Assembly: GCA_903820035.1 (NCBI GenBank)
Contig: CAIJFT010000241.1
Coordinates: 1-64,000, forward strand
DNA length: 64,000 bases
From: an uncultured Opitutia bacterium
Lineage (GTDB): Bacteria; Verrucomicrobiota; Verrucomicrobiia; Opitutales; Opitutaceae
Direction: 5' to 3'
In this document: positions 1 through 64,000 of the stretch, piece after piece
Numbering within the stretch: the stretch's first letter is position 1
Layout of the letters: each line of letters starts with the position of its first letter
Position numbers and translations under genes: made by a program
Notes under the pieces: model-generated
What the model was told of the DNA's origin: nothing
What the model saw: only the letters and a program-made list of their open reading frames with translations
Databases searched by the model: none

Positions 1-1
1 C

Positions 2-1879
2 CTGCGGTTCCCGGTGTCGCTCGCGTTCAACGCCGCCGGCGACTTGTTCTGCAGCGATCAGGAAGGCGCGACCTGGCTACCCAACGGCAACCCCTTCGAC
101 GAACTGCTGCACATCCAGACCGGCCGTCATTACGGTTTCCCACCGCGGCACCCGCAGCACCTGCCCGGCGTGATCGACGAGCCGAGCGTCTTCGACTACG
201 GCCCGCAGCACCAGTCGACCTGCGGCGTGCACTTCAACGAGGGCGTCAGCGGTGGCACGGCCATCTTCGGCCCGGCCTGGTGGCGGGGCGACGTCTTCGT
301 CGCCGGCGAGTCCCGCGGCAAGATCTGGCGCACGCAGCTGGTCAAAACCCCCGCGGGCTACGTGGCCAAGAATGAACTCATCGCCTGTGTGGCCATGCTC
401 ACCATCGACGCCGTGCCCACGCCCGCCGGCGATCTGCTGGTCGCCTGCCACAGCGGCGCGCCCGACTGGGGCACCGGCCCGCAGGGCAAGGGCAAGCTCT
501 TCAAAATCTCCCACGCGCACCGCACCGCGGCCCAACCCGTTCTCGCCTACGCCGCCAGCCCGACGGAAACCCGGATCATCTTCGACGGCACGCTCGATCC
601 GCTCGCGTGGCGTACGATCGCACGGGAAGGCAAAATCACCGCCGGACTCCACGTCGCCGCCGGCGACCGCTTCGAGGCCTTCGTCCCCGGGTATCAGGTC
701 GTCAAGGACCAGCGCACCGTCGCCCGTACGAACGTCCCCGTCCTCTCCGCCGGCGTCTCTTCCGACCTGCGCTCGATCGTGCTCCGCTCCGCGGCGCGCA
801 CCGACGCCACCCGTTACGCCGTCGCTCTGCCATCGACCCATCCGCGCCCCCAGGATGCGGCCCGCCACGAATTGCGGCAGGAATCCGCCCTCGATCTGCT
901 CACCGATCTTTCCGGCGTCGAAGGCGAATGGCGCGACGCCTCCGGCCGCCCGGTCTGGACCGGCTGGCTGCCCCATCCGGATTTGCACGTCGCGCGGCAA
1001 CTCACCGCCGCCAGCGAGGAACACGCGCGGTTGTTCGCGCACCTGCGGACGCCGGGAAAACTCATCCTGCGCGGCCAACTCGACCTCAATCTCATGCTCC
1101 GCACCGCCATTCAGCCCGGGGCCAAACTCGACTACGCCTATCCGGCCGAAGTCGTGACCGTCACGCTGCGTGCCCCCGGTGCCCTCGCCGTGCAAGCCGG
1201 TTCCGCCGCGACGGTCGAGCGGCTCGGGGCGGGCGAAGTCGCGCTCACGGCAACCACGAGGGAGAGCGCTTGGATTCCGTTCACCGTTGAGCTCACCACC
1301 GGCGACGCCGAGGCAACCCTCAACGCCACGTGGCACACCGCCGAGGACCGGCGCGAGCGCCCGCTGCCGTTGCGCCGGGTGATCCTGCCGTGGGCCAAAC
1401 CGGGCCGCGGCGACGACCTCGCGACCAAAGCCGCTCCGCATCCCGCCCTTGCCGGGGGCGATTGGGCCCGCGGTCAACAGGTATTCGCCGGGGCGAAAGC
1501 CGCCTGCTTCGCGTGCCACCAAATCCGCGGCGAAGGCGGCGTGATCGGGCCCGATCTCTCGAACCTCGTCTACCGCGACTACGAGTCGGTCCTGAAGGAT
1601 ATCGTGCAGCCCAGCGCCGCCATCAACCCCGACCGCATCGCCTACAACATTGCCCTGAAGGCCGGGGGTACCACCGCCGGAATCATTTTAGAGGATACAC
1701 CGACCGCCCTCGTCCTGGGGGACGCCAGCGGGGCCCAACGTACGCTGCCGAAGTCGGATATCGCGGGGGTAAAGGCGTCCGCCGTTTCCCTCATGCCCGA
1801 GGGCCTGTGGCAAAACCTCTCCGCCACCGAACAGCGCGACCTGATGACCTTCCTGCTCACCGCGCCACCCCCGCGCTGA
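2..1879 (+). CDS. PVC-type heme-binding dehydrogenase, C-terminal part (5' truncated)
   Basis: The reading frame is open to the first base, so the gene begins upstream of the window; the in-frame GTG at 14 is not a credible start. The visible 620 or so residues begin inside a glucose/sorbosone-dehydrogenase-like propeller (around HYGFPPRHPQHLPG), followed by a long beta-rich linker. They end with a class I cytochrome c domain whose heme motif CFACH lies about 124 residues before the stop, with the downstream GPDL segment and late Met typical of this module. This matches the Verrucomicrobia/Planctomycetes membrane-bound dehydrogenase plus heme-binding architecture (TIGR02604/TIGR02603 type). 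The likely role is oxidation of an unknown sugar or alcohol in the periplasm with electrons passed to the attached heme. The family call is firm; the substrate is unknown. Confidence 0.88.
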   Translation: MRFPVSLAFNAAGDLFCSDQEGATWLPNGNPFDELLHIQTGRHYGFPPRHPQHLPGVIDEPSVFDYGPQHQSTCGVHFNEGVSGGTAIFGPAWWRGDVFVAGESRGKIWRTQLVKTPAGYVAKNELIACVAMLTIDAVPTPAGDLLVACHSGAPDWGTGPQGKGKLFKISHAHRTAAQPVLAYAASPTETRIIFDGTLDPLAWRTIAREGKITAGLHVAAGDRFEAFVPGYQVVKDQRTVARTNVPVLSAGVSSDLRSIVLRSAARTDATRYAVALPSTHPRPQDAARHELRQESALDLLTDLSGVEGEWRDASGRPVWTGWLPHPDLHVARQLTAASEEHARLFAHLRTPGKLILRGQLDLNLMLRTAIQPGAKLDYAYPAEVVTVTLRAPGALAVQAGSAATVERLGAGEVALTATTRESAWIPFTVELTTGDAEATLNATWHTAEDRRERPLPLRRVILPWAKPGRGDDLATKAAPHPALAGGDWARGQQVFAGAKAACFACHQIRGEGGVIGPDLSNLVYRDYESVLKDIVQPSAAINPDRIAYNIALKAGGTTAGIILEDTPTALVLGDASGAQRTLPKSDIAGVKASAVSLMPEGLWQNLSATEQRDLMTFLLTAPPPR

Positions 1880-1923
1880 CCCGCCGCCATCACCGTCTCC
1901 ACGCTCGACAGCCCTGCGCGCCC

Positions 1924-1979
1924 TGAACCATACCCAGTGGGTTCAAGATCCGCCCGAAGGCTCGGCCGGTAGCCGGGCC
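1924..1979. terminator. two GC-rich stem-loops after the dehydrogenase gene
   Basis: Two inverted repeats lie 45-100 nt past the stop at 1879: TGAACC (1924-1929) with GGTTCA (1940-1945), and GGCTCGG (1959-1965) with CCGGGCC (1973-1979, one G-U pair). Neither is followed by a T tract, so a terminator role is only a guess. Confidence 0.25.
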
Positions 1980-2016
1980 TGACTAACCCAACCCCAACGC
2001 ACCTTTCACCGCCGCC

Positions 2017-3381
2017 ATGCCCACGATCAGCCACCGTTCATCGAACCAAGTCCGCGCCACACTCCCTGCAAGCGTAGGTCGCGGCCTCCTGCTGCCGCTC
2101 CTGGCGCTCGCGCTCGCCGGAACCACCGCACAGGCCGCATGGACCGACTTCCGCGGACCGGCCGGCGACGGGCACGCCGCCCCGGCGGGCCGCAGCCAGC
2201 CGGCCGGGCTGCCGCTGACGTGGAGCGAGACCGAAAACATCACTTGGAAGACGGAGATTCCGTTCCGGGGCTGGTCCACGCCGGTCATTCTCGACGGACG
2301 CGTCTGGCTGACAACCGCGACCGAAGACGGGCGGGATTGCTTCGTCATCGGGGTGGATCAGGAAACCGGAAAAATCCTCTTCAACGAAAAGGTCTTCCAC
2401 ACCGACAATCCGGAGCCGCTCGGCAACGGCTCCTCGATGAATTGCTACGCGACGCCGTCACCCGTAATCGAAGCGGGCCGGCTGTATGTCCACTTTGGTA
2501 GCGCCGGCACCGCCTGCCTCGACACCAAGACCGCCAGGGTCCTCTGGAGCCGTACCGACCTGAAGTGCCGCCATTACCGGGGCGCCTCGTCATCGCCGGT
2601 CCTTTTCGAAAACCTGCTCATTCTTACGTTCGACGGCGCCGATCTCCAGTACGTCGCCGCACTCGACAAGGGGACCGGCGCAACCGTTTGGAAAACCAAC
2701 CGCTCCGTCGCCTGGAACGACGAGGCCGTCCCGGGCCAGATGGCGAAAGACGGCGATCTCCGCAAAGCCCACGGCACCCCGCTCATCGCCACCGTTGCCG
2801 GCAAGCCGCAGTTGATCAGCGTCGGCGCCAAGGCCACCTACAGCTACGACCCGCGCACCGGCCGCGAAATCTGGCGCGTCGAATACCACGATTGGTCGAG
2901 CGCCCCTCGCCCGCTGTTCAGCCAGGGGATTGCCTACATCGTGACCGGCCTGACCCGCAAGGAACTCTGGGCCATCCGCGCCGACGGCCAAGGCGTCGTG
3001 ACCGACTCCCACGTCGCCTGGAAACTCAACACCCGCGTGGGCAAGTATGCGTCACCGCTGCTGGTCGACGGGCTACTCTATACCGCGGCCGACGAAAGCT
3101 TCATTTCCTGCGTCGACGCCGCCACCGGACAGGTCGTCTGGGTCGATCGCGTCGGCGGCAAGTATGCGGCCTCGCCGATCTACGCCGACGGGCGGCTGTA
3201 TTTCTTTAGTCAGGACGGACGCTGCGCGGTGCTCAAACCGGGCCGCGCCCTGGAGGTTCTGGCCACCAACACCCTCGCGGCCGGCTTCATGGCGTGCCCC
3301 GCGGTCGACGGCCGGGCCCTCTACCTCCGGACCAAGACGCATCTCTATCGCGTGGAATCCGGCAAAGCCGGAAGCGAGTAA
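2017..3381 (+). CDS. secreted PQQ-like beta-propeller protein
   Basis: A 454-residue protein with an N-terminal signal peptide (hydrophobic LLLPLLALALAG, predicted cleavage after TAQA at residue 40). The mature part consists of repeated WxxxxG/DxxTGxxxW-type blades of the PQQ-like/BamB beta-propeller fold, for example DQETGKILF, DTKTARVLW, DKGTGATVW, DPRTGREIW and DAATGQVVW. It starts with the WTDFRGPAGDG motif common to exported verrucomicrobial and planctomycete propellers annotated as PQQ-binding-like. The catalytic metal-binding residues of true quinoprotein dehydrogenases are not obvious, so it may be a scaffold or binding protein rather than an enzyme. It lies 137 nt behind the heme-binding dehydrogenase on the same strand. 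The start at 2017 gives a good signal peptide. Confidence 0.85.
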   Translation: MPTISHRSSNQVRATLPASVGRGLLLPLLALALAGTTAQAAWTDFRGPAGDGHAAPAGRSQPAGLPLTWSETENITWKTEIPFRGWSTPVILDGRVWLTTATEDGRDCFVIGVDQETGKILFNEKVFHTDNPEPLGNGSSMNCYATPSPVIEAGRLYVHFGSAGTACLDTKTARVLWSRTDLKCRHYRGASSSPVLFENLLILTFDGADLQYVAALDKGTGATVWKTNRSVAWNDEAVPGQMAKDGDLRKAHGTPLIATVAGKPQLISVGAKATYSYDPRTGREIWRVEYHDWSSAPRPLFSQGIAYIVTGLTRKELWAIRADGQGVVTDSHVAWKLNTRVGKYASPLLVDGLLYTAADESFISCVDAATGQVVWVDRVGGKYAASPIYADGRLYFFSQDGRCAVLKPGRALEVLATNTLAAGFMACPAVDGRALYLRTKTHLYRVESGKAGSE

Positions 3382-3901
3382 CCCCCGCCACCTTGGCTTT
3401 TGCTCGGGAGGCCAACGTCGGGCAGCTGGAAGCCGTCCCGCGGTCAGGCCTACCGCGGATAAATCTAAAAACCCGGGAAGGCTGCGTCTGGCCGGGGGCA
3501 CCGCTCAGGCTAAGATCCCGCTCGGTCACCGGCGTTAGGGGGCAAAAAGCAGGGTGCGGATGCCGGGATGAGGTCCCTTGATCGCCCCGTTCCGGGCGGG
3601 GCGGCATCATCCGTGAGGCACCACCTGGCGCATTTTGGTCGGCGGCGTTGCCGCCACGATACATCGGGACGTTGCCCTCGTTCTCCTCCACCCCGCACGC
3701 GACACCCGAGAGGGCCAAATCCGGCCCAAGGAACGGAAACTCCCGCCTCAAGCGGAGGGAACGTGCGCAACGCCATCCCGCCGAGAGCGTATCCGCCCCT
3801 CGCACAACCCGCCGCGGCGACCCCAGGGGCTCGCTGTACCGGCACAAAAAAACCGCCGCGTTTTTTGCGGCGGTTCAACCTGCGGCGAACCCGGGCCGGG
3901 T
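3382..3901. other. gene-free stretch with inverted repeats
   Basis: About 520 nt without a credible gene; the short frames here lack any family signal. A perfect 7-bp hairpin CCGCGGT/ACCGCGG (3438-3458, loop CAGGCCT) lies 57 nt after the propeller gene and may end its transcript. GATGCCG (3559-3565) pairs with CGGCATC (3602-3608) around an inner CGCCCCG/CGGGGCG arm. The right end holds the minus-strand terminator listed separately. Confidence 0.4.
3844..3875 (-). terminator. intrinsic (rho-independent) terminator
   Basis: Read on the minus strand, this is a 9-bp perfect stem AACCGCCGC/GCGGCGGTT with loop AAAAAAC, running directly into seven Ts. It is the only T-tracted hairpin I find in intergenic DNA of this window. 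It lies 26 nt past the stop of the small minus-strand gene at 3902-4096. Confidence 0.8.
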
Positions 3902-4096
3902 TCAGGCGCTGATGCCCGACTCGAACGGGATAGCAGAGGCCTCGCGACGCCCGTTCGCCTGCGCGTCGGCGAAATGAAAGCCGGTTTCGTCTTCGTAACC
4001 CATCGGGGCGCTGCAAACGCCAATCACCGTCTTGATTCCGCCAACCACCAACGAGACCGTGAGCAACATCCAGAAAAGGGAGAGGGCCGTGTTCAT
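3902..4096 (-). CDS. small single-span membrane protein, hypothetical
   Basis: A 64-residue reading frame. An uncharged N-terminal stretch (residues 4-28, LSLFWMLLTVSLVVGGIKTVIG core) should form one membrane helix. A short polar, acidic tail follows (GYEDETGFHFADAQ). The family is unknown. The case for a real gene rests on the intrinsic terminator 26 nt downstream on the same strand, the helix-plus-tail design, and its isolation from other genes. No good Shine-Dalgarno is visible. A TAAAAT-like box (4164-4169 on the complement), 68 nt before the ATG, could be a -10 element. The product probably sits in the inner membrane; no function can be assigned. Confidence 0.6.
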   Translation of the reverse strand: MNTALSLFWMLLTVSLVVGGIKTVIGVCSAPMGYEDETGFHFADAQANGRREASAIPFESGISA

Positions 4097-4311
4097 GGGC
4101 TCAGCTGGTCAGGCGGCACGCATGGAGCCTAGCGTGACTTTCAAAACCCGGGACCTTTACACGATTTTACCAATCCCGAGGTGGACGCATTCAGCTGCCT
4201 ACCGCCGAGCCCGCGCGCCCTTGCCTTGAGTTCAAATCAATGCCGGCCACCGATGAATAGATTCGCCACGACCTACGGTACACACCTCAATCGGCGGGAC
4301 CGCCGGAGGGC

Positions 4312-5487
4312 ATGCCGCAGGTAGTCCTCCCCACCCGCTTGTCTACCGCTTCTCCCAGCCACTCGAATCGTTTTTCGCTCCGCCGATGGCGGAGGATCAG
4401 CCTCATCGTCGTTTCCCTGATCGGCGCCGCGGTCGCGTCGAGGCTGCTCGCGCAGGAAGCCCGCTTGCGACCGGCGGAAGAACTCTCCTTTCCCTCACCC
4501 ACCGATGGAAACTCCGCGGCGTTTTGGTGGGACGGCGAGCTGCGTCTGTTCACCTCCATCGGCTGGCCGCTGCGGCTCAGCCGGGCCGAAAACCAATTCG
4601 GCGCCTGGGAAACCAGCCGCGTCGGGGCGCGGGATTTCCGCGACCGCACGCTGTGGGTCGAGGCCGCCTGGGTTGACACCGACGGCACGGTCTTCGGTTG
4701 GTACCATCACGAGCCGGGCGGTCTGTATGAGGACTCCTACCTGACGGCGCCGAAAATCGGCGCGCTCGTGTCGTTTGACGGCGGCGAGTCGGTCCACGAC
4801 CTCGGGTTTATCCTGGAGTCGGGAGACGAACTCGATGACGACGCCCGCAATGGATTCTTTGCCGGCGGCCACGGCGATGTGTCGGTCGTACTCGATCGCG
4901 AACGGACCTATTTCTATTTCTTCTTCACGAACTACGGGGGCCCCGCCGAAAGTCAGGGCATCGTCACCGCCCGGCTGGCGTACGCCGACCGCTTCAAGCC
5001 CGCTGGTCGCGTGCAGAAATATTTCCAGGGCGCGTGGAGTGAACCGGGCTTGGGTGGCCGAACGACCCCGATCTTCCGGGCGGCGCGGACGTGGCATCAT
5101 CGTGACCCCGATTCATTCTGGGGCCCGTCGGTGCACTGGAACACCCACCTTGGTTGCTACGTGATGCTCATGAACCACGCCCAAGGCGATCCGGGCTGGG
5201 CGCAGGAGGGTATCTACATCACCTATGGCGTGGACCCCGAAGTGCCAGGCAAGTGGTCAAAGGCGCTCAAGCTGCTCGACGCGACGGAAATCCCAAACTG
5301 GAGCACGTTCTACCCGCAGGTAATGGGCATGGAGTCCGGCGGCACCGACAGCCAGGCCGGCCGCGTCGCTCGATTCTATCTGAACGGCACGTCCAAACAT
5401 GAGATTGTTTTCTCACGTACCGCGAATCCGCCGTTGCCGAGCCAGCCGGAACTTCCCGACGAGATGCCGCGCGATATCCGGCACTGA
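4312..5487 (+). CDS. secreted GH43-like five-bladed propeller protein, hypothetical
   Basis: A 391-residue protein with a signal or anchor segment at residues 29-47 (ISLIVVSLIGAAVASRLLA). The remainder reads like a five-bladed propeller of the GH43/GH62 or DUF4185 kind. Aromatic and acidic motifs recur: AAFWWDGELRLFTS, WYHHEPGG, FFAGGHGDVSVV, YFYFFFTNYGG, FWGPSVHWNTHLGCYVMLMNH and IYITYGVDP. The last two resemble the segment where such hydrolases compare sample and reference blades. No catalytic triad can be named with certainty, so it may be a glycoside hydrolase or a binding protein. A start at 4312 leaves 20 basic or polar residues ahead of the hydrophobic segment, so a later start is possible. 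It precedes an SGNH esterase on the same strand. Confidence 0.7.
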   Translation: MPQVVLPTRLSTASPSHSNRFSLRRWRRISLIVVSLIGAAVASRLLAQEARLRPAEELSFPSPTDGNSAAFWWDGELRLFTSIGWPLRLSRAENQFGAWETSRVGARDFRDRTLWVEAAWVDTDGTVFGWYHHEPGGLYEDSYLTAPKIGALVSFDGGESVHDLGFILESGDELDDDARNGFFAGGHGDVSVVLDRERTYFYFFFTNYGGPAESQGIVTARLAYADRFKPAGRVQKYFQGAWSEPGLGGRTTPIFRAARTWHHRDPDSFWGPSVHWNTHLGCYVMLMNHAQGDPGWAQEGIYITYGVDPEVPGKWSKALKLLDATEIPNWSTFYPQVMGMESGGTDSQAGRVARFYLNGTSKHEIVFSRTANPPLPSQPELPDEMPRDIRH

Positions 5488-5725
5488 GCCAGGTTGGTAA
5501 ACAGCGCGCCCGCGGGTCTGGAGCGGTTTCAAGAATGTGGCCACCGGCTTGGGGCGTAGCGCCAACGTGGTCCTCAGGCGCGCGAAACGTTCGCCTCCGG
5601 CCCCAGCGCGGCGACGGCAATAATTGATCCGCACTTAGGCGCGCACGCCACCAACCGCCACGACCACCGCCGACGCCGTGCAAATCGCATTGGCATCGGG
5701 GCCGTTTCAGCCGGTACTCGCCGGC

Positions 5726-6736
5726 GTGATCAAGCGCATCCATCGCCCCCTCCTGAGTTGGCTTGCGACCGCAACCTTGGTCGGGAGCCTGACCGCCGCG
5801 ACGACCGAGTCCGCCGCTCTCCCCGAGCCGGCCCTCCAGCGCGACGCCCGGGGCCTTTTCCAGGCCGCACCGCCGTCGCCGGCTACAGTGGTGCGCTACA
5901 CGCTCGACGGGAAGGACCCGACCAAGGACGCAGGGGTCCTGCTCTCGCCGGTGGAGGTGCCTTCCGGATACACGCTCAAGGCGCGGACCTTTTCGGCCGA
6001 CAGCTCGACCCAGAGCACGGTTGCCACGTTCGCTGCACCGGCCGGCGGAACCCGCCCGCCCTCGACCGTCGTCCCCGTCACGCAGAACCGCGACTGGCGC
6101 ACGTATGACTGGGCCCAGCGGCACGCGGCGTGCGCGGCCCTGATGCGCGAACGCCAACCTGAAATCGTCATGCTTGGCGACTCCATCACCCACTTCTGGG
6201 GCGGGGATCCGGTGGGTGGCCGGCGCACCGGCCCCGATGTATGGGACCGCGTCTTCGCCGGACGAACGGTCGTGAATCTCGGCTACGGCTGGGACCGCAC
6301 CGAAAACGTGCTGTGGCGGCTCACCCACGGTGAATTTGAAAACGCGCGGCCCAAGGTCGTCGTCGCGATGATCGGCACGAACAACATCGGGCTAAATACC
6401 GCGGATGAGATCGCCGCCGGGGTGGAGGCGATCTGCGCGGAGATCCACCGGCGGTCGGCCGGCACGCGGATCCTGCTGCTCAGCATCTTCCCGCGCGGGG
6501 CCAAACCCGACCTCGCCCGCACGCGGGTGAACGACGTAAACGAGCGCTTGGCCAAACTCGACGGCCGCCTGGGCATTACCTACCTCGACATCGGCAGCCG
6601 CTTTCTGGAGGCGGACGGCACCATCTCGAAAGAGATCATGTACGATTTCCTCCATCCGAGCGCCAAGGGCTATACCATTTGGGCCGACGCGATGGAGCCC
6701 ACCCTCCAACGCCTGCTGCACGAAGCGAAGCCGTAG
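5726..6736 (+). CDS. SGNH/GDSL esterase with N-terminal chitobiase-type domain
   Basis: GTG at 5726 gives a normal signal peptide (MIKRIHRPLLSWLATATLVGSLTAA); an earlier GTG at 5678 would add 16 unlikely residues. Residues of about 45-105 resemble the chitobiase/beta-hexosaminidase C-terminal beta domain (VRYTLDGKDPT...GYTLKARTFSADSS). The catalytic SGNH domain follows: block I GDSIT with nucleophile Ser153, block II Gly in NLGYGWDRTENV, block III GTNN near 217-220, and block V DFLHP with Asp307 and His310. The family includes platelet-activating-factor acetylhydrolase-like and carbohydrate O-acetyl esterases. Here the likely task is removing acetyl groups from polysaccharide. All catalytic residues are present. 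Confidence 0.88.
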   Translation: MIKRIHRPLLSWLATATLVGSLTAATTESAALPEPALQRDARGLFQAAPPSPATVVRYTLDGKDPTKDAGVLLSPVEVPSGYTLKARTFSADSSTQSTVATFAAPAGGTRPPSTVVPVTQNRDWRTYDWAQRHAACAALMRERQPEIVMLGDSITHFWGGDPVGGRRTGPDVWDRVFAGRTVVNLGYGWDRTENVLWRLTHGEFENARPKVVVAMIGTNNIGLNTADEIAAGVEAICAEIHRRSAGTRILLLSIFPRGAKPDLARTRVNDVNERLAKLDGRLGITYLDIGSRFLEADGTISKEIMYDFLHPSAKGYTIWADAMEPTLQRLLHEAKP

Positions 6737-6844
6737 CACGACGGAAGGCCCGGACCGGTGAACCCGCTGCCCGCATCGGGGCGTTAGGTCGCAAAGGGTC
6801 GGCGCTAAACGGCCCGACCGGAACACCGGGCTCCAGCGTCGTGC
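6736..6844. terminator. nested inverted repeat between convergent genes
   Basis: The gap between the SGNH gene (+) and the DUF1501 gene (-) folds on itself. GCACGACG (6736-6743) pairs with CGTCGTGC (6837-6844), GCCCGG (6748-6753) with CCGGGC (6826-6831), and GGTCGG (6797-6802) with CCGACC (6814-6819). It has no T tract. A shared transcription stop is plausible but unproven. Confidence 0.4.
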
Positions 6845-6858
6845 CGCGTGGACCGGCG

Positions 6859-8289
6859 CTAGGCCATGATGCCGGGTACGAGGTTCCCGTGCACGTCGGT
6901 CAGCCGGTAATCGCGGCCTTGGAAACGGTACGTGAGCTTCGTGTGCTCGAGGCCGAGCAGGTGGAGCAGCGTCGCATTGAGGTCGTGCACGTGGACGGCA
7001 TCGCGCACGACGTTAAAGCCCAGCTCGTCGGTCTCGCCGTGCACATGACCGCGCTTCACGCCGCCGCCCGTCAGCCAGACACTGAAGCAGCGGTTGTGGT
7101 GGTCGCGACCGTCCTTGCCGCCCTGCACCATCGGCGTACGACCGAACTCGCCCCCCCACACGACCAGCGTGTCGTCGAGCAATCCGCGTTGCTTCAGATC
7201 GGTAACGAGCGCGGCGCTGGCGCGGTCGGTGTCCTGAGCGTTCTTCTTGATCGCCTTGGTCAGGTCGCCGTGCTGGTCCCACGCCTCGTGAAACAACTGC
7301 ACGAACCGCACCCCGCGCTCGATCAGCCGGCGCGTGAGGAGACAGTTGCGGGCGTAGTTTGATTCCTTGATGTCCTTGATGCCGTAGAGATCGAGGATGT
7401 GCTGCGGTTCCTGCGAGAGATCCATCAACTCCGGTGCGCTGGTCTGGAGCTTGTACGCCATTTCGTAGCTTTGGATGCGCGCGGAAATTTCCGGATCGCC
7501 CGCACTCGCAAAGCCGAGGTCGTTGAGTTCGTGCAGCGTATCGAGCGACGCCCGCTGCGCCTTCGGGTCGATGCCGGCGGGGTTGGACAAGTAGAGCACC
7601 GGATCGCCTGTGCCACGGAACGGAATACCACCGTAAGGCGTCGGCAGAAACCCGCAGCCGTAATTGCTCGCGCCGCCGCTCGTGCCTTTGGCGCTCGTGA
7701 GCACGATGTAGCCGGGCAGGTCCTCACTCTCGCTGCCGAGCCCGTACAACGTCCACGCCCCCAGGCTCGGCCGCCCGAACTGTTGCGTGCCGGTGTTCAT
7801 CAAAATCTGACCGGGCGCGTGGTTCACCGCATCGGTCTGCATCCCGCGCACCAGACAAATATCGTCGGCGCGTCCCGCGATGTGGGGAATAAGTTCGCTC
7901 AGTTCCATCCCACTCGCCCCGTGCTGGGCGAACTTGTATTTCGGCCCGAGCAGCGCGGAGTTCGGCTTGATGAACGCCGCGCGGTAATCCTTCAATAACT
8001 CCGGCGGCGGCAACTCGCCATCGCGCTTCGCCAACTCCGGCTTGTAGTCAAAAAGTTCCAGATGACTCGGCGCGCCGGCCTGGAACATGTAGACCACGCG
8101 CTTCGCCTTCGGTTTGAAGTGCGGCGCCTTCACCGCGAGCGGATTCCGGTTCGCCGGTTTCGCCGCCGCGTCGCGGGCCAGCAACGAACTGAGCGCGATG
8201 CCGGCGAGACCGACGCCGCACTCCTGTAAAAACCAGCGCCGGGACAGGAGGCGCGCCCGGGCGGTGTGGAGATCGTGAACGAAATTCAT
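6859..8289 (-). CDS. DUF1501 domain-containing exported protein
   Basis: A 476-residue protein of the DUF1501 family (sulfatase-like alkaline-phosphatase fold). The N-terminus has a twin-arginine-like signal (SRRWFLQECGVGLAGIALSSLLA) and so suggests export. Family landmarks run in order: VYMFQAGAPSHLELFDYKPEL, the ICLVRGMQTDAVNHAPGQ segment, GRPSLGAWTLYGLG, the repeated RLIERGVRFVQLFHEAWDQHGDL, and VVWGGEFGRTPMVQGG...GRDHHNRCFSVWLTGGGVKRG. The ending YRFQGRDYRLTDVHGNLV is also typical. It lies 146 nt downstream of the DUF1549/DUF1553 cytochrome gene, the usual partner in Planctomycetes and Verrucomicrobia, so the two are probably one transcription unit. The biochemical role of the pair is not established. 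Confidence 0.93.
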   Translation of the reverse strand: MNFVHDLHTARARLLSRRWFLQECGVGLAGIALSSLLARDAAAKPANRNPLAVKAPHFKPKAKRVVYMFQAGAPSHLELFDYKPELAKRDGELPPPELLKDYRAAFIKPNSALLGPKYKFAQHGASGMELSELIPHIAGRADDICLVRGMQTDAVNHAPGQILMNTGTQQFGRPSLGAWTLYGLGSESEDLPGYIVLTSAKGTSGGASNYGCGFLPTPYGGIPFRGTGDPVLYLSNPAGIDPKAQRASLDTLHELNDLGFASAGDPEISARIQSYEMAYKLQTSAPELMDLSQEPQHILDLYGIKDIKESNYARNCLLTRRLIERGVRFVQLFHEAWDQHGDLTKAIKKNAQDTDRASAALVTDLKQRGLLDDTLVVWGGEFGRTPMVQGGKDGRDHHNRCFSVWLTGGGVKRGHVHGETDELGFNVVRDAVHVHDLNATLLHLLGLEHTKLTYRFQGRDYRLTDVHGNLVPGIMA

Positions 8290-8293
8290 AACG

Positions 8294-8341
8294 GTGTCAG
8301 AAATTGAAGATAGAGGTCAGGTATCAGAGGTCGGAAGTCAG
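8294..8341. repeat. tandem heptamer array (xxxTCAG type)
   Basis: The spacer between the PSD1 cytochrome gene and the DUF1501 gene carries consecutive 7-nt units. GTGTCAG (8294) is followed by two degenerate units, then AGGTCAG (8314), GTATCAG (8321), AGGTCGG (8328) and AAGTCAG (8335). Two GGATCAG units near 26445-26458 are the same type. Confidence 0.6.
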
Positions 8342-8435
8342 CCGTTGAGCAGCGGAGAGTTCGAGCGGAGCGGAATCTCGTTCGGCAACCGCGCCCGCAA
8401 TAATCAGCCCACAACGCGCAACGCCTCCGATTGTT

Positions 8436-11400
8436 TCAGTTTTTCGAAAGCGTTTCGTCGAGGTTAAGGATGACGCGTGCCGCAATGGCCCAGGCGGCGA
8501 GATCCGCGGGCGTGGCATCGGCGGGCAGGTCGGAGGACTTGGTGAACGCGGAGAAGGCCACGGTGCTGGCCTTGAGTTCCCCGGACTTCAGCCGGCTGCG
8601 GCAGTCCGCGAGCAGGCGGGTCACACTGGCGATCTCCGCCGGCTGCGCCGCGCGACTCGTGCAGAGCCGGTAGGCGTAATCGGTGCGGGAGTGATCGGTC
8701 GCCCCGCCCTCGCGCCAGATGCGAAGCGCAAGCGCCTGGGCGGCTTCGACGAACACGGTTTCATTGAGGCTCGTGAGGGCCGCCAGCGGCGTGTTGGACC
8801 GTACGCGCCGAGCGCAAGCGAGGTCGCCGTTGGGCGCGTCGAAGGCGCTTAGCATCGGGTCCGGCATGGAACGTTTGCGGAAAAGATACAGACTGCGCCG
8901 GTAGCGCTCCGGCCCCGTCGGCGGATCCCAATACATCGGGCGCACGTAATTGTAGGCGAGGACGTTTTCCGGCACGGGCGGGAAGACGCTCGGCCCCCCG
9001 ACCTTGGCGTGCAACAGGCCGGCGACGCTCAACGCCAGATCGCGCACGACCTCGGCCTCGGCGCGGAACCGCGGTCCCCGCGCGAGGAGGCGGTTCGCCG
9101 GATCGCGCTCGATCAACTCGGGGGTGGCGCGCGAGGTCTGCTGGTAGGCCCGGCTCGTGACGATCGTGCGGAGCAGGTGTTTGTGGCTCCAGCAGTGGTT
9201 CATGAAGTCAACGGCGAGCCAATCCAGCAGGTCCCGGTGTTCGGGCACCGGCGTACGCGTGCCGAAATCCTCGGGCGTATCAACAATCCCGATGCCAAAG
9301 ACCGACTGCCACACGCGGTTGACCGCCACCCGCGCCGTGAGCGGCGACCGCGCATCCGCCAGCCAGCGGGCAAACGCGAGCCGGTTGGGCGGCCCCTCCG
9401 ACTGCAACGGATGGAGCGCCGCCGGCGTATGCGGTTTCACCTCGTGCTTCGGCTTGTCCCAGCCGCCGCGGTCGAGCAGCCGGGTAGTGCGGGCAAAGAT
9501 CCCCGTGCGCTCGGCCAGACTCAGGACCGACGTCGGCGCGACGGGGTGTTTTTTCCAGAGCGCCTCAGCCTCGGGGTTAAACTTCGTCGTCTCCGCCGCC
9601 GCGCTGCGCCACGCGCGGAAGAGCGTCTGCCGCTGGGCCGGCGTCTGCTGCTCCGCCGGCGTTTCCAGAGCGAGCACCGCCGCGTAGTCGACGGGCGCCG
9701 CCCGCGGGTCGGGTGCGGTGGTGAGCGAGACCCGGGCCCGGCCGAGCATCGTATTGTGCCGGCCGTTATCATCGCCGCTGTGGTGCATTTTCAGGAGCAC
9801 CTTGAGCTTCGTGCCCGAGGGGAATTGCAGGGGCGCGGCAAACTGCATGACGGCGACCGACTCCGTGTTGCGCCGGCCGGGACCGCGGTCCGCCCGCCAG
9901 GCGGTGTTATCGGAGCCGTCGATCAGGAAATCCACGGGACCGACGATGCGCCTGCGCTCCTTGTCAAAGGCCGCGCTCCACTCCGGCTCGAGGCCGCGCG
10001 TCGCCTCGGCGAAATCCGCCGTCGCGTTCTGCAGCGCAACCTTCTCCCACTTGTCGGTTCCGGGGACCTGCGTGCTCACTTCCAACTCGGTGAGCGCCCA
10101 GGTGCCGTATTTGCTGCGACCCGGACCGGTGTATTCGAGGTCACCGTGACGCAGCGCCTCGAGGCGGAGACCGGTCGCGCCGGCGAGGTCCGGCGTGGCG
10201 ATGATAAAAATGTCACCCTTCGTCGTCGGATGGCCGAGGGTCAAAAAGGAATTATCGGGCTGCCGCGCAGGATGGTTGAGTCCGCTCGTGCTGCCGAGTT
10301 CGGTCGGCACCACCGGAGTCCACGCGATGCGCTGCGCCCGCAGGGCGTCGGCCCAGGCGTTCAGCTTCTCGCTCCACTGCGGCACCGCCTTTTTCGTCCG
10401 GTCGTCGACGCCCGCGAGCTCGGCCACGATTTGGGCGATCTCGGACTGCTGGGCCGGCGTGTAAACCCACGCCTGCGCCTCGTGGGCGTTGTCCAGGAAC
10501 GCGAAGGTCCCGTAGAATTCGTCGTGCGTGATCGGGTCGAACTTGTGCGTGTGGCACTGCGCGCACTGCAGGGTCAGGCCGAGCACGGCCTTGCCGAGGC
10601 AGTCCATGCGATCGAAGAGCCCCTCGATGCGAAACTGCTCCGGCACGATCGCGCCCTCCTCGTTCACCATCCCATTGCGAAGAAAGCCCGTGGCCACGAC
10701 CTGGTCCTGCGTCGCGCCGGGAATCAGGTCACCGGCGACCTGCTCGATGATAAAATCATCGTAGGGCTGGTCGCGGTTGAACGCCTTGATCACCCAGTCG
10801 CGCCACGCCCATTGCTCCCGCGGGAGGTCCTTTTCGAAACCGTTGCTGTCGGCGTAACGAGCGGCATCGAGCCACACCCGCGCCCAGCGTTCGCCGAAGC
10901 GTTCATCCGCGAGGAGCTTTTGCGCCAGCGCCTCGACGGCGGACGGCAGGCCGGCTTTCGCGGCGGTTTCAAACGCCGTCACTTCCACCGGCGTCGGCGG
11001 CAGCCCGATGAGATCGAGGTAAATCCGGCGGCACAGCACCGCGGGTTCGGCGGCGGGCGACGGCGAAAGTTTCGCGGCCTTTAGCTTCACGCCGACGAGC
11101 GCGTCGATCGGGTGCGTGCCCTTGGGCGCGGCGAGGGCCACCTGCACCGGCTTGGTGAACGCCCAGTGCGGCGCGTACTCCGCCCCCTCGGCGATCCAGC
11201 GGCGCAGCGTGTTTTTTTGCGCGGCGGTGAGGGTCTTTTTCTCCGCGGGCGGCGGCATCACTTCCTCCTCGTCCGTCGAAATCAGGCGCAGGATCAGTTC
11301 ACTCTTGTCCGGCTGGCCGGGCACGATCGAAGCGAGTTCCGACTTGCCGCCCTTGAGCGCCGGTTCGCGGAGATCGAGCCGCAGCGCGGCCTTGCGGTCC

Positions 11401-11555
11401 TGGTCGTCGGGACCGTGGCAGTGGAAGCAATTCTCCGCCAAAATCGGCTGCACCTCGCGGGCATAGTCGACAGCGGCAGACGCCGGCGCCGCGAGGACGC
11501 TCAGGGCGGCGAAGACCGGGAAAAAAACAAACGCGGGAAGGCGGGGAAATGGCAT
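8436..11555 (-). CDS. planctomycete-type cytochrome c, DUF1549/DUF1553 (PSD1) protein
   Basis: ATG at 11555 gives a clean signal peptide (FVFFPVFAALSVLAAPASA) and 1039 residues; the frame upstream is not protein-like. Domains in order: an N-terminal PSCyt1 heme domain with CFHCH (Cys43, Cys46, His47) and the VMPPP ligand-side motif; PSCyt2/DUF1549 (RRIYLDLIGLPPT, RFGERWARVWLDAARYADSNG); a second heme motif CAQCH (331-335, followed by THKFDPI); an inserted beta-rich segment at about 413-613; and DUF1553 (LADARSPLTARVAVNRVWQ, DLLDWLAVDF, SRAYQQTSR, PERYRRSLYLFRKRS). The family is thought to be periplasmic and redox-active. The DUF1501 partner follows 146 nt downstream. The product is exported and probably diheme. 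Confidence 0.92.
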   Translation of the reverse strand: MPFPRLPAFVFFPVFAALSVLAAPASAAVDYAREVQPILAENCFHCHGPDDQDRKAALRLDLREPALKGGKSELASIVPGQPDKSELILRLISTDEEEVMPPPAEKKTLTAAQKNTLRRWIAEGAEYAPHWAFTKPVQVALAAPKGTHPIDALVGVKLKAAKLSPSPAAEPAVLCRRIYLDLIGLPPTPVEVTAFETAAKAGLPSAVEALAQKLLADERFGERWARVWLDAARYADSNGFEKDLPREQWAWRDWVIKAFNRDQPYDDFIIEQVAGDLIPGATQDQVVATGFLRNGMVNEEGAIVPEQFRIEGLFDRMDCLGKAVLGLTLQCAQCHTHKFDPITHDEFYGTFAFLDNAHEAQAWVYTPAQQSEIAQIVAELAGVDDRTKKAVPQWSEKLNAWADALRAQRIAWTPVVPTELGSTSGLNHPARQPDNSFLTLGHPTTKGDIFIIATPDLAGATGLRLEALRHGDLEYTGPGRSKYGTWALTELEVSTQVPGTDKWEKVALQNATADFAEATRGLEPEWSAAFDKERRRIVGPVDFLIDGSDNTAWRADRGPGRRNTESVAVMQFAAPLQFPSGTKLKVLLKMHHSGDDNGRHNTMLGRARVSLTTAPDPRAAPVDYAAVLALETPAEQQTPAQRQTLFRAWRSAAAETTKFNPEAEALWKKHPVAPTSVLSLAERTGIFARTTRLLDRGGWDKPKHEVKPHTPAALHPLQSEGPPNRLAFARWLADARSPLTARVAVNRVWQSVFGIGIVDTPEDFGTRTPVPEHRDLLDWLAVDFMNHCWSHKHLLRTIVTSRAYQQTSRATPELIERDPANRLLARGPRFRAEAEVVRDLALSVAGLLHAKVGGPSVFPPVPENVLAYNYVRPMYWDPPTGPERYRRSLYLFRKRSMPDPMLSAFDAPNGDLACARRVRSNTPLAALTSLNETVFVEAAQALALRIWREGGATDHSRTDYAYRLCTSRAAQPAEIASVTRLLADCRSRLKSGELKASTVAFSAFTKSSDLPADATPADLAAWAIAARVILNLDETLSKN

Positions 11556-11898
11556 CGGAAGAGAGTCGGACCGGGCGGTGGCGGGACAGCGCGGGAGCGG
11601 GCGCGAAATCCACCAACGTCCGCCGGTCAAGGCGAGCACGATGTGCCACGTTCGCCCCGCGCGCAACCGGCCGCGCTGACGGGCCTGGAACCCCGGCGGT
11701 CAGCTCGCTGGCGGGCGCCCGACCGCCGTGAGGATCCGCAGTTCGACTCCAGCCGCAACCGCGAGCGCGAGCGGGTGGTATTCGACGTTCAGCGCAACAC
11801 CCCCGCCACTCGCTGGCGCTCGCAGCGACGAAGAGCCCGGGGTGCGATTGCGCGCTGGCCTGCGGCGGCGGGCCGGCCCAACGTCGCGGCTCCCCGCC
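11556..11898. promoter_or_regulatory. divergent intergenic region (cytochrome and tannase genes)
   Basis: A 343-nt gap between two divergent genes must contain both promoters, but no convincing -35/-10 pair stands out in this GC-rich stretch. It holds one copy of a 23-bp repeat (11803-11825) whose inverse occurs at 26251-26273. Frames reading through the region have no family signal. Confidence 0.4.
11803..11825 (+). repeat. 23-bp dispersed repeat, copy 1
   Basis: Begins CCGCCACTCGCTGGCG and continues CTCGCAG. CGCCA-CTCGC-TGGCG forms a 5-bp stem-loop. The exact reverse complement is found at 26251-26273. Matching stops sharply at both ends. Confidence 0.65.
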
Positions 11899-13476
11899 AT
11901 GTTTACCTTCACCGTCACCCACCCCGTTCGTCGCCGTCTCCTGCCCGCGCTGTTACTTGCCCTTGCGCCCACGGTGTTCGCCGCCGCCGCATCCGCCCCG
12001 GCCCGCCGCGACGGCGCCCCGAAACCGCTCTTCGCGGACGCTGCGCCCGTCATTCCATGGGAAGACCTGCGCAAGATCTCGCTGCCCAACACCACCATCG
12101 ATTCCGTTGCGCTGGATGCGACGGACCATTCGGTGCGGGTTACCGCCACGGTCTCACACCCGCCGGCCACCGACCGCGTGAAGGTTTTCATCGCGTTGCC
12201 GACGAAGGGCTGGAACGGCCGCTTCCGCGGTCACGGCGGCGGCGGCTTCGTCGGCGGCAACGCCGGCAGCCTCCGCGGCGCTGTTTCGCAGGGCTACGTC
12301 GCGGGTGCAACCGACACCGGGCACGAGGGCGGTAGCGGCAGTTTCGCGCTCGGAGACAAGGGTCGGCTCAACTGGCAGGACATCCGCGACAACGCCTATC
12401 TTGGCATCCACGAGATGACCGTCACCGGCAAAGCGCTCGCGCGGGCATTCTACGGCAAGGACCCGAAATATTCCTATTTCTACGGCAGCTCGACCGGCGG
12501 ACGCCAGGGCCTGTCCGAGGCGCAGCGTTTTCCGGAGGACTACAACGGCATCTACTCCGGCTGCCCCGCGGTAAACTGGACGCATTTCGTCCCTGGCTTG
12601 CTCTGGCCGCAGGTCGTGATGGCCGAGGCGAAGCACCTTGTGCCAAAGGCCAAGCTCGACGCCGTGACCGCTGCGGCGATCGCAGCCTGTGACGCGGCGG
12701 ACGGCATCAGCGACGGCGTGATCGACGACCCGAGCCGCTGCACGTGGGATCCGCAAGCGTTCGTCGGCACCAAGGTCGGCGAGGAGGTCTTCACGGCGGA
12801 CGACGCGCGCGTGGTCCGCGAAATGTGGGCCGGGCCCCGCGGCGTGGGCGGACGCATGATCTGGCACGGCCTCACCCGCGGGACCGATCTCAACGCGCTC
12901 GGCGGCTCCGGTGGCGCGCCGCTCGCCGGCAAACCCTTCAGCGTGGGCCTCGACTGGTTCCGCTATTTTCTGGTGCAGGATCCGCAGTGGCCCGGCACCG
13001 CGCTCGGCAAGGCGGAGTTTGAGCTCCTCCAGCGCCAATCGGTCGAGCAGTACGGCGCCGTCTTCGGCACCGACAACCCCGACCTCACGCGTTTCCGCGA
13101 CCACGGCGGCAAAGTAATCATCGTACATGGCATGGCGGATCAGTTGATTCCGCACGAGGGCAGCGTGGACTACTACCGCCGCGTCCAGGCCGCGATGGGC
13201 GGGCCGGAGCGCACGGCGGAGTTTGCGCGCCTCTTCCTCGTGCCGGGGGTGGACCACGGCATGCGCGGCGCCGGCGCGACGCCGGTCGGTCAAATGGATG
13301 CACTCCTCCGCTGGGTGGAAGACGGCCAGGCACCCGACCTAATCGATGCGGAGAAACGCGACGCCGGCGGGAAAATCATCCGCACGCGGCCCGTCTATCC
13401 ATATCCCCAATACGCCAAGTATCGCGGCACCGGCAGTACCGACGACGCGGCGAACTTCGCGCCGGCGACACGATAA
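11899..13476 (+). CDS. tannase / feruloyl esterase family alpha/beta hydrolase
   Basis: ATG at 11899 gives a signal peptide (RRRLLPALLLALAPTVFAAAASA) and 525 residues, the normal size for the tannase/feruloyl esterase family. The nucleophile elbow is GSSTGG with Ser198. The acid and base residues are Asp414 in HGMADQLIPHEG and His453 in VPGVDHGMRG. A lid carries the family calcium loop flanked by Cys264 and Cys281 (CDAADGISDGVIDDPSRC). Substrates in the family are galloyl, feruloyl and hydroxybenzoyl esters of plant polymers. The enzyme is therefore expected to work outside the cytoplasm, releasing aromatic acids from decorated polysaccharide. All key residues are present. The natural ester cannot be read from sequence. 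Confidence 0.92.
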   Translation: MFTFTVTHPVRRRLLPALLLALAPTVFAAAASAPARRDGAPKPLFADAAPVIPWEDLRKISLPNTTIDSVALDATDHSVRVTATVSHPPATDRVKVFIALPTKGWNGRFRGHGGGGFVGGNAGSLRGAVSQGYVAGATDTGHEGGSGSFALGDKGRLNWQDIRDNAYLGIHEMTVTGKALARAFYGKDPKYSYFYGSSTGGRQGLSEAQRFPEDYNGIYSGCPAVNWTHFVPGLLWPQVVMAEAKHLVPKAKLDAVTAAAIAACDAADGISDGVIDDPSRCTWDPQAFVGTKVGEEVFTADDARVVREMWAGPRGVGGRMIWHGLTRGTDLNALGGSGGAPLAGKPFSVGLDWFRYFLVQDPQWPGTALGKAEFELLQRQSVEQYGAVFGTDNPDLTRFRDHGGKVIIVHGMADQLIPHEGSVDYYRRVQAAMGGPERTAEFARLFLVPGVDHGMRGAGATPVGQMDALLRWVEDGQAPDLIDAEKRDAGGKIIRTRPVYPYPQYAKYRGTGSTDDAANFAPATR

Positions 13477-13637
13477 AGCGGCAGCCGACTGCACGACGGC
13501 GCGGTTGGCCAGGTCCGAAAGCCACTCGTTGCAACCACGGCGAGGTCAGCCGGGACAGAACCGCAGCACGCCGGAGTGCCCTCATCGGCGCACCGCGCCA
13601 TTGACCACCCCGCGTCCGGGCTCTTCCTTCCGGAGCG

Positions 13638-14132
13638 ATGTTGCCCCAACGCCGCCTCTCCCATGCTCAGGGCTATCTGGCTCTTGGCATGATCGCCGAG
13701 GCGGAGGCCGAGCTGGCCCAGATTCCGAGTCCCTTTGCCGATTCCACCGCGGTCATCGCGGTGCGGCTCGCCGTCCGGCACGAGCAGTCAGACTGGCCGG
13801 CGGTGCGCGACCTCGCGGCCGACCTCGTCAAACGCGGCCGCGACGATGCGGGTGTCTGGGTCACGTGGGCGTATGCCGCCCGCCGGGCCGACACCCTCGC
13901 CGCAGCCGAAGCCATTTTGCTCGAAGCGGAAAAACGGTACACCCGCGAAGCGATCATCCACTTCAACCTCGGCTGCTACGCGTGTGTCCGCGGTGAACTA
14001 AAGCTCGCCCGACGGCGCGTTGCGCAAGCCATCGCCCTCGACAAGGCGTTCGCCAAACTCGCCGTCACCGACCCCGATCTCACCGCCCTCCGCGCGGAAC
14101 CGCCGGCGACGGACTGTCAGCCGGGAGCGTGA
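13638..14132 (+). CDS. TPR-like helical repeat protein, hypothetical
   Basis: A 164-residue protein without a signal peptide. It is built of helical hairpins with TPR spacing: HAQGYLALGMIAEAEAELAQI, RLAVRHEQSDWPAVRDLAADLV, AYAARRADTLAAAEAILLEAEK and IIHFNLGCYACVRGELKLARRRVAQAIALD. About four repeats are visible. It is probably a cytoplasmic protein-interaction module. It ends 52 nt before the ABC transporter ATPase gene and may be co-transcribed with it; a direct link to transport is not shown. A start at the downstream ATG (13689) is also possible. Confidence 0.75.
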   Translation: MLPQRRLSHAQGYLALGMIAEAEAELAQIPSPFADSTAVIAVRLAVRHEQSDWPAVRDLAADLVKRGRDDAGVWVTWAYAARRADTLAAAEAILLEAEKRYTREAIIHFNLGCYACVRGELKLARRRVAQAIALDKAFAKLAVTDPDLTALRAEPPATDCQPGA

Positions 14133-14184
14133 TTTGACTCGCCCGCTTCGCTCCGCCGCCATCGCCGTTTTCGCCCCGCAATCC

Positions 14185-15693
14185 ATGTCCGCCGCCCCGC
14201 TCCTCGAACTCCGCGCCGTCGCCAAATCGTTCGGCGGCGCCCGGGCCTTGCGCGGGGTCGATTTCACCCTGCAGGCCGGCGAAGTCCACGCGCTGCTCGG
14301 CGAAAACGGCGCGGGCAAGAGCACGCTGATCAAAATTGTCACCGGCGCGCACCAACCCGACGCCGGCACCCTCGCCGTCGGCGGCGAACGCCTTTCGCAT
14401 CTCACGCCCGCCAAGGCCCGCGCCCTCGGCATCGCCTGCATCTACCAGCAGCCCGCGCTGTTTCCCGACCTCACCGTCGCGGAAAATATCGGCCTCCGGC
14501 TCGAAGCCGGCACCTCACTGCGCACGATCGACTGGGCGGCCCGCGGCGCACGCGCCCTCGAACTACTCCGCCGCCTCGGCGCAGAAATCGAACCGGACGC
14601 CGAGGTCCGCTCGCTCTCGATGCCCGAGCAGCAGCTCGTCGAAATCGCCTGCGCCCTCGGGGCCGGCGCCCGAATCGTCATCATGGACGAACCCACGGCC
14701 TCGCTCACCCAGAAGGAGCAACACCTGCTCTTCACGGTCGTGCGCGACCTGCGGGCGAGCGGGGTCGGCGTCATCTACATTTCCCACCGTCTCGAGGAAA
14801 TCTTCGCCCTGGCCGACCGCGTGACCGTGCTCCGCGACGGCGAGAGCGTCGGCACCCATCCGGTTTCGAGCATCAACGAAGCCGGCCTGATTCGCCTCAT
14901 GGTCGGCCGCGAGATGACGCAAATCTATCCGCCGGGCGAAGCCACGCTGGGCGCACCGGTGCTCAGCCTGCGCGGGGTCGGTTGCACCGCGTCGGGCGTG
15001 CACGGAGTCAGCCTTGAAGTCCGCGCCGGTGAAATCCTCGGCCTCGCCGGACTCGTCGGCGCCGGCCGCACTGAACTCGCCCGTGTGCTCTTCGGACTCA
15101 CCCCGGCGGATGCCGGCACGATCGAACTCAACGGCGAACCCGTCGTACTCCGCTCGCCGCAGGCCGCCGTCGCCCACGGCCTCGCCTACGTCCCCGAAGA
15201 CCGGCGACGCCACGGCGTCGTGCTTGAGATGCCGATCGCGGAGAACATGACGATGGCCGTACACCGCCGGATGTTCCCGGGGGCCTGGCTGCGGTTCGGC
15301 GCGGAGCGCTCGCTCGCCTTGGACTACATCCGTGATCTCGCCGTCAAGTGCACCGGCCCGGATGCGGCAGGCGGCAGTCTCTCCGGCGGCAACCAGCAAA
15401 AGGTTTCCCTCGCCCGCTGGCTCGCGACGCGACCCAAGGTCCTGATCCTCGACGAACCCACGCAGGGCGTCGACGTCGGCGCCAAGGGCGAAATCCATAA
15501 GATCGTCCGCCGGCTCGCGCAGGAAGGCCTCGCCGTCTTGCTCATTTCCAGCGACCTGCCCGAAGTGCTCGGCATGAGCGACCGCATCGGCATCATGCGC
15601 GGCGGTACAATCACCGCCGTCCTGCCGGGTAACGCCGACGCCCCCACCGTGATGTCCGCCGCCCTCGGGCAGAGTGAGAAAGGCGCCGCGTGA
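14185..15693 (+). CDS. sugar ABC transporter ATP-binding protein (RbsA/RhaT/LsrA class)
   Basis: ATG at 14185 gives the standard length of 502 residues; the frame upstream overlaps the TPR gene and is not protein-like. There are two fused ABC domains, as in ribose/rhamnose/AI-2 class (CUT2) importers. Domain 1 has Walker A GENGAGKST, Q-loop YQQPALFPDLTV, a degenerate signature LSMPEQQLVEIA and Walker B VIIMDEPTAS with the H-loop in ISHRLEEI. Domain 2 has a reduced Walker A (GLVGAGRTE), a proper signature LSGGNQQK and Walker B LILDEPTQGVDVGAK. This asymmetry is normal for the class. It energises uptake with the two permeases and the lipoprotein that follow. Its stop overlaps the next start by 4 nt (15690-15693), so translation is probably coupled. 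Confidence 0.94.
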   Translation: MSAAPLLELRAVAKSFGGARALRGVDFTLQAGEVHALLGENGAGKSTLIKIVTGAHQPDAGTLAVGGERLSHLTPAKARALGIACIYQQPALFPDLTVAENIGLRLEAGTSLRTIDWAARGARALELLRRLGAEIEPDAEVRSLSMPEQQLVEIACALGAGARIVIMDEPTASLTQKEQHLLFTVVRDLRASGVGVIYISHRLEEIFALADRVTVLRDGESVGTHPVSSINEAGLIRLMVGREMTQIYPPGEATLGAPVLSLRGVGCTASGVHGVSLEVRAGEILGLAGLVGAGRTELARVLFGLTPADAGTIELNGEPVVLRSPQAAVAHGLAYVPEDRRRHGVVLEMPIAENMTMAVHRRMFPGAWLRFGAERSLALDYIRDLAVKCTGPDAAGGSLSGGNQQKVSLARWLATRPKVLILDEPTQGVDVGAKGEIHKIVRRLAQEGLAVLLISSDLPEVLGMSDRIGIMRGGTITAVLPGNADAPTVMSAALGQSEKGAA

Positions 15694-16619
15694 ACCGCTA
15701 TTTCCGCGAACTCTCGGTCGCCGGCGCGCTGCTGCTCGTTTTGGCCGTGATGGCGATCTTCGCCCCCGGTTTTTTCCAACCGCAGCCGCTGCTCTCCCTC
15801 GCCACGCGCGAGGCGCCGACGCTGGTCGTCGCGTGCGGCATGGCGCTGGTGATCATCGGCCGGCAGATCGATATCTCCGTCGGTTCGCAATTCGCCGTTT
15901 GCAGCGTGTGCGCCGGCCTGCTCGCCGCGCAAAACGTCCCGACTGCCCTCGTCGCCCTCGCCGCCGTCACCCTCGGCGCCGGCCTCGGCGCGATCAACGG
16001 CCTGCTCGTCGCCGGGCTGCGGTTGCCGTCGATTGTCGTCACGCTCGCGACGATGGTCACGTGGCGCGAGGCGCTGCGTTGGCAGCGGCAGGGCGCGTTT
16101 GTGAACCTGCCCGACAGCTTGCAGTGGCTCGGGCTGAGCCAAAGTGCGGGGCAGTGGACGCTGGTCGGCCTTGCCGTCGCGTTGCTCGCGGTGCTCGCGT
16201 ACGTCACGCGCCACATCTCGGCCGGACGCTTGGTGTATGCAGTCGGCACGGACGCCGAGGCCGCCCGGCTCGCGGGCATCCGACCGCAGGTGGTAACCTT
16301 TGGAACGTTTGTCCTGCTCGGCACGCTCACCGGTCTTGCCGCGATGATGAACGTTGTGCAATCGCCGCAGGTCGACCCGAAGTCGGGCACCGGACTCGAG
16401 CTCAAGGCGATCGCCGCAGTCGTCGTCGGCGGCGTCGCGATCTCCGGCGGCCGCGGCCGGCTGTGGGGCGTGTTCGCCGGTCTGCTGCTCCTGGCGTGCG
16501 TCGCTCCGGCGCTGACCCACCTGCACGTTGAGGCCTACTGGGAGAAGGCGATCCAAGGCGCGATCATCCTCCTCGCCGTCGTCGCCGACGGGGTCCGCAG
16601 CCGGAAGAGCAACCGATAA
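15690..16619 (+). CDS. sugar ABC transporter permease 1 (RbsC/RhaP/LsrC class)
   Basis: A 309-residue, highly hydrophobic protein with about 8-10 membrane helices. It carries the CUT2 permease hallmarks: GMALVIIGRQIDISVGSQFAV near residues 50-70, SIVVTLATMVTWR, AVGTDAEAARLAGI (the cytoplasmic coupling region) and AIAAVVVGGVAISGGRGRLWGVFAG. GTG at 15690 overlaps the ATPase stop by 4 nt. It pairs with the second permease at 16737 to form a heterodimeric channel in the inner membrane. Confidence 0.93.
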   Translation: MNRYFRELSVAGALLLVLAVMAIFAPGFFQPQPLLSLATREAPTLVVACGMALVIIGRQIDISVGSQFAVCSVCAGLLAAQNVPTALVALAAVTLGAGLGAINGLLVAGLRLPSIVVTLATMVTWREALRWQRQGAFVNLPDSLQWLGLSQSAGQWTLVGLAVALLAVLAYVTRHISAGRLVYAVGTDAEAARLAGIRPQVVTFGTFVLLGTLTGLAAMMNVVQSPQVDPKSGTGLELKAIAAVVVGGVAISGGRGRLWGVFAGLLLLACVAPALTHLHVEAYWEKAIQGAIILLAVVADGVRSRKSNR

Positions 16620-16635
16620 CGCGAACAACCGGGCC

Positions 16636-16731
16636 AACCGCTAATCGGCGTTCATCTTCGCTCATGACTGAGACCCAAACCAACCGATCCGTGCGCCTTT
16701 GCCGGGCGGGCCTTGGCGCCTCTTAGCGGTT
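16636..16731. repeat. decamer array and 9-bp inverted repeat between permease genes
   Basis: Three 10-nt units in phase, CCGCTAATCG (16638), GCGTTCATCT (16648) and TCGCTCATGA (16658), share the pattern CGnTnAT. AACCGCTAA (16636-16644) is the reverse complement of TTAGCGGTT (16723-16731), which ends 5 nt before the ATG of permease 2. A related array starts at 18794. Confidence 0.5.
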
Positions 16732-16736
16732 CAACC

Positions 16737-17759
16737 ATGTCTGCCCCTGTCCAAACTTCCCGCTGGAAAGCCATCGTCCTCCGCCACGAGACCGCATTGC
16801 TCGCTGTCGTCGTGATCGAGTGGCTGTGCTTCAACGCCATCGGGCCGCGCTTTGGTTCGCTCGACAACACCTTCGACATCCTCCGGCACTCGGTGGAGAT
16901 CGGGCTGCTCGCGCTCGTCATGACCCCGGTCATCCTGACGGGCGGCATCGACCTCTCCGTCGGCTCGCTGCTCGGTCTGTGCGCAATCCTCTTTGGCAAA
17001 CTCTGGCGCGACGCCGGGCTTTCGCCGCTCACCGCCGGCGGCTGCACGCTCGTGATCGGGGCCCTTGCCGGCGGCCTCAACGCCGGACTCATCACCGGGC
17101 TGCGGCTGCCGCCGCTCATCGTCACGCTCGGCACGTACTCGCTCTTCCGCGGGCTCGCCGAGGCGATCACACGCGGAGCCGACACGTTCACGAATTTCCC
17201 CGCTTCCTTTCTTTTCCTCGGGCAGGAGCGCTGGCTCGGTTTGCCGACGCAGGCGTGGCTCTTCGGCGCCGTCGCCGCCGGCGTGTGGCTGCTCGTACAC
17301 CGAACGACGTTCGGACGTTCGTTCCGCGCCATCGGCTTTTCGCCCGAAGGTGCCCGCTACGCCGGCCTGCCGGTGCAACGACGACTGACGCTCGTCTACG
17401 TCCTCGCGGGGGTGATCGCGGCGCTGGCCGCGGTCATTTACACCGCTCGACTCGGTCAGGCGAAAGCGGATGCGGCGACGGGTTATGAGCTATTCGCCAT
17501 CACCGCCGTCGTCCTCGGCGGGACGAGCATCTTCGGCGGCGTCGGTACCGTGCACGGCACGCTCCTCGGCGTCGCGGCGATCGCGGTGTTGAACAACGGC
17601 CTCGTCCATGCCCGCCAGCCGCGCGAGGTCGCCGGCATGCTCACCGGCGCGCTGCTCCTGCTTGCCTTGTCCGGCAGCGTTGCGCCAAAACTTTGGGCCG
17701 CGTGGCGCGCGCGCTCCCGCCCGTCGCCGCCGCCCACCCCGTCTTCCACCACCTCATGA
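16737..17759 (+). CDS. sugar ABC transporter permease 2 (RbsC/RhaQ/LsrD class)
   Basis: ATG at 16737 is preferred over the TTG at 16713 and gives 340 residues. It is a multi-span membrane protein with the class motifs LALVMTPVILTGGIDLSVGSLLGL, PLIVTLGTYSLFRGLAEAITRG, AIGFSPEGARYAGLPV and FAITAVVLGGTSIFGGVGTVHGT. Having two different permease genes next to one ATPase is the arrangement of rhamnose (rhaTPQS) and AI-2 (lsrACDB) importers, whereas ribose systems use one permease. The stop overlaps the ATG of the binding-protein gene (ATGA, 17756-17759). Confidence 0.93.
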   Translation: MSAPVQTSRWKAIVLRHETALLAVVVIEWLCFNAIGPRFGSLDNTFDILRHSVEIGLLALVMTPVILTGGIDLSVGSLLGLCAILFGKLWRDAGLSPLTAGGCTLVIGALAGGLNAGLITGLRLPPLIVTLGTYSLFRGLAEAITRGADTFTNFPASFLFLGQERWLGLPTQAWLFGAVAAGVWLLVHRTTFGRSFRAIGFSPEGARYAGLPVQRRLTLVYVLAGVIAALAAVIYTARLGQAKADAATGYELFAITAVVLGGTSIFGGVGTVHGTLLGVAAIAVLNNGLVHARQPREVAGMLTGALLLLALSGSVAPKLWAAWRARSRPSPPPTPSSTTS

Positions 17760-18769
17760 AAAAACTCCTCCCCCTGTTCCTGACCGCCGCGCTGCTGCTC
17801 GCCGGCTGCGGCAAATCACCCGAAGCGTCCGCCGGTGCGACGCAAGCCTCCGGCGGCGCGAAGAAAATCACCGTCGCGCTCCTGCCGAAGTCCAAGGGCA
17901 ACGCCTACTTCATCTCCTGCAAGGCCGGCGCCGAGAAGGCCGCCAAGGCCCTGGGCGTGGACCTCTTGTTTGACGGCCCGACCGACACCGATCCGGCGAA
18001 GCAAAACGAAATCGTCGAGAACTGGATCACGCTCGGCGTCGACGTCATCGCCGCCGCCTGTGACAATAAGGAGGGCATTTCCACCGCCCTGCGCAAGGCC
18101 CAGAGCAAGGGGATCAAGGTCATCACCTACGATGCCGACGCGCTGCCCGACGCCCGCGCCTTCTTCGTTAACCAGGCCACGCCCGAGGGCATTGGTTACG
18201 GGCTGATGGACGAAGCCGCGCGGCTCCTCAACGGCGAAGGCGAATTCGCGATCATCCTCGCGACCCTCACCGCCGGCAACCAGCAGGAGTGGCTCAGGCA
18301 CATCAAGAACCGGCTCGCCGAGAAGTATCCGAAGATGACCCTGGTCGCCACCCGCCCGTGCGACGACCTGAAGGACAAAGCGCAGTCCGAGGCCACCGCA
18401 CTCATGGGCGCCAATGCGAATTTGAAGCTCATCATGAACATCTGCTCGCCCGCCGTCCCCGGCGCCGCCGAGGCGGTGAAACAGGCCGGCAAGGCCGGCA
18501 AGGTGAAGGTCATCGGCCTCGGTCTCCCGAGCGAGAACCGCCGCTACGTGAAGGAAGGCGTGACCGACAGCATCATCCTCTGGAAGACGGAAGATCTCGG
18601 CGCACTCACCGTCGAGGCCGCCGTCGCACTCGTAAAAGGCACGCTCAAGGCCGGAGACAAATCCTTCCAGTCGTCCGCGATGGGCGAGTTCGAAATCAAG
18701 GGAGACAACCTCCTGCTCGGGAAGCCCTTCGTCTTCAACAAGGACAACATCGACCAGTTCAATTTCTAG
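17756..18769 (+). CDS. sugar ABC transporter substrate-binding lipoprotein (RhaS/LsrB-like)
   Basis: ATG at 17756, overlapping the permease stop, gives 337 residues starting with a lipoprotein signal (MKKLLPLFLTAALLLAGC; lipobox LAGC, Cys18). The mature protein is a type I periplasmic binding protein (Peripla_BP_4). Family landmarks are LLPKSKGNAYF, FDGPTDTDPAKQNEIVENWI, ITYDADA, FFVNQATPEGIGYGLMDEA, GNQQEWLRHIK, GLGLPSENRRYVKEG and the C-terminal FNKDNIDQF. The pattern follows rhamnose-binding RhaS and autoinducer-2-binding LsrB closely. By comparison with LsrB from memory, the pocket Lys and Asp are kept but other contacts differ, so a deoxy-sugar such as rhamnose is the better guess. It would be anchored on the outer face of the inner membrane. 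Confidence 0.9.
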   Translation: MKKLLPLFLTAALLLAGCGKSPEASAGATQASGGAKKITVALLPKSKGNAYFISCKAGAEKAAKALGVDLLFDGPTDTDPAKQNEIVENWITLGVDVIAAACDNKEGISTALRKAQSKGIKVITYDADALPDARAFFVNQATPEGIGYGLMDEAARLLNGEGEFAIILATLTAGNQQEWLRHIKNRLAEKYPKMTLVATRPCDDLKDKAQSEATALMGANANLKLIMNICSPAVPGAAEAVKQAGKAGKVKVIGLGLPSENRRYVKEGVTDSIILWKTEDLGALTVEAAVALVKGTLKAGDKSFQSSAMGEFEIKGDNLLLGKPFVFNKDNIDQFNF

Positions 18770-18791
18770 GACTGGAATCCCCAGACGGGGC

Positions 18792-18833
18792 AACCGCTAA
18801 TCTTCGCCAAGAAGCGACCATAAGAGAACGAGC
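18792..18833. repeat. decamer-phased repeat after the ABC operon
   Basis: Begins with the same AACCGCTAATC as the array at 16636 and continues in 10-nt phase: CCGCTAATCT (18794), TCGCCAAGAA (18804), GCGACCATAA (18814). Degenerate. No gene is present between the binding-protein stop and 18941. Confidence 0.4.
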
Positions 18834-18940
18834 GGAGAGTGGCGACAGGTCGGCGAATACCGCCCCGGTCCAGCGCCTGCCCCTTTCACGCTCCCTCTCC
18901 GTTTCACTCCGCCCCCGCACTCCCTCCTCCCTCTCCTCCC

Positions 18941-19669
18941 ATGCTTCGCCCCCTCTTCCTCTCCTCCCTCGCCTTCCTCGCCGCGGTCTCCGCGCTCGCC
19001 AACACCGCGCTCAAACCCGAACCGCGCGATCCCAACTGGGTGAAGCGCCACGACGGGTTCGTGCAGATCGCCAAGCAGGGCGGCGTCGACGTGCTCTTCG
19101 TCGGCGACTCGATCACCGACGGCTGGCGCCGGCTCGAGCGCGGCGGCGGCAAGGCGACCTGGGACCGCGAGTTTGCCCCGCTCAAGTCCGCGAACTTCGG
19201 TATCAGCGGCGACCGCACGCAGCACGTGCTCTGGCGGCTGGAGAACGGCGAACTCGACGGGATCAAGCCCAAGGCGATCGTGCTGATGATCGGCACCAAC
19301 AACACCGGCATGGAGCGCGACGGCACCACCCCGCGCAACACCCCGGCCGAGACGGTCGCAGGCGTGGCGGCGATTTTGCAGAAATTCCGCACGTCCCAAC
19401 CGCAGGCCAAAATCCTACTTCTCGCCGTTTTCCCGCGCGGCGAGCAACCCGACCACCCGCAGCGCCTGCAGGTGAACGCAATCAACGGCGGGATCGCGAA
19501 GCTCGCCGACGGCAAGGCCATCCGCTTCCTCGACATTAACGCGAGCTTCCTGGCCGCGGGCGGCGTTTTGCCCAAGGAGATCATGCCCGACTTCCTCCAT
19601 CCGGCGGAGAAGGGCTACGAGCTCTGGGCCGCCGCGATCAAGGAACCGCTCGCCGCGCTGTTGAAGTAA
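18941..19669 (+). CDS. secreted SGNH/GDSL esterase
   Basis: ATG at 18941 gives 242 residues with a signal peptide (LRPLFLSSLAFLAAVSALA). The SGNH blocks are all present: GDSIT with Ser57, NFGISGDRTQHVLWRLENGE (block II Gly), LMIGTNNTG (block III Asn), and PDFLHP with Asp217 and His220. The pattern is that of PAF-acetylhydrolase-like and carbohydrate O-acetyl esterases. It shares the motif order DRTxxVLWRLxxGE and the ending DFLHPxxKGYxxWA with the esterase at 5726-6736, so the two are paralogues; this one lacks the chitobiase-type domain. It lies 171 nt after the sugar importer on the same strand, consistent with a joint role in sugar acquisition. Confidence 0.9.
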   Translation: MLRPLFLSSLAFLAAVSALANTALKPEPRDPNWVKRHDGFVQIAKQGGVDVLFVGDSITDGWRRLERGGGKATWDREFAPLKSANFGISGDRTQHVLWRLENGELDGIKPKAIVLMIGTNNTGMERDGTTPRNTPAETVAGVAAILQKFRTSQPQAKILLLAVFPRGEQPDHPQRLQVNAINGGIAKLADGKAIRFLDINASFLAAGGVLPKEIMPDFLHPAEKGYELWAAAIKEPLAALLK

Positions 19670-19699
19670 GCGGTCGCCGAGCGCGTTGCCAGAATTTCG

Positions 19700-19766
19700 G
19701 TGGCCCGGCGCGTGAGCGCCGGGACCAAGACCGTTACAAAATCCCTGCGCTCACGCGCCGGGCTAC
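19700..19766. repeat. REPIN-like element 1 (two inverted REP hairpins)
   Basis: Left unit: foot GTGG (19700-19703) and hairpin CCCGGCGC-GTGA-GCGCCGGG (19704-19723). Right unit, read in reverse: foot GTAG (complement of 19763-19766) and hairpin CCCGGCGC-GTGA-GCGCAGGG. A 19-nt spacer separates them. The foot plus hairpin plus inverted partner is the REPIN design. It lies between convergent genes. Confidence 0.7.
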
Positions 19767-19801
19767 ACCGCCCCGTCAAACCCGATGTTTTGCCTCGGGT
19801 C

Positions 19802-19859
19802 GTAGGGCTGGAACTCCTTTCCGTATTCGGCCCGACCGGAAATAGGGCCCCAGCCTTAC
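19802..19859 (-). terminator. nested stem-loop at the 3' end of the Gfo/Idh gene
   Basis: GTAGGGCTGG (19802-19811) pairs with CCAGCCTTAC (19850-19859, one mismatch), enclosing TTTCCG (19818-19823) with CGGAAA (19837-19842). The stem includes the TAA stop of the minus-strand oxidoreductase gene. It has no T tract. It may act as a terminator or RNA-stabilising end. Confidence 0.4.
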
Positions 19860-21232
19860 GGCATCGGCACCGGATCGCGGCGCGACGGCATCGGAGGATA
19901 ATCCGGCCGCGGTACCGTTCCGACGAGATCCGCCACGCGCACCTGCGCGCCGGTCTGCAGGCTGCGGTTCGCCGCAATGCCCACGAGAATCGAACACGCC
20001 CCGGCGCGTTCATCCGCCGCCCGCAGGTACTTGTCGACCGCGGGCGTCGGCAGGAAAATATCCTCCAGCATCAACCGATCGCCGCCGCCGTGGTCACCCG
20101 CCGCACTCCACGGCTTGAGGTCGTAGCCGGTCCCGCGCAGCGGCACGACGCGGATTTTGACGCCGTCCTCCGCTACGCCACCCTGCACCGATTCCGTGCC
20201 GTTGACGTAGACCGACTCCACAATGCTGTGCTCCAGTCGCCCCTTGGTGCCGTTGAACGCCACGACGTAACCCTCCCAGGCGTTGAAGGTATTGAGCGAA
20301 TAACTGAGCGTCGCGCCGGTGTCATAGGTCACCATCGCATTCATCGTATCCTCGATATCAATTTCCGGCCGGAACACGCAGCGGTCGCGGAGATAGCCGT
20401 CATGGGCCTCGTGCGCGGCATAAAGCGAGTTCAAGCCCGCGCTGCCCTCGAGGTTGAGATAGAAGCCGCATTTTGCCTTTTCCGGACACGTCTGGCAGCG
20501 CTCGTGCGGACCACTCAGGCCGAGCCGACGCGCCATTTCCGGCGTGTAGAACTCGCGCTTGCCCGTGGCGAACACCGCCACCGGGACGGCCGCGAGCCAC
20601 CAGTTCACCAGGTCGAAGTGATGCGTCGACTTGTGCACGAACAGGCCACCGGAGTTCTTTTTCTCCGCGTGCCAGCGGCGGAAGTAGTCCGCGCCGTGGT
20701 GCGTGTTGAGCAGCCACTGAAAGTCGACCGACAACACGTCGCCGATCACGCCGCTCATCAAAAGGTCCTTCACCTGCGAACGCGGCGGCGAGTAGCGGTA
20801 ATTGAACGCGACACGGAGCCCCCGTCCGGTGCGCTGCTTCGCGGCAAGAATCGCGCGGGTCTTCTCCGCGTCCGTGGTCATCGGCTTTTCCGTGATCACA
20901 TCACAGCCGGCGTCCATGGCGCGGATGATGTACTCATGGTGCGTGGCGTCGACCGAGGTGACGATGACCACGTCGGGTCGATGCGCGCGGAGCATCGTCT
21001 CGAAGTCCGCCGCCAGATAACCCGCGGGCACCACCGCGCCGTTGCGGGCGGAGCGCTGCCGGGCGAGCTCGATGCGGCCGGCATTGACGTCGCATAACCC
21101 CACCAACTCCGCCGTGGCCGCGTGAACGTTTTCGATGCCGTCCTGATACAGCGCATGGCGCGACCCGAGGCCGACGATCGCATAGCGACGGCGCGGAGAG
21201 GCGGACCTGGAGGTTGAGGAGGAGGCGGACAT
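19856..21232 (-). CDS. Gfo/Idh/MocA family NAD(P)-dependent oxidoreductase with three-Cys motif
   Basis: ATG at 21232 gives 458 residues. An N-terminal Rossmann fold starts at YAIVGLGSRH (residues 17-26). The family motif EKP is at 115-117, and KSTHHFDLVNWW (201-212) holds the usual active-site His and Asp. Unlike compact family members it carries C-x2-C-x5-C (Cys246, Cys249, Cys255; CQTCPEKAKC) in the beta-sheet domain, suggestive of metal or disulfide binding. There is no convincing export signal, so it is probably cytoplasmic. It presumably oxidises or epimerises a sugar or inositol-type substrate. The mannonate dehydratase gene lies upstream on the same strand (193-nt gap), which fits uronate or polyol breakdown. 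The substrate is not identifiable. Confidence 0.88.
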   Translation of the reverse strand: MSASSSTSRSASPRRRYAIVGLGSRHALYQDGIENVHAATAELVGLCDVNAGRIELARQRSARNGAVVPAGYLAADFETMLRAHRPDVVIVTSVDATHHEYIIRAMDAGCDVITEKPMTTDAEKTRAILAAKQRTGRGLRVAFNYRYSPPRSQVKDLLMSGVIGDVLSVDFQWLLNTHHGADYFRRWHAEKKNSGGLFVHKSTHHFDLVNWWLAAVPVAVFATGKREFYTPEMARRLGLSGPHERCQTCPEKAKCGFYLNLEGSAGLNSLYAAHEAHDGYLRDRCVFRPEIDIEDTMNAMVTYDTGATLSYSLNTFNAWEGYVVAFNGTKGRLEHSIVESVYVNGTESVQGGVAEDGVKIRVVPLRGTGYDLKPWSAAGDHGGGDRLMLEDIFLPTPAVDKYLRAADERAGACSILVGIAANRSLQTGAQVRVADLVGTVPRPDYPPMPSRRDPVPMP

Positions 21233-21425
21233 GGAGCGGAGGCCGGGCTTACGGGCGGAAACGGCAAACATCGGAGGCCGTCCCGACAATCGCCGCAAGC
21301 ATGCAGTAGGCCGCGTGAACAACGTGGCGAGAGGCGTAAAGTCGCAGCAATCGCGCCCGCTGCCGGACAGTCGGGCCGGAAGGTTGGGATCGGGGCGGGT
21401 CCGAACGCGCCCGCATCGTTCCGAC

Positions 21426-22541
21426 TCAGCCTTCCGCCCGTAGCGTCTGCAGCAGGGCCTGAATGTACCCTTGGCAAAACGCGAACGCCTTGTGCCCGCC
21501 CGGATCGCCGGCGATATGCGGCACGTGGTCGGGCATGATCATGCCGTCGTAACCGAACTCCCGGTACACGCGCAACGCGCGGGGCATATCGACGTCGCCG
21601 TCGTCGGGCAGCGTCTCCTGAAACTTGAGGTACCCGCCGCGAATGTTGCGGAAATGAACGTTGAAGATCTTACCCCGCCGGCCGAACTCGCGGATCACGT
21701 CGTAGATCTGCTCGGCCGGCCGCGGCAGCATCTCGGACACGGTGCCCTGGCAGAAGTTGAGCCCGTGGTAGGGACTCGCCTGCAACTCGACAAACTTGGC
21801 CAGCCCCGCCGGCGTGCCGAGCACGGTGTTCACCCCGCGCCAACCCGTCTCCGGCGGCATCGCCGGATCCTGCGGATGACACGCAATCTTCACCTTGGCC
21901 TCCTCGGCGACGGGCACGATCTTCTTGAGAAAATAGCCGATGCGGTCCCAGTAGATCTCGTCCGTGATCCGGCCGGCCTCGGTGAGCGGCGGCTCCTGTT
22001 TCGACCGGCTGAAATCAAACGTACTCAGGGTCGCCCCGCCCCGACCCACCGTGGGCTCGGTGCGAACGACCCCGATGAAGGTCAGGTTGTACTTCACCAT
22101 CGGAATGCCGGCCTTACCGCAATTGCGGATCATCTGGCAAAACGCCTCAAGAGTGCGGTCGCGCTCCGGATCCTTCGCGAGCAAAATTTCCGGGTGCTCG
22201 GAACGCGTGATGTAGCCGGAGCTCAGCGGCAACGGAACACACTCCAGCGCGATGCCGAAGGACTCCACGTGCTTCCGCAGGCGCGTCAGCCCGTCGAGAC
22301 TCCAGCCGTCGTCCAGCCCCTTGCCGACCTTGCCACTGCAAATGTGCTTCACCCCGAACGCCGCGAGCGCCTGCAAGGTCGCCTCCGTATGGTCGTGTTG
22401 ATGCCCGGCCTTCATGCGCATGGGCGGCAACGGCACCCGCGCGGCCTGGGGGACGGCGGCGTTGGACGTTCCGACCATTCCGAGCGCACCGGCACCTGAA
22501 ACGGCGGTGCCGAGAAAATCACGACGATTCATAGAGGGCAT
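21426..22541 (-). CDS. uxuA: mannonate dehydratase (UxuA-type) with Tat signal
   Basis: The product has about 371 residues from ATG 22541, or 368 from ATG 22532. The C-terminal half is clearly UxuA-like: VHFRNIRGGYLKFQETLPDDGDVDM and MIMPDHVPHIAGDPGG. The four metal ligands known for mannonate dehydratases are all present: His222 (ACHPQDP), Cys264 (NFCQGT), His296 (NVHFRN) and Asp338 (MPDHVP). UxuA dehydrates D-mannonate to 2-keto-3-deoxygluconate in hexuronate catabolism and is normally cytoplasmic. Here a twin-arginine signal (MNRRDFLGTAVSGAGALGMVG) precedes the barrel, as in several verrucomicrobial sugar isomerases. The family is secure; true mannonate activity and the location are less so. 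It is upstream of the Gfo/Idh gene. Confidence 0.85.
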   Translation of the reverse strand: MPSMNRRDFLGTAVSGAGALGMVGTSNAAVPQAARVPLPPMRMKAGHQHDHTEATLQALAAFGVKHICSGKVGKGLDDGWSLDGLTRLRKHVESFGIALECVPLPLSSGYITRSEHPEILLAKDPERDRTLEAFCQMIRNCGKAGIPMVKYNLTFIGVVRTEPTVGRGGATLSTFDFSRSKQEPPLTEAGRITDEIYWDRIGYFLKKIVPVAEEAKVKIACHPQDPAMPPETGWRGVNTVLGTPAGLAKFVELQASPYHGLNFCQGTVSEMLPRPAEQIYDVIREFGRRGKIFNVHFRNIRGGYLKFQETLPDDGDVDMPRALRVYREFGYDGMIMPDHVPHIAGDPGGHKAFAFCQGYIQALLQTLRAEG

Positions 22542-22637
22542 GAAGACAAAGACGCAGCAGACCCGGCTTTGGTGACGTGCCACGGAAACCCCGCTTCACC
22601 GTTGCCACGCATCGCCCCGGCCTGATTCCTTCCCGCC

Positions 22638-23567
22638 ATGCCCCTGCCCCGCCGCCTGCTGCCTTCACTCCTTGCCCTCATCCTCCTGGCCGGTTCCGGT
22701 CTGGAGTCGCTCGCCGCCGACCGCAAAGTCCACTTCATCGCCGGACCGCCGAGCCACGGTCCGGGCCAACACGAACACAACGCCGGCGTCCTCCTGCTGG
22801 CCAAGTGCCTCGCCGGCGTGCCTGGTTTGAAAACCGAAGTCACCCTCGGCGTCTGGCCGGCTGACCCGGCGGCCCTCGAATCGGCGGACGCGGTCATCAT
22901 CTTCGCCGATGGCGGGCCCCGCCACATTGCGCTCCAGGAAAACCGGCTCGCCGAACTTGGCCGCGTCCTGCGCAAGGGCACCGGACTCGGATTACTGCAC
23001 TACGCCGTCGAACCGACCCTTGCTAAGGGCCAGACTGAATTCATCGCGTGGGTCGGCGGCGCATTTGAAATCAACTGGTCGGTGAACCCGCACTGGGACG
23101 CGCAATTCAAGGCGCTCCCCGACCACCCCATCGCGCGCGGCGTGCACCCGTTCACCATCCGCGACGAATGGTACTTCAACCTGCGCTTCGCCCCCGGACT
23201 GAAGGGCGTCACCCCGATCCTGGTCGCGGTGCCGGACGCCTCCACCATTTCCCGCCCCGACGGCGACCACTCGGGTAATCCCGCGGTGCGCGGGGCCGTC
23301 AGCCGCGGTGAGACGCAAACCGTCTCGTGGGCCTACGAACGCCCCGACGGCGGGCGTGGTTTCGGTTTCACCGGCGCACACTACCACGCCAACTGGGCCA
23401 ACCCCGATTTCCGCCGGCTCGTCCTGAATGCGATCGTTTGGCTCGCGCACGGTGAGGTGCCGCCCGGCGGCGTCGACTCCAGCCCGAGCGCCGCCGAACT
23501 CTCCGCCAACCTCGATCCGAAACCCGCGGCGAAAAGTGCGGCGCCGAAGAAAGCCGCGGGTAAATAA
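22638..23567 (+). CDS. ThuA-like domain protein, exported
   Basis: A 309-residue protein with a signal peptide (LLPSLLALILLAGSGLESLAA). It has the ThuA fold related to class I glutamine amidotransferases: KVHFIAGPPSHGPGQHEHNAGVLLL, ADAVIIFADGG, GTGLGLLHYAVE, HWDAQF..LPDHPIARGV, DEWYFNLRF and GFGFTGAHYHANWANPDFRRLVLNAIVWLAHGEVP. The C-terminus is a low-complexity Ala/Lys/Pro tail. ThuA-like proteins occur with trehalose/disaccharide utilisation and with planctomycete-type sugar clusters; a defined enzymatic activity is lacking. It diverges from the mannonate dehydratase gene across a gap of about 100 nt that must hold both promoters. Confidence 0.88.
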   Translation: MPLPRRLLPSLLALILLAGSGLESLAADRKVHFIAGPPSHGPGQHEHNAGVLLLAKCLAGVPGLKTEVTLGVWPADPAALESADAVIIFADGGPRHIALQENRLAELGRVLRKGTGLGLLHYAVEPTLAKGQTEFIAWVGGAFEINWSVNPHWDAQFKALPDHPIARGVHPFTIRDEWYFNLRFAPGLKGVTPILVAVPDASTISRPDGDHSGNPAVRGAVSRGETQTVSWAYERPDGGRGFGFTGAHYHANWANPDFRRLVLNAIVWLAHGEVPPGGVDSSPSAAELSANLDPKPAAKSAAPKKAAGK

Positions 23568-23671
23568 GTCTCTCTTCGCGCCGGACCAACCACGCCCGGC
23601 GTAGGCGCAGAGTGGGCGCGACCGAGAAATCAGCCTTCCTCCCCACCGCCGGCGCTGGCAGATTGCGTCCG

Positions 23672-25156
23672 ATGAATACCCCGCCCCGTCCGGGCCACCG
23701 CGCGCCCGCGTTGTGTCTTGTGCTGTTGTTCACGTTCGCCGGCGTCGCCCTGAGCGCCGCGCCCGCTCCCGCCGCCCCGAAGCCCCGCGTCTTCAAAGCC
23801 GGCGCCGCCACCAGCAACATCACGCCGCCGCTCGGCGAAGGTATCGTCGGCAATTTTGAAATTCCGCCCGCCACGCACGTGCACGACGAACTGCACGCGC
23901 GCTGCCTGGCACTCGACGACGGCACGAGCCGGCTGGTGTTCGTCGTCGTCGACAGCGTGTCCGTCAACCGGGAGGTCTTCGACGAAGCCAAGCGGCGCAT
24001 TCAAGCCGCCACCGGGATTCCCGCCGACCACCTGCTGATGTCCGCGACCCATACGCACTCGGCCACCAGTGCGCGCGGCCCGAACGCCTTCGTGATGCAG
24101 CCCGACGGCGCGCGCCCCGACCTCGACTCCTACCAGTCATTTCTGGTGCGCCGGATCGTCGACGGCGTGCAGCGCGCGGTGAATCATCTCACCCCCGCCC
24201 GCATCGGCTGGGCCGTCGGGCAGGTGCCGCAACATCAGTTCAACCGCCGCTGGTTGCTGCAGGAGGGCAAGACGGTGACGAATCCCTTCGGGGGTCAGGA
24301 CCGCGCGCTGATGAATCCGGGCGGGACCCGCACCGACCTGCAGAAACCCGCCGGATCGACGAACCCCGAACTTTATTTCATCTCCGTCGAGTCGACGGCC
24401 GGGCACCCGATTGCGCTGCTCGCGAACTACTGGCTCCACTACGTCGGCGGCGTGCCGACCGGCCACATCTCGGCCGATTATTTCGCCGCCTTTGCCGACC
24501 GTCTCCAGCAACTGCTCGGCGTCGACCGTCAGGACCCGCCGTTCGTCGGCATCCTCGCCAACGGCCCGTGCGCCGACGTGAACAACGTCAACATCCGCGC
24601 ACCCGCCGCGCGGCTCGCACCCTATGAAAAAATCCGATTGGTCGCCAATGACCTCGCGCAGGAAGTCCTCCGCGTCCGCGCCACCCTCCACTACCGCGAT
24701 TGGGTCGAACTGAAGGCGGCGCAGACGGAACTCGAATTGAAGACGCGCCGCCCCGGTCCCGAGCTCGTCGCAAAGGCCCAGGCCATCATCGCACGCCCCG
24801 CCACCGTCTCGCCGGTGCACCGCTACGAGAAGATCTACGCTGAACGCACGCTCGCCGCGGCGAACTGGCCGGACTCGCTGAGCATCATCCTCCAGACCTT
24901 TCGCATCGGCGACCTCGCCGTGGCGGCGATCCCGTTCGAGGTCTTCACCGAGACCGGCCTCGAGGTGAAGGCGAAGAGCCCGTTCAAGGACACCTTCACC
25001 ATCGAGCTCGCCAACGGCGGCTACGGCTACCTGCCGACACCCGAACAACACGACGTCGGCGGCTACGAAACTTGGCTCGGCACGAACCGCGTCGAACGCG
25101 ACGCCACCCGCAAGATCGTCCCCGCCCTGCTCGGTCTCTTCGACCAACTCAAATAG
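23672..25156 (+). CDS. neutral/alkaline ceramidase-like exported hydrolase
   Basis: ATG at 23672 gives 494 residues with a signal peptide (APALCLVLLFTFAGVALSAAPA). The N-terminus matches the neutral/alkaline non-lysosomal ceramidase domain: FKAGAATSNITPPLGEG, LHARCLALDDG, LVFVVVDSVSVNREV, and LLMSATHTHSA with the zinc-binding His pair. Further on are LLANYWLHYVGG and GHISADYFA. It lacks the C-terminal beta-sandwich of full ceramidases, as do many verrucomicrobial and planctomycete members whose substrate is unknown. Metal-dependent amide hydrolysis in the periplasm is the likely chemistry. The REPIN-like element begins 11 nt after the stop. Confidence 0.88.
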   Translation: MNTPPRPGHRAPALCLVLLFTFAGVALSAAPAPAAPKPRVFKAGAATSNITPPLGEGIVGNFEIPPATHVHDELHARCLALDDGTSRLVFVVVDSVSVNREVFDEAKRRIQAATGIPADHLLMSATHTHSATSARGPNAFVMQPDGARPDLDSYQSFLVRRIVDGVQRAVNHLTPARIGWAVGQVPQHQFNRRWLLQEGKTVTNPFGGQDRALMNPGGTRTDLQKPAGSTNPELYFISVESTAGHPIALLANYWLHYVGGVPTGHISADYFAAFADRLQQLLGVDRQDPPFVGILANGPCADVNNVNIRAPAARLAPYEKIRLVANDLAQEVLRVRATLHYRDWVELKAAQTELELKTRRPGPELVAKAQAIIARPATVSPVHRYEKIYAERTLAAANWPDSLSIILQTFRIGDLAVAAIPFEVFTETGLEVKAKSPFKDTFTIELANGGYGYLPTPEQHDVGGYETWLGTNRVERDATRKIVPALLGLFDQLK

Positions 25157-25166
25157 CGGGTTCCCC

Positions 25167-25239
25167 GTAGCCCTGCGCGTGCGCGCAGGGACCCGCACAC
25201 CCGCGCAATCCAAGTCCCGCCGCTCACGCGGCGCGCTAC
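25167..25239. repeat. REPIN-like element 2
   Basis: Left unit: foot GTAG (25167-25170) with perfect hairpin CCCTGCGC-GTGC-GCGCAGGG (25171-25190). Right unit, read in reverse: foot GTAG (complement of 25236-25239) with a hairpin ending GCGTGAGCGGCGGG (25216-25235). It lies in the short gap between the ceramidase-like gene and the TIM-barrel gene, 8 nt before the latter's ATG. Confidence 0.72.
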
Positions 25240-25247
25240 ATTTCCCC

Positions 25248-26210
25248 ATGCCCCTCAACCGCCGCTCCTTCCTCACCTCCGCCCTTGCCGGTGGCGCCGC
25301 CCTCACCTTGGGCGCGCCCGCCTCCGCGATCGCCGCCCCGACTGCCCCCGCCCGCCGGCCGCGGGTGAAACTGGGCGTCGCCTCGTATTCGTATTGGCAC
25401 TTCAAGACCACCAAGGTCCCGATCGGCGCCGTGATCGACCGCGCCGCCGAACTCGGCGCGGAGGGCGTCGACATTCTGCACCGCCAGATGGACCTCCCCG
25501 AGCGAGATCCGCTCAACGCCGCCGGCCGCGCCTACCTTCACGGCCTGAAGCGCCACGCGTTCCGCCGCGGACTCTCGATCTGCTGCGTCTCGACCCACCA
25601 GAGTTTCGTGAAGGCCGATGCGATCGAACTCACCGCCGAGGTCGCGCACACCGAGAAGTGCATCGAACTCGCCTATGAACTCGGCTGCCCGAGCATCCGC
25701 ATCAACACCGGACGCTGGGGCACGACGAAGAGTTTCGACCAGTTGATGGCCGACCGCGGCATCGAGCCGGTGCTCCCCGGCCACACCGAGGACGAAGGAT
25801 TCAAGTGGTGCATCGACGGCATCACCCGCTGCCTGAAGAAGGCCGAACAGTGCGGCGTGGTGCTGGCGCTGGAGAACCACTGGGGCCTCGCCCGCACGCC
25901 CGAGGGTCTGCTCCGGATCCTCGACGCGATCAAGTCGCCGTGGCTCGGCGGACTGATGGACACCGGCAATTTCCTCGAAGACCCGTATCCGAAGCTGGAG
26001 GCGATCGCGCCGCGCACCGTTTACGTGCAGGCGAAAACCTATCCCGGCGGCGGCGAATGGTACACGCTCGACCTCGATTATGCGCGCATCGCCGCGCTCC
26101 TCGAACGCGCCGGCTACACCGGCTGGGTCTCGCTCGAGATGGAGGGCAAGGAGGATCCCGCCACCGCGGTCCCGAAGAGCTTTGCCGAGTTGCGCCGCGC
26201 CTTCGGCTGA
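25248..26210 (+). CDS. Tat-exported xylose-isomerase-like TIM-barrel protein
   Basis: ATG at 25248 gives 320 residues. A twin-arginine signal (NRRSFLTSALAGGAALTLGAP) is followed by a sugar phosphate isomerase/epimerase (AP endonuclease family 2) barrel. Motifs: VKLGVASYSYWHFKT, GAEGVDILHRQM, CVSTHQSF, CPSIRINTGRWG, VVLALENHWGL (metal-ligand Glu), GGLMDTGNF (Asp) and WVSLEMEG (C-terminal Glu). Metal-binding Glu, Asp, His and Glu positions seem intact. Export of such an enzyme parallels the UxuA-type gene at 21426-22541. Reaction and substrate are unknown; isomerisation or epimerisation of a free sugar in the periplasm is inferred. Confidence 0.85.
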   Translation: MPLNRRSFLTSALAGGAALTLGAPASAIAAPTAPARRPRVKLGVASYSYWHFKTTKVPIGAVIDRAAELGAEGVDILHRQMDLPERDPLNAAGRAYLHGLKRHAFRRGLSICCVSTHQSFVKADAIELTAEVAHTEKCIELAYELGCPSIRINTGRWGTTKSFDQLMADRGIEPVLPGHTEDEGFKWCIDGITRCLKKAEQCGVVLALENHWGLARTPEGLLRILDAIKSPWLGGLMDTGNFLEDPYPKLEAIAPRTVYVQAKTYPGGGEWYTLDLDYARIAALLERAGYTGWVSLEMEGKEDPATAVPKSFAELRRAFG

Positions 26211-26250
26211 GCGCACAACCGCGACCAGCGCCTCACAAGATCCCGGGTAC

Positions 26251-26273
26251 CTGCGAGCGCCAGCGAGTGGCGG
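26251..26273 (-). repeat. 23-bp dispersed repeat, copy 2 (inverted)
   Basis: Exact reverse complement of 11803-11825; starts CTGCGAGCGCCAGCG. Lies 41 nt past the stop of the TIM-barrel gene. Confidence 0.65.
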
Positions 26274-26301
26274 CGGGATGGATTTTCCAACGATGCGTGG
26301 C

Positions 26302-26368
26302 ACGCGGAGCCCCGGAGAGCGCGGAGACCAAGCCGTCATTCCCCCGCGTTCCCCGCGCCCCCGCGTGA
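26302..26368. repeat. paired nonamer arrays in inverted orientation
   Basis: Three 9-nt units ACGCGGAGC, CCCGGAGAG, CGCGGAGAC (26302-26328) face three complementary-type units CCCCGCGTT, CCCCGCGCC, CCCGCGTGA (26342-26368) across a 13-nt spacer. The two sides are roughly reverse-complementary, so the RNA or DNA could fold. Confidence 0.55.
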
Positions 26369-26444
26369 ACCGTTGCCACGTTTTGCCCAACCCGTCGCCA
26401 CCACCACGGAAGACTACACCTATGCCCGGGCTCCCTCTTCCCCC

Positions 26445-26458
26445 GGATCAGGGATCAG
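26445..26458. repeat. two GGATCAG heptamers
   Basis: Two exact tandem copies of GGATCAG, 58 nt before the BNR-4 gene. Same xxxTCAG type as the longer array at 8294-8341. Confidence 0.45.
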
Positions 26459-26515
26459 GCTTTCAACCCGCAGATAGGTCCGCTTGGATGAAACGGTGGC
26501 GCGCGGGCGTCCTCC

Positions 26516-27886
26516 ATGATGAAAGCCCTCGCCTTCTCCCTGGTCCTGAGCACGACGCTCCTGGCGAATTCGTCGCCGCAGGTCCTGGTGCCCAACGGCG
26601 GCTGGTGCTGGTTTCAGGACGAGCGCGCGATCCTCGTCGGCGATACGGTCGTATTCGGCACCGTGAAATCACCGCAGGGCGACATCGACGTACACAGCTG
26701 GAAGCCCGCCACCGGCGCCGTCGCCTCCTTCACGCTCGCGGCGCAACACGAGTCCGACGACCACGACGCGCCCGCCCTGCTCGCGCTGCCCGACGGCCGA
26801 CTCCTCGCCAGCTGGGGCAACCACGGTGCCGCCAAACCGAAAGAGCATAACCAGCGCCTCTGGTGGCGCGTCAGCGCGGAGCCCGGCTCGATCGCCGCCT
26901 GGGCGCCCGTGCAGTCGCTCGCCCATCCGGGCAACCTCTCCTACACCAATTTACACCTGCTCGAGGACGAGGGGGGCCGCATCTATAACTTCAGCCGTTC
27001 GACCGGCTTCAACCCCAACTACACCGTCTCCGACGACAACGGCCGTACCTTCCGCTACGGCGGCCGCCTGCTATTCTGGCCGCCGCCGGCAAAGTCCGAC
27101 CCGAAGCTCGCGCGCGCCACCGGCGGCGGCCGGCCCTACGTGAAGTACGCCTCAAACGGCCGCGACACGATCCACTTCGTCGCCACGGAAGACCACCCCG
27201 GAGCGTATCAGAATAGTCTTTACCACGGCTTCTACCGTGCCGGCGCACTCCACGCGAGCGACGGCCGCCCGCTCGGACCACTGAGCCGGACCAACACCAC
27301 GACGCTGCGCCCCACCGACCTCACGCCGGTGTACCGCGGCGATCCTGATCACGTCCCTTGGCCGGTCGACCTGCACCTCGACGCCCATGGCCGGCCGGTC
27401 ACGCTCTTTTCCGTGCAGGTCAACGGCGCCGCCTCCCAAAACCAACGGGAGGCCTCGGGTCTGGAGCTGCGTTACTTCTACGCCCGGCACGACGGCACGC
27501 GGTGGATCGTCCATCCGCTCGCCGCCGCCGGCACGGAGCTCTACCCGGTGGAAAGCGACTACTCCGGTCTCGCCGCTCTCGTGCCGCACGATCCGGCGCG
27601 CGTGTTCATTTCAACCAACGCCGATCCTGTTTCGGGCCGCCCGCTCGTGAGCTCTGCGGACGGCCGGCGCCACCACGAGCTGTTTGCCGGCGTCACCACG
27701 GACGGCGGGGCCACGTGGACCTGGACCGCGGTGACGCACGACTCGCGCGTCGACAACCTCCGGCCGGTCATCCCTGCGGGCCAACCGGGCGTCGCCGTTC
27801 TGCTGTGGCTCCAGGGCACGCTGCGGACTTATCGGGATTATGATCTGTCGGTCGTGGGCTTGGTGCACCGCTCGCGCGCCCCTTAA
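26516..27886 (+). CDS. BNR-4 repeat protein, putative exported polysaccharide-acting enzyme
   Basis: A 456-residue protein with a short signal peptide (MMKALAFSLVLSTTLLANS). The mature N-terminus NGGWCWFQDERAILVGDTVVFGTVKSPQGDIDV and the segments HDAPALLALPDGRLLASWGNHG, YTNLHLLEDEGGRIYNFSRS, GGRPYVKYASNGRDTIHFVATEDHP and LYHGFYRAGALHASDG mark the BNR_4 family, a seven-bladed propeller. Some members with this fold are ulvan or other polysaccharide lyases, but most are uncharacterised, so lyase activity is inferred. His and Tyr residues in the HPG.. and SLYHGFYR segments could be catalytic. It is a monocistronic-looking gene that converges with the propeller gene at 28041. Confidence 0.82.
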   Translation: MMKALAFSLVLSTTLLANSSPQVLVPNGGWCWFQDERAILVGDTVVFGTVKSPQGDIDVHSWKPATGAVASFTLAAQHESDDHDAPALLALPDGRLLASWGNHGAAKPKEHNQRLWWRVSAEPGSIAAWAPVQSLAHPGNLSYTNLHLLEDEGGRIYNFSRSTGFNPNYTVSDDNGRTFRYGGRLLFWPPPAKSDPKLARATGGGRPYVKYASNGRDTIHFVATEDHPGAYQNSLYHGFYRAGALHASDGRPLGPLSRTNTTTLRPTDLTPVYRGDPDHVPWPVDLHLDAHGRPVTLFSVQVNGAASQNQREASGLELRYFYARHDGTRWIVHPLAAAGTELYPVESDYSGLAALVPHDPARVFISTNADPVSGRPLVSSADGRRHHELFAGVTTDGGATWTWTAVTHDSRVDNLRPVIPAGQPGVAVLLWLQGTLRTYRDYDLSVVGLVHRSRAP

Positions 27887-28040
27887 TCGCCACGCCAGCG
27901 GTTGCGCTACCCGTTCCGCGGCCACGCGACGCCGGGCGGCCCAACCGCCGGCCGCACCGGCCCGCAGTGATCCGCCCCCGACGTCGACCCCGCTATGCCC
28001 GCCACGGGTAACCACCAAACGAGCCAATTGTCGCGTCACG

Positions 28041-29903
28041 TCACTCTGCGCCGAGCCGGATCCGCCTCAAGTGCGTGCGGTCGCCGAAATAAAGCACCGC
28101 GGCGGCGTTGACAAAAAACCCGTGCGTCCGGGCCAGCGCCGGATCACGCACGACCACCCGCACCGAGTGATCGGCGGGATCGATCGAGAATACCGCGTTG
28201 TCGCCGATCCCGTAGATCAGCCCCCTTGGCCCGACCGGAACATCGGACAAACCCGGGAAGCGGATATCCTTCACCGGCAGTTCTCCGGTGAACACCACGC
28301 GGCGCTCCCGGGGGTCGAAGACATAATACTTTCCCGCGCCGAGTCCGTAGATCAGGCCATTGCGCGCGCGCACCACGGCCCCGTAACTGATGGCACCGGG
28401 CACGGGCTGCGCCCGGAAAACCTCCTTCTGCTCCCGGCAGTCCCAAAGAAAGACATACGCCGACTTCTCCGTCGGAATCGCACTGGACCCGCCCTGAATC
28501 GAGGTGGTGCAAAACAGCTCGCCGGTCTCGGGCACGGCCACCAGCCGCATCACGCTCTGGTTGACCACGGGGCTCGGCCGCACCCGCGAGGTGAGTTCCA
28601 CCGGATCCACCCGCACGAGCGCGCCGCCGAGCCGGCCCTTTGACGGCACGGTTCCAGTGTAGATGAAGCCGTCGGGTCCCTCGACCAACTGCGTCGGCCG
28701 CTCCTGCCCGGGGACGGTGATCGCGTGCCGCGGGTTTCGCCCCTTCACCACCGGCTGGGCGGGATCGAAGCGGTCGACACTCGCGTTCATGTAACTGCTC
28801 AGAAAAAGGCCCTGCGCGTGGTTGAGCGTGTCGTAGACTTGGATCGGTCCGCTCGCGACGACGCCGTAATCAGTGACCGCGCCGTTGCGCGGATCGTAGG
28901 CGAAGGTGTTCGCCGGCGAAAAAGTACCGCCGAAAATCCGCCCGTCCCGCTCGCAACTCACGCTGTAAATTTGGCGCGGCGCCCCGGCGTACTCGGTCGC
29001 CACATACGTCTTTCGTCCGGTCGCCACCTCGGTCAGCATGAGTTGGCCGGTGGCATCGACGCCCCCGACGGCCTGATCACCGGCCCGCTTGGCGGACCCC
29101 TCGGGGCGCGGCGGCAGCGTCGGACCCACCTCGATGCCGTCGCGGCGACAGCGAAATTCCGTCGCACCGGATCGGCCGTAAACGTTTCCGTCGGCCGCGG
29201 TCCAGACGGTCGGCGCGCCCTGGGCCTGGGTCATCGCCGCGGGGAGAATCTGCTTTTTCTCGCCGCTGACGGCATCGACCGACCAGAGCTCGCGGTGGTG
29301 CAGGCCGACGGGGCAGTAGACCACGTTATCGGCGCTGACCGCGGGGGTGGTGATGTAGCTTTGTTTTCGGTCGGTCGCGAGCTGGCCGAGTTGATCCACT
29401 TTTCCCGTGCGCGGATCGCAACGTACAAGGACGGCGTTAGGAAACGTGCCGACATAAATCCGTCCGTCGGGCCCGACGGTGTGTCCGAGCCAGTAGCTCG
29501 CGCCCTTGGCGGGCACTCCGAGGTCCAGCAGCGCGCGCTGCTCCGGATCATAGCGGAGAAAATGTCCGGGGTTACCCGTATAGACGATGAGCGTGCCGTC
29601 GGCCGCCTTGGTCAGCCGCAGGTGACTCCGGCCGAACGCCGTCACATCGACCCAGGTGACCGCACCGGTCTGAACGTTGATGCCAACCAGCGCGTTTTTT
29701 TCCGCCGTCTCGTAGGTCCCCCAGGCGATGTAGCGCCCGGACGCGCGGCCGGTCACCTCTGGCAAGGCCAGCGTCCGTAGCCGGACCGGCTCACCCAGAT
29801 CCTCGACCACTGGGGTCGCCGCAGCCGCGACTAAAACGGTCGCGGCAAATAGTCCCAACGCGACGACGCCGAGGCGCCCAGCGAGCCAAAGGGGGAATTT
29901 CAT
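28041..29903 (-). CDS. exported beta-propeller protein, hypothetical
   Basis: ATG at 29903 gives 620 residues with a signal peptide (LGVVALGLFAATVLVAAAA). The rest is a string of propeller blades with PQQ-like/NHL spacing: INVQTGAVTWVDV, YDPEQRALLDLG, VGPDGRIYVGTFPNAVLVRCDPRTGKVDQLG, YDPRNGAVTDYG, VEGPDGFIYTGTVP, VRARNGLIYGLGAGKYYVFDPRERRV and GPRGLIYGIGDNAVFSIDP. Length would allow two propellers. No catalytic residues can be named. It is transcribed away from the sialidase/TonB-receptor pair and may belong to the same utilisation locus as a binding or scaffold protein. Confidence 0.8.
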   Translation of the reverse strand: MKFPLWLAGRLGVVALGLFAATVLVAAAATPVVEDLGEPVRLRTLALPEVTGRASGRYIAWGTYETAEKNALVGINVQTGAVTWVDVTAFGRSHLRLTKAADGTLIVYTGNPGHFLRYDPEQRALLDLGVPAKGASYWLGHTVGPDGRIYVGTFPNAVLVRCDPRTGKVDQLGQLATDRKQSYITTPAVSADNVVYCPVGLHHRELWSVDAVSGEKKQILPAAMTQAQGAPTVWTAADGNVYGRSGATEFRCRRDGIEVGPTLPPRPEGSAKRAGDQAVGGVDATGQLMLTEVATGRKTYVATEYAGAPRQIYSVSCERDGRIFGGTFSPANTFAYDPRNGAVTDYGVVASGPIQVYDTLNHAQGLFLSSYMNASVDRFDPAQPVVKGRNPRHAITVPGQERPTQLVEGPDGFIYTGTVPSKGRLGGALVRVDPVELTSRVRPSPVVNQSVMRLVAVPETGELFCTTSIQGGSSAIPTEKSAYVFLWDCREQKEVFRAQPVPGAISYGAVVRARNGLIYGLGAGKYYVFDPRERRVVFTGELPVKDIRFPGLSDVPVGPRGLIYGIGDNAVFSIDPADHSVRVVVRDPALARTHGFFVNAAAVLYFGDRTHLRRIRLGAE

Positions 29904-30226
29904 GGCGACAACATCAGGGGCAAAAACGCACCGCGGAAGGTTGCCGCCCGCAGCACGAGAGGCAAGCAAGCCTACGATTCGCCGCCGCGGGTAAGCGTTG
30001 AAACCCGCCGGAGATCACCGCAAGCCTGAGGTCGCTCGTCCGCTCCCCATGGCCAAAGTCACCGGCATCGGCGCCACTTCATTCCCTTTCCTCTTCCCGG
30101 TGGTACCGGCCGAACGGACTCAACCCCGGCGCGGCCCAACTTTCCCGCGGCCCGCGCCGGCGAGCCCGCAAATTGACGGCGCCGGTTACCTCGGCTGAGT
30201 CCGGCGCCTACCCTCCTCCGCTTCGC
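29904..30226. promoter_or_regulatory. divergent intergenic region with 9-bp inverted repeat
   Basis: 323 nt between the propeller gene (-) and the sialidase gene (+). CCGGCGCGG (30126-30134) is a perfect inverse of CCGCGCCGG (30152-30160), loop 17 nt, centred 83 nt before the sialidase ATG. It is a candidate operator or leader hairpin. No clear sigma-70 boxes. Confidence 0.4.
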
Positions 30227-32107
30227 ATGGCCCTCCCCTCGCTTTGGATCACCTCGGCCCTGTTGCTGGGGCACCCCGCGCTCAGCGCTCAAATCCTGTC
30301 CGGGCCGGCCATCCCGCCCGGGACTGTTGACTGGCGGGAGATCAACGCCGGGCGCACGATTCCCGACGAGGAGTACGTCGATCAGCCTTATCTGATCCGC
30401 TGCGACGACGGCGCCTGGCTCTGCACGCTTACCACCTCCCGCGGCGGCGAGGGCGCCACGACATCCCACGTCGTCGCCACGCGCAGCACCGACCAGGGCC
30501 GCACGTGGTCGACGCCCGTGCCGCTCGAGGCCGAGACCCCGCCGGAATCCGCCTACGCCACGCTCCTCAAGGTCGCCGGCGGCCGCATCTTCGCCTTCTA
30601 CGATCACAATTCGGAAAACATCCGCGAAATTCCCGGCGAGAACGGCGGCAAACCGGTGAAGCGCGTCGACACGCTGGGGCAGTTCGTCTTCCGCACCACC
30701 GACGACGGCGGCCGCACCTGGTCGACCCAACGCCACGTCATTCCGGTGCGCGAAACCCAGATCGACCGCGCCAACGTCACCGGCGGCCGAACCCGCATCT
30801 TCTGGCACGTCGGCCGCCCGCTGGTCCACGGCGGGGCGGTCTTCCTGCCGTTTGCGAAAATGACGGGCGTCTCGAACCTCTCGCGCTCCGAGTCCTATTT
30901 TCTCCGCAGCGACAACCTGCTCACCGAGCCCGATCCGGCCAAGATCCGCTGGGCGACGCTGCCCGACGGCGAGACCGGGCTGCGTGCACCGCGCGGCATC
31001 ATCGCCGAGGAACCGAGTCTGGTCGCACTCTCCGACGGCACGTTGTTTTGCGTCTACCGGACCGCCGCCGGCCGGCCGGCCCACGCCACGTCGCACGATG
31101 GCGGACATACCTGGAGCACCGCGGCGTTTCTGACCTACGCTCCGGGCGGCCGGGAGGTGAAGCATACGCGCGCGGCGAACTTCATCTGGCGCACCGCCGC
31201 CGGCCGCTATCTGTATTGGTTTCACAACCACGAGGTGCCCGACTTCAACGGCCAACGAAACCCCGCATGGGTGGCGGGCGGCCGGGAGATTGACACCCCC
31301 GCCGGCCGTACCATCGCTTGGTCGGAACCGGAGATCCTCCTTCATGCTCCCGAGGCCGCGACCCGGATGAGTTATCCCGACCTGCTCGAGGACGGCGGCC
31401 GTTACTTCGTCAGCGAAACCCAGAAGACCGTCGCCCGCATCCACGAGATCCCGTCCGCTTTTCTGGACATGCTCTGGGCCCAGCCGGATACCCGGCAGGT
31501 CGCGACCGGCAATCTGGTGGCCGACCTCAACGCCGCCGCCTGCACGCCGGGCAAAACGGCGAAGCTGCCGGCCGCCTTCGATCTGGAAGCGAACGCGGAG
31601 CGTGGTGGCCTGACGCTCGAGTGTTGGGTGAAGTTCACCGATCTCGCGCCCGGCCAAACCCTGTTCGATTCCCGCAGCCCGGCGGGGACCGGCTTCACTT
31701 GCCACACCACGGACCGCGGCACGGTGCAAGTGACGCTCCGCGGCGCCGTCGGCGGCCCGGGTCGGGCCAACGCGGTGCTGGCGGAAACCGGTTGGGACTG
31801 CGACGCCGGCCTCCTGCAACCCGGCACCTGGCACCATCTGGTCGTGATTCTCGACGGCGGCGCGAAGCTCGTGCTCTTCGTCGTCGACGGCCGCGTCGGC
31901 GACGGTGGGGCCGCCCGCCCCTACGGCTGGGCCCGCCTGCCGCGCGAACTGCGAATGATCCCGACCACGGCGACCCTCCGGTTGGCTCCTTCGCTCCACG
32001 GCGAGCTCGGCCGCGTCCGCGTGTACAGCCGTCGCTTATACGTGTCCGAAGCCGTCGGCAACGGCCGCGCCGGCCTCAAGCTGAATCCCGCCCGTCCCTC
32101 CCCTTGA
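30227..32107 (+). CDS. sialidase-fold exo-hydrolase with C-terminal LamG-like domain
   Basis: ATG at 30227 gives 626 residues with a signal peptide (WITSALLLGHPALSA). There are three Asp-box (BNR) repeats: STDQGRTW (87-94), TTDDGGRTW (157-165) and SHDGGHTW (about 288). The six-bladed sialidase fold is further marked by YVDQPYLIRCDDG, RIFWHVGRPLVHGGAVFLPF, EEPSLVALSDGTLFCVYRT (with the conserved Glu) and YPDLLEDGGRYFV. A concanavalin/LamG-like domain follows (ECWVKFTDLAPGQTLFDSR, GTWHHLVVILDGGAKLVLFVVDGR). Members cleave or bind terminal sugars; sialic acid itself is not implied. The stop overlaps the TTG start of the TonB receptor by 4 nt, so enzyme and transporter are translationally coupled. 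Confidence 0.88.
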   Translation: MALPSLWITSALLLGHPALSAQILSGPAIPPGTVDWREINAGRTIPDEEYVDQPYLIRCDDGAWLCTLTTSRGGEGATTSHVVATRSTDQGRTWSTPVPLEAETPPESAYATLLKVAGGRIFAFYDHNSENIREIPGENGGKPVKRVDTLGQFVFRTTDDGGRTWSTQRHVIPVRETQIDRANVTGGRTRIFWHVGRPLVHGGAVFLPFAKMTGVSNLSRSESYFLRSDNLLTEPDPAKIRWATLPDGETGLRAPRGIIAEEPSLVALSDGTLFCVYRTAAGRPAHATSHDGGHTWSTAAFLTYAPGGREVKHTRAANFIWRTAAGRYLYWFHNHEVPDFNGQRNPAWVAGGREIDTPAGRTIAWSEPEILLHAPEAATRMSYPDLLEDGGRYFVSETQKTVARIHEIPSAFLDMLWAQPDTRQVATGNLVADLNAAACTPGKTAKLPAAFDLEANAERGGLTLECWVKFTDLAPGQTLFDSRSPAGTGFTCHTTDRGTVQVTLRGAVGGPGRANAVLAETGWDCDAGLLQPGTWHHLVVILDGGAKLVLFVVDGRVGDGGAARPYGWARLPRELRMIPTTATLRLAPSLHGELGRVRVYSRRLYVSEAVGNGRAGLKLNPARPSP

Positions 32108-35100
32108 AAATCAACCTCCGCCCCCGCCGCCTCACCCTCGGCTTACTCTGCGCCCTCCGCCTCGCGGCTCAGGCCACTGCCACCGCAGCCGCGACGCCGC
32201 CGGCCGATCCGGCAGTCACGCTCTCGCCCTTCGTCGTCAACACCGACCGCGACAACGGCTTCGTCGCGGCGAGTTCGCTCGCGGGCGGACGTCTGGCGTC
32301 AGACCTCGCCGATACCCCGGCGGCCTACTCGGTGCTGACGCGCGAGTTCATCGAGGCGCTGAACATCACCAACCTAGCGACGGCGCTTGAGTGGACGGTG
32401 AATACAAATGCGAACAACGACAACGGCGCGCTGCAGATGAGCCAGGTGAACAACCTCGTCACCACCAGTCGCGGCGTCACGGCGGGCACACCGCAGCGGA
32501 ATTTCTTTCCGTTCGGGGTGAACTTCGACAGCTACAACCTCGACCGTTTCGATTTCTCCCGCGGGCCCAACTCGATCCTCTTCGGCACCGGCGCACTCGG
32601 CGGGTCGGCCAACGTCGTGACCAAACAGGCGAAGCTTGACCGGCCGGCCCGCGAGCTCACGACCACCATCGGATCCTGGTCGAACCGGCGCGTGACCTTC
32701 GACGTGAACCAACCGCTCGGCCGCACGCTGGCCGTGCGCGCCAACGCCGTCGCCCAGGACGCGCGCGGCTGGCGCGACCGGGATTTTTCCAAGATCCGCG
32801 CCGCCTCGCTCACCACCACGCTCCGTCTTGGGCCGACCACCGAGATCCGCCTCGAGGGAGAGTACGGCGAGAGCAGCCGCATGGCGGGCTATACCAACCT
32901 GAACGACAGCTTCGGCGGCTGGGACGGCACGGCCACCTTCGATGCGCCGCTCACCGCCACTCCGGCCAACGCCAACGCCCGCGGCGTCGCCCGCAACACG
33001 ACCCCGGGCTATTATGTATTCGCGCCCGCGTCCGGCTTTGCCGGCGTGATGAATTACCAGAACAGCGCCCTGACCCTCGGCGCCGGCGCGAACCAGCAGG
33101 TGTCGATCGCGGGCCGCCTGTACATCGGCGCCTCGCCGAATTCCTCCGGCACGAATCTGATGGAGGCGTTGAACCTCCCCGCGGACCGCTTCACCAACGC
33201 GATCGCCGGCGCGCGTTTCAAGCTGCCGGACCGCCGGTACACGCAGTCGTTTGATGCGCCGGGTTTCTGGCAGCGGTTTCACGACGTGGCGCTGTACCTG
33301 AACCACACGGTCGGCGGCACGCTCTTCTTCGAGCTGGCCGGCGATGCGAACAAGAGTTTCCGCTACGCCGAATACACGATGGCGAACGGGCTCACGAACA
33401 CGCTCATCGACATCAACCGCAACCTCCCGAACGGCGCCGCCAACCCGAACTTCCTCGTGCCGTACAGCGAGGCCGGCCGCGCGAAGCAGGTGCGCGACTA
33501 CACCTTCTACAACCTGCGCGCCGCCGCGGCGTGGGTGCGCGACACCCGCTTCGGCGACTTCAAGTTCAACGCCCTCGCCGGACTGAACCACCAACAAACC
33601 GTCGCCCGCTTCATGCAGCTCAACCCGCTGCTCGACGCCGATCCGCGGCGCTGGCCCCTCGCCAATCCGATCCGCTACCGCTACTATTGGAATCAGGCGT
33701 CACGCCCGCTGCCGTTGCTGCCGAAGGTCACGCTGGTCGACCCGGTGCTCGGACTTACCCGCGAAGTCGCCACCGCATTCCAACCGCTGCCGGCGCAGGC
33801 CGCGCTCAATTCGCTCGGCAACCAGAACTACCGCTACGCCCAGGCCGCGGTGAACGCGCGCTTCTTCCAACGCCGGCTCGTGCTGCTCGGCGCCGTCCGC
33901 TTCGACGGCTACACCAATACCTTCGCCTACAACTCGGCCTACGGCGACTACCCCGCCAACTGGGACGGCAGCACGATCCTCTACAAGCCCGCGGCGCCCG
34001 CCGACTACGCCAACCTCACCTATATTCCGAAGGACGCCCAGGGCCGGGCCACGGGCCCTGCGGCCCCGGCCGCCGTCCGCCCGCGCGACGGCAACGGCCT
34101 CCGCCTCCCGCAATACGGGAACGACCGGTTTCAGGACGACACCAACTTCCCCCGCATCAAGGACAGCCAGGTGACCTACTCCGGCGGCGGCGTGTACCAC
34201 GTCCGACCGTGGCTCAGCGTCTACGCCAATTTCGCCCAAACCTTCACGATCCCTCCGCCCAATACGACCGTGTTCAACGACGTGCTGGCGGCGACCGTGT
34301 CCGAGGGCATCGATGCCGGCATCCGGCTCAACCTGCTCGATCAGCGCGTGCGGCTGAGCCTGAACCGCTACGTCGCGAAACAGAATAACCAACCCGCGAG
34401 CGGCCCGGTCGCGGGCAGCGTGCTCAACGGCATCATCACCGCCAACGCCGTCGGCGACTTCAGCGACGGCGGCACGAACGCCCGCGGCCTCACGCAGGTC
34501 CCGCCCGCGTTCATCCAGGACCGCCGGCAATTGCGGGCCAAAGGCTATGAGGTGGAACTCGTGGCCAACGTCACGCGCGCCCTCCGCGTTTCGGCCAACT
34601 TCGCGATCGCCCGCGCCGACGCGGAAAACGCGAGCGAACTCACCGCGGCCTACATCGACCGGAACCTCGAGGTACTGCGGCAGATCGTGACCGACGCCGG
34701 CGGACTGGTTAACGCCGCCGGGGTGGCCTCGCTGAACACCGCAATCCCCGTCGACCGCCGCTCGCCCGACGTGAACACCGCGGTCAGCAGCTGGAACTCC
34801 CTGGTTGCCGCCCGGCTCGGGATTGTGGCCGCGTCGCAAGTCGTGCAGGACACGCGCTCGGCCAACGTCTATGCCGACTACACGATCCCCGCCGGCCGGT
34901 TCAAAAGCCTGCGCCTCGGCGGCGGGGCGCGTTACCGCGGGCCGCTGGTGATCGGGAACCGCGCGGCCGATACCATCGTGAATCCGGCGAACCCCTCGAC
35001 CGCGATCGACAATCCCGCGGTCGACGCATTCACCCCGATCTACGCCCCCGGTTACACCGTGGGCACCGCCACGCTCGGCTATGTGTGGCGCGTCACGCGC

Positions 35101-35286
35101 AACCATCCGGTGACGCTGACGCTGCGCATCGACAACCTGCTCAACGAGGACAAACCGCATTACGTCAACACCCTCCCCCGACCGCCGGGAGCCGACGTGA
35201 CGAATCCGTCGCGCGTTTCCACGCCCCGCGACTTCTGGTATCAGGTCCCGCGCAATTACAGTCTCACCGCGCGCCTCGCTTTCTAA
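32104..35286 (+). CDS. TonB-dependent outer-membrane receptor (TTG start)
   Basis: The only sensible start is TTG at 32104, overlapping the sialidase stop (TTGA); it gives 1060 residues with a signal peptide (LTLGLLCALRLAAQA). The mature N-terminus carries VTLSPFVVNTDRDNG, a motif shared with the receptor at 53393-56800. The plug domain follows: DTPAAYSVLTREFIEALN, RGVTAGTPQRNFFPFG, FDFSRGPNSILFGTGALGGSANVVTKQA. The rest is a beta-barrel ending YSLTARLAF with a terminal aromatic, as expected for outer-membrane insertion. It imports a large ligand using TonB energy. Coupling to the sialidase gene suggests the ligand is the product or substrate of that enzyme. Confidence 0.92.
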   Translation: MKINLRPRRLTLGLLCALRLAAQATATAAATPPADPAVTLSPFVVNTDRDNGFVAASSLAGGRLASDLADTPAAYSVLTREFIEALNITNLATALEWTVNTNANNDNGALQMSQVNNLVTTSRGVTAGTPQRNFFPFGVNFDSYNLDRFDFSRGPNSILFGTGALGGSANVVTKQAKLDRPARELTTTIGSWSNRRVTFDVNQPLGRTLAVRANAVAQDARGWRDRDFSKIRAASLTTTLRLGPTTEIRLEGEYGESSRMAGYTNLNDSFGGWDGTATFDAPLTATPANANARGVARNTTPGYYVFAPASGFAGVMNYQNSALTLGAGANQQVSIAGRLYIGASPNSSGTNLMEALNLPADRFTNAIAGARFKLPDRRYTQSFDAPGFWQRFHDVALYLNHTVGGTLFFELAGDANKSFRYAEYTMANGLTNTLIDINRNLPNGAANPNFLVPYSEAGRAKQVRDYTFYNLRAAAAWVRDTRFGDFKFNALAGLNHQQTVARFMQLNPLLDADPRRWPLANPIRYRYYWNQASRPLPLLPKVTLVDPVLGLTREVATAFQPLPAQAALNSLGNQNYRYAQAAVNARFFQRRLVLLGAVRFDGYTNTFAYNSAYGDYPANWDGSTILYKPAAPADYANLTYIPKDAQGRATGPAAPAAVRPRDGNGLRLPQYGNDRFQDDTNFPRIKDSQVTYSGGGVYHVRPWLSVYANFAQTFTIPPPNTTVFNDVLAATVSEGIDAGIRLNLLDQRVRLSLNRYVAKQNNQPASGPVAGSVLNGIITANAVGDFSDGGTNARGLTQVPPAFIQDRRQLRAKGYEVELVANVTRALRVSANFAIARADAENASELTAAYIDRNLEVLRQIVTDAGGLVNAAGVASLNTAIPVDRRSPDVNTAVSSWNSLVAARLGIVAASQVVQDTRSANVYADYTIPAGRFKSLRLGGGARYRGPLVIGNRAADTIVNPANPSTAIDNPAVDAFTPIYAPGYTVGTATLGYVWRVTRNHPVTLTLRIDNLLNEDKPHYVNTLPRPPGADVTNPSRVSTPRDFWYQVPRNYSLTARLAF

Positions 35287-35570
35287 ACCGGAGCGATTCG
35301 ACCACGGTGGAGACCCCGCGCTGCCCTGCCATCGGATTCCACCTTTCCGAGGTACTCTTGACCGGACGCACGCCGACCACGCTTGAATCGCTCCGGAGGC
35401 GAGCTTGGCCAGGGACGGGACATGCGCCGGCTGGGGCAGGAGCACGGATGACCTCCCTTTCCCAAAAATCGCGCTCCCATTCGCCACGAAAGGACTGGCA
35501 CCCCGGGAGGTTTGACCTATCCTGCCCATCGCTTCCAAGACCGGCCCCTTCAAAATTTCGCCCTACCCCC

Positions 35571-36002
35571 GTGCCCGGAATACCGACCATTCTCTTTGCC
35601 GACGACGATCCTGCCGTCCGCGAAACCACGGTTGACCTCCTGTCGTTGACCGGCGCTCAGGTGTTCGCGGTCGCCAGCGGCCGGGCGGCAAGCCAGTTTC
35701 TCGAGAAACAAGGCGTTGATCTGATCATCACCGACATGGCGATGCCGGACGGCGACGGGAATTGGCTGATCGCCTGGGTGCGCTTTTCGGCCCAGCACCG
35801 CCGGACGCGGCTCGTGGTCATTTCCGCCCATGCAGCTCCCGAAAATATTGCCGCCGGGCTGCAGGCTGGCGCGGACGACTACCTGATAAAGCCGTTCGAG
35901 CCCCAACACTTTCTGACCACCGTGGAGCGCCACCTTAAAGTGGCGATCGCGGCACATGGCAACGCGACTGGCGCCGGCTCGAGAAGCCCAACGTCTCTGT
36001 AA
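35571..36002 (+). CDS. single-domain response regulator (receiver only)
   Basis: GTG at 35571 gives 143 residues that are entirely a CheY-like receiver; the frame upstream is antisense to nothing recognisable and not protein-like. The acidic pair is Asp11/Asp12 (FADDDPAV), phospho-acceptor Asp55 (ITDMAMPDGDG), switch Ser85 (VVISAHA) and Lys107 (LIKPFEP). There is no DNA-binding or enzymatic output domain, so it probably acts in a relay or by protein contact. The histidine kinase gene starts 8 nt later, so the two form an operon and probably a phosphotransfer pair. Confidence 0.88.
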   Translation: MPGIPTILFADDDPAVRETTVDLLSLTGAQVFAVASGRAASQFLEKQGVDLIITDMAMPDGDGNWLIAWVRFSAQHRRTRLVVISAHAAPENIAAGLQAGADDYLIKPFEPQHFLTTVERHLKVAIAAHGNATGAGSRSPTSL

Positions 36003-36010
36003 GAGCCGCC

Positions 36011-38431
36011 GTGGACTTAGCCCGATTCACCGCCTCGATTCGGGTCCCGACGACGCTCAGCGCGCGGATTGCGCTGACGCTCTTGTTCACGGCGCTGGCG
36101 GTCGCGGCCGACTGGTTTGCCCCGGTGATCTTCGCCGGTCACTCGCTGGTTCTCGGGGTCGTTTTCTACTGGATCGCATTACGGACGATCGGGCCGAACT
36201 GCGCGCTATTTGTGATTTCGGTCACCACGCTCATTCTTTCGATCAAGTGGGGGCAGCCGTACTCCGGCGCGATCATCGCATTCGAGGGGCTCTGGGTCGG
36301 CCAAGCCTGGCGCAATCGCCGCAACCCGCTGCTCGCGGACCTGCTGTACTGGATCCTAGTCGGCACGCCGCTGTCGTGGTTCCTCTACCACCAGGTTTAC
36401 CCGATCCCTCGCCCCTCGCTGTACCACGCCCTGATGGTCCAGCCGATTAACGGTCTCATCGCCGTGTGGATCGCCTACATGGCCCTGGAACTCATCCACC
36501 CGAGCCATGCCGAGGACGGACCAGCGCCGGCCCAGAGTTTCCGCGTCTTCCTCCTCAAGCGTTATGTCGCGTTCGGGACTTTTCCGGTGCTGGTGGCCGG
36601 CTTGTTGGCGGCGCGGACCTTTGAGCAACGGGTCCTGGCTGAGGCGCGTGATAACCTGCAGTCAACCGCGCGCCACCTCGCCGCCATACTCAGCCGCGAA
36701 ATATACTTGGGCTCGAGCGCAGTGCAATTGATCGCAAGCCGGCAAAGCGACGATCGATGGTACGGAGATACACCGCGGCTCAACACCGAACTCGACTCCA
36801 CCCGTGGACCCGCCGGGCCCTTCCTCACCATGCTCGCCACCGACGCGGCCGGCCACGTCACGGCCGCATCGCCGGCCATGGCCCGCTCCTCCCCCGGGGG
36901 CCTGGGCAAAGGCATTTTGGTCGCAGACCGCGAGTACTTCAAATTCCCCATGGAGACAGGCCGGCCCTACGTGTCGGGCATCTTCCGGGGCCGCGGTTTC
37001 GGCAGCGATCTCCTCATCGCCATCAGCGCCCCCGTGGTCACGCACTCCGGGGAACGCATCGGAATCATCGAAGGCTCGTTGCCCGTCTCTCGACTTGACC
37101 AGCTCATCCGCGAGGACACGCCCGAGGGCACGTGGCGCAGCCTCCTCACGGACCAGAATCAGCGGGTGGTCGCTTCGCACGGCTTTGAGCACACCCCGCT
37201 CACCCGATTGACCAACACCGCCCTCGGCCGCCTACTCCAAAACAAACAGACGGTGCCGCAGCGCTTCACCGACGATCTCGCCGAAGGCCGCGTCAGCTTC
37301 CTCTCCGTCAATGCAACCCTTCCTGAAACGGGATGGACGCTGACCGTGCAACGCTCCTGGGGCGACGCCCTCCAGCCCGTTCTCATCGCCTACAGCCTCA
37401 TGCTTGCCGTCACGGTTGCCACGGCGCTTCTGGCCTCGGTGTTCTCGGCCTGGTCCATCCGCGACTTCCTGAAGACGTGGCACGAACTCATCGCCTTCTC
37501 CCGCACACTCCAGCCGGCAAAGCTCGCGACCTCGTACAACCGCAACCTCCCCCTGGAGTTCCGCGAGTTGCTCCAAAACCTCGACCACATGGCGCTCCGG
37601 CTCGGCTCCGAACAGCAACAACGCGAAAAACTTTTGGCGGAACTGGAATCACGCGTGAAGGACCGCACCCGTGAGCTCGAACATGCCGTCGTCCGCGCCC
37701 AGTCCGCCGATCGCGCCAAGAGCGCCTTTCTAGCCACCGTCAGCCACGAACTGCGCACGCCGCTCACCTCGATCATCACGGGCACCTGGCTGCTCAAGTC
37801 CGGCGCCACCGCCAAAACCGAGCGCGAAATCCGCACCCTTTCCACTCTCGAAAAATCCAGCCAGGTCCTGATGAACGTCATCTCCGACGTCCTCGACTAC
37901 TCCAAGCTGGAAGCCGGCGGCGTGACGATCGCCCGCAGCGTTTTTCAGCCCGACGCCATCATCGCCGACGTCGTCTCGATCCTGACCCCCGGCGCCCGCG
38001 CCGCCGGTCTCGAGGTGCGCATCAAGTCGCAACACGCCCCCGGCACCACGTGGGTCGGCGACCAAATCCGCCTCCGTCAGGTCCTGCTCAACCTCGCGGG
38101 CAACAGCGTCAAGTTCACCACCTCCGGCTACGTGGAGATCGAGACCTGGATCGACGCGACCGGCTCGGACCGCCGCCTGCGAATGATCGTGCGCGATACC
38201 GGACCAGGCATCCCGGCCGACCACCTCACCAAGGTCTTCGAGCCCTTCGTACAGCTGGACACCAACCGGGTGATGTCGCAGGGCGGCACCGGACTCGGGC
38301 TGAGCATCAGCCGCAAGCTCGTGGTTATGATGGGCGGGCAACTCACGCTCCGGAGCACGGTCGGCGAAGGCTCCACGTTTGAATTTTGGCTGCCCGACGC
38401 CCGCGCCGAGCCGACGGCACCGTCCGCTTAA
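36011..38431 (+). CDS. membrane sensor histidine kinase with periplasmic Cache-like domain
   Basis: 806 residues from GTG 36011. The N-terminus has a cluster of about five or six membrane helices (residues 15-160, MASE-like). A helix at 186-202 follows, then a periplasmic domain of about 205-455 with dCache features (YFKFPMETGRPYVSGIFRGRG, LLIAISAPVV, GIIEGSLPVSRL), and a second helix at 457-480. A coiled coil (535-570) leads to HisKA with phospho-acceptor His579 (FLATVSHELRTPL). HATPase follows with N-box NLAGNSVKFT, DTGPGIP and GGTGLGLSISRKLV. It senses an extracytoplasmic ligand and should phosphorylate the receiver encoded just upstream. Confidence 0.92.
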   Translation: MDLARFTASIRVPTTLSARIALTLLFTALAVAADWFAPVIFAGHSLVLGVVFYWIALRTIGPNCALFVISVTTLILSIKWGQPYSGAIIAFEGLWVGQAWRNRRNPLLADLLYWILVGTPLSWFLYHQVYPIPRPSLYHALMVQPINGLIAVWIAYMALELIHPSHAEDGPAPAQSFRVFLLKRYVAFGTFPVLVAGLLAARTFEQRVLAEARDNLQSTARHLAAILSREIYLGSSAVQLIASRQSDDRWYGDTPRLNTELDSTRGPAGPFLTMLATDAAGHVTAASPAMARSSPGGLGKGILVADREYFKFPMETGRPYVSGIFRGRGFGSDLLIAISAPVVTHSGERIGIIEGSLPVSRLDQLIREDTPEGTWRSLLTDQNQRVVASHGFEHTPLTRLTNTALGRLLQNKQTVPQRFTDDLAEGRVSFLSVNATLPETGWTLTVQRSWGDALQPVLIAYSLMLAVTVATALLASVFSAWSIRDFLKTWHELIAFSRTLQPAKLATSYNRNLPLEFRELLQNLDHMALRLGSEQQQREKLLAELESRVKDRTRELEHAVVRAQSADRAKSAFLATVSHELRTPLTSIITGTWLLKSGATAKTEREIRTLSTLEKSSQVLMNVISDVLDYSKLEAGGVTIARSVFQPDAIIADVVSILTPGARAAGLEVRIKSQHAPGTTWVGDQIRLRQVLLNLAGNSVKFTTSGYVEIETWIDATGSDRRLRMIVRDTGPGIPADHLTKVFEPFVQLDTNRVMSQGGTGLGLSISRKLVVMMGGQLTLRSTVGEGSTFEFWLPDARAEPTAPSA

Positions 38432-38469
38432 CCGCCGCCCCGGCCTAATTCCGCCGGCGCCACCTGCCA

Positions 38470-38490
38470 GCCGCGATTTCCTCTCGCGGC
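38470..38490. terminator. perfect stem-loop between convergent kinase genes
   Basis: GCCGCGA (38470-38476) pairs with TCGCGGC (38484-38490), loop TTTCCTC, in the 91-nt gap between the stops at 38431 and 38523. No T tract. Possible bidirectional terminator. Confidence 0.4.
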
Positions 38491-38522
38491 CGCTCGCCGC
38501 CTTAATTTCCCGACTGCACCGG

Positions 38523-41315
38523 TCAGGTCACCTGTCGCAGGGCCGCGTGCAATTCGTCGATCGAAAAGGGTTTCGAAAGCCGCAGGACATTCGCCACGGG
38601 CGCCTTGTCCGCCGGATCGAAACGGCTGTGGTCGCCGCTCATCAAGATCACCGGCAAATCAGGGCGCTGCGCCCGCATGTCGGCGATCAGCTCCCAACCG
38701 GTGCGCCCCGGCATCGCCAAATCAACGAGCGCCAGCGCAAACGACGAAGGATCCGCGGCGAACCGTTCGCTCGCAGCCGTGCCATCGACGCAAACCTCCA
38801 CCGTAAACCCGGCCCGGCGCAGAACCACCTCCGCAACCATTCGCACCGGGCGTTCGTCGTCCGCCACCAACACCCGACGCCCCGAGCCCGCCGTGACCAG
38901 CGCGGAAGCCGGAGCCGCGGGCACATTCTGCGCGGCTGGTGCCAGCGGCAGGAAAACTTCAAACGTACTGCCGCGGCCCGGCGTACTCGTCACCTGGATC
39001 CTGCCGCCATGCTCCTGCACGATGCCGTAAACGATCGAAAGCCCGAGCCCGGTTCCCTCCCCCGGAGCCTTCGTGCTGAAGAAGGGCTCAAAAATCCGCG
39101 ACCGCGTCGCCTCCTCCATGCCACAACCATCGTCGACCACGGTCAGTCGCGCGTGCGGCCCGACCGCACACCCGTCCGATTCCACGGGGCACCGTTCGAC
39201 CCGCTCGAGCGCAACGGTGATTTTACCCTGCCGCAGGCCGATCGCCTGCGCGGCATTCACGCCTAGGTTCATCAGCAGCAGCTGCACCTGCGCGGCATCG
39301 GCCATGACCGGCCCAACCTCTGCGGGTAGTTCGGCGCGGATCTGAATCGTCGCCGGCTGCGTCGCGCGCAAGAGCGAGAGGGTGTCGCTCACCAGTTGCC
39401 GCAGATGAAGCGGCTGGCGCACCGTATCACTCCCCTTGCGGGCGAAAATCAACAAGCGCCGCACCAGATCGCGGGAACGGAGTCCGCCCTCGCGGGCACC
39501 GCGAAGATACTCCGCCGCCTCGTGGCCCGGCGGCACGGCCCGCAACGCGAGATCAATCAAACCCAACATCCCCGCGAGGATGTTGTTGAAATCATGGGCG
39601 ATGCCGCCCGCCAGCGTACCGACGGTCTCAAGGCGCTGCGACTGGGCCAGGCGAATTTCCAGCTCGCGCTGCTTTGCCTCCGCCTCCTTTTGCGCGGTGA
39701 TGTCACGGTGCATCCCCACGGCCCGCACCGGCAGACCCGCGCTGTCCCGCACCAAGTAGCCGTTGGCCTCGATTGTCCGGACCGCTCCGTCGCTCAGGCG
39801 CACGATCCGGTACTCGCAGTAGTCGAGCGGCGTGCCATTCAAGATCTGCTGGAAATCACCGACCGCCCGGGCCAAGTCGTCGGGATGCAGTCGGGCGCGT
39901 AACGCCTCGAGCGTCCCCGGCCATTGCGCCGGCTTCACGCCAAAGATTTCAAATAGCACCTCGTCCCACTGCAGCCGCCCGCTCGACAAATCGAATTCCC
40001 AAATCCCACGGCGTGAAATCCGGAGCACCCTTTGGAGTCGGCTGGTCAGGTCACGGAGTTCCAACTCCCTCCGCTGCAGCGGCGTCACATCCTCATTGAT
40101 CCCGGTCACCCACTCCGGCCGGCCGACCGCATCCAATTGGACCATACCGACCGAACGGAGCTGCCGAATCGAACCGTCGGAGCGAACGATCCGATAGGTG
40201 TATTCAAAGCTGCGCATGCCCGCCTGCAGCGCCTGGAAATTATCCTTCACCTTCTGCCGGTCTTCCGGGTGCACCCACCGCGAAAAATGAAAATGGTCAC
40301 TCTCCACCTCCGCCCGTCCCAGACCGTAGATTTCGAGCATGCGGTCGTCCCAGTTCCGCCGGCGCGTCTCGATGTGGTAGTCCCACACGCCCATCTGGGA
40401 CGCCTCGAGGGCCAACTGCAGCCGCTGAGCCGTCACCTGCGCCCGGTGCTCCACTTCATGGAGCGCGTGCTCATCCTGCGTCGTGCCCACCATCATCGCA
40501 GGCTGGCCGTCGGGCCGCCGCTGGCTGACGCGACCGACATGCCGGACCCAACGCCACGCGCCATCCGCCGCGCGCATGCGGTGCTCGCACGTCCATTTTT
40601 CGGACCGCCCCGCCAACGCGTCGTTGAGCGCCTTCTGCACCGCGGGACGGTCCTCGGGGTGCGTTCGATCCAGCCAGTCCAGGCCGTTGATTTCGGCCAG
40701 TTGCGCCAGCGCATAACCCAAAATGCACGGCTGCCCACCGGCATTGATGGAAAAATGCCCGTCGGCCATCCGCCACTCCCACCAGACAATCCGGGAAGCG
40801 GCCATCGCAGACCGGAGCTGTTCGTGGACCCGGTGGTGCTCGGATTCCGTTTCTCGCCGCGCCTGCTCCGCCCGGTTCCGCTCACTCAGGTCGCGGATCG
40901 CCCCAATCCGCGCAGGCCGACCAATCACCGTACCCGAGGCTTCCGCCGGCCCGCGAAACTGCCAACTCAAGGTTTCCCCGCCGAGGCTCGTTACCCGCAG
41001 CTCACTCGCCAGCGCCGGCCCGCCCGGCCGCATCAGGACGATTTCCCCGCAAAACGAACCGTGCCGCGCGCCGTCTGCCGCCGCCGCCAACCCGCTCCCG
41101 GCGGCATCGAGCATCCAATCCCCCAGCTCACTTCCGACAAGGCCGCCCGCCTCCCGCCCAAGGAGCCGTTCGGCCGCCGGATTGGCCGCCAGAATCCGCC
41201 GGACCCCCGACGTCACCAGCACGGCATCGGGATTCGCAGCAAAGAGCGCGCGGAAGAGATCGTCGGCGCCAGCCGGCAAAATTGTCTCACGGCCTACAGG
41301 GTTGGTCGAATCCAT
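38523..41315 (-). CDS. multi-PAS hybrid histidine kinase with C-terminal receiver
   Basis: 930 residues, no membrane helix, so probably a soluble cytoplasmic sensor. Four PAS/PAC units: about 15-145 (LFAANPDAVLVTSG, ends IRDLSERNRAE), 165-285 (WWEWRMADGHFSINAGG), 300-415 (GVWDYHIETRRRNWDDRM, ends NEDVTPLQ) and 430-545 (GIWEFDLSSGRLQW, ends RDITAQKEAE). Next comes HisKA with His574 (GGIAHDFNNILAG), HATPase (NLGVNAAQAI, DDGCGMEE, GTGLGLSIVYGIVQEHGG) and a receiver with Asp865 (ALVDLAMPG). The GGIAHDFNN type kinase with a fused receiver usually passes phosphate onward through a relay, but no phosphotransfer protein is encoded nearby. It converges on the Cache kinase gene. Confidence 0.92.
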   Translation of the reverse strand: MDSTNPVGRETILPAGADDLFRALFAANPDAVLVTSGVRRILAANPAAERLLGREAGGLVGSELGDWMLDAAGSGLAAAADGARHGSFCGEIVLMRPGGPALASELRVTSLGGETLSWQFRGPAEASGTVIGRPARIGAIRDLSERNRAEQARRETESEHHRVHEQLRSAMAASRIVWWEWRMADGHFSINAGGQPCILGYALAQLAEINGLDWLDRTHPEDRPAVQKALNDALAGRSEKWTCEHRMRAADGAWRWVRHVGRVSQRRPDGQPAMMVGTTQDEHALHEVEHRAQVTAQRLQLALEASQMGVWDYHIETRRRNWDDRMLEIYGLGRAEVESDHFHFSRWVHPEDRQKVKDNFQALQAGMRSFEYTYRIVRSDGSIRQLRSVGMVQLDAVGRPEWVTGINEDVTPLQRRELELRDLTSRLQRVLRISRRGIWEFDLSSGRLQWDEVLFEIFGVKPAQWPGTLEALRARLHPDDLARAVGDFQQILNGTPLDYCEYRIVRLSDGAVRTIEANGYLVRDSAGLPVRAVGMHRDITAQKEAEAKQRELEIRLAQSQRLETVGTLAGGIAHDFNNILAGMLGLIDLALRAVPPGHEAAEYLRGAREGGLRSRDLVRRLLIFARKGSDTVRQPLHLRQLVSDTLSLLRATQPATIQIRAELPAEVGPVMADAAQVQLLLMNLGVNAAQAIGLRQGKITVALERVERCPVESDGCAVGPHARLTVVDDGCGMEEATRSRIFEPFFSTKAPGEGTGLGLSIVYGIVQEHGGRIQVTSTPGRGSTFEVFLPLAPAAQNVPAAPASALVTAGSGRRVLVADDERPVRMVAEVVLRRAGFTVEVCVDGTAASERFAADPSSFALALVDLAMPGRTGWELIADMRAQRPDLPVILMSGDHSRFDPADKAPVANVLRLSKPFSIDELHAALRQVT

Positions 41316-41615
41316 CAGGGAAGCTCGATATCCGCATTCGGATGTCCGCGCTCCGCGGCCAGCACGATCTCATCCGGCGGTGCGATTAGCGGAGGATCCA
41401 AGACGCACCGCGTCAACGTCCATTACCGTTACCACGAAACAAATACGGGGCCGCGACGTCTCGCGCCGGGATTCAACCAACCATTGGTATCGCCGCCCAA
41501 TCCGTTCCCAACCGAGTTGTTACGTTCCATCGATTGACCGCTCTCCTCGCGAGGGTGATGTCCTCCCCGCCAGAGGTCACATCAGCCCTGCCGCTCGTTT
41601 CCAACCCGCTTCACC
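41316..41615. promoter_or_regulatory. divergent intergenic region
   Basis: 300 nt between the multi-PAS kinase (-) and the small gene (+). ATCCG-CATT-CGGAT forms a short hairpin about 20 nt upstream of the kinase start. Base composition drops near 41415-41530, where promoters are most likely. No box can be assigned. Confidence 0.3.
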
Positions 41616-42041
41616 ATGCCTTGGACTTACGCCTTCGATCCGCTGACCGACACTGTTTTCGTCACCGCCAGCGGCATCCTGAGCGACCGCGAACTCGTTC
41701 CCGGCGTCGCCAACCTGATGCGCGATCCTAATTTTCATCCCGGGGTGCGCGTATTCGACGATTACAGCCAGGTGGAGGAATTACGCCTTGCCCGTCCCTT
41801 CGTCAGCCCACTCCACGAGCAAACCGAATCCAAGCGGCTTCGCAGTCGCCACGCGTTGGTGATTCGGAATCTCCCCGGCGCCGATCAGTTTCGTGCCGAC
41901 CTGCGCGGCCTCAAGTCGGGCCGGTTGATGGAATTCGAAGTCCGCCGGACCGCGCTGGAATGGTTGAACGAGGGCGTCCCCGCCGAGCGGATCATTTCCG
42001 AGGCTCACGCCGGATCCTTCCTGCAGCGCCCCGCGTGCTAG
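41616..42041 (+). CDS. small STAS/SpoIIAA-like protein, hypothetical
   Basis: A 141-residue soluble protein. The start (YAFDPLTDTVFVTASGILSDRELVPGVANLMRDPNFHPG) followed by VRVFDDYSQVEE has the alternating strand/helix pattern of SpoIIAA-like (STAS/SEC14-type) domains often found in short bacterial proteins. A second alpha/beta half runs through HALVIRNLPGADQFRADLRGL and ALEWLNEGVPAERI. Assignment rests on pattern only. It stands alone next to a divergently transcribed hybrid kinase and could take part in that signalling, but nothing in the sequence proves it. Confidence 0.65.
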   Translation: MPWTYAFDPLTDTVFVTASGILSDRELVPGVANLMRDPNFHPGVRVFDDYSQVEELRLARPFVSPLHEQTESKRLRSRHALVIRNLPGADQFRADLRGLKSGRLMEFEVRRTALEWLNEGVPAERIISEAHAGSFLQRPAC

Positions 42042-42326
42042 CGCGGTTCCACGATTTCGGTCGCTGCGTTTGAGCCGGAGGCGACCTCGGGCTCGCGTCC
42101 GAGGACCACGTGGTCGCTGCGCTCCAACGCGGGCTACCCTGTTTCTGGAAACGCTCTAGACCGCCCGGTCCGGCCTCGCTCCGGCGATCGCCAAAACGCC
42201 CCGCCAAGTTGATCGACTCGAACGCGGCGAACGCCTTCGCTGGTGCAGCGCGGGCACCCACACCCGCACCGTCCGCGCCGCACCCGCGGCGCACGCTCCG
42301 CACCCTCCGCCTCCGGCTTCGTTCCC

Positions 42327-43340
42327 ATGCCTCAGCCCGTCCGCCTTCACCTGCTCTTCGGTTTGCTCGCGCAGCTGCCCTTCGCGGCGGCCGCGGCCGA
42401 TTATGATTTCTTCGTCTGCGCCAACCTCAACCGCAACTACGTCATCGGGTCCAAGATCGTCACAACAAACGGCGTCTACCAACGTGACGCCGCCGGCACT
42501 TGGGCGCACCTCGGCTACAACGACACGGGGATCAGCGCGGTCGCGTTCGATCCGCGCGATCACCACGTGATCTACACCTCCGCCCTGAACGGTCTCTGGC
42601 GCAGCCTCGACGGCGGCCGGCATTGGCGCATCTGCAACGACTGGAGCATGACCGAGGCCCGCGACGTCGCCGTGGACCCGAATGCCCCGGACCACGTTTA
42701 CCTCGCCCTGCCCGACGGCATCGCGGTCTCGACCGATCGCGCCCAAACCATCGCCCGCCGCGAAAACGGGCTCCCCGCCCGCGGCAAGTACACGCAGGTG
42801 CTCCAGGTCGACCGCACCCGCGCCGGCCGCGTCTTCGCCGGCTGCGAAGTCGGTGTCTTCCTCACCGAGGATGGAGCCGACCACTGGCGCCGCGTGCTAC
42901 CGACGCAGGAGACGGTGTACGATATCCAACAGTCGCCGCACGATCCGCGCCACTGGCTCGCCGCGACCCACGCCGCGGGCGCCTGGCGCTCGACCGACGG
43001 AGGCAACACCTGGGAGAAAATCACCACCGCGCCGTCGACCAATCCCCTGTACAACGTGACCTTCGACGTCACCGACCCGCAACGCCTTGCCCTCGGCAGT
43101 TGGGCCCTCGGGGTCTTCACCAGTGAAGACGGTGGCCGCACCTGGACCGACCGCAACGCCGGCCTGCCGGCCGCGCATCACGTGTGGCGCGTCGGCGTCG
43201 ATCCCGCCGGAAAACTCTATGCAAGCGTCGCGGCGGAAACGCTGTTTGTTTCCGGCGACTTCGGCCGCACCTGGCAGCCCGACGCCCTCGCCGGCTCGCA
43301 GGTGAACAAATTCCTCCTTCTCCCCCGCGCCGCGAAATGA
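42327..43340 (+). CDS. BNR/VPS10-like propeller glycosidase-type protein
   Basis: ATG at 42327 gives 337 residues with a signal peptide (LHLLFGLLAQLPFAAAA). The fold is a BNR-repeat propeller: LWRSLDGGRHWRI, VAVSTDRAQTIARR, VFLTEDGADHWRRV, AWRSTDGGNTWEKI, VFTSEDGGRTWTDR and LFVSGDFGRTWQPD. Six Asp-box-like turns are visible, one per blade. Related folds occur in sialidases, xyloglucan-active GH74 and sortilin. GH74 enzymes usually have two propellers and are twice as long, so this single-propeller protein is not an obvious member. The stop overlaps the ATG of the next gene (ATGA), so the two products probably act together. Confidence 0.82.
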   Translation: MPQPVRLHLLFGLLAQLPFAAAAADYDFFVCANLNRNYVIGSKIVTTNGVYQRDAAGTWAHLGYNDTGISAVAFDPRDHHVIYTSALNGLWRSLDGGRHWRICNDWSMTEARDVAVDPNAPDHVYLALPDGIAVSTDRAQTIARRENGLPARGKYTQVLQVDRTRAGRVFAGCEVGVFLTEDGADHWRRVLPTQETVYDIQQSPHDPRHWLAATHAAGAWRSTDGGNTWEKITTAPSTNPLYNVTFDVTDPQRLALGSWALGVFTSEDGGRTWTDRNAGLPAAHHVWRVGVDPAGKLYASVAAETLFVSGDFGRTWQPDALAGSQVNKFLLLPRAAK

Positions 43341-45244
43341 AACCGCGCTCCACCGCCATGACCCGCGTCCTTTTCGCCACCGCCCTCGCCCTCCTCACCG
43401 CGCTCTCCGGCACGGCCCAACCCTCGTTCGAAGCACCGCCGCCGTCGACCGCGCCGGTGCTCGATCCGGCGCAGCGCCGCGCCGACTACCTCCACCGCGT
43501 CGACGAAGTCCTCGACTGGGCGGCCGGCGGCGGTAGCGCGAAGACCGACGACCCCGCGAAGCTCGACCTCGCGATGATCGCCGCGCGCCTCGTGCGCGGT
43601 CGCGATCTCCCCGGCTGCTCGCAGCGCGTGATCGCCATGATGCAGGACCCGGGCACCGGTCCGTTCTGGATGTTTCCGAGCGTGTGCGTGGCCTACCTCG
43701 GCCGCGATCGGTTGAGCCCCGCCGCGCAGGCCGCGATCCGCACCGCCTGGCGGACGACGCGCCAGGCGCGCGGCGACACCGAAAACCATTTCGTGATGTA
43801 TTATATTTCCCTGTACCTGATGGCGGAGCTCTACCCCGACGAACCCGCCGAGACCTGGTACAGCGGCCGCTCGTCCGCGGAAAATTTGGCGGAGGCGCGC
43901 TCTTTCCTGATCCACTGGATGGACCTCACCACGACGGTCGGCCAGGGCGAGTTCAACCCCACCCACTACATCGGCGAATACGCGATCCCGCTGCTGTTTC
44001 TCGCCAGCTGGGCCAAGGACCCCGCCATGAAGGTGCGCGGCCGGCTGATGCTGGACTGGCTCTTTGCCGAACTCGCCGCCTCGACGCTCAACGGCGTGCT
44101 GCGCGGCCCCAACTCGCGCGTTGACGAGGGCTCCGTCATCGAACGCTGGCAGGCCATGGCGACGTATTTCAGCTGGCTCCTCTTCGGCAACGTGCCGCCC
44201 ACCGCCGGCTACAGCGGCTGGGGGCTCTACTTCGCCCCCGTCGCCCGGAACTACGAACTGCCCGAGGTCATCTACCGCATCGCGACGGACCGCCTCGGCG
44301 ACACGGTGCAGCGCGACCGCGCCCGGGTCCGCCGCTTCTGGCGCTACAGCGACGAAGACTCCCCGCCGGTTTACAAGACCAACTACCTCCGCAGGGACTA
44401 CGCCGTCGGCTCCACGCGCGGTGGCCGCATCGATCCCATCCAGTCCCACGTGTGGGACGTCACCTGGGCCGAAGCCGATCCCCGCGGAAAGCACAACACG
44501 CTGTTCTCCCTGCACCCGCACGCCGCCAGCGAGATCATCCAGGCCTCGTTCGTGTTCTACCCCGAACCGATGATCAAGGGCGTCACCTTCGAGGGAAAAC
44601 CGTCGTACGACTCCCCCGACAAGGTCATGGGCAGTTCGCCGTACGAGCAGGTGTTTCAGGATCTGGATACGGTCATCGCGCTTTACGACATCCCGCCCGG
44701 CACGCGCTTTCCGCACATCAACGGCTTCTTTGCCAAGGACCTCGCCGACGTGACGGAGGACAAGTCCGGCTGGATCTTCGCGCGCGCCGGCCGGGCCTTC
44801 CTCGCGTACCGCCCCCTCGCCGGCTACCATTGGGAGACCTACCGGCATTACTCGAGCGGCTGGGCCAAGGGCCCGGTCGAGCTGGGCGGCCGGCTCCTCA
44901 CCAGCCCCCACTTGAAGAATGGCACCATCGTCCAGGCCGCGAGCGCGGACGAATTCAAGGACTTCGCCGCCTTTCAGGCCGCCATCACCGCGCTGCCGCT
45001 GTCGTTCCGCCTCGATCCGGTGCCGACCGTGACGATGACCACGCTGCGGGGAAAGAAGGTGACAGCCACCTACGGCCAGACCCCGACGGTCGACGGCCAG
45101 CCACTTGATTATACCCGCTGGAAACTCTTCGAGGGCCCCTACCTCAACGCCGAGGTCGGAGGTCGCAAGCTGACCATCACCCACGGCCGGCTGGAGCGCA
45201 TACTCGATTTCAACACCCTCACGAGTACCGACCGCGTCCGGTAG
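43337..45244 (+). CDS. exported alpha-toroid protein, possible polysaccharide lyase, unassigned
   Basis: ATG at 43337 overlaps the previous stop; 635 residues with a signal peptide (MTRVLFATALALLTALSGTAQ). The first 350 residues are helical with regular hydrophobic spacing (YLHRVDEVLDWAAGG, AARLVRGRDLPGC, MYYISLYLMAELYP, YAIPLLFLASWAKDP, RGRLMLDWLFAELAASTLNG), like an (alpha/alpha) toroid. The rest is beta-rich (NTLFSLHPHAASEIIQASFVFYP, RAFLAYRPLAGYHWETYRHYSSG). This two-domain plan is that of heparinase- and alginate-lyase-like enzymes, but I do not recognise a family. FNPTHYIGEYAIP and LRGPNSRVDEGS hold candidate catalytic Asn, His, Tyr and Arg. Function is inferred from fold pattern and from coupling to the BNR propeller gene. 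Confidence 0.75.
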   Translation: MKPRSTAMTRVLFATALALLTALSGTAQPSFEAPPPSTAPVLDPAQRRADYLHRVDEVLDWAAGGGSAKTDDPAKLDLAMIAARLVRGRDLPGCSQRVIAMMQDPGTGPFWMFPSVCVAYLGRDRLSPAAQAAIRTAWRTTRQARGDTENHFVMYYISLYLMAELYPDEPAETWYSGRSSAENLAEARSFLIHWMDLTTTVGQGEFNPTHYIGEYAIPLLFLASWAKDPAMKVRGRLMLDWLFAELAASTLNGVLRGPNSRVDEGSVIERWQAMATYFSWLLFGNVPPTAGYSGWGLYFAPVARNYELPEVIYRIATDRLGDTVQRDRARVRRFWRYSDEDSPPVYKTNYLRRDYAVGSTRGGRIDPIQSHVWDVTWAEADPRGKHNTLFSLHPHAASEIIQASFVFYPEPMIKGVTFEGKPSYDSPDKVMGSSPYEQVFQDLDTVIALYDIPPGTRFPHINGFFAKDLADVTEDKSGWIFARAGRAFLAYRPLAGYHWETYRHYSSGWAKGPVELGGRLLTSPHLKNGTIVQAASADEFKDFAAFQAAITALPLSFRLDPVPTVTMTTLRGKKVTATYGQTPTVDGQPLDYTRWKLFEGPYLNAEVGGRKLTITHGRLERILDFNTLTSTDRVR

Positions 45245-45276
45245 TATCGGTTATCGTGTTTTCAGAAATCGGGTAA

Positions 45277-45297
45277 CCGCGGGGCACCCACCCGCGG
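45277..45297. terminator. stem-loop after the alpha-toroid gene
   Basis: CCGCGGG (45277-45283) pairs perfectly with CCCGCGG (45291-45297), loop 7 nt, 33 nt past the stop at 45244. No T tract. Likely end of the two-gene unit. Confidence 0.4.
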
Positions 45298-45423
45298 CCG
45301 CCGAGTCCGCGGCAAGAATCAAAGCACGGATTCAGGTTATTACCCTATCCAGGCCGGGCATATTTCGGCCGACTTTCCCATTGCGCGATCACGCGACGGG
45401 CCGCTCGATGCTCGCCGGTCCCG

Positions 45424-47817
45424 ATGCCCCTCAACATTTTCACCCTTTGCTGGACCCTAGCCCTGTTCTTGGGGTGCGCAGCGGGACTCACCGTTCAGGG
45501 CGCCGAACCGCTGCGGATCGGCGTCGAGGCGAATGATGCGCCGCTCTCGTTTGTCGACGAGAAGGGCAAACCCGATGGATTTTCCGCAGCGCTGATCGGC
45601 GCCATGCAGAAGGAGGGTTTGGGCGAGGTCAAACTGGTCGCAAACTGGTGGACACCCCTGCTCGCACAGTTCCGCGCCGGAAACCTCGATGTGCTGACCA
45701 ACGTTTCGGTCATGGAGGAAACCCAGCGCGACATGGAATTCTCCATCTCGCACGTCTACCTCCACGGCGTGCTGTATACGGTGAAGGGCAGGCCGGAAAT
45801 CGTCGGCGTGTCCCAATTCTCCGGCAAGAAAATCGGCGCGGTCTACGGGAGCGTGGCCTTCAGCACCGCTACGGCCAACGCCGGTTGGGGCGGAAAACTG
45901 GTCGAATTTGATTCCCTGAAAGCGGCAGTCGACGGTCTGCGCAGCGGTGCGTGCGACGGGCTGCTGCAAGTTTACGCCTTCGATCGTAAATTTGCGCTCC
46001 TGCGGGCCCCGGACCTGAACCGGGAAGTCATGTGGGATATCATCCATCACCTCAGCTTTGCCGTGCACAAAGGCGACGCCGCCACGCTGGCGAAGCTCAA
46101 CGATGCGCTCGCCAACGTGATTCGCGCCGGAGAACTCGAGCGGATTTATCAACGTTGGATCGGATCCGCCGAAAACCGCCCGATCCGTCTGGTGGACCTG
46201 CGACCCTACGCCGTGGCGATCATCGCCGGCAGCCTGCTCATCGCCGGCATCATTCTCTGGCAGCGGCGGATGCTCTCCCGACTCGCCGAGCAGGCCAAAT
46301 CCCGCGAAGAGACCGAGCATTTGTTCGCGAGCGTCATCGACTCGGCTCTGGCCGGATGGGTCATTCACCGGAATGGCACCATCGTAATGGCCAACCCCGC
46401 CGCCGCGAATCTGGTCGGCTTGAAAGTCGAGAATCTCATCGACCACAACCTGCTCGAATTCATTGCACCGGAGTTCCGCGCGATAACCGCGGCTTCGGTC
46501 GCCGATCGCTCGGAACGGCCGATTGAAATGCTCGCGCTCCGCGCGGACGGCTCGACCGTTCCCATCGAAGTGGCGGGACGGAGCTGCGTGTTCCGCGCTC
46601 AACCCGCCCGCATCGTTTCCATTCGCGATCTCGCCGCCCAGAAGCAGGCGGCGGCGGACCAACTCGCGATCAGCAAACTCGAGTCCACCGCCATTCTCGC
46701 GGGCGGCATTGCGCACGACTTCAACAATTTCCTCGCCACGATCAGCCTGAATGTCGACCTGCTGCGCTCCACGCCTGGCATGCCGGAAGCGAGCCTGGAC
46801 CGGCTCCAAATCGCCAAGCACACCACCCAGTCCGCCAAGGCACTGATCGGTCAACTGGTGACGTTCTCGCGGGGCGATGCCAGCCACCCCGTAGCCACCA
46901 ATCTGACGAACCTGCTGTCCCGCTCCATCACGATTCCGTTGGCAGGCTCCAATGTCAGGGCGGATATCGATATAGCCGACGACCTCTGGGTCGCCACGGT
47001 GGATCCGGCCCAAATCGAGCGCGTCACGCACAACCTCGTGCTCAATGCCCGCGAGGCCATGCCGACCGGCGGCGTCATTCGCATCACCGCCCATAATGTC
47101 ACGGTCCAGAACGGCGAGATGCCCGGTCTCACTCCCGGCCCCTACGTGCTGATTGAAATCGCCGACCAAGGCACCGGGATCCCCGACGACGTACTTTCGA
47201 AGATCTTCGATCCCTATTTTTCCACCAAGCAGCGGGGCATGAAGAAAGGCATGGGGCTGGGCCTGACGATCTGCCTCCGTATTATCAAACAGCACGGCGG
47301 ATCCCTCGCGGTGCGCACCAAACCCGGCACCGGCAGCACGTTCATCATTCACCTGCCGGCTACCCCGGGGGCGGCTTCACCCGCTCCGCCCACGCTCCCC
47401 TTGATCGGAGCCGGGGGCAACACCCCGCCCGTCGCGGTGCGCCGCCGTATCTTGGTGATGGACGACGAGGAAATGCTCCTTGAGACGCTCGCCATGACGC
47501 TGCAACGGTTCGGGTATGACGTTGAAACCGCGCAGGACGGCATGACCGCCCTGGCGAAATGCATCCGCGCGCAGGACCAGCGTCAGCCCTTTCAGGCCGT
47601 GGTCCTAGACCTCACGGTTCGCGGCAGTATGGGCGGGCTGGAGGCCATGCAGGGTCTGCGCAAAATCGACCCGACGCTCCGCGCGGTGCTCATCAGTGGC
47701 CACGCCGAGCAGAGCGTTCTCCGCGAGCACACCCGCTTCGGCTTCGATGCGGCGCTGACCAAGCCGTTCGATTTCGAAGAGCTCCGCGACGTGCTGGCGA
47801 AGCTACTCCGCGACTGA
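45424..47817 (+). CDS. BvgS-like hybrid histidine kinase with periplasmic binding domain
   Basis: 797 residues with a signal peptide (IFTLCWTLALFLGCAAGLTVQGA). Residues of about 28-250 form an extracellular-solute-binding family 3 domain (LRIGVEANDAPLSFVDEKGKPDGFSAALIGAM, LLAQFRAGNLDVLTNVSVMEETQRDMEFSISH, ending IYQRWIG). One membrane helix follows (262-279), then a PAS domain (298-405, GWVIHRNGTIVMANPAAANLVG). Next are HisKA with His431 (GGIAHDFNNFLAT), HATPase (NLVLNAREAMPTGG, DQGTGIP, GMGLGLTICLRIIKQHGG) and a receiver with Asp729 (VVLDLTVRGSMGG). BvgS-type kinases sense a small molecule through the binding domain. No dedicated DNA-binding partner is adjacent. Confidence 0.92.
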   Translation: MPLNIFTLCWTLALFLGCAAGLTVQGAEPLRIGVEANDAPLSFVDEKGKPDGFSAALIGAMQKEGLGEVKLVANWWTPLLAQFRAGNLDVLTNVSVMEETQRDMEFSISHVYLHGVLYTVKGRPEIVGVSQFSGKKIGAVYGSVAFSTATANAGWGGKLVEFDSLKAAVDGLRSGACDGLLQVYAFDRKFALLRAPDLNREVMWDIIHHLSFAVHKGDAATLAKLNDALANVIRAGELERIYQRWIGSAENRPIRLVDLRPYAVAIIAGSLLIAGIILWQRRMLSRLAEQAKSREETEHLFASVIDSALAGWVIHRNGTIVMANPAAANLVGLKVENLIDHNLLEFIAPEFRAITAASVADRSERPIEMLALRADGSTVPIEVAGRSCVFRAQPARIVSIRDLAAQKQAAADQLAISKLESTAILAGGIAHDFNNFLATISLNVDLLRSTPGMPEASLDRLQIAKHTTQSAKALIGQLVTFSRGDASHPVATNLTNLLSRSITIPLAGSNVRADIDIADDLWVATVDPAQIERVTHNLVLNAREAMPTGGVIRITAHNVTVQNGEMPGLTPGPYVLIEIADQGTGIPDDVLSKIFDPYFSTKQRGMKKGMGLGLTICLRIIKQHGGSLAVRTKPGTGSTFIIHLPATPGAASPAPPTLPLIGAGGNTPPVAVRRRILVMDDEEMLLETLAMTLQRFGYDVETAQDGMTALAKCIRAQDQRQPFQAVVLDLTVRGSMGGLEAMQGLRKIDPTLRAVLISGHAEQSVLREHTRFGFDAALTKPFDFEELRDVLAKLLRD

Positions 47818-47828
47818 TCCGGGCCGAT

Positions 47829-47847
47829 GCCGTTGGACCGTAACGGC
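47829..47847. terminator. short stem-loop between convergent genes
   Basis: GCCGTT (47829-47834) pairs with AACGGC (47842-47847), loop of 7 nt, in the 88-nt gap between stops at 47817 (+) and 47906 (-). No T tract. Confidence 0.3.
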
Positions 47848-47905
47848 TGGAAGTTTGAATCGACCCTTTGCGCCAACGCCCGCGCCCGCCGCGGCGGGAT
47901 CTCCC

Positions 47906-50383
47906 TCACCGCAGCCGCACGATCTCGCTGGCGACCGACTCAACGACAAGGGTGCGCAGGCCGTAGCCGTCTTTTTTCACGGCCTGAAGGATATCCTCGA
48001 TCACGAAGTCGTCCCCGGACGCCATGTGCCGGCCCGTGGCGTAACTCAGGAACTGCCGAATCAGGTGACGCGTGAACGCATCCGCCCGCTCCCCGTCGAG
48101 GATACGCTTGAAGTCCTGAAAATCGGCGTAGGTCGCTCCGGAACTGAACTCGCCGCTGGAATCCACCTTCGGCGCCGGTGCGCTGCCCTTCGGTTTGGGA
48201 TAGGTCGTGCGCCAACGGCCGATGGGATCGAACGACTCCAGCGCGAAACCAAGCGGATCAATCTTCCGGTGACATTCGGCGCAGGTCCGGTCGGCCCGGT
48301 GCTTGGCAAGCCGCTCGCGGACGGTGGTGGCGCCGGTCACGTCCGGCTCGATCAACGGCACCACGTCGGGCGGCGGCGGCGGCTTGAGCCCGAGAATATT
48401 TTCCATGACCCACACGCCGCGCGTCACCGGGGACGTCTCGACGCCGTTCGCACTGACCGTGAGCACCGCGCCCATCCCGAGCAGGCCGCCGCGCTGCCGG
48501 TTCCCCGCCAGCATCACCCGCTGAAACCCGTCGGCGAGCCGCAGCGTTTTTTGTTCGGGCAGGTTGTACAGTTTGGCGAGCCGCTTGTCGGCGAAGGTGT
48601 AATCGGCATCAATAAACTGCCGGACTGATCCGTTTTCCCGCAGCAGGTGCCGGAAGAAAAGCCGCGCCTCCGTCTTCATCGCCTCGGGTAAATTCTCGGC
48701 GTAATACACCCGGGTGGATTCCCGCGGCGGCGGCATTCCGCCGAGGTCGCGCAGGTTCAACCAACTCTCGAGGAAGCCATTGACGAAACCGCCGACCCGG
48801 TCGTCGGCGAGAAGCCGCAGGCTCTGCCGGCGAATTTCATCTGGACGGGATAACTTGCCGGCGGCGGCGAGAAGCGCTTGGTCCGGCGGGCCGGCCCACA
48901 GGGCATAGGAAAGACGCGAGGCGAGATCGTAGGGGGCGAGCTTGGCGTTCCTTTCGGAGGTGATCTCGCTAAAATAGAGGAACGAGGGCGAACACAGCAT
49001 CATCTTCACCGTATCGAGCGCAGCCTGACGCGGCGTCGCCTTGGCTTGAATCCGGCCCTCGTAGGTTTTCCGGATCCCCGCCCGATCGGCACGGGCCAGC
49101 GGCCGGCGATACGCGCGGGCGCCGAATGCGTAGAGCTGATCCAGCGCACGTTCCGCCTGGAACCCCTGCGCCCCGAAAACCGCCACCTCCTCCGCGCCGC
49201 CTCCCGGCTCCGGCACGGGGCCGGCCACCTTGATTTCGCTGATGCGGATGTGCGGGAGCTTCCCCTCCTTGAGGAGATGCGTGCGGCTCACGCCGGCATT
49301 GGCGAACCGGCCTTGAAAGTCCGCCTGATAGCGCTTGTTGACCTGGATCACGGACGCGCGGGACTCGTAGGGCCCGTTGGGAAAAATGAAACGCGGCGTC
49401 TGGCCGGCCTCGAGCCACACCCGGAACTTGAGCCACTCCGGTTTGTCATCGGGCACCGTCGCCTGGCCGAGGAGCGGCTCGATCGCCTGGGGGTAGTGGA
49501 TATGGTTTTTGGTCGCGTCCCCGGGGACGACCCCGAGCAAAAAGGGCTCGGTCAAATCGATGCCGAAAATCGTCGCGTCATAGTGCGTATCGCGGTGCAT
49601 CGCCTGGGCCAGCACCTCGATGTCATAGAGCCCGGACACAGGTACGCCCTTGAGAAAATCTTCGATGTGCCCGTATCCGCCCTGCCGCGTATCGGTGTTC
49701 GGCTGCTCGTACAGGCAGAGGTAACGGAAATCGAAGGCGGCCTTGTGCGGACCCTGCAACTCCTCGTACTGGACGAAATGCCCCTGGAAGTGCCAGGACT
49801 TCGGCTCCAGCGCCGGCCGACCCAAACGGGTTTCGACCAGACGGTTGGCGGATTGGAAATACTGATCCAGCAGGAAGCCCGACGTGACGAGCGACTTTCC
49901 GATCGTGTCGATGCGCTCGCTCGCCTTCTCCTTCGGAAAATCCGCGGTGAGGCCAAGGGTGTCGACCCGCCGGCCGAACAGCGTTGCGAGCGTATTTTCA
50001 TACTCCCGGTTCGAGAGCCGACGCATCAGGGTCTGCGCGGCGGTGCTCGCGATCTTCCCGCGCGCCGCCGCAATACCCTCACGGAGGACGCGGATGACGG
50101 CGAGGCGCTCGTCGTCGCTCGGTTGCGTTTCCTTCTTGGGCGGCATTTCCCGAAGGGTGAGCTGATCGACGATATCCTTGGCGGAAATCAGTTCCGCCTC
50201 GGTGGTGAGTGGCAGCTTGAGCAGCTCCAGGTCACGGTCGCCTTTCTGAATGACCGTGTCGTGGCACTTCAGGCAGTACTGGTCGAGGAAGGGAAAGATA
50301 TCCGGATGCGCACGCGACTCCGCGCCGCGGGCAACCACCGCGAGCAACAGAAAGACCGCCCAAGAGGATCGTCGTAGAGTCAT
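47906..50383 (-). CDS. DUF1592-type planctomycete cytochrome protein
   Basis: ATG at 50383 gives 825 residues with a signal peptide (SSWAVFLLLAVVARGAE). An N-terminal heme site CLKCH (Cys37-His41) is followed by DUF1587 (RRLSNREYENTLATLFG). A carbohydrate-binding-like beta domain sits in the middle (VSGLYDIEVLAQAM). DUF1595 (LYAFGARAYRRPLARADRAGI), DUF1592 (SPSFLYFSE, DLASRLSYALWAGPPDQALL, FVNGFLESWLNLRDLG), DUF1588 (RGGLLGMGAVLTVSANGVETSPVTRGVWVMENILGLKPPPPPDVVP, then CAECHRKIDPLGFALESFD with a second CxxCH near 701) and DUF1585 (HLIRQFLSYATGR) complete the family order. The product is exported and probably diheme. The DUF1552 gene lies upstream on the same strand, the usual partner. Confidence 0.93.
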   Translation of the reverse strand: MTLRRSSWAVFLLLAVVARGAESRAHPDIFPFLDQYCLKCHDTVIQKGDRDLELLKLPLTTEAELISAKDIVDQLTLREMPPKKETQPSDDERLAVIRVLREGIAAARGKIASTAAQTLMRRLSNREYENTLATLFGRRVDTLGLTADFPKEKASERIDTIGKSLVTSGFLLDQYFQSANRLVETRLGRPALEPKSWHFQGHFVQYEELQGPHKAAFDFRYLCLYEQPNTDTRQGGYGHIEDFLKGVPVSGLYDIEVLAQAMHRDTHYDATIFGIDLTEPFLLGVVPGDATKNHIHYPQAIEPLLGQATVPDDKPEWLKFRVWLEAGQTPRFIFPNGPYESRASVIQVNKRYQADFQGRFANAGVSRTHLLKEGKLPHIRISEIKVAGPVPEPGGGAEEVAVFGAQGFQAERALDQLYAFGARAYRRPLARADRAGIRKTYEGRIQAKATPRQAALDTVKMMLCSPSFLYFSEITSERNAKLAPYDLASRLSYALWAGPPDQALLAAAGKLSRPDEIRRQSLRLLADDRVGGFVNGFLESWLNLRDLGGMPPPRESTRVYYAENLPEAMKTEARLFFRHLLRENGSVRQFIDADYTFADKRLAKLYNLPEQKTLRLADGFQRVMLAGNRQRGGLLGMGAVLTVSANGVETSPVTRGVWVMENILGLKPPPPPDVVPLIEPDVTGATTVRERLAKHRADRTCAECHRKIDPLGFALESFDPIGRWRTTYPKPKGSAPAPKVDSSGEFSSGATYADFQDFKRILDGERADAFTRHLIRQFLSYATGRHMASGDDFVIEDILQAVKKDGYGLRTLVVESVASEIVRLR

Positions 50384-50546
50384 TTTCAGAGGTGTCACCT
50401 GGTCATCGAGCCATTCATGCCCATCAGCCTTGGCGGTCGGTTTGTCGGCCCGGCCGCCGGCCGGGCACCCGCCCACCGGGCGGGCCTACAGCAGAAGAAT
50501 CAAAATATGCCGGGATGTTGGTCTCGGTCCCTCACGCCGGCCCGCC

Positions 50547-51824
50547 TCACGCGAACCGACCGGTGCTCGTGCCGAACGCCGCGGTCTCAAGCCCCATCCG
50601 CTGGGCGATGTCGACGTAGAGATTGCAAAGCGGCACCTTATTCGGGCCGGAGGAAGGGACTTTCTTGAACTCGCCGTGCCGGTAACCGCCACCCGCGAGA
50701 ATGATCGGGAGATCGGAATTCTTGTGCGTGTTGGCGTCACCGATCCCGCTGCCGAATACCACGGAGGTCGAGTCGAGCAGCGTCCGGTCGCCGTCCGCCA
50801 GTTTGGACAGGCGCGAAAGGAACTTCCCGAAATGCTGGATCTGGTAGGTCTCGAGCGCGAGGAGGTGTTTGATGGCCGCCTCATCGTTACCGTGGTGCGA
50901 AAGCCCGTGGTACGACTTGTCGATGCCCAGGTCCTGCGGCAGGAAATCACCACCGATCTCCAGCGTGGCGATACGCGTGGAATCGGTCTGCAGCGCCAGC
51001 GCGATCAGTTCATAGAGAATCGGCAGATCCTCGACCTTGTTCTTGTTCTCCGGCCGGGCCAAGGGCGCCGTCGGCTTGGGCAGGCTCGCCCAACGCTGGC
51101 GCAGTTCGAGACGCTTCTCGACGTCGCGAATCGACGTGAAGTACTCGTCCAACTTGGCCTTGTCCTCGCGATTGACCTGCTTGGAAAGCCGGTTCGCATC
51201 CACCAGCACGGTATCGAGAATTGAAGCCTGCAGTTGGTTCTCCTGCTGGCGGCGATCGCGGCGATCCGGAGCGTCGTCGACAAAGAGCCGGTCAAACAAC
51301 TCGGCGGGACCCGAGATCGGCGGCACGCGCACGCCGGACTTGGTCCACGCGATCTGGCAGCCGCCGTGGATGCCGCCCTCCGAGCCGACCGTCAGCGACG
51401 GGAAGCGCGTCTGGTGGCCGATTTCGTCCGCCATGAACTGGTCGATCGAGACATTGCCGCCGGGCCGGTTCTGCGCTTCCGAATTGAGCACGCCGGTGAG
51501 AAAGGAGTGCACCGCGAAGTGACCGCCCTTGAGCCCATGGTCGAGCCCGCGGTAGACGGTCAGGTGTCGGCGATTGTCCCACAGCGGCTGCAGCAGCGTG
51601 GTCGGCTCATAGGCTCCGCCGGTGGAGACCGGGAAGAAATGCTTCACCTGATATCCCAGCAGGTTGCCGATCGCGACAAAACGCCGGGCCCCGACCCCCG
51701 CGCCTTTGGCCGTCTGGATCGCCGAGTTGCCGCCAACGGCGCCGACCAGAAGCGAGGGGAGCGAAGGGAGGGCTAACGATGCCCCGAGGGATTTCAGGAT
51801 AAAACGGCGCCGGTTCATGGACAT
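50547..51824 (-). CDS. DUF1552 domain-containing exported protein
   Basis: ATG at 51824 gives 425 residues with a twin-arginine-type signal (NRRRFILKSLGASLALPSLPSLLVG). The DUF1552 family landmarks are all present: RFVAIGNLLGYQVKHFFPV, LWDNRRHLTVYRGLDHGLKGGHFAVHSFLTG, NVSIDQFMADEIGHQTRFPSLTVG, DANRLSKQVNREDKAKLDEYFTSIRDVEKRLE, YHGLSHHGNDEAAIKHL, FGKFLSRLSKLADGDRTLLDSTSVVFGSGIGDANTHKNSDLPIILAGGG. It is the standing partner of DUF1592 cytochromes, as DUF1501 is of DUF1553 proteins. Gene order here is DUF1552 first, with a 163-nt gap to DUF1592. Tat export implies folding, possibly with cofactor, in the cytoplasm. Activity is unknown. Confidence 0.93.
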   Translation of the reverse strand: MSMNRRRFILKSLGASLALPSLPSLLVGAVGGNSAIQTAKGAGVGARRFVAIGNLLGYQVKHFFPVSTGGAYEPTTLLQPLWDNRRHLTVYRGLDHGLKGGHFAVHSFLTGVLNSEAQNRPGGNVSIDQFMADEIGHQTRFPSLTVGSEGGIHGGCQIAWTKSGVRVPPISGPAELFDRLFVDDAPDRRDRRQQENQLQASILDTVLVDANRLSKQVNREDKAKLDEYFTSIRDVEKRLELRQRWASLPKPTAPLARPENKNKVEDLPILYELIALALQTDSTRIATLEIGGDFLPQDLGIDKSYHGLSHHGNDEAAIKHLLALETYQIQHFGKFLSRLSKLADGDRTLLDSTSVVFGSGIGDANTHKNSDLPIILAGGGYRHGEFKKVPSSGPNKVPLCNLYVDIAQRMGLETAAFGTSTGRFA

Positions 51825-52058
51825 GGGGAGGTGGGGTGCGAGGGGTGCGTCGACTCCAAGCTGGGACACGGTGCGCGGCGAGGAAAAAGCCGCGGAAGCG
51901 GGACCACCGAGCGTAAACAGGAAGGTCGCGGAGAACGGAGCGCTGCACCCGCCCGCTTACCGACCTTAACGGCCTTCCTCTTCCCCGTCTTCGTTCCGTG
52001 GTTGCAGGCGTGGATCCCGCGGCCGTTGCTTGGCGGCATCAGAACCACTCCGCTCGTC

Positions 52059-53210
52059 ATGAAAAGACTCCTCGCGCTCCTCCTGCTGGGCGCCTCCGCC
52101 GTGTTATCGCCGGCTCAATCCCCGCGCCCGGCGCCGATGCCCCTCCTGCCCCTTACGCAAAACGGCGGCACCTGGCCCACCAGCCACGTGCAGGGCATCG
52201 CCGTCGACCTGCGGGGAGGCTACATCTACTACTCGTTCACCACGCTCCTCGCGAAGTACGACTTCAACGGCAAACTCATCGGCACCCTGGTTGGTTGGGC
52301 GGGCCACCTCGGGGATCTTGATTTCAACCCGCGGGACGGCCGGGTTTACGGCTCACTCGAATACAAGCACGACCGTGCGTTCTATATCGCGGTGATCGAC
52401 GTGAGCCGCCTCGACCGCGTCGGCCTCGAAGCCCAGTCGTCGGAGATTTTCCGCACCGTCTTTTTGCCCGAAGTGGCCGCTGATTACACGGCCGACCTCG
52501 ATGGCGACGGGGTGTTCGCCGGCGACACCGGCAAGACCGCCGATCACCGCTACGGCTGCTCGGGCATCGACGGCGTGAGTTTCGGCCCGCAGTTCGGCCG
52601 CACGGACGGCCCTCCCCTCCTCACGGTGGCGTACGGCATCTACGCCAACCTCGCGCGCAGCGACAACGATCACCAGGTCCTGCTCCAGTACGATATCGCC
52701 GACTGGGCCCGCTACGCCCGCGGCCTCACCGAAGCGGCCCCGCACCACAGCGGCCCGGCCGCGGTGCACGGCAAATATTTCGTCCGCACCGGCAACACGA
52801 CCTACGGCGTGCAGAACCTCGCCTATGACGAGGGACGGCAACGCTGGTTCATGGGCGTCTACAAGGGCACCAAGCCGGCGTATCCCAATTATACCCTCTT
52901 TGCCGTGGACGCCCGCACCGCCCCCGTCCGCGGTGATCTCATCGGCGTACCCGCGCCCGGCGGACGCGGCACCGAGCAGGGCCTCCTGTTGGCGCTGGCC
53001 GATGATGGTTTGAAGGATGCGAAGACCGGTATCCGCGGATGGAACCAGAAGGCCGACGTGGGCCTCCAGCCCGTCGGCCGCGGGCTGTTTTATTTCGCCG
53101 TCAACTCCGGCCCCCGGGGCGCACAAACCGGCGACCTCACCCTCCAACGCTGGACTGGAGCGCCGACCGCGCCGTTCACCCCGGCGACCAGCGCCGACCT
53201 CGGCAAATAA
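52059..53210 (+). CDS. exported propeller-like protein with calcium loop, hypothetical
   Basis: ATG at 52059 gives 383 residues with a signal peptide (MKRLLALLLLGASAVLSPAQ). The mature part opens with HVQGIAVDLRGGYIYYSFTTLLAKYDFNGKLIGTLVGW and HLGDLDFNPRDGRVYGSLEYK, like NHL or SMP-30-type propeller blades. The DLDGDGVFAGD segment is an EF-hand-like or dockerin-like Asp-rich loop that may bind calcium. Later blades include VQNLAYDEGRQRWFMGVYKG and LLLALADDGLKD. No enzymatic residues can be proposed and no named family is recognised. It diverges from the DUF1552 gene and converges on the TonB receptor gene. Confidence 0.8.
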   Translation: MKRLLALLLLGASAVLSPAQSPRPAPMPLLPLTQNGGTWPTSHVQGIAVDLRGGYIYYSFTTLLAKYDFNGKLIGTLVGWAGHLGDLDFNPRDGRVYGSLEYKHDRAFYIAVIDVSRLDRVGLEAQSSEIFRTVFLPEVAADYTADLDGDGVFAGDTGKTADHRYGCSGIDGVSFGPQFGRTDGPPLLTVAYGIYANLARSDNDHQVLLQYDIADWARYARGLTEAAPHHSGPAAVHGKYFVRTGNTTYGVQNLAYDEGRQRWFMGVYKGTKPAYPNYTLFAVDARTAPVRGDLIGVPAPGGRGTEQGLLLALADDGLKDAKTGIRGWNQKADVGLQPVGRGLFYFAVNSGPRGAQTGDLTLQRWTGAPTAPFTPATSADLGK

Positions 53211-53327
53211 CCGACCACGACGTAACCGCTGGGGACGGAGGTCCGCATCGAGCGCGCGCGGAACACCGAGGGAAAAGGCCGGCTCAACCGGTTCACGCCG
53301 GGTCGGCTGACTTTGTTGCGTAATCGT

Positions 53328-53376
53328 CAGGTTCGCGTGACCCGAAACCGAGCAACGGCTCGATCCGCGCAACCTG
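53328..53376. terminator. cruciform between convergent genes
   Basis: CAGGTTCGCG (53328-53337) opposes CGCGCAACCTG (53366-53376), paired except for one bulged base, around an inner CGAGC/GCTCG hairpin (53349-53362). It ends 17 nt from the stop of the minus-strand TonB receptor gene. No T tract. Confidence 0.4.
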
Positions 53377-53392
53377 GGCGGCATGATTCAGC

Positions 53393-56300
53393 TTAGAACC
53401 CAAAAGAGTTGGCCACACTCCACGTGCGCTCGGGCGGAATACGGAACGTCGCCCACGAACCGTCGGGGTTGGCCGCAATCGGAATCAGCGTGTCTTTGGC
53501 GGTCAGATTCCGGACGTTGACGCCGATACTCCAAGTGACCACGGAGCCGGAAAGTTTGAACCGGTTCTTGTAGCCGAGGCTAAGGTCGACCTGGGTGTCG
53601 CGCGGACCATAGAGCGGGTGCGCGATGTCGGGGATGTATTGCGTGTTGGGCGTCAGGCTGAGGTTCGGGTAGCCGATGCCGACCTTGTCCTGCCAGCGGA
53701 GGGCGCCGCCGACGCTCACGCCGCGGAGCAGGCCGCGCGGGAATTCGTAACGCGTCACAACGTTGGCGCGCCACTTGCGGACCTCGGCGGTGGAGACGCC
53801 GGACTGCGCGGCGGACGTGCGGATGAAGGTGGTGTGCTCGCCGTCGTATTGGGCCAAAAAGGTTCCGAGCGTAGCGCTTTGCACGGGGTTGCGCTGGCCG
53901 TTGATGAGCGCGCCGTTGTCCTTCGCGCGCACATTGGCCACCCACGCGTTGGCGAACGCGAGATCTTCGCGCGCCACGTCGGCCTTCACCGCCTCGTTCT
54001 CGGTGAGACTGAAAGCGACGCGCCAGCCGGGGAGCGGATTGACGATCGCCTCGTACTCCGTGCCGGTGGACCGCGTGTCGCTCGTTGAAACCAGGCCCGT
54101 GATGGAATCGGGCACCCACTGCAAACCGGCGCCCGCGCCGGTCAGGCGCGGATTGAAATTGTACTGGCTGCCGGTCCGGAGCCGTTGCGGAATCGTCTCG
54201 TAGAGCGCCCGCGCGACCTGCTCGAACGTCGCATACGGGCTGACGCCGCCGGCGGCGGTGTAGCCGTAGCCGGCGGGATTGAGCCCGGCGAGATTGGCCT
54301 GGGTCATGTTGTTCATCGTCGCACTGATGTAGGCGAAGGCGTTCTTCACCCCGCTCACCGCATCGTTCTGGATGCGGGTATCGAAGCGGTTGACGCGCAG
54401 AAAGAACTTCCCGTGGAAGGCGCTCAGGGACACGCCCAGCTCGGTCGTCTCCGCCGCGGGCGAGCCGACCTCCTCGTTCCAGATGTTGCGCCGCTGACCG
54501 CCGGGCGTGAAGTTGCCGGACTCGTTCCAGAACGCCCGCAGCTCGGTTTCGCCGGGCAAACGCACGGGCAGACGGCCGACGACACTCTTGGTCCAACTGC
54601 GTTTTCCCTGGGCGATGGAGGGCTGGAACGTCATCGCGGATGCATCCAGATTTCCGTCGGCCAACCGCGCGGGCGTGAGCGAAGACGCCCCCTCGTCGCG
54701 ATCCTCGCGCCAGCCGACGATCGTCGTCACGTAATCTTTCAACCAGTGGCTCTGCAGGGCGAAGGCGGACGAGTTCAGCTCCTCGCGCTGGTCGATGACC
54801 CGGTTCAGCACGCGGACGGGCTTCGCCGATCCCGTCACGAAGGTCTTGGTCGTGGAATCGTAGATCCGCAGGGTGTACGCTTGCCCGTACTGCGGCCGCT
54901 CGGCGCTGATCGGTTGCAAGCGGACGTCGGACAGGCTGTTGGCCGAAGCCAGCGAAGGCCCGAGATAGAACCAACCGTTGACCTGCGCACCGAACAGCCC
55001 GGGCAGGACGCCGGAGTTGTTGGTGTAGGGATTGAGCGGTCCATTGGGATCCCAGGTGCTGCCGTAGGTGCGGTTGAAGCGCTCGATGTTCGTTTTGAAA
55101 ACGAGGGCCGAAAGCGTGTGGCGGCCGAGGGCCCGCGCCCAACGGGTATCCCCCTTGGTGAAGTCCTGATTGAAGAATGCCGTCAGCTGGTAGGACTCCC
55201 GGTTGGTGCGGTTCAGCTGGTCGCGGAACACATCCGGAGTCGTGATGAAGGGCCGGCCGAAATTGGGATTCGGCACGCCGTTCGGGTACGCCGGCGTGCG
55301 GATGCTCAGGACGGAATTCACGTCGACGAAGATGCCCTCGTCGTCACCGGACCCGGGGATGGGAAAATCGCGGCGCCGCGTGAACGTCTGGTAGTTGTAC
55401 GCGGCCTCGAAGCCCGCCTTGCCGCCGAGGAGCAGCTGCTCGTAGCGAAAATCGCTCGCATTGAACGTCTGCGAGCGGTGGTCAAACACGCCCGTGAGCA
55501 GGTGGTCGTAGAAGTTGAAGACCCGCGGATCGATGAGATGCGTGCGCAGGTAGCCGGGTTTGCCGTTGGAGCGCGCGGGATCACCGGTGCCGCGCAGCGC
55601 GCCGCCGGGACCACCCGCGGCCGCCGCGGGAATCGTGCCTTGGAAACCCTGCAGGCCGGAAAGCGAGGCGTCCGCGCCGCCGATCCCGGCGGCACCCGAG
55701 GTCGGGTTCGAGTAGATCAGCGCCCACTGGGCGTAGAGTGGAAAGCCCTGGTAAACGCCGGTCTGGGCGACCGTGCCGGTGACCGGCGCACCGGAGGCGG
55801 TCTGCAGTTGTTGCAGCGCGCCGTTCCACTGCCACTTCGGCGTCAGGGCGTTGAACCAGTTGCCGACGGTGATCGTCGGGGTGATCGGATCGGGCGGGAC
55901 GCCGTCGATGTGGCCGGTTTCGACGTTGGCGCGGAAGGTGCCGCGGCCGAGGAAGCCGTCGCGCTGACCCTCGAACACGCGGTACTGCACGGCACCGTAG
56001 AGGCGCCGGTCCTTCTCATAGGCGGGTTGCTGGCGATAGTTCTTCTCGTCGTTCAGCAGGTCGAGCCGGATGGCGAGCCGGCCCGGGAAGAGGACCTGGT
56101 TGAAATGGAGTTCTTCGCGGTGCGACGCGTAGGAACTGAAACGGGAGACGACGCGCACGCTGTCGGCGAACGTCGCCTTGCGCAGCGACGAGTCGATGAT
56201 GCCGCCGGCGTTGCCGACGCCGGCCAGAACCGCGTTCGGACCGCGGCTCACGGTGAGCGTATCGAAATTGTAGGCGTCGCCCGGCAGGTCGGTCGCAAAA

Positions 56301-56800
56301 AAACCGCGGGTACGGGTCGCCTGCGCCAGGGCGCGCACGCGATTGACGCTGGAGGGGTCGTCGCGCACCTCGGCGGAACTTTCACCCGTGACGCCGGAGT
56401 AGTTACCGTTCTGCCCGCCGACCTCCGTGCCGGCGGTAAAGGTGAGGATGTCCTGGAGTTTGGATACGTTGATGTCTTCGAGGAACTCTTGCGTGTAGAC
56501 GGAGACGGCGGCGCCGATGTCCTTGAGGCTGGTGTTCAGCCGGGTGCCGGCGAGCGTACTCGTGGCCTGGTAGCCCAGATCCTTCGTGGTCGCGACGACG
56601 AACGGACTCAGCTCGATCGGCTCCGCCGCCTGCGCGTCGGCTTTCGGTCCAGCGGTCTGCGCAAAAATCGCCGGCGCCAAGAGCAAGCCGAGGGGCAGAG
56701 CCACGGTGCGAAACGCCGCGACGGCGCCACGGACCCCCGCGCCGACGGCAGGAATGGCAGCGATAGATTTGGCGAATAGGTCAACGGGGAGCAGGAGCAT
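53393..56800 (-). CDS. TonB-dependent outer-membrane receptor
   Basis: ATG at 56800 gives 1135 residues with an unusually long signal region (about 47 residues, hydrophobic core TVALPLGLLLAPAIFAQ). The mature N-terminus has IELSPFVVATTKDLGYQATSTLAGTRLN, the same LSPFVV motif as the receptor at 32104-35286. The plug domain follows (DIGAAVSVYTQEFLEDINVSKLQDIL, RTRGFFATDLPGDAYNFDTLTVSRGPNAVLAGVGNAGGIID), then a long barrel and a C-terminal strand ending WSVANSFGF. The ligand is unknown. It is the last gene of a minus-strand block, 461 nt from its nearest upstream neighbour, so it should have its own promoter. Confidence 0.92.
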   Translation of the reverse strand: MLLLPVDLFAKSIAAIPAVGAGVRGAVAAFRTVALPLGLLLAPAIFAQTAGPKADAQAAEPIELSPFVVATTKDLGYQATSTLAGTRLNTSLKDIGAAVSVYTQEFLEDINVSKLQDILTFTAGTEVGGQNGNYSGVTGESSAEVRDDPSSVNRVRALAQATRTRGFFATDLPGDAYNFDTLTVSRGPNAVLAGVGNAGGIIDSSLRKATFADSVRVVSRFSSYASHREELHFNQVLFPGRLAIRLDLLNDEKNYRQQPAYEKDRRLYGAVQYRVFEGQRDGFLGRGTFRANVETGHIDGVPPDPITPTITVGNWFNALTPKWQWNGALQQLQTASGAPVTGTVAQTGVYQGFPLYAQWALIYSNPTSGAAGIGGADASLSGLQGFQGTIPAAAAGGPGGALRGTGDPARSNGKPGYLRTHLIDPRVFNFYDHLLTGVFDHRSQTFNASDFRYEQLLLGGKAGFEAAYNYQTFTRRRDFPIPGSGDDEGIFVDVNSVLSIRTPAYPNGVPNPNFGRPFITTPDVFRDQLNRTNRESYQLTAFFNQDFTKGDTRWARALGRHTLSALVFKTNIERFNRTYGSTWDPNGPLNPYTNNSGVLPGLFGAQVNGWFYLGPSLASANSLSDVRLQPISAERPQYGQAYTLRIYDSTTKTFVTGSAKPVRVLNRVIDQREELNSSAFALQSHWLKDYVTTIVGWREDRDEGASSLTPARLADGNLDASAMTFQPSIAQGKRSWTKSVVGRLPVRLPGETELRAFWNESGNFTPGGQRRNIWNEEVGSPAAETTELGVSLSAFHGKFFLRVNRFDTRIQNDAVSGVKNAFAYISATMNNMTQANLAGLNPAGYGYTAAGGVSPYATFEQVARALYETIPQRLRTGSQYNFNPRLTGAGAGLQWVPDSITGLVSTSDTRSTGTEYEAIVNPLPGWRVAFSLTENEAVKADVAREDLAFANAWVANVRAKDNGALINGQRNPVQSATLGTFLAQYDGEHTTFIRTSAAQSGVSTAEVRKWRANVVTRYEFPRGLLRGVSVGGALRWQDKVGIGYPNLSLTPNTQYIPDIAHPLYGPRDTQVDLSLGYKNRFKLSGSVVTWSIGVNVRNLTAKDTLIPIAANPDGSWATFRIPPERTWSVANSFGF

Positions 56801-56854
56801 GATGGTGGAGGCAGGGCCGAAAGCGGCGCCTAAGCTGGAATAATTCAGTGCAGG

Positions 56855-56960
56855 GATGAGCGTTGAGGGTCGAGAGACCAATTCCCGGAGGGCGACTCGC
56901 CCGGCCGACATCGGCATGGCAAACCCACCTGCTGGTTTTCCCCTCAACGCTCGACTCATC
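56855..56960. repeat. inverted-repeat element upstream of TonB receptor
   Basis: Arms: GATGAG (56855-56860) with CTCATC (56955-56960), and GCGTTGAGGG (56860-56869) with CCCTCAACGC (56941-56950). The centre holds a second palindrome, GGGCGA-C-TCGCCC (56890-56902). The shape suggests a small dispersed element or MITE-like remnant; no target duplication was verified. Confidence 0.5.
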
Positions 56961-57074
56961 GCTCTCAACGGCATGATTCCGGCCAAGGCTCTCCGCTCCG
57001 CCTCCCGGTCGCAACCTCCCGTTGGGCTGATTTTTCATCCCCGCACGAGGCAAGCGATGATCCGGCCGCTGCAG

Positions 57075-57095
57075 CACGTTGCACGTTGCACCTTG
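57075..57095. repeat. tandem heptamers CACGTTG
   Basis: Three 7-nt units: CACGTTG (57075), CACGTTG (57082), CACCTTG (57089). Confidence 0.55.
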
Positions 57096-57261
57096 CCCGC
57101 CGTCATCCCCCCAACGGCACACCCTTTGCCCGCACCCGGTTAAAGGCCCGAGCCGGGCGGCCGGTCACCCGGTCACGCGATCCGCATCAGGCCCGAACAA
57201 GAATAAGCGCCCACCGCGACGTGGCCGCTCGCCCGCGGAGGGGACGGCAACGGGGGCCCGG

Positions 57262-57885
57262 CTAAAGGTCGTTGACCGCGGACTGCTTGATGATGCGGGC
57301 CGGGTTGCCCACGACCGTGGCGCCGGGCGGCACCGACTTCACCACGACGGCACCGGCACCGATAACGGCATGATCTCCAATCGTAATCGGACCGATCACA
57401 ATCGCGCCGGCGCCGATCGTGACGTGGTTGCCAACGGTGGGACATCCCTTGGCGGTGTAACCGACGGTTACATTCTGGTTGATCCAGCAGTTCGCACCGA
57501 CGGAATGGGCCAGCAGGATCGTGGAGAAACCGTGCTGGATAAAGAGCCCGGGGCCAATATCGGCGCAGCTCAAATAACACGACTCAAGGGGGCGAAAGAA
57601 CCACTTCAGAACCGAAACCCCGCGCCGCCAATTACCCAAACGCCGGTAGTAGAGCGTCCGAAATTCCGGGTGCAGCAGGAAATGCTGGGCGAGCGCGTCT
57701 TCGCCGGCGGGCTCAGCGCCTTCGCGCAAGGCTTCGGTCCAACGTCGCGCGTCGCAAAATACCACCTCCCGGCACCGGCTCCGCTCGGCGAGCCAGGGCA
57801 GCACTTTTTTCAAAATTAGCTTAAGCAGTTTTCGGCGCATCGGGCGGCGTTGACCTACGGATACAAAGCGGGAGGAGACGGGCAT
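57262..57885 (-). CDS. left-handed beta-helix acetyltransferase (serine acetyltransferase-like)
   Basis: ATG at 57885 gives 207 residues; a later ATG at 57840 is also possible. After a basic helical N-terminus (RRKLLKLILKKVLPWLAE) and a helical segment (QHFLLHPEFRTLYYRRLG), the C-terminal half is hexapeptide repeat: IGPGLFIQHGFSTILLAHSVGANCWINQNVTVGY, PTVGNHVTIGAGAIVIGPITIGDHAVIGAGAVVVKSVPPGATVVGNPARII. The active-site His lies in FIQHGFS. The pattern fits CysE-like enzymes and the related sugar O-acetyltransferases of polysaccharide clusters. The short N-terminal domain and lack of a neighbouring cysteine-synthase gene favour a sugar or lipid acceptor, but serine is not excluded. Probably cytoplasmic, acetyl-CoA dependent. 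Confidence 0.85.
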   Translation of the reverse strand: MPVSSRFVSVGQRRPMRRKLLKLILKKVLPWLAERSRCREVVFCDARRWTEALREGAEPAGEDALAQHFLLHPEFRTLYYRRLGNWRRGVSVLKWFFRPLESCYLSCADIGPGLFIQHGFSTILLAHSVGANCWINQNVTVGYTAKGCPTVGNHVTIGAGAIVIGPITIGDHAVIGAGAVVVKSVPPGATVVGNPARIIKQSAVNDL

Positions 57886-58175
57886 CGGGACTGAAGGCGA
57901 CCGGGGGAAAGGTCGAGGAAAGATCGCACCTCGGCCCTCCACCCCACTTAAACCCGACGTCGATCACGACCGGAAAATCGGAGTACAAGACGCCGGCGGA
58001 ACGCCCTCGCTGGGCGCCAATCCACCGACGCGCCCCGGAACGGCACCACGATTGCAACCCGATCAGGAGCGGAATTCTGAAGCGGGCCAGGTGTCCATTT
58101 TGACCAGCCCTGACCTGAAGACCGTCGGCTCCCTTCCCCCGACGAAAGTGCCATGAACATGAGCGGGGGCGGGGT

Positions 58176-61100
58176 TCAGAACGTGCCCTTGAGGCCGAAG
58201 GTCCAGAGGGCGCCGAAGCGCTCGTGCTGCTGGTAACGGGCGACGGCGGGCGTCGAGGGCCCGTAATAGTCGAAGTCGACACCGACGTCGGTGACGTTGC
58301 GGAGCTTGGCGAAAGCGCTCACGTGCGGCCCGAGGCGGAGTTCACCACTGACGTCGAGGGAGTTGCGGACCACGGACCAGCGCGTAGTGCCGGCCTCGAT
58401 ACCTCGGCCGGAAAGCGTGGCGATGCGCTGGCGTCCGCGGTGGTTGAGGTCGGCGCGGAGGAGGAAGCGCGCCCGGGTCAGGCTGAGGCCGGCGTTCGCG
58501 AGGCGCGGGCTGTACTGGAACTGGCCGGTGGCGCCCCCGCTGGCGTGCTGGGTGCTGACGTTGGCGAAGGCCTGAACGCCGCGGGCCCAGGAGGGCAGGA
58601 ACGTGAGGGCCTGCTTGTAGTTGAGGGAGAGGCCATCCATCCGGACGCCCTCGGGCAGGTTGTACTGGGTGGAGACGGAATAGTCGCCGTACTCGGCCGG
58701 ATTGAGGCCGTAGAGAGCGAGGAACTCCGGGGTGGCAGGTAGAATGGACGTGCCGAAGAAGTTGCGGAAATCACGGCGGAACACCGCTGCGGAGAGCACG
58801 CCGATGCGCTCGAAATAGTACTCGAGGGCAAGGTTGGCGGAGCGGGCGCTCCAGGGCTTGATGGCGGCGTTATTGACGACGATGCGGTTGGCATTGCCCG
58901 GGGCGGACTCGGTGTCAGGAAGCGTGATACCACCGGCGTACTGGTTGAAGTCGGGCCGGCCGATGGAGGTGTAGGCGGCGGCGCGGGCGATCAGGTTGGG
59001 CCGCAGGTTGAAGGCGACGTTCACGCTGGGGAAGGAGCGCAGGTATTCCTTGCGGACGCGGGCGCCGCGGCTGAGGTAAGTGAGGCGTGAGACCTCGAGG
59101 GCGTTGGTCGACGGGGCGACGGTGAGCGGGCGCCCATTGGCGCCCAAAATCACGGTGCCATCGGGGCGGTACTGGTAGTTGCGCGTCGGATCCGAGAGAG
59201 GACCCTCGGCGCGGACGCGGGTTTCCTCCAGGCGAAGACCGCCGACGAGGCGCAGGCGCTGGTCGAGAAAGGAAACGTCGCCGCGCAGGTAGGCGGCCGA
59301 GATGGTTTCCTCGGCGCGCTTGGAGGCGGCGACGGCGGCACGGTAGGTGGTGTTGTCGTCGGAGCGGAAATGTCCGGGATTGGCACGATAATCGGACCAC
59401 AGGCGGGCATTGCTAACGACGGGGATGGCGGGGAAGCCGAAGGGAGAGGGCCGAACCGCGAGCTCCGTGTAGTGAAACGGCGCGGCGGCATCGTCGCCGC
59501 CGGCAGGCGCGGTGCTGGTGCGGCCGTCGGCGCCGACGAAGTCGAATACGACGTTCGAGGGGCTGAAGGAGCGCGTGTCGTCGCGGATGGCCTGCTGCAC
59601 GTCGAAGCCGGCCTTGAGCAGTAGGGGGTGACCCAGCCACGAGAAGGCGCGCTGGGCGTTGCCGTAGGCGCTGCGCTTGGTGTCGGTGTTCTGGGGGACG
59701 GCGAGGGTGGCGGTGCGGGCCGCGTAGGATTCGATGGCGAAGGGATCGACGGTGCGGCCGGTCGCGTTGTCGGTGGCGGTGATGCGGCCGGGCCGCTCGC
59801 GGGTGACGTCATCGAACGCAAGGGTTAGGCCGGTGCGGCCGGCGGTGACGTTGGAGAACCAGCCGCGGTCGCCGCTCTGGATGCTGTCGCGCGAGTGGGA
59901 GTAGCCGAACCCGGCCTCGCCGCGCCAGAGCGGGCCGTCGTGACGGAGGACGAGGGTGGGCATCCACGTGAGGGAGTTGCGGTCGCGCACGTCGGTGGAG
60001 ACCGAGAGTGAGCCCTGCCCCGGGGTGCTGCGGACGGAGGCGGTGGAGAAGCCCGGGGCGACGGCGGCGAGGCCGAAGGTGAGGCCGCGCATGTCGTAGT
60101 TCGTGGCGTAGGCGGAGCTGGTGACGCTGAAGGCGAGACGGTCCGAGGGGCCCAACTGGTAGTCGAGCGTGAGGGAGCCGGAGGAGCGGCGGCGGAGGAT
60201 GAAGCCGTCGCGGAACAGGTAGCTGGACAGGTAGGGCCGGTCGGGCGTGGTGTCGGGGAAGGCTGCGCCGTTCGTCACGGCGTTGCCGCCACGCCACGTG
60301 TTGACGAGGGCGTCCCAGTCGCTGAACGAAGTCGAGGCGGCGCCAGACACGGTGAAGCCGAAGCGGCGAGAGACGGGGACGACGGCAGAGAACTCGAACC
60401 CCGGAAGGACCTTGCGCGTGGAATTTTCGCGGGGCCCGGGACTGCGGTGGAAGTCGCGGGCGTCATCGCGCATGGTGACGTAGGTGCTGAGCGTGTAGAG
60501 CGGGCGCACGCGCTCGAACGCGGTGCGAGGGACGAAGTTGATGGAGCCGGCGAGAGCGCCGCCGGGGGACTCGGGCGTGGGGGAGTTGATGATCTCGACG
60601 CGGGACACGTTATTGAGGGAGACGTACTCGAGGGCGACGCCGCGGTTGGTGGCCCCTTGGTTGCCGTTGGTCATGCCGAAGCCGGCGAAGGTGACGGGCG
60701 TATAGTTGGAATCGAGTCCACCGAGGGAGACCTGGCGGGCGTCGCCGCCGGCGTAGCCCATGGTGACGCCGGGCAGAAACTTGAGGAACTCGCCGATGTC
60801 GCCCTCGGAGGCGGCGCCGAACTCGTCGGCGGTCACGACGATCTTGAGGTTGGCGGCGAAGCGTTGCTCCTGGATGGCGATGGCGGCGCCCTCCATCTGC
60901 GGGGACTCGGCGACGACGAATTTTTCCAAGCGAACGGGACGGCTGGCGGGGTCGGCCGGGCGATCGAGGGTGAAGTCGTGGCGGTGGACGCCGCCGGTGG
61001 CGACTTGGATGGTTGCGGAGGCCGAGGTGAGGCCGGTGAAGAAGACCGTGAATTCCTGCCGGCCGGCCGGAACGCCGTGGAGACGGAAGAAGCCGGCGAA

Positions 61101-61289
61101 GTCGGTGAAGGACTCGAGGCCCGCGGCGGGCACCGCGACGCGCGCGTTGGCGAGAGCGAGGCCGGTGAGGTCCTGAAGGACGCGACCTTCCACGGTGCCG
61201 CCGGACGGCACGGAGGCCAAGGCAAGGGATCCCGGAAAGTGGAACAGGCCGAGACAAAGCAGGAATAGGGGTAGAAGGAGTGGAGGCAT
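58176..61289 (-). CDS. TonB-dependent receptor with N-terminal carboxypeptidase-regulatory-like domain
   Basis: ATG at 61289 gives 1037 residues with a signal peptide (LLLPLFLLCLGLFHFPGSLALA). A carboxypeptidase-regulatory-like beta-sandwich follows (GGTVEGRVLQDLTGLALANARVAVP, FTDFAGFFRLHGVPAGRQEFTVFFTG), as in SusC-like proteins. Then come a short VRLEKFVVAESP segment, the plug domain (DEFGAASEGDIGEFLKFLPGVTM, SLGGLDSNYTPVTFAGFGM, SRVEIINSPTPESPGGALAGSINFVPR) and the barrel, ending LWTFGLKGTF. It differs from the other two receptors in lacking LSPFVV. The kinase/LuxR regulator pair is encoded immediately upstream on the same strand, and a 17-bp palindrome lies between, so this receptor is the probable target of that system. 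Confidence 0.92.
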   Translation of the reverse strand: MPPLLLPLFLLCLGLFHFPGSLALASVPSGGTVEGRVLQDLTGLALANARVAVPAAGLESFTDFAGFFRLHGVPAGRQEFTVFFTGLTSASATIQVATGGVHRHDFTLDRPADPASRPVRLEKFVVAESPQMEGAAIAIQEQRFAANLKIVVTADEFGAASEGDIGEFLKFLPGVTMGYAGGDARQVSLGGLDSNYTPVTFAGFGMTNGNQGATNRGVALEYVSLNNVSRVEIINSPTPESPGGALAGSINFVPRTAFERVRPLYTLSTYVTMRDDARDFHRSPGPRENSTRKVLPGFEFSAVVPVSRRFGFTVSGAASTSFSDWDALVNTWRGGNAVTNGAAFPDTTPDRPYLSSYLFRDGFILRRRSSGSLTLDYQLGPSDRLAFSVTSSAYATNYDMRGLTFGLAAVAPGFSTASVRSTPGQGSLSVSTDVRDRNSLTWMPTLVLRHDGPLWRGEAGFGYSHSRDSIQSGDRGWFSNVTAGRTGLTLAFDDVTRERPGRITATDNATGRTVDPFAIESYAARTATLAVPQNTDTKRSAYGNAQRAFSWLGHPLLLKAGFDVQQAIRDDTRSFSPSNVVFDFVGADGRTSTAPAGGDDAAAPFHYTELAVRPSPFGFPAIPVVSNARLWSDYRANPGHFRSDDNTTYRAAVAASKRAEETISAAYLRGDVSFLDQRLRLVGGLRLEETRVRAEGPLSDPTRNYQYRPDGTVILGANGRPLTVAPSTNALEVSRLTYLSRGARVRKEYLRSFPSVNVAFNLRPNLIARAAAYTSIGRPDFNQYAGGITLPDTESAPGNANRIVVNNAAIKPWSARSANLALEYYFERIGVLSAAVFRRDFRNFFGTSILPATPEFLALYGLNPAEYGDYSVSTQYNLPEGVRMDGLSLNYKQALTFLPSWARGVQAFANVSTQHASGGATGQFQYSPRLANAGLSLTRARFLLRADLNHRGRQRIATLSGRGIEAGTTRWSVVRNSLDVSGELRLGPHVSAFAKLRNVTDVGVDFDYYGPSTPAVARYQQHERFGALWTFGLKGTF

Positions 61290-61355
61290 CGTGTTTCGAT
61301 TCTGCTCCAACGCCGACTCAACGTAATTTTCGCTCATGGGTGGGGTGCGGGAGCA

Positions 61356-61372
61356 GTGGGTGAATCACCCAC
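61356..61372. promoter_or_regulatory. 17-bp palindrome, candidate operator
   Basis: GTGGGTGA-A-TCACCCAC is a perfect 8-bp inverted repeat with one central base, 67 nt upstream of the TonB receptor ATG and downstream of the LuxR-type regulator gene. The size and symmetry suit a dimeric NarL/FixJ-family regulator. Binding is inferred. Confidence 0.5.
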
Positions 61373-61581
61373 CGGGCACAAGCCTGTGTAGAAAATCAGC
61401 GGCACGCGCGTTCGCACGCTGCGCTCAGGCGGATCGTCCACTCCAGTGCAGCATCTTGCGAACAGAGGGGGGGGCAACAGCCCGCGCGGGGATTGAGCAA
61501 AATGCACGCATGCCCCCGTGGGATCGCCCCTGCTCCAAATCCGAATTTCGGCCGATAACCTGCGTTCTTCCCGTCGCTCGA

Positions 61582-62214
61582 TTACTGGCTTTGGCGGAGG
61601 TACTTCACGACCGCTTCCGTGCGGCTACGCACATGCAGCTTCTGGTAGATATGGGTCACATGCGTCCGGACCGTCTCCAGGCTGATGCCGAGCTGGTCCG
61701 CCACTTCCTTCAGGATCAGGCCTTTCACCAGTAGATCCAGGATTTCGCGTTCACGAGGGGAAGGGCGTTCGGCCTCGGCCGCCGGCATTTCGCTCCGATG
61801 AAAGTACTGCACGACCTGCCGGGCGATGTGCGCCGACATCGGGGCGCCGCCCCGTTGCACCTCCTGAAGGGCATCCAGCAACTTTTCAGATGCATCCCGT
61901 TTCACCAAGTAGCCGGTGGCCCCAGACTTGAGCGCACGAAAGATGCTGTCGCCATCCTCGTAGACGGTGAGCATCAGGACCAGCACCTGCGGGAGGAGAA
62001 GTTTCAGTCGCGCGACACATTCAATGCCGTTCATCCGCGGCAAATTGATATCCATCACGATCAATTGCGGCTGAAGCGCCGGAATTCCACGGAGCGCGTC
62101 CTCCGCCGAGGAGAATGCACCCAGGAGCCTCAGACGCTCGTCGGTACGGACGAGTGCCACCAAGTCTTCGCGCACCGAACGATCGTCCTCCACGATAATC
62201 ACGCCCGCCCTCAT
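61582..62214 (-). CDS. NarL/FixJ-family response regulator
   Basis: ATG at 62214 overlaps the stop of the kinase gene (62211-62214) and gives 210 residues. An N-terminal receiver carries Asp10/Asp11 (IIVEDDRSVRE), phospho-acceptor Asp55 (IVMDINLPRMNGIE), Thr in MLTVYED and Lys in YLVKRD. The C-terminal LuxR-type helix-turn-helix is PSPREREILDLLVKGLILKEVADQLGISLETVRTHVTHIYQKLHVRSRTEAVVKYL. It is a DNA-binding regulator phosphorylated by the coupled kinase. The nearest downstream gene is the TonB receptor at 58176-61289. Confidence 0.94.
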   Translation of the reverse strand: MRAGVIIVEDDRSVREDLVALVRTDERLRLLGAFSSAEDALRGIPALQPQLIVMDINLPRMNGIECVARLKLLLPQVLVLMLTVYEDGDSIFRALKSGATGYLVKRDASEKLLDALQEVQRGGAPMSAHIARQVVQYFHRSEMPAAEAERPSPREREILDLLVKGLILKEVADQLGISLETVRTHVTHIYQKLHVRSRTEAVVKYLRQSQ

Positions 62215-63983
62215 ACCGCCTCCCCCGCAACCGGCAAAGGCACACTCAGCCGGACGCGGGTGCCCGCACCGGGGAGCGATTCGACGGCGCACGCGCCGCC
62301 GGTCTCCTCCATGCGCCGCGCCAAATGATCCAGACCGTTGCCGCGTTTTACGGTCGCGGGGTCGAAGCCGCAACCGTTGTCGACCACCCACACGAGCAGC
62401 GTATTCCCGTTGAACTCGAGTTTCACGCGCACCTCCGTGGCCGCCCCATGCTTGAGGGCGTTATTGAGCGCCTCCTTCACCGCCATCATCAGGCGATGTC
62501 TTTTTCCGCTCGAAAGACTCACCGACGGCAGGAGGATGGGAATGTCGAGCCGGCAGCGGAGGTCGGCGTCACGCAACACCGCGCCCGCATACTGGCTGAG
62601 GTAGTTGCTGAAACCCTCGAGGGTGTCATGGAGGGGATTGGCCGCCCAAACGATTTCCTCCAGCGCCGAGGCCAGTTCCTTCACCGCGCCGTTAATCTTC
62701 CGGATGGGCTCTCGCACCGCCTCGTCCGCCGGAGCGGACATCAGGGCCCGGCCGGCCAACAGCGAAATTTGCGTGAAGCGCGACCCCATCTCGTCGTGAA
62801 TATCCCGGGCTATCCGGGTGCGCTCCTCCTCCACCGCGCGGCGACGCTCCAGCCGATGCAGCTCGCGCTGTAACCTTCGCCAGGCGAAATAGCGGAACCC
62901 ACCGAGCAAGCCGAAGACGACCAAGCCAAAGCCCAAGAAGCGAAACCACAGCGCCGCGTAAAACGGCGGGCGCACTTCGAGTGGTAGGCGCAGCGATGGT
63001 CCCGTCGGCCGGCCCAATTCATCCGTCGCCCACACCCGGAAAACATATTTCCCCACCGGCAGCGTGTGGAAACTGAGCGCAGCGTCCCCGCCCCGCCCGA
63101 TGCTGAACATTTCCTCGCACTCCAGTCGCAGCCGTTGGCCCGGCAGGACCGGAGTGGCCTCACGGATCGGCTGCAACCACCCCCCGGTGTTGGTGGGATC
63201 GCCGTCCACCAGGGCAAGCAAGGGCTCCGCCACCCCGTCGTCTCCGACATGGGTATGAATGCGCGGGGTGCTTAGTCCGGTCCCATCTCGCACCCAACCG
63301 TCAGGATTGCCCAGAGGAGACTCCAGCCGCTGCCCGCGCAGTGTTTCGAGTTGGAAGATAGTCTTCGCCAACGCAGCGCCTTCGCCGGGGAGCGACGCCG
63401 TGAGCCGCAGGCGACGCACGGCCCAGAATCCCGTGGTGCGGGGCGTACCTCCGGAAACAAGGAGAATCTGGACCTTGCTGGACCGCTCCGGCACGACGGA
63501 TTCATCCACTCGCGGGTGCAACCGGGAATTCTGCGGCAATCCACCCCACCCCAGGCTCTCCCCCGTGCGCGTAAACGATGCGCTGCTCACCGCCCGATTG
63601 TTGTCATCGAGAAAACGCAATACCAGCCACATCACCCCGTCGTGGTCCTGCCACTCCTCCTCCCGCCCCTCAAGGCGTGAACGCAACCGCACGACGGGCG
63701 GCACGCCGGGCGGCGCGGTATTGATGCGAATCTCCAGCGGCAGTTCCCCCGGCAGCAGGGAAATCCCCCGGTAGTTCGTTTCGCCAACGGCTTCCGCCGA
63801 CGGATCCATCTGCAGGTTCACCAACCGCCCACCGAGGACAACCTGCGCCAGCCCGGGACGGGCGGAATAAACTCCCGACTCCGGTGCAGCCTCCAGCCCG
63901 GCTCCTCCGACAAACGCCAGGAGGATTGCCACCAGCCATGATCGTGAACTCGGCAGAAGGGGCACCGGTGTTATCGTCACCAT
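62211..63983 (-). CDS. HisKA_3-type sensor histidine kinase with periplasmic domain
   Basis: 590 residues from ATG 63983, 17 nt from the window edge, so an earlier start cannot be excluded. A signal/anchor helix (SWLVAILLAFVGGAGLEAA) precedes a large periplasmic beta-rich region (30-340). The last part (VGKYVFRVWATDELGRPTGPSLRLPLEVRPPFY) matches the Y_Y_Y domain that precedes the membrane helix in two-component propeller sensors; here the propeller itself is missing. A helix (343-366) leads to the HisKA_3 dimerisation domain with His396 (IARDIHDEMGSRFTQISLLAG) and a HATPase domain (VKEALNNALKHG, DNGCGFD, GNGLDHLARRMEETGG). It is the sensor for the overlapping NarL-type regulator. Confidence 0.92.
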   Translation of the reverse strand: MVTITPVPLLPSSRSWLVAILLAFVGGAGLEAAPESGVYSARPGLAQVVLGGRLVNLQMDPSAEAVGETNYRGISLLPGELPLEIRINTAPPGVPPVVRLRSRLEGREEEWQDHDGVMWLVLRFLDDNNRAVSSASFTRTGESLGWGGLPQNSRLHPRVDESVVPERSSKVQILLVSGGTPRTTGFWAVRRLRLTASLPGEGAALAKTIFQLETLRGQRLESPLGNPDGWVRDGTGLSTPRIHTHVGDDGVAEPLLALVDGDPTNTGGWLQPIREATPVLPGQRLRLECEEMFSIGRGGDAALSFHTLPVGKYVFRVWATDELGRPTGPSLRLPLEVRPPFYAALWFRFLGFGLVVFGLLGGFRYFAWRRLQRELHRLERRRAVEEERTRIARDIHDEMGSRFTQISLLAGRALMSAPADEAVREPIRKINGAVKELASALEEIVWAANPLHDTLEGFSNYLSQYAGAVLRDADLRCRLDIPILLPSVSLSSGKRHRLMMAVKEALNNALKHGAATEVRVKLEFNGNTLLVWVVDNGCGFDPATVKRGNGLDHLARRMEETGGACAVESLPGAGTRVRLSVPLPVAGEAV

Positions 63984-64000
63984 CTGCTCCGGGGTTCCGA

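Follow-up and report, generated by a model that had tools for sequence, protein, structure and literature searches.

Overlapping genes in an Opitutaceae genome encode a predicted BNR propeller and a candidate toroid glycan lyase that are probable partners

The window analysed here, a stretch of 64,000 nucleotides (contig CAIJFT010000241.1 of assembly GCA_903820035.1) from an uncultured Opitutia bacterium belonging to the Opitutaceae, contains two overlapping genes, here referred to as P1 and P2, and raises the question of whether a small propeller protein and a helical protein lacking a recognised family signature might constitute one polysaccharide-degrading system. Based on comparisons of sequences, predicted structures and gene neighbourhoods we consider it somewhat probable that P2 represents a new family of toroid lyases that acts with P1 as its dedicated propeller partner, with the roles of the two proteins being those that we infer below.

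The two frames share the four nucleotides ATGA, as stated in a sequence-only reading of this DNA (Table 1). That reading was entitled "translationally fused", which is wrong, since P1 and P2 are two separate proteins, probably translationally coupled. Translation of P2 likely starts at the ATG within the overlap, and a further in-frame ATG is present seven codons downstream, from which the fit to a signal peptide is at least as good. Signal peptides were judged by eye, and on this basis both proteins are probably exported. An overlap of the type NTGA is present in 54 of 102 non-redundant adjacent P1/P2 pairs and hence goes beyond chance.

Table 1. Positions of the two genes, their overlap and the candidate functional residues of P2 in the window
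Feature	Position	Strand	Basis
P1, probably exported single BNR/Asp-box propeller, 337 aa	42327..43340	+	ORF, translation, Asp boxes, AlphaFold, Pfam
P2, probably exported (alpha/alpha) toroid + beta-domain protein, candidate glycan lyase, 635 aa	43337..45244	+	ORF, AlphaFold, structure search
ATGA, overlap of P1 stop (TGA) and P2 start (ATG)	43337..43340	+	sequence
N150-H151 of P2, candidate charge-neutralising Asn (51/51) followed by His (47/51)	43784..43789	+	superfamily alignment, hhalign
E205 to Y211 of P2 (EFNPTHY), both 51/51; Y211 candidate catalytic acid/base	43949..43969	+	superfamily alignment, hhalign
R261 of P2 in LRGPNSR, invariant Arg (51/51)	44117..44119	+	superfamily alignment
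H371 of P2, possible beta-domain catalytic His, type A only	44447..44449	+	superfamily alignment

P1 carries six Asp-box motifs, one of which is degenerate, and its AlphaFold model (pLDDT 89.9, pTM 0.87) is a single propeller, in keeping with the earlier description of a compact six-Asp-box propeller. The best structural match of the model is the seven-bladed designed protein 7bid (Z 27.8, 279 residues), and P1 is therefore read as seven-bladed. The Pfam models Sortilin-Vps10 and PSII_BNR match P1 above their cut-offs; the best NCBIfam match, the F510_1955 family glycosylhydrolase (NF045728, E 3.5e-27), scores 95.2 bits and is below its curated cut-off of 175. GH74 enzymes have two tandem propellers with the active site located between them, and P1 resembles one of the two propellers of GH74 xyloglucanases (Z about 25, 18-22% identity). 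With its single propeller P1 is, as had been noted, too short for a typical GH74, and the model together with the fold matches rules out membership in that family. Ycf48 and dispase autolysis-inducing protein (DAIP), which are binding proteins, are also among the top fold matches and are single propellers of similar length, but their identity to P1 is only 14-19% and their partners are unrelated. Moreover, the NCBIfam model for Ycf48 (PRK13684) gives 27.2 bits with P1, far below its cut-off of 326.

The AlphaFold model of P2, generated with 30 relatives (pLDDT 85.4, pTM 0.87), consists of helices (residues 44-317) followed by a beta domain (323-634). A Foldseek search against the PDB gave 22 matches at E<=0.001, every one of them a toroid polysaccharide lyase, i.e. 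BtPL33HA, GAGases, a chondroitinase, PL8 enzymes (xanthan, chondroitin AC and one alginate lyase), a PL17 enzyme, heparinase III and Dp0100, and the first row beyond these is a mannosidase (E 0.013). The superpositions on these lyases are loose (TM 0.22-0.41, rmsd 10-18 A, identity 9-13%). Among the 50 VIA matches listed, 49 are lyases and one is the uronate epimerase DS-epi1, with Z 8.1-11.6, where 8-12 is the middling range of this tool for helical folds; that a given family is missing from the structure matches carries no meaning. These predictions support that P2 belongs to the toroid plus beta-sandwich polysaccharide lyase fold class, and the plan of a helical toroid and a beta-sandwich proposed from the sequence is thus borne out by the model and the Foldseek matches.

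Searches with the P2 sequence against Pfam and NCBIfam gave zero matches at E<=1, none of eight relatives had a Pfam match above cut-off, and the PF07940 (Heparinase II/III) HMM did not match P2. A 30-row P2 profile run against the PDB sequences to E 10 returned ribosomal protein L16 alone (E 0.54-1.6), and no similarity was detectable in that search to solved members of PL12, PL15, PL17, PL21, PL33 and PL39. The earlier statement that P2 has no recognised family signature hence agrees with the Pfam, NCBIfam and PDB-sequence searches, and a strong match to a characterised non-lyase family, which had been named as evidence against the proposal, was not present in any of the three. Judged by sequence, the P2 family is new relative to Pfam, NCBIfam and the PDB sequences, while its predicted fold and probable chemistry are of an already known kind; PL40 and PL37, the latter of which we take to be the family of the founding ulvan lyase, were compared by published description. 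Literature searches gave nothing on the P1-P2 pair.

To identify candidate active site residues we used two alignments. One, referred to as A1, comprises 30 rows, i.e. P2 and 29 relatives with 47-83% identity to P2, and has many fixed residues. The other covers 51 members of the superfamily (15 of the 30 A1 rows, type A; seven of a sister clade, type B; and 29 distant members), and only N150, E205, Y211 and R261 never change in it; G202 (49 members), H151 (47) and E149 (46) are near-invariant. Candidate catalytic residues had been placed in FNPTHYIGEYAIP and LRGPNSR, and each of these motifs does contain a residue that is invariant throughout the superfamily alignment, Y211 and R261, respectively; N150 is a third invariant site that was absent from those motifs. 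The position of H371 is His in 15/15 type A, Gln in 7/7 type B and His in 7/29 distant members, and H371 was dropped as a universal catalytic His because of the Gln in type B.

Comparison of the superfamily alignment with 25 PF07940-type proteins using hhalign gave Prob 74.4-79.2 and P 1.6e-5 to 2.7e-5 over 132-146 columns, where the lower value (Prob 74.4, P 2.7e-5, 146 columns) refers to the 25-protein set in which every frame is taken from its given strand. The alignment spans part of the toroid only, with the beta domains falling outside, and it pairs N150-H151 with an N-H and Y211 with a conserved Tyr of these heparinase II/III-like proteins. Controls (PL8, GH127, rhamnosidase-like, PLP, M28 and reversed profiles) gave Prob 0.0-0.3, and the narrow A1 alignment gave a weak result with the PF07940-type proteins (Prob 21-24). 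PL8 enzymes have an Asn, a Tyr and an RGxxSR-type Arg that recall the P2 residues; P2 as a PL8 member was ruled out by the hhalign comparison with Lyase_8_N proteins (Prob 0.2).

Among characterised lyases, PL33 (BtPL33HA, PDB 8r6z) and the GAGase lyases 8khv and 8khw have a toroid and a beta domain as P2 does, and they are among its best Foldseek and VIA rows, but their identity to P2 is 8-12% and there is no sequence match. The catalytic residues given for PL33 are N238, Y291 and H444 (PMC11848413); His444 lacks a universal counterpart in the P2 superfamily, and, unlike what we see for P2, the part of that account at hand mentions no propeller partner. The PL40 ulvan lyase Uly1040 (97 kDa) is described as a two-domain toroid enzyme that has Asn245, next to it Trp246 (occasionally His), and Tyr305; N245, Y305 and H485 are its catalytic residues, and Asp358 and Mn are named as well (PMC12915356). 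On this description it is likened to P2 as a two-domain toroid lyase, and the Asn-Tyr spacing is 61 in P2 vs 53 in PL33 and 60 in PL40. The founding ulvan lyase of one CAZy family is a toroid with a small beta-sandwich (PMC6168547).

The genomic linkage of the two genes is strict. In 57 related genomes, strong matches (P2 >400 bits; P1 >250 bits, the next-best P1 being 94.7) amount to 25 for P1 and 25 for P2, which form 25 adjacent pairs in the same 22 genomes, and the remaining 35 genomes have no strong match of either. The pair is thus conserved as neighbours, and the separate occurrence that had been put forward as an argument against a functional pair was not seen (25/25 paired both ways). 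Among the non-redundant type A P2 frames from 141 loci, P1 is immediately upstream in 90 of 94; the four exceptions are L136, a tandem array with P1 downstream only, L125, where the P2 without P1 is the second of two tandem P2 genes, and two that lack flank. In type B the gene order is swapped: P1 is downstream in 11 of 12 rows, the twelfth being a piece of a broken copy in L136, and the stop/start overlap is kept in 11/11. With all non-redundant P2 frames above 450 bits considered, a partner is present for 102 of 106, and the NTGA overlap is found in 42/90 pairs of the order P1-P2 and in 12/12 of the order P2-P1 (11 type B and L136).

Since P1 and P2 relatives are nearly always side by side the two proteins probably work together, and a joint function is further suggested because adjacency and overlap survive the swap of gene order, which would otherwise be hard to explain. 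Distances among P1 and P2 sequences correlate with r 0.92 over 100 pairs, a value that shared ancestry alone could yield. The linkage also extends to acidobacterial genomes (n=12, representing 12 of 14 loci): in 11 of them there is a single strong P1 (454-515 bits, the next match scoring 110), located at the P2 locus in 11/11, and in the twelfth P2 is at the contig end. None of the 15 stretches that carry 22 distant superfamily frames contains a P1-like frame (E<=1e-5), and therefore the toroid fold in general needs no P1; L084, a row counted as distant that is adjoined by P1, is a type A copy ending at the stretch border.

When matches of all strengths are counted (E<=0.001, distant ones included), 109 of 200 genomes from the family to which the window belongs have a P2-type match, as do 43 of 337 genomes drawn across its phylum. 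Named relatives are from Opitutaceae, other verrucomicrobial MAGs and acidobacterial records (Bryobacterales, Solibacter-type; 45-51% identity), and tandem runs of two or three P1/P2 pairs are recurrent. This points to a widespread enzyme family, nameless in the libraries searched (Pfam, NCBIfam and PDB), with a candidate active site and a near-obligate propeller partner, an arrangement that likewise matches nothing in these libraries.

Gene neighbourhoods were studied in 20 loci, chosen non-randomly for multiple copies or long contigs, some of which represent one contig present in two collections (e.g. L046 and L123); neighbour genes were predicted with a simple ORF picker, and a single scanned representative gave each cluster its name. 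The clusters include a class V PLP enzyme (17 loci), a rhamnosidase-like enzyme (16), LacI (12), GH127 (11), RidA-like, M28 and DUF6807 proteins (10 each), S51 (8), GH51 (7) and Gfo/Idh (5). As judged by eye (at most six per cluster), signal-like N-termini are present in the RidA-like proteins, most PLP enzymes (Tat-like) and most M28 members, and are lacking in GH127, GH51 and the rhamnosidase-like enzymes; by eye, S51 members have them in some cases and lack them in others. An OMP_b-brl_4 outer-membrane beta-barrel protein (one scanned) is near the pair in six acidobacterial loci. A GH88/GH105 gene was found in none of the 20 loci, nor genome-wide in six of those 20 genomes, that of the window included, which is unexpected for a plain uronate lyase.

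According to the reading that we favour, P1 and P2 would be co-produced through the overlapping stop and start and then exported, and would act on one chain outside the cytoplasm. The glycan would sit in the P2 cleft between toroid and beta domain and be cleaved by beta-elimination at a uronic acid, with N150 neutralising the uronate carboxylate, Y211 serving as acid/base and E205 and R261 shaping the site. P1 would be the dedicated partner of P2, its most likely task being to bind the chain or to present it, and the two may form a stable complex. Of these points, gene structure, predicted folds, invariant residues and strict linkage are computational results, while the reaction, the residue roles, the complex, the export and the substrate are our inference.

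The assignment of P1 as a partner has to be weighed against the unlikely case that P2 is a lyase and P1 an independent enzyme, a propeller lyase or hydrolase acting on the next linkage in a two-step cascade without a complex. Seven-bladed propeller lyases do exist, PL24 and PL25 (PMC12915356), gene order is swappable, and 32 residues are invariant among 28 P1 sequences, several of them beyond the Asp boxes, e.g. T109, Y125, Q202 and S203; what speaks against a second enzyme is that no strong P1 occurs without P2 across the 57 genomes and that the folds which P1 matches best are those of single halves of GH74, of Ycf48 and of DAIP. In a quite improbable variant P1 would help P2 to assemble or fold, as Ycf48 does for photosystem II, and would have no part in the catalysis itself. 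It would be in line with the Ycf48 structures among the fold matches and with the tight co-occurrence and overlap, but the Ycf48 model score and the 22 distant P2-like frames without a P1-like neighbour argue against it.

With respect to P2, the missing GH88/GH105 partner leaves room for epimerase or other lyase chemistry, i.e. P2 as a uronate C5-epimerase, or as a lyase whose substrate is an oxidised or amino-substituted sugar, instead of an ordinary uronate lyase. The structural match to DS-epimerase 1 (6hzn, Z 10.0), the signal-bearing PLP and RidA-like proteins and the Gfo/Idh oxidoreductase would fit such chemistry; since all 22 top Foldseek matches are lyases, and the neighbouring genes may serve other steps, we regard it as improbable. 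It is also rather doubtful that P2 falls in a CAZy family outside the coverage of Pfam, NCBIfam and PDB, so that the pair would be a known enzyme under another name: toroid lyase families with few solved members exist, such as those of the founding ulvan lyase (PMC6168547) and PL40, but P2 matched nothing in these three resources, and eight relatives had no Pfam match above cut-off.

Many P1/P2 relatives adjoin genes for GH127 and GH51 enzymes, for peptidases and for a rhamnosidase-like enzyme, and for this reason our tentative guess, made with low confidence, is that the toroid lyase and its propeller partner act on an arabinose/rhamnose glycan that bears uronic acid and comes from algae or plants, perhaps a glycoprotein. 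In the recurring locus, arabinosidases and peptidases are accompanied by PLP and RidA-like proteins with signal peptides, and this combination suggests a glycan pathway that is not accounted for by known families. A more far-reaching and speculative proposal, which we think is possible yet rather unlikely, is an obligate two-protein glycan lyase, in which a toroid family depends on a propeller subunit of its own, has been retained in two phyla despite the swapped gene order and serves, together with the signal-bearing PLP enzymes, RidA-like proteins and peptidases, a periplasmic pathway for an undescribed amino-acid-bearing glycan. If P1 is needed, assays of such lyases as single genes would fail to reveal their activity.

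The pair in the window itself stands alone with histidine kinases on both sides, and the same genome has a 55%-identical paralogue in the conserved locus on another contig (C26). The neighbours of the distant superfamily members are also of the glycan type and include a sulfatase, a TonB plug, a fucosidase, GH116 and a glycoside phosphorylase.

In six relatives' loci (L125 and L130-L134), a RidA-like protein is encoded near a class V PLP enzyme. By eye, the N-terminus of the former resembles a signal peptide, and the latter often has a Tat-like N-terminus and shows remote likeness to SufS/PvdN, with a score below the cut-off. A putatively exported PLP and RidA set adjoining the lyase pair would be an uncommon combination.

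The window's P1-P2 pair is bordered by two hybrid histidine kinases, the downstream one carrying an N-terminal solute-binding SBP_bac_3 domain. For the 459-aa open frame also present in the window, no Pfam match at E<=1e-4 was found.

Among P2 genes elsewhere, the broken type A copy (the clade of the window's P2) sits inside a tandem array. The distant paralogue from the window's own genome has a gene context unlike that of the P1-P2 pair, lying beside ThuA and DUF7133-cytochrome genes. At L177 the five genes following a distant P2-like protein resemble one another, and the single member scanned is a Pfam Sulfatase.

Coordinates of kinases, other window genes and P2-like loci
Feature	Position	Strand
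Hybrid histidine kinase	window 38523-41315	-
Hybrid histidine kinase, downstream	window 45424-47817	+
DUF1592/1588/1585/1587/1595 protein adjoining DUF1552 protein (planctomycete-type pair)	window 47906-51869	-
Open frame	window 51831-53210	+
Type A P2, two successive pieces in differing frames	L136:5727-7558	+
Distant P2 paralogue with its ThuA and DUF7133-cytochrome surroundings	L167:8193-9587 and L167:9241-11877	-
Distant P2-like protein, then five-gene row	L177:6572-18001	+
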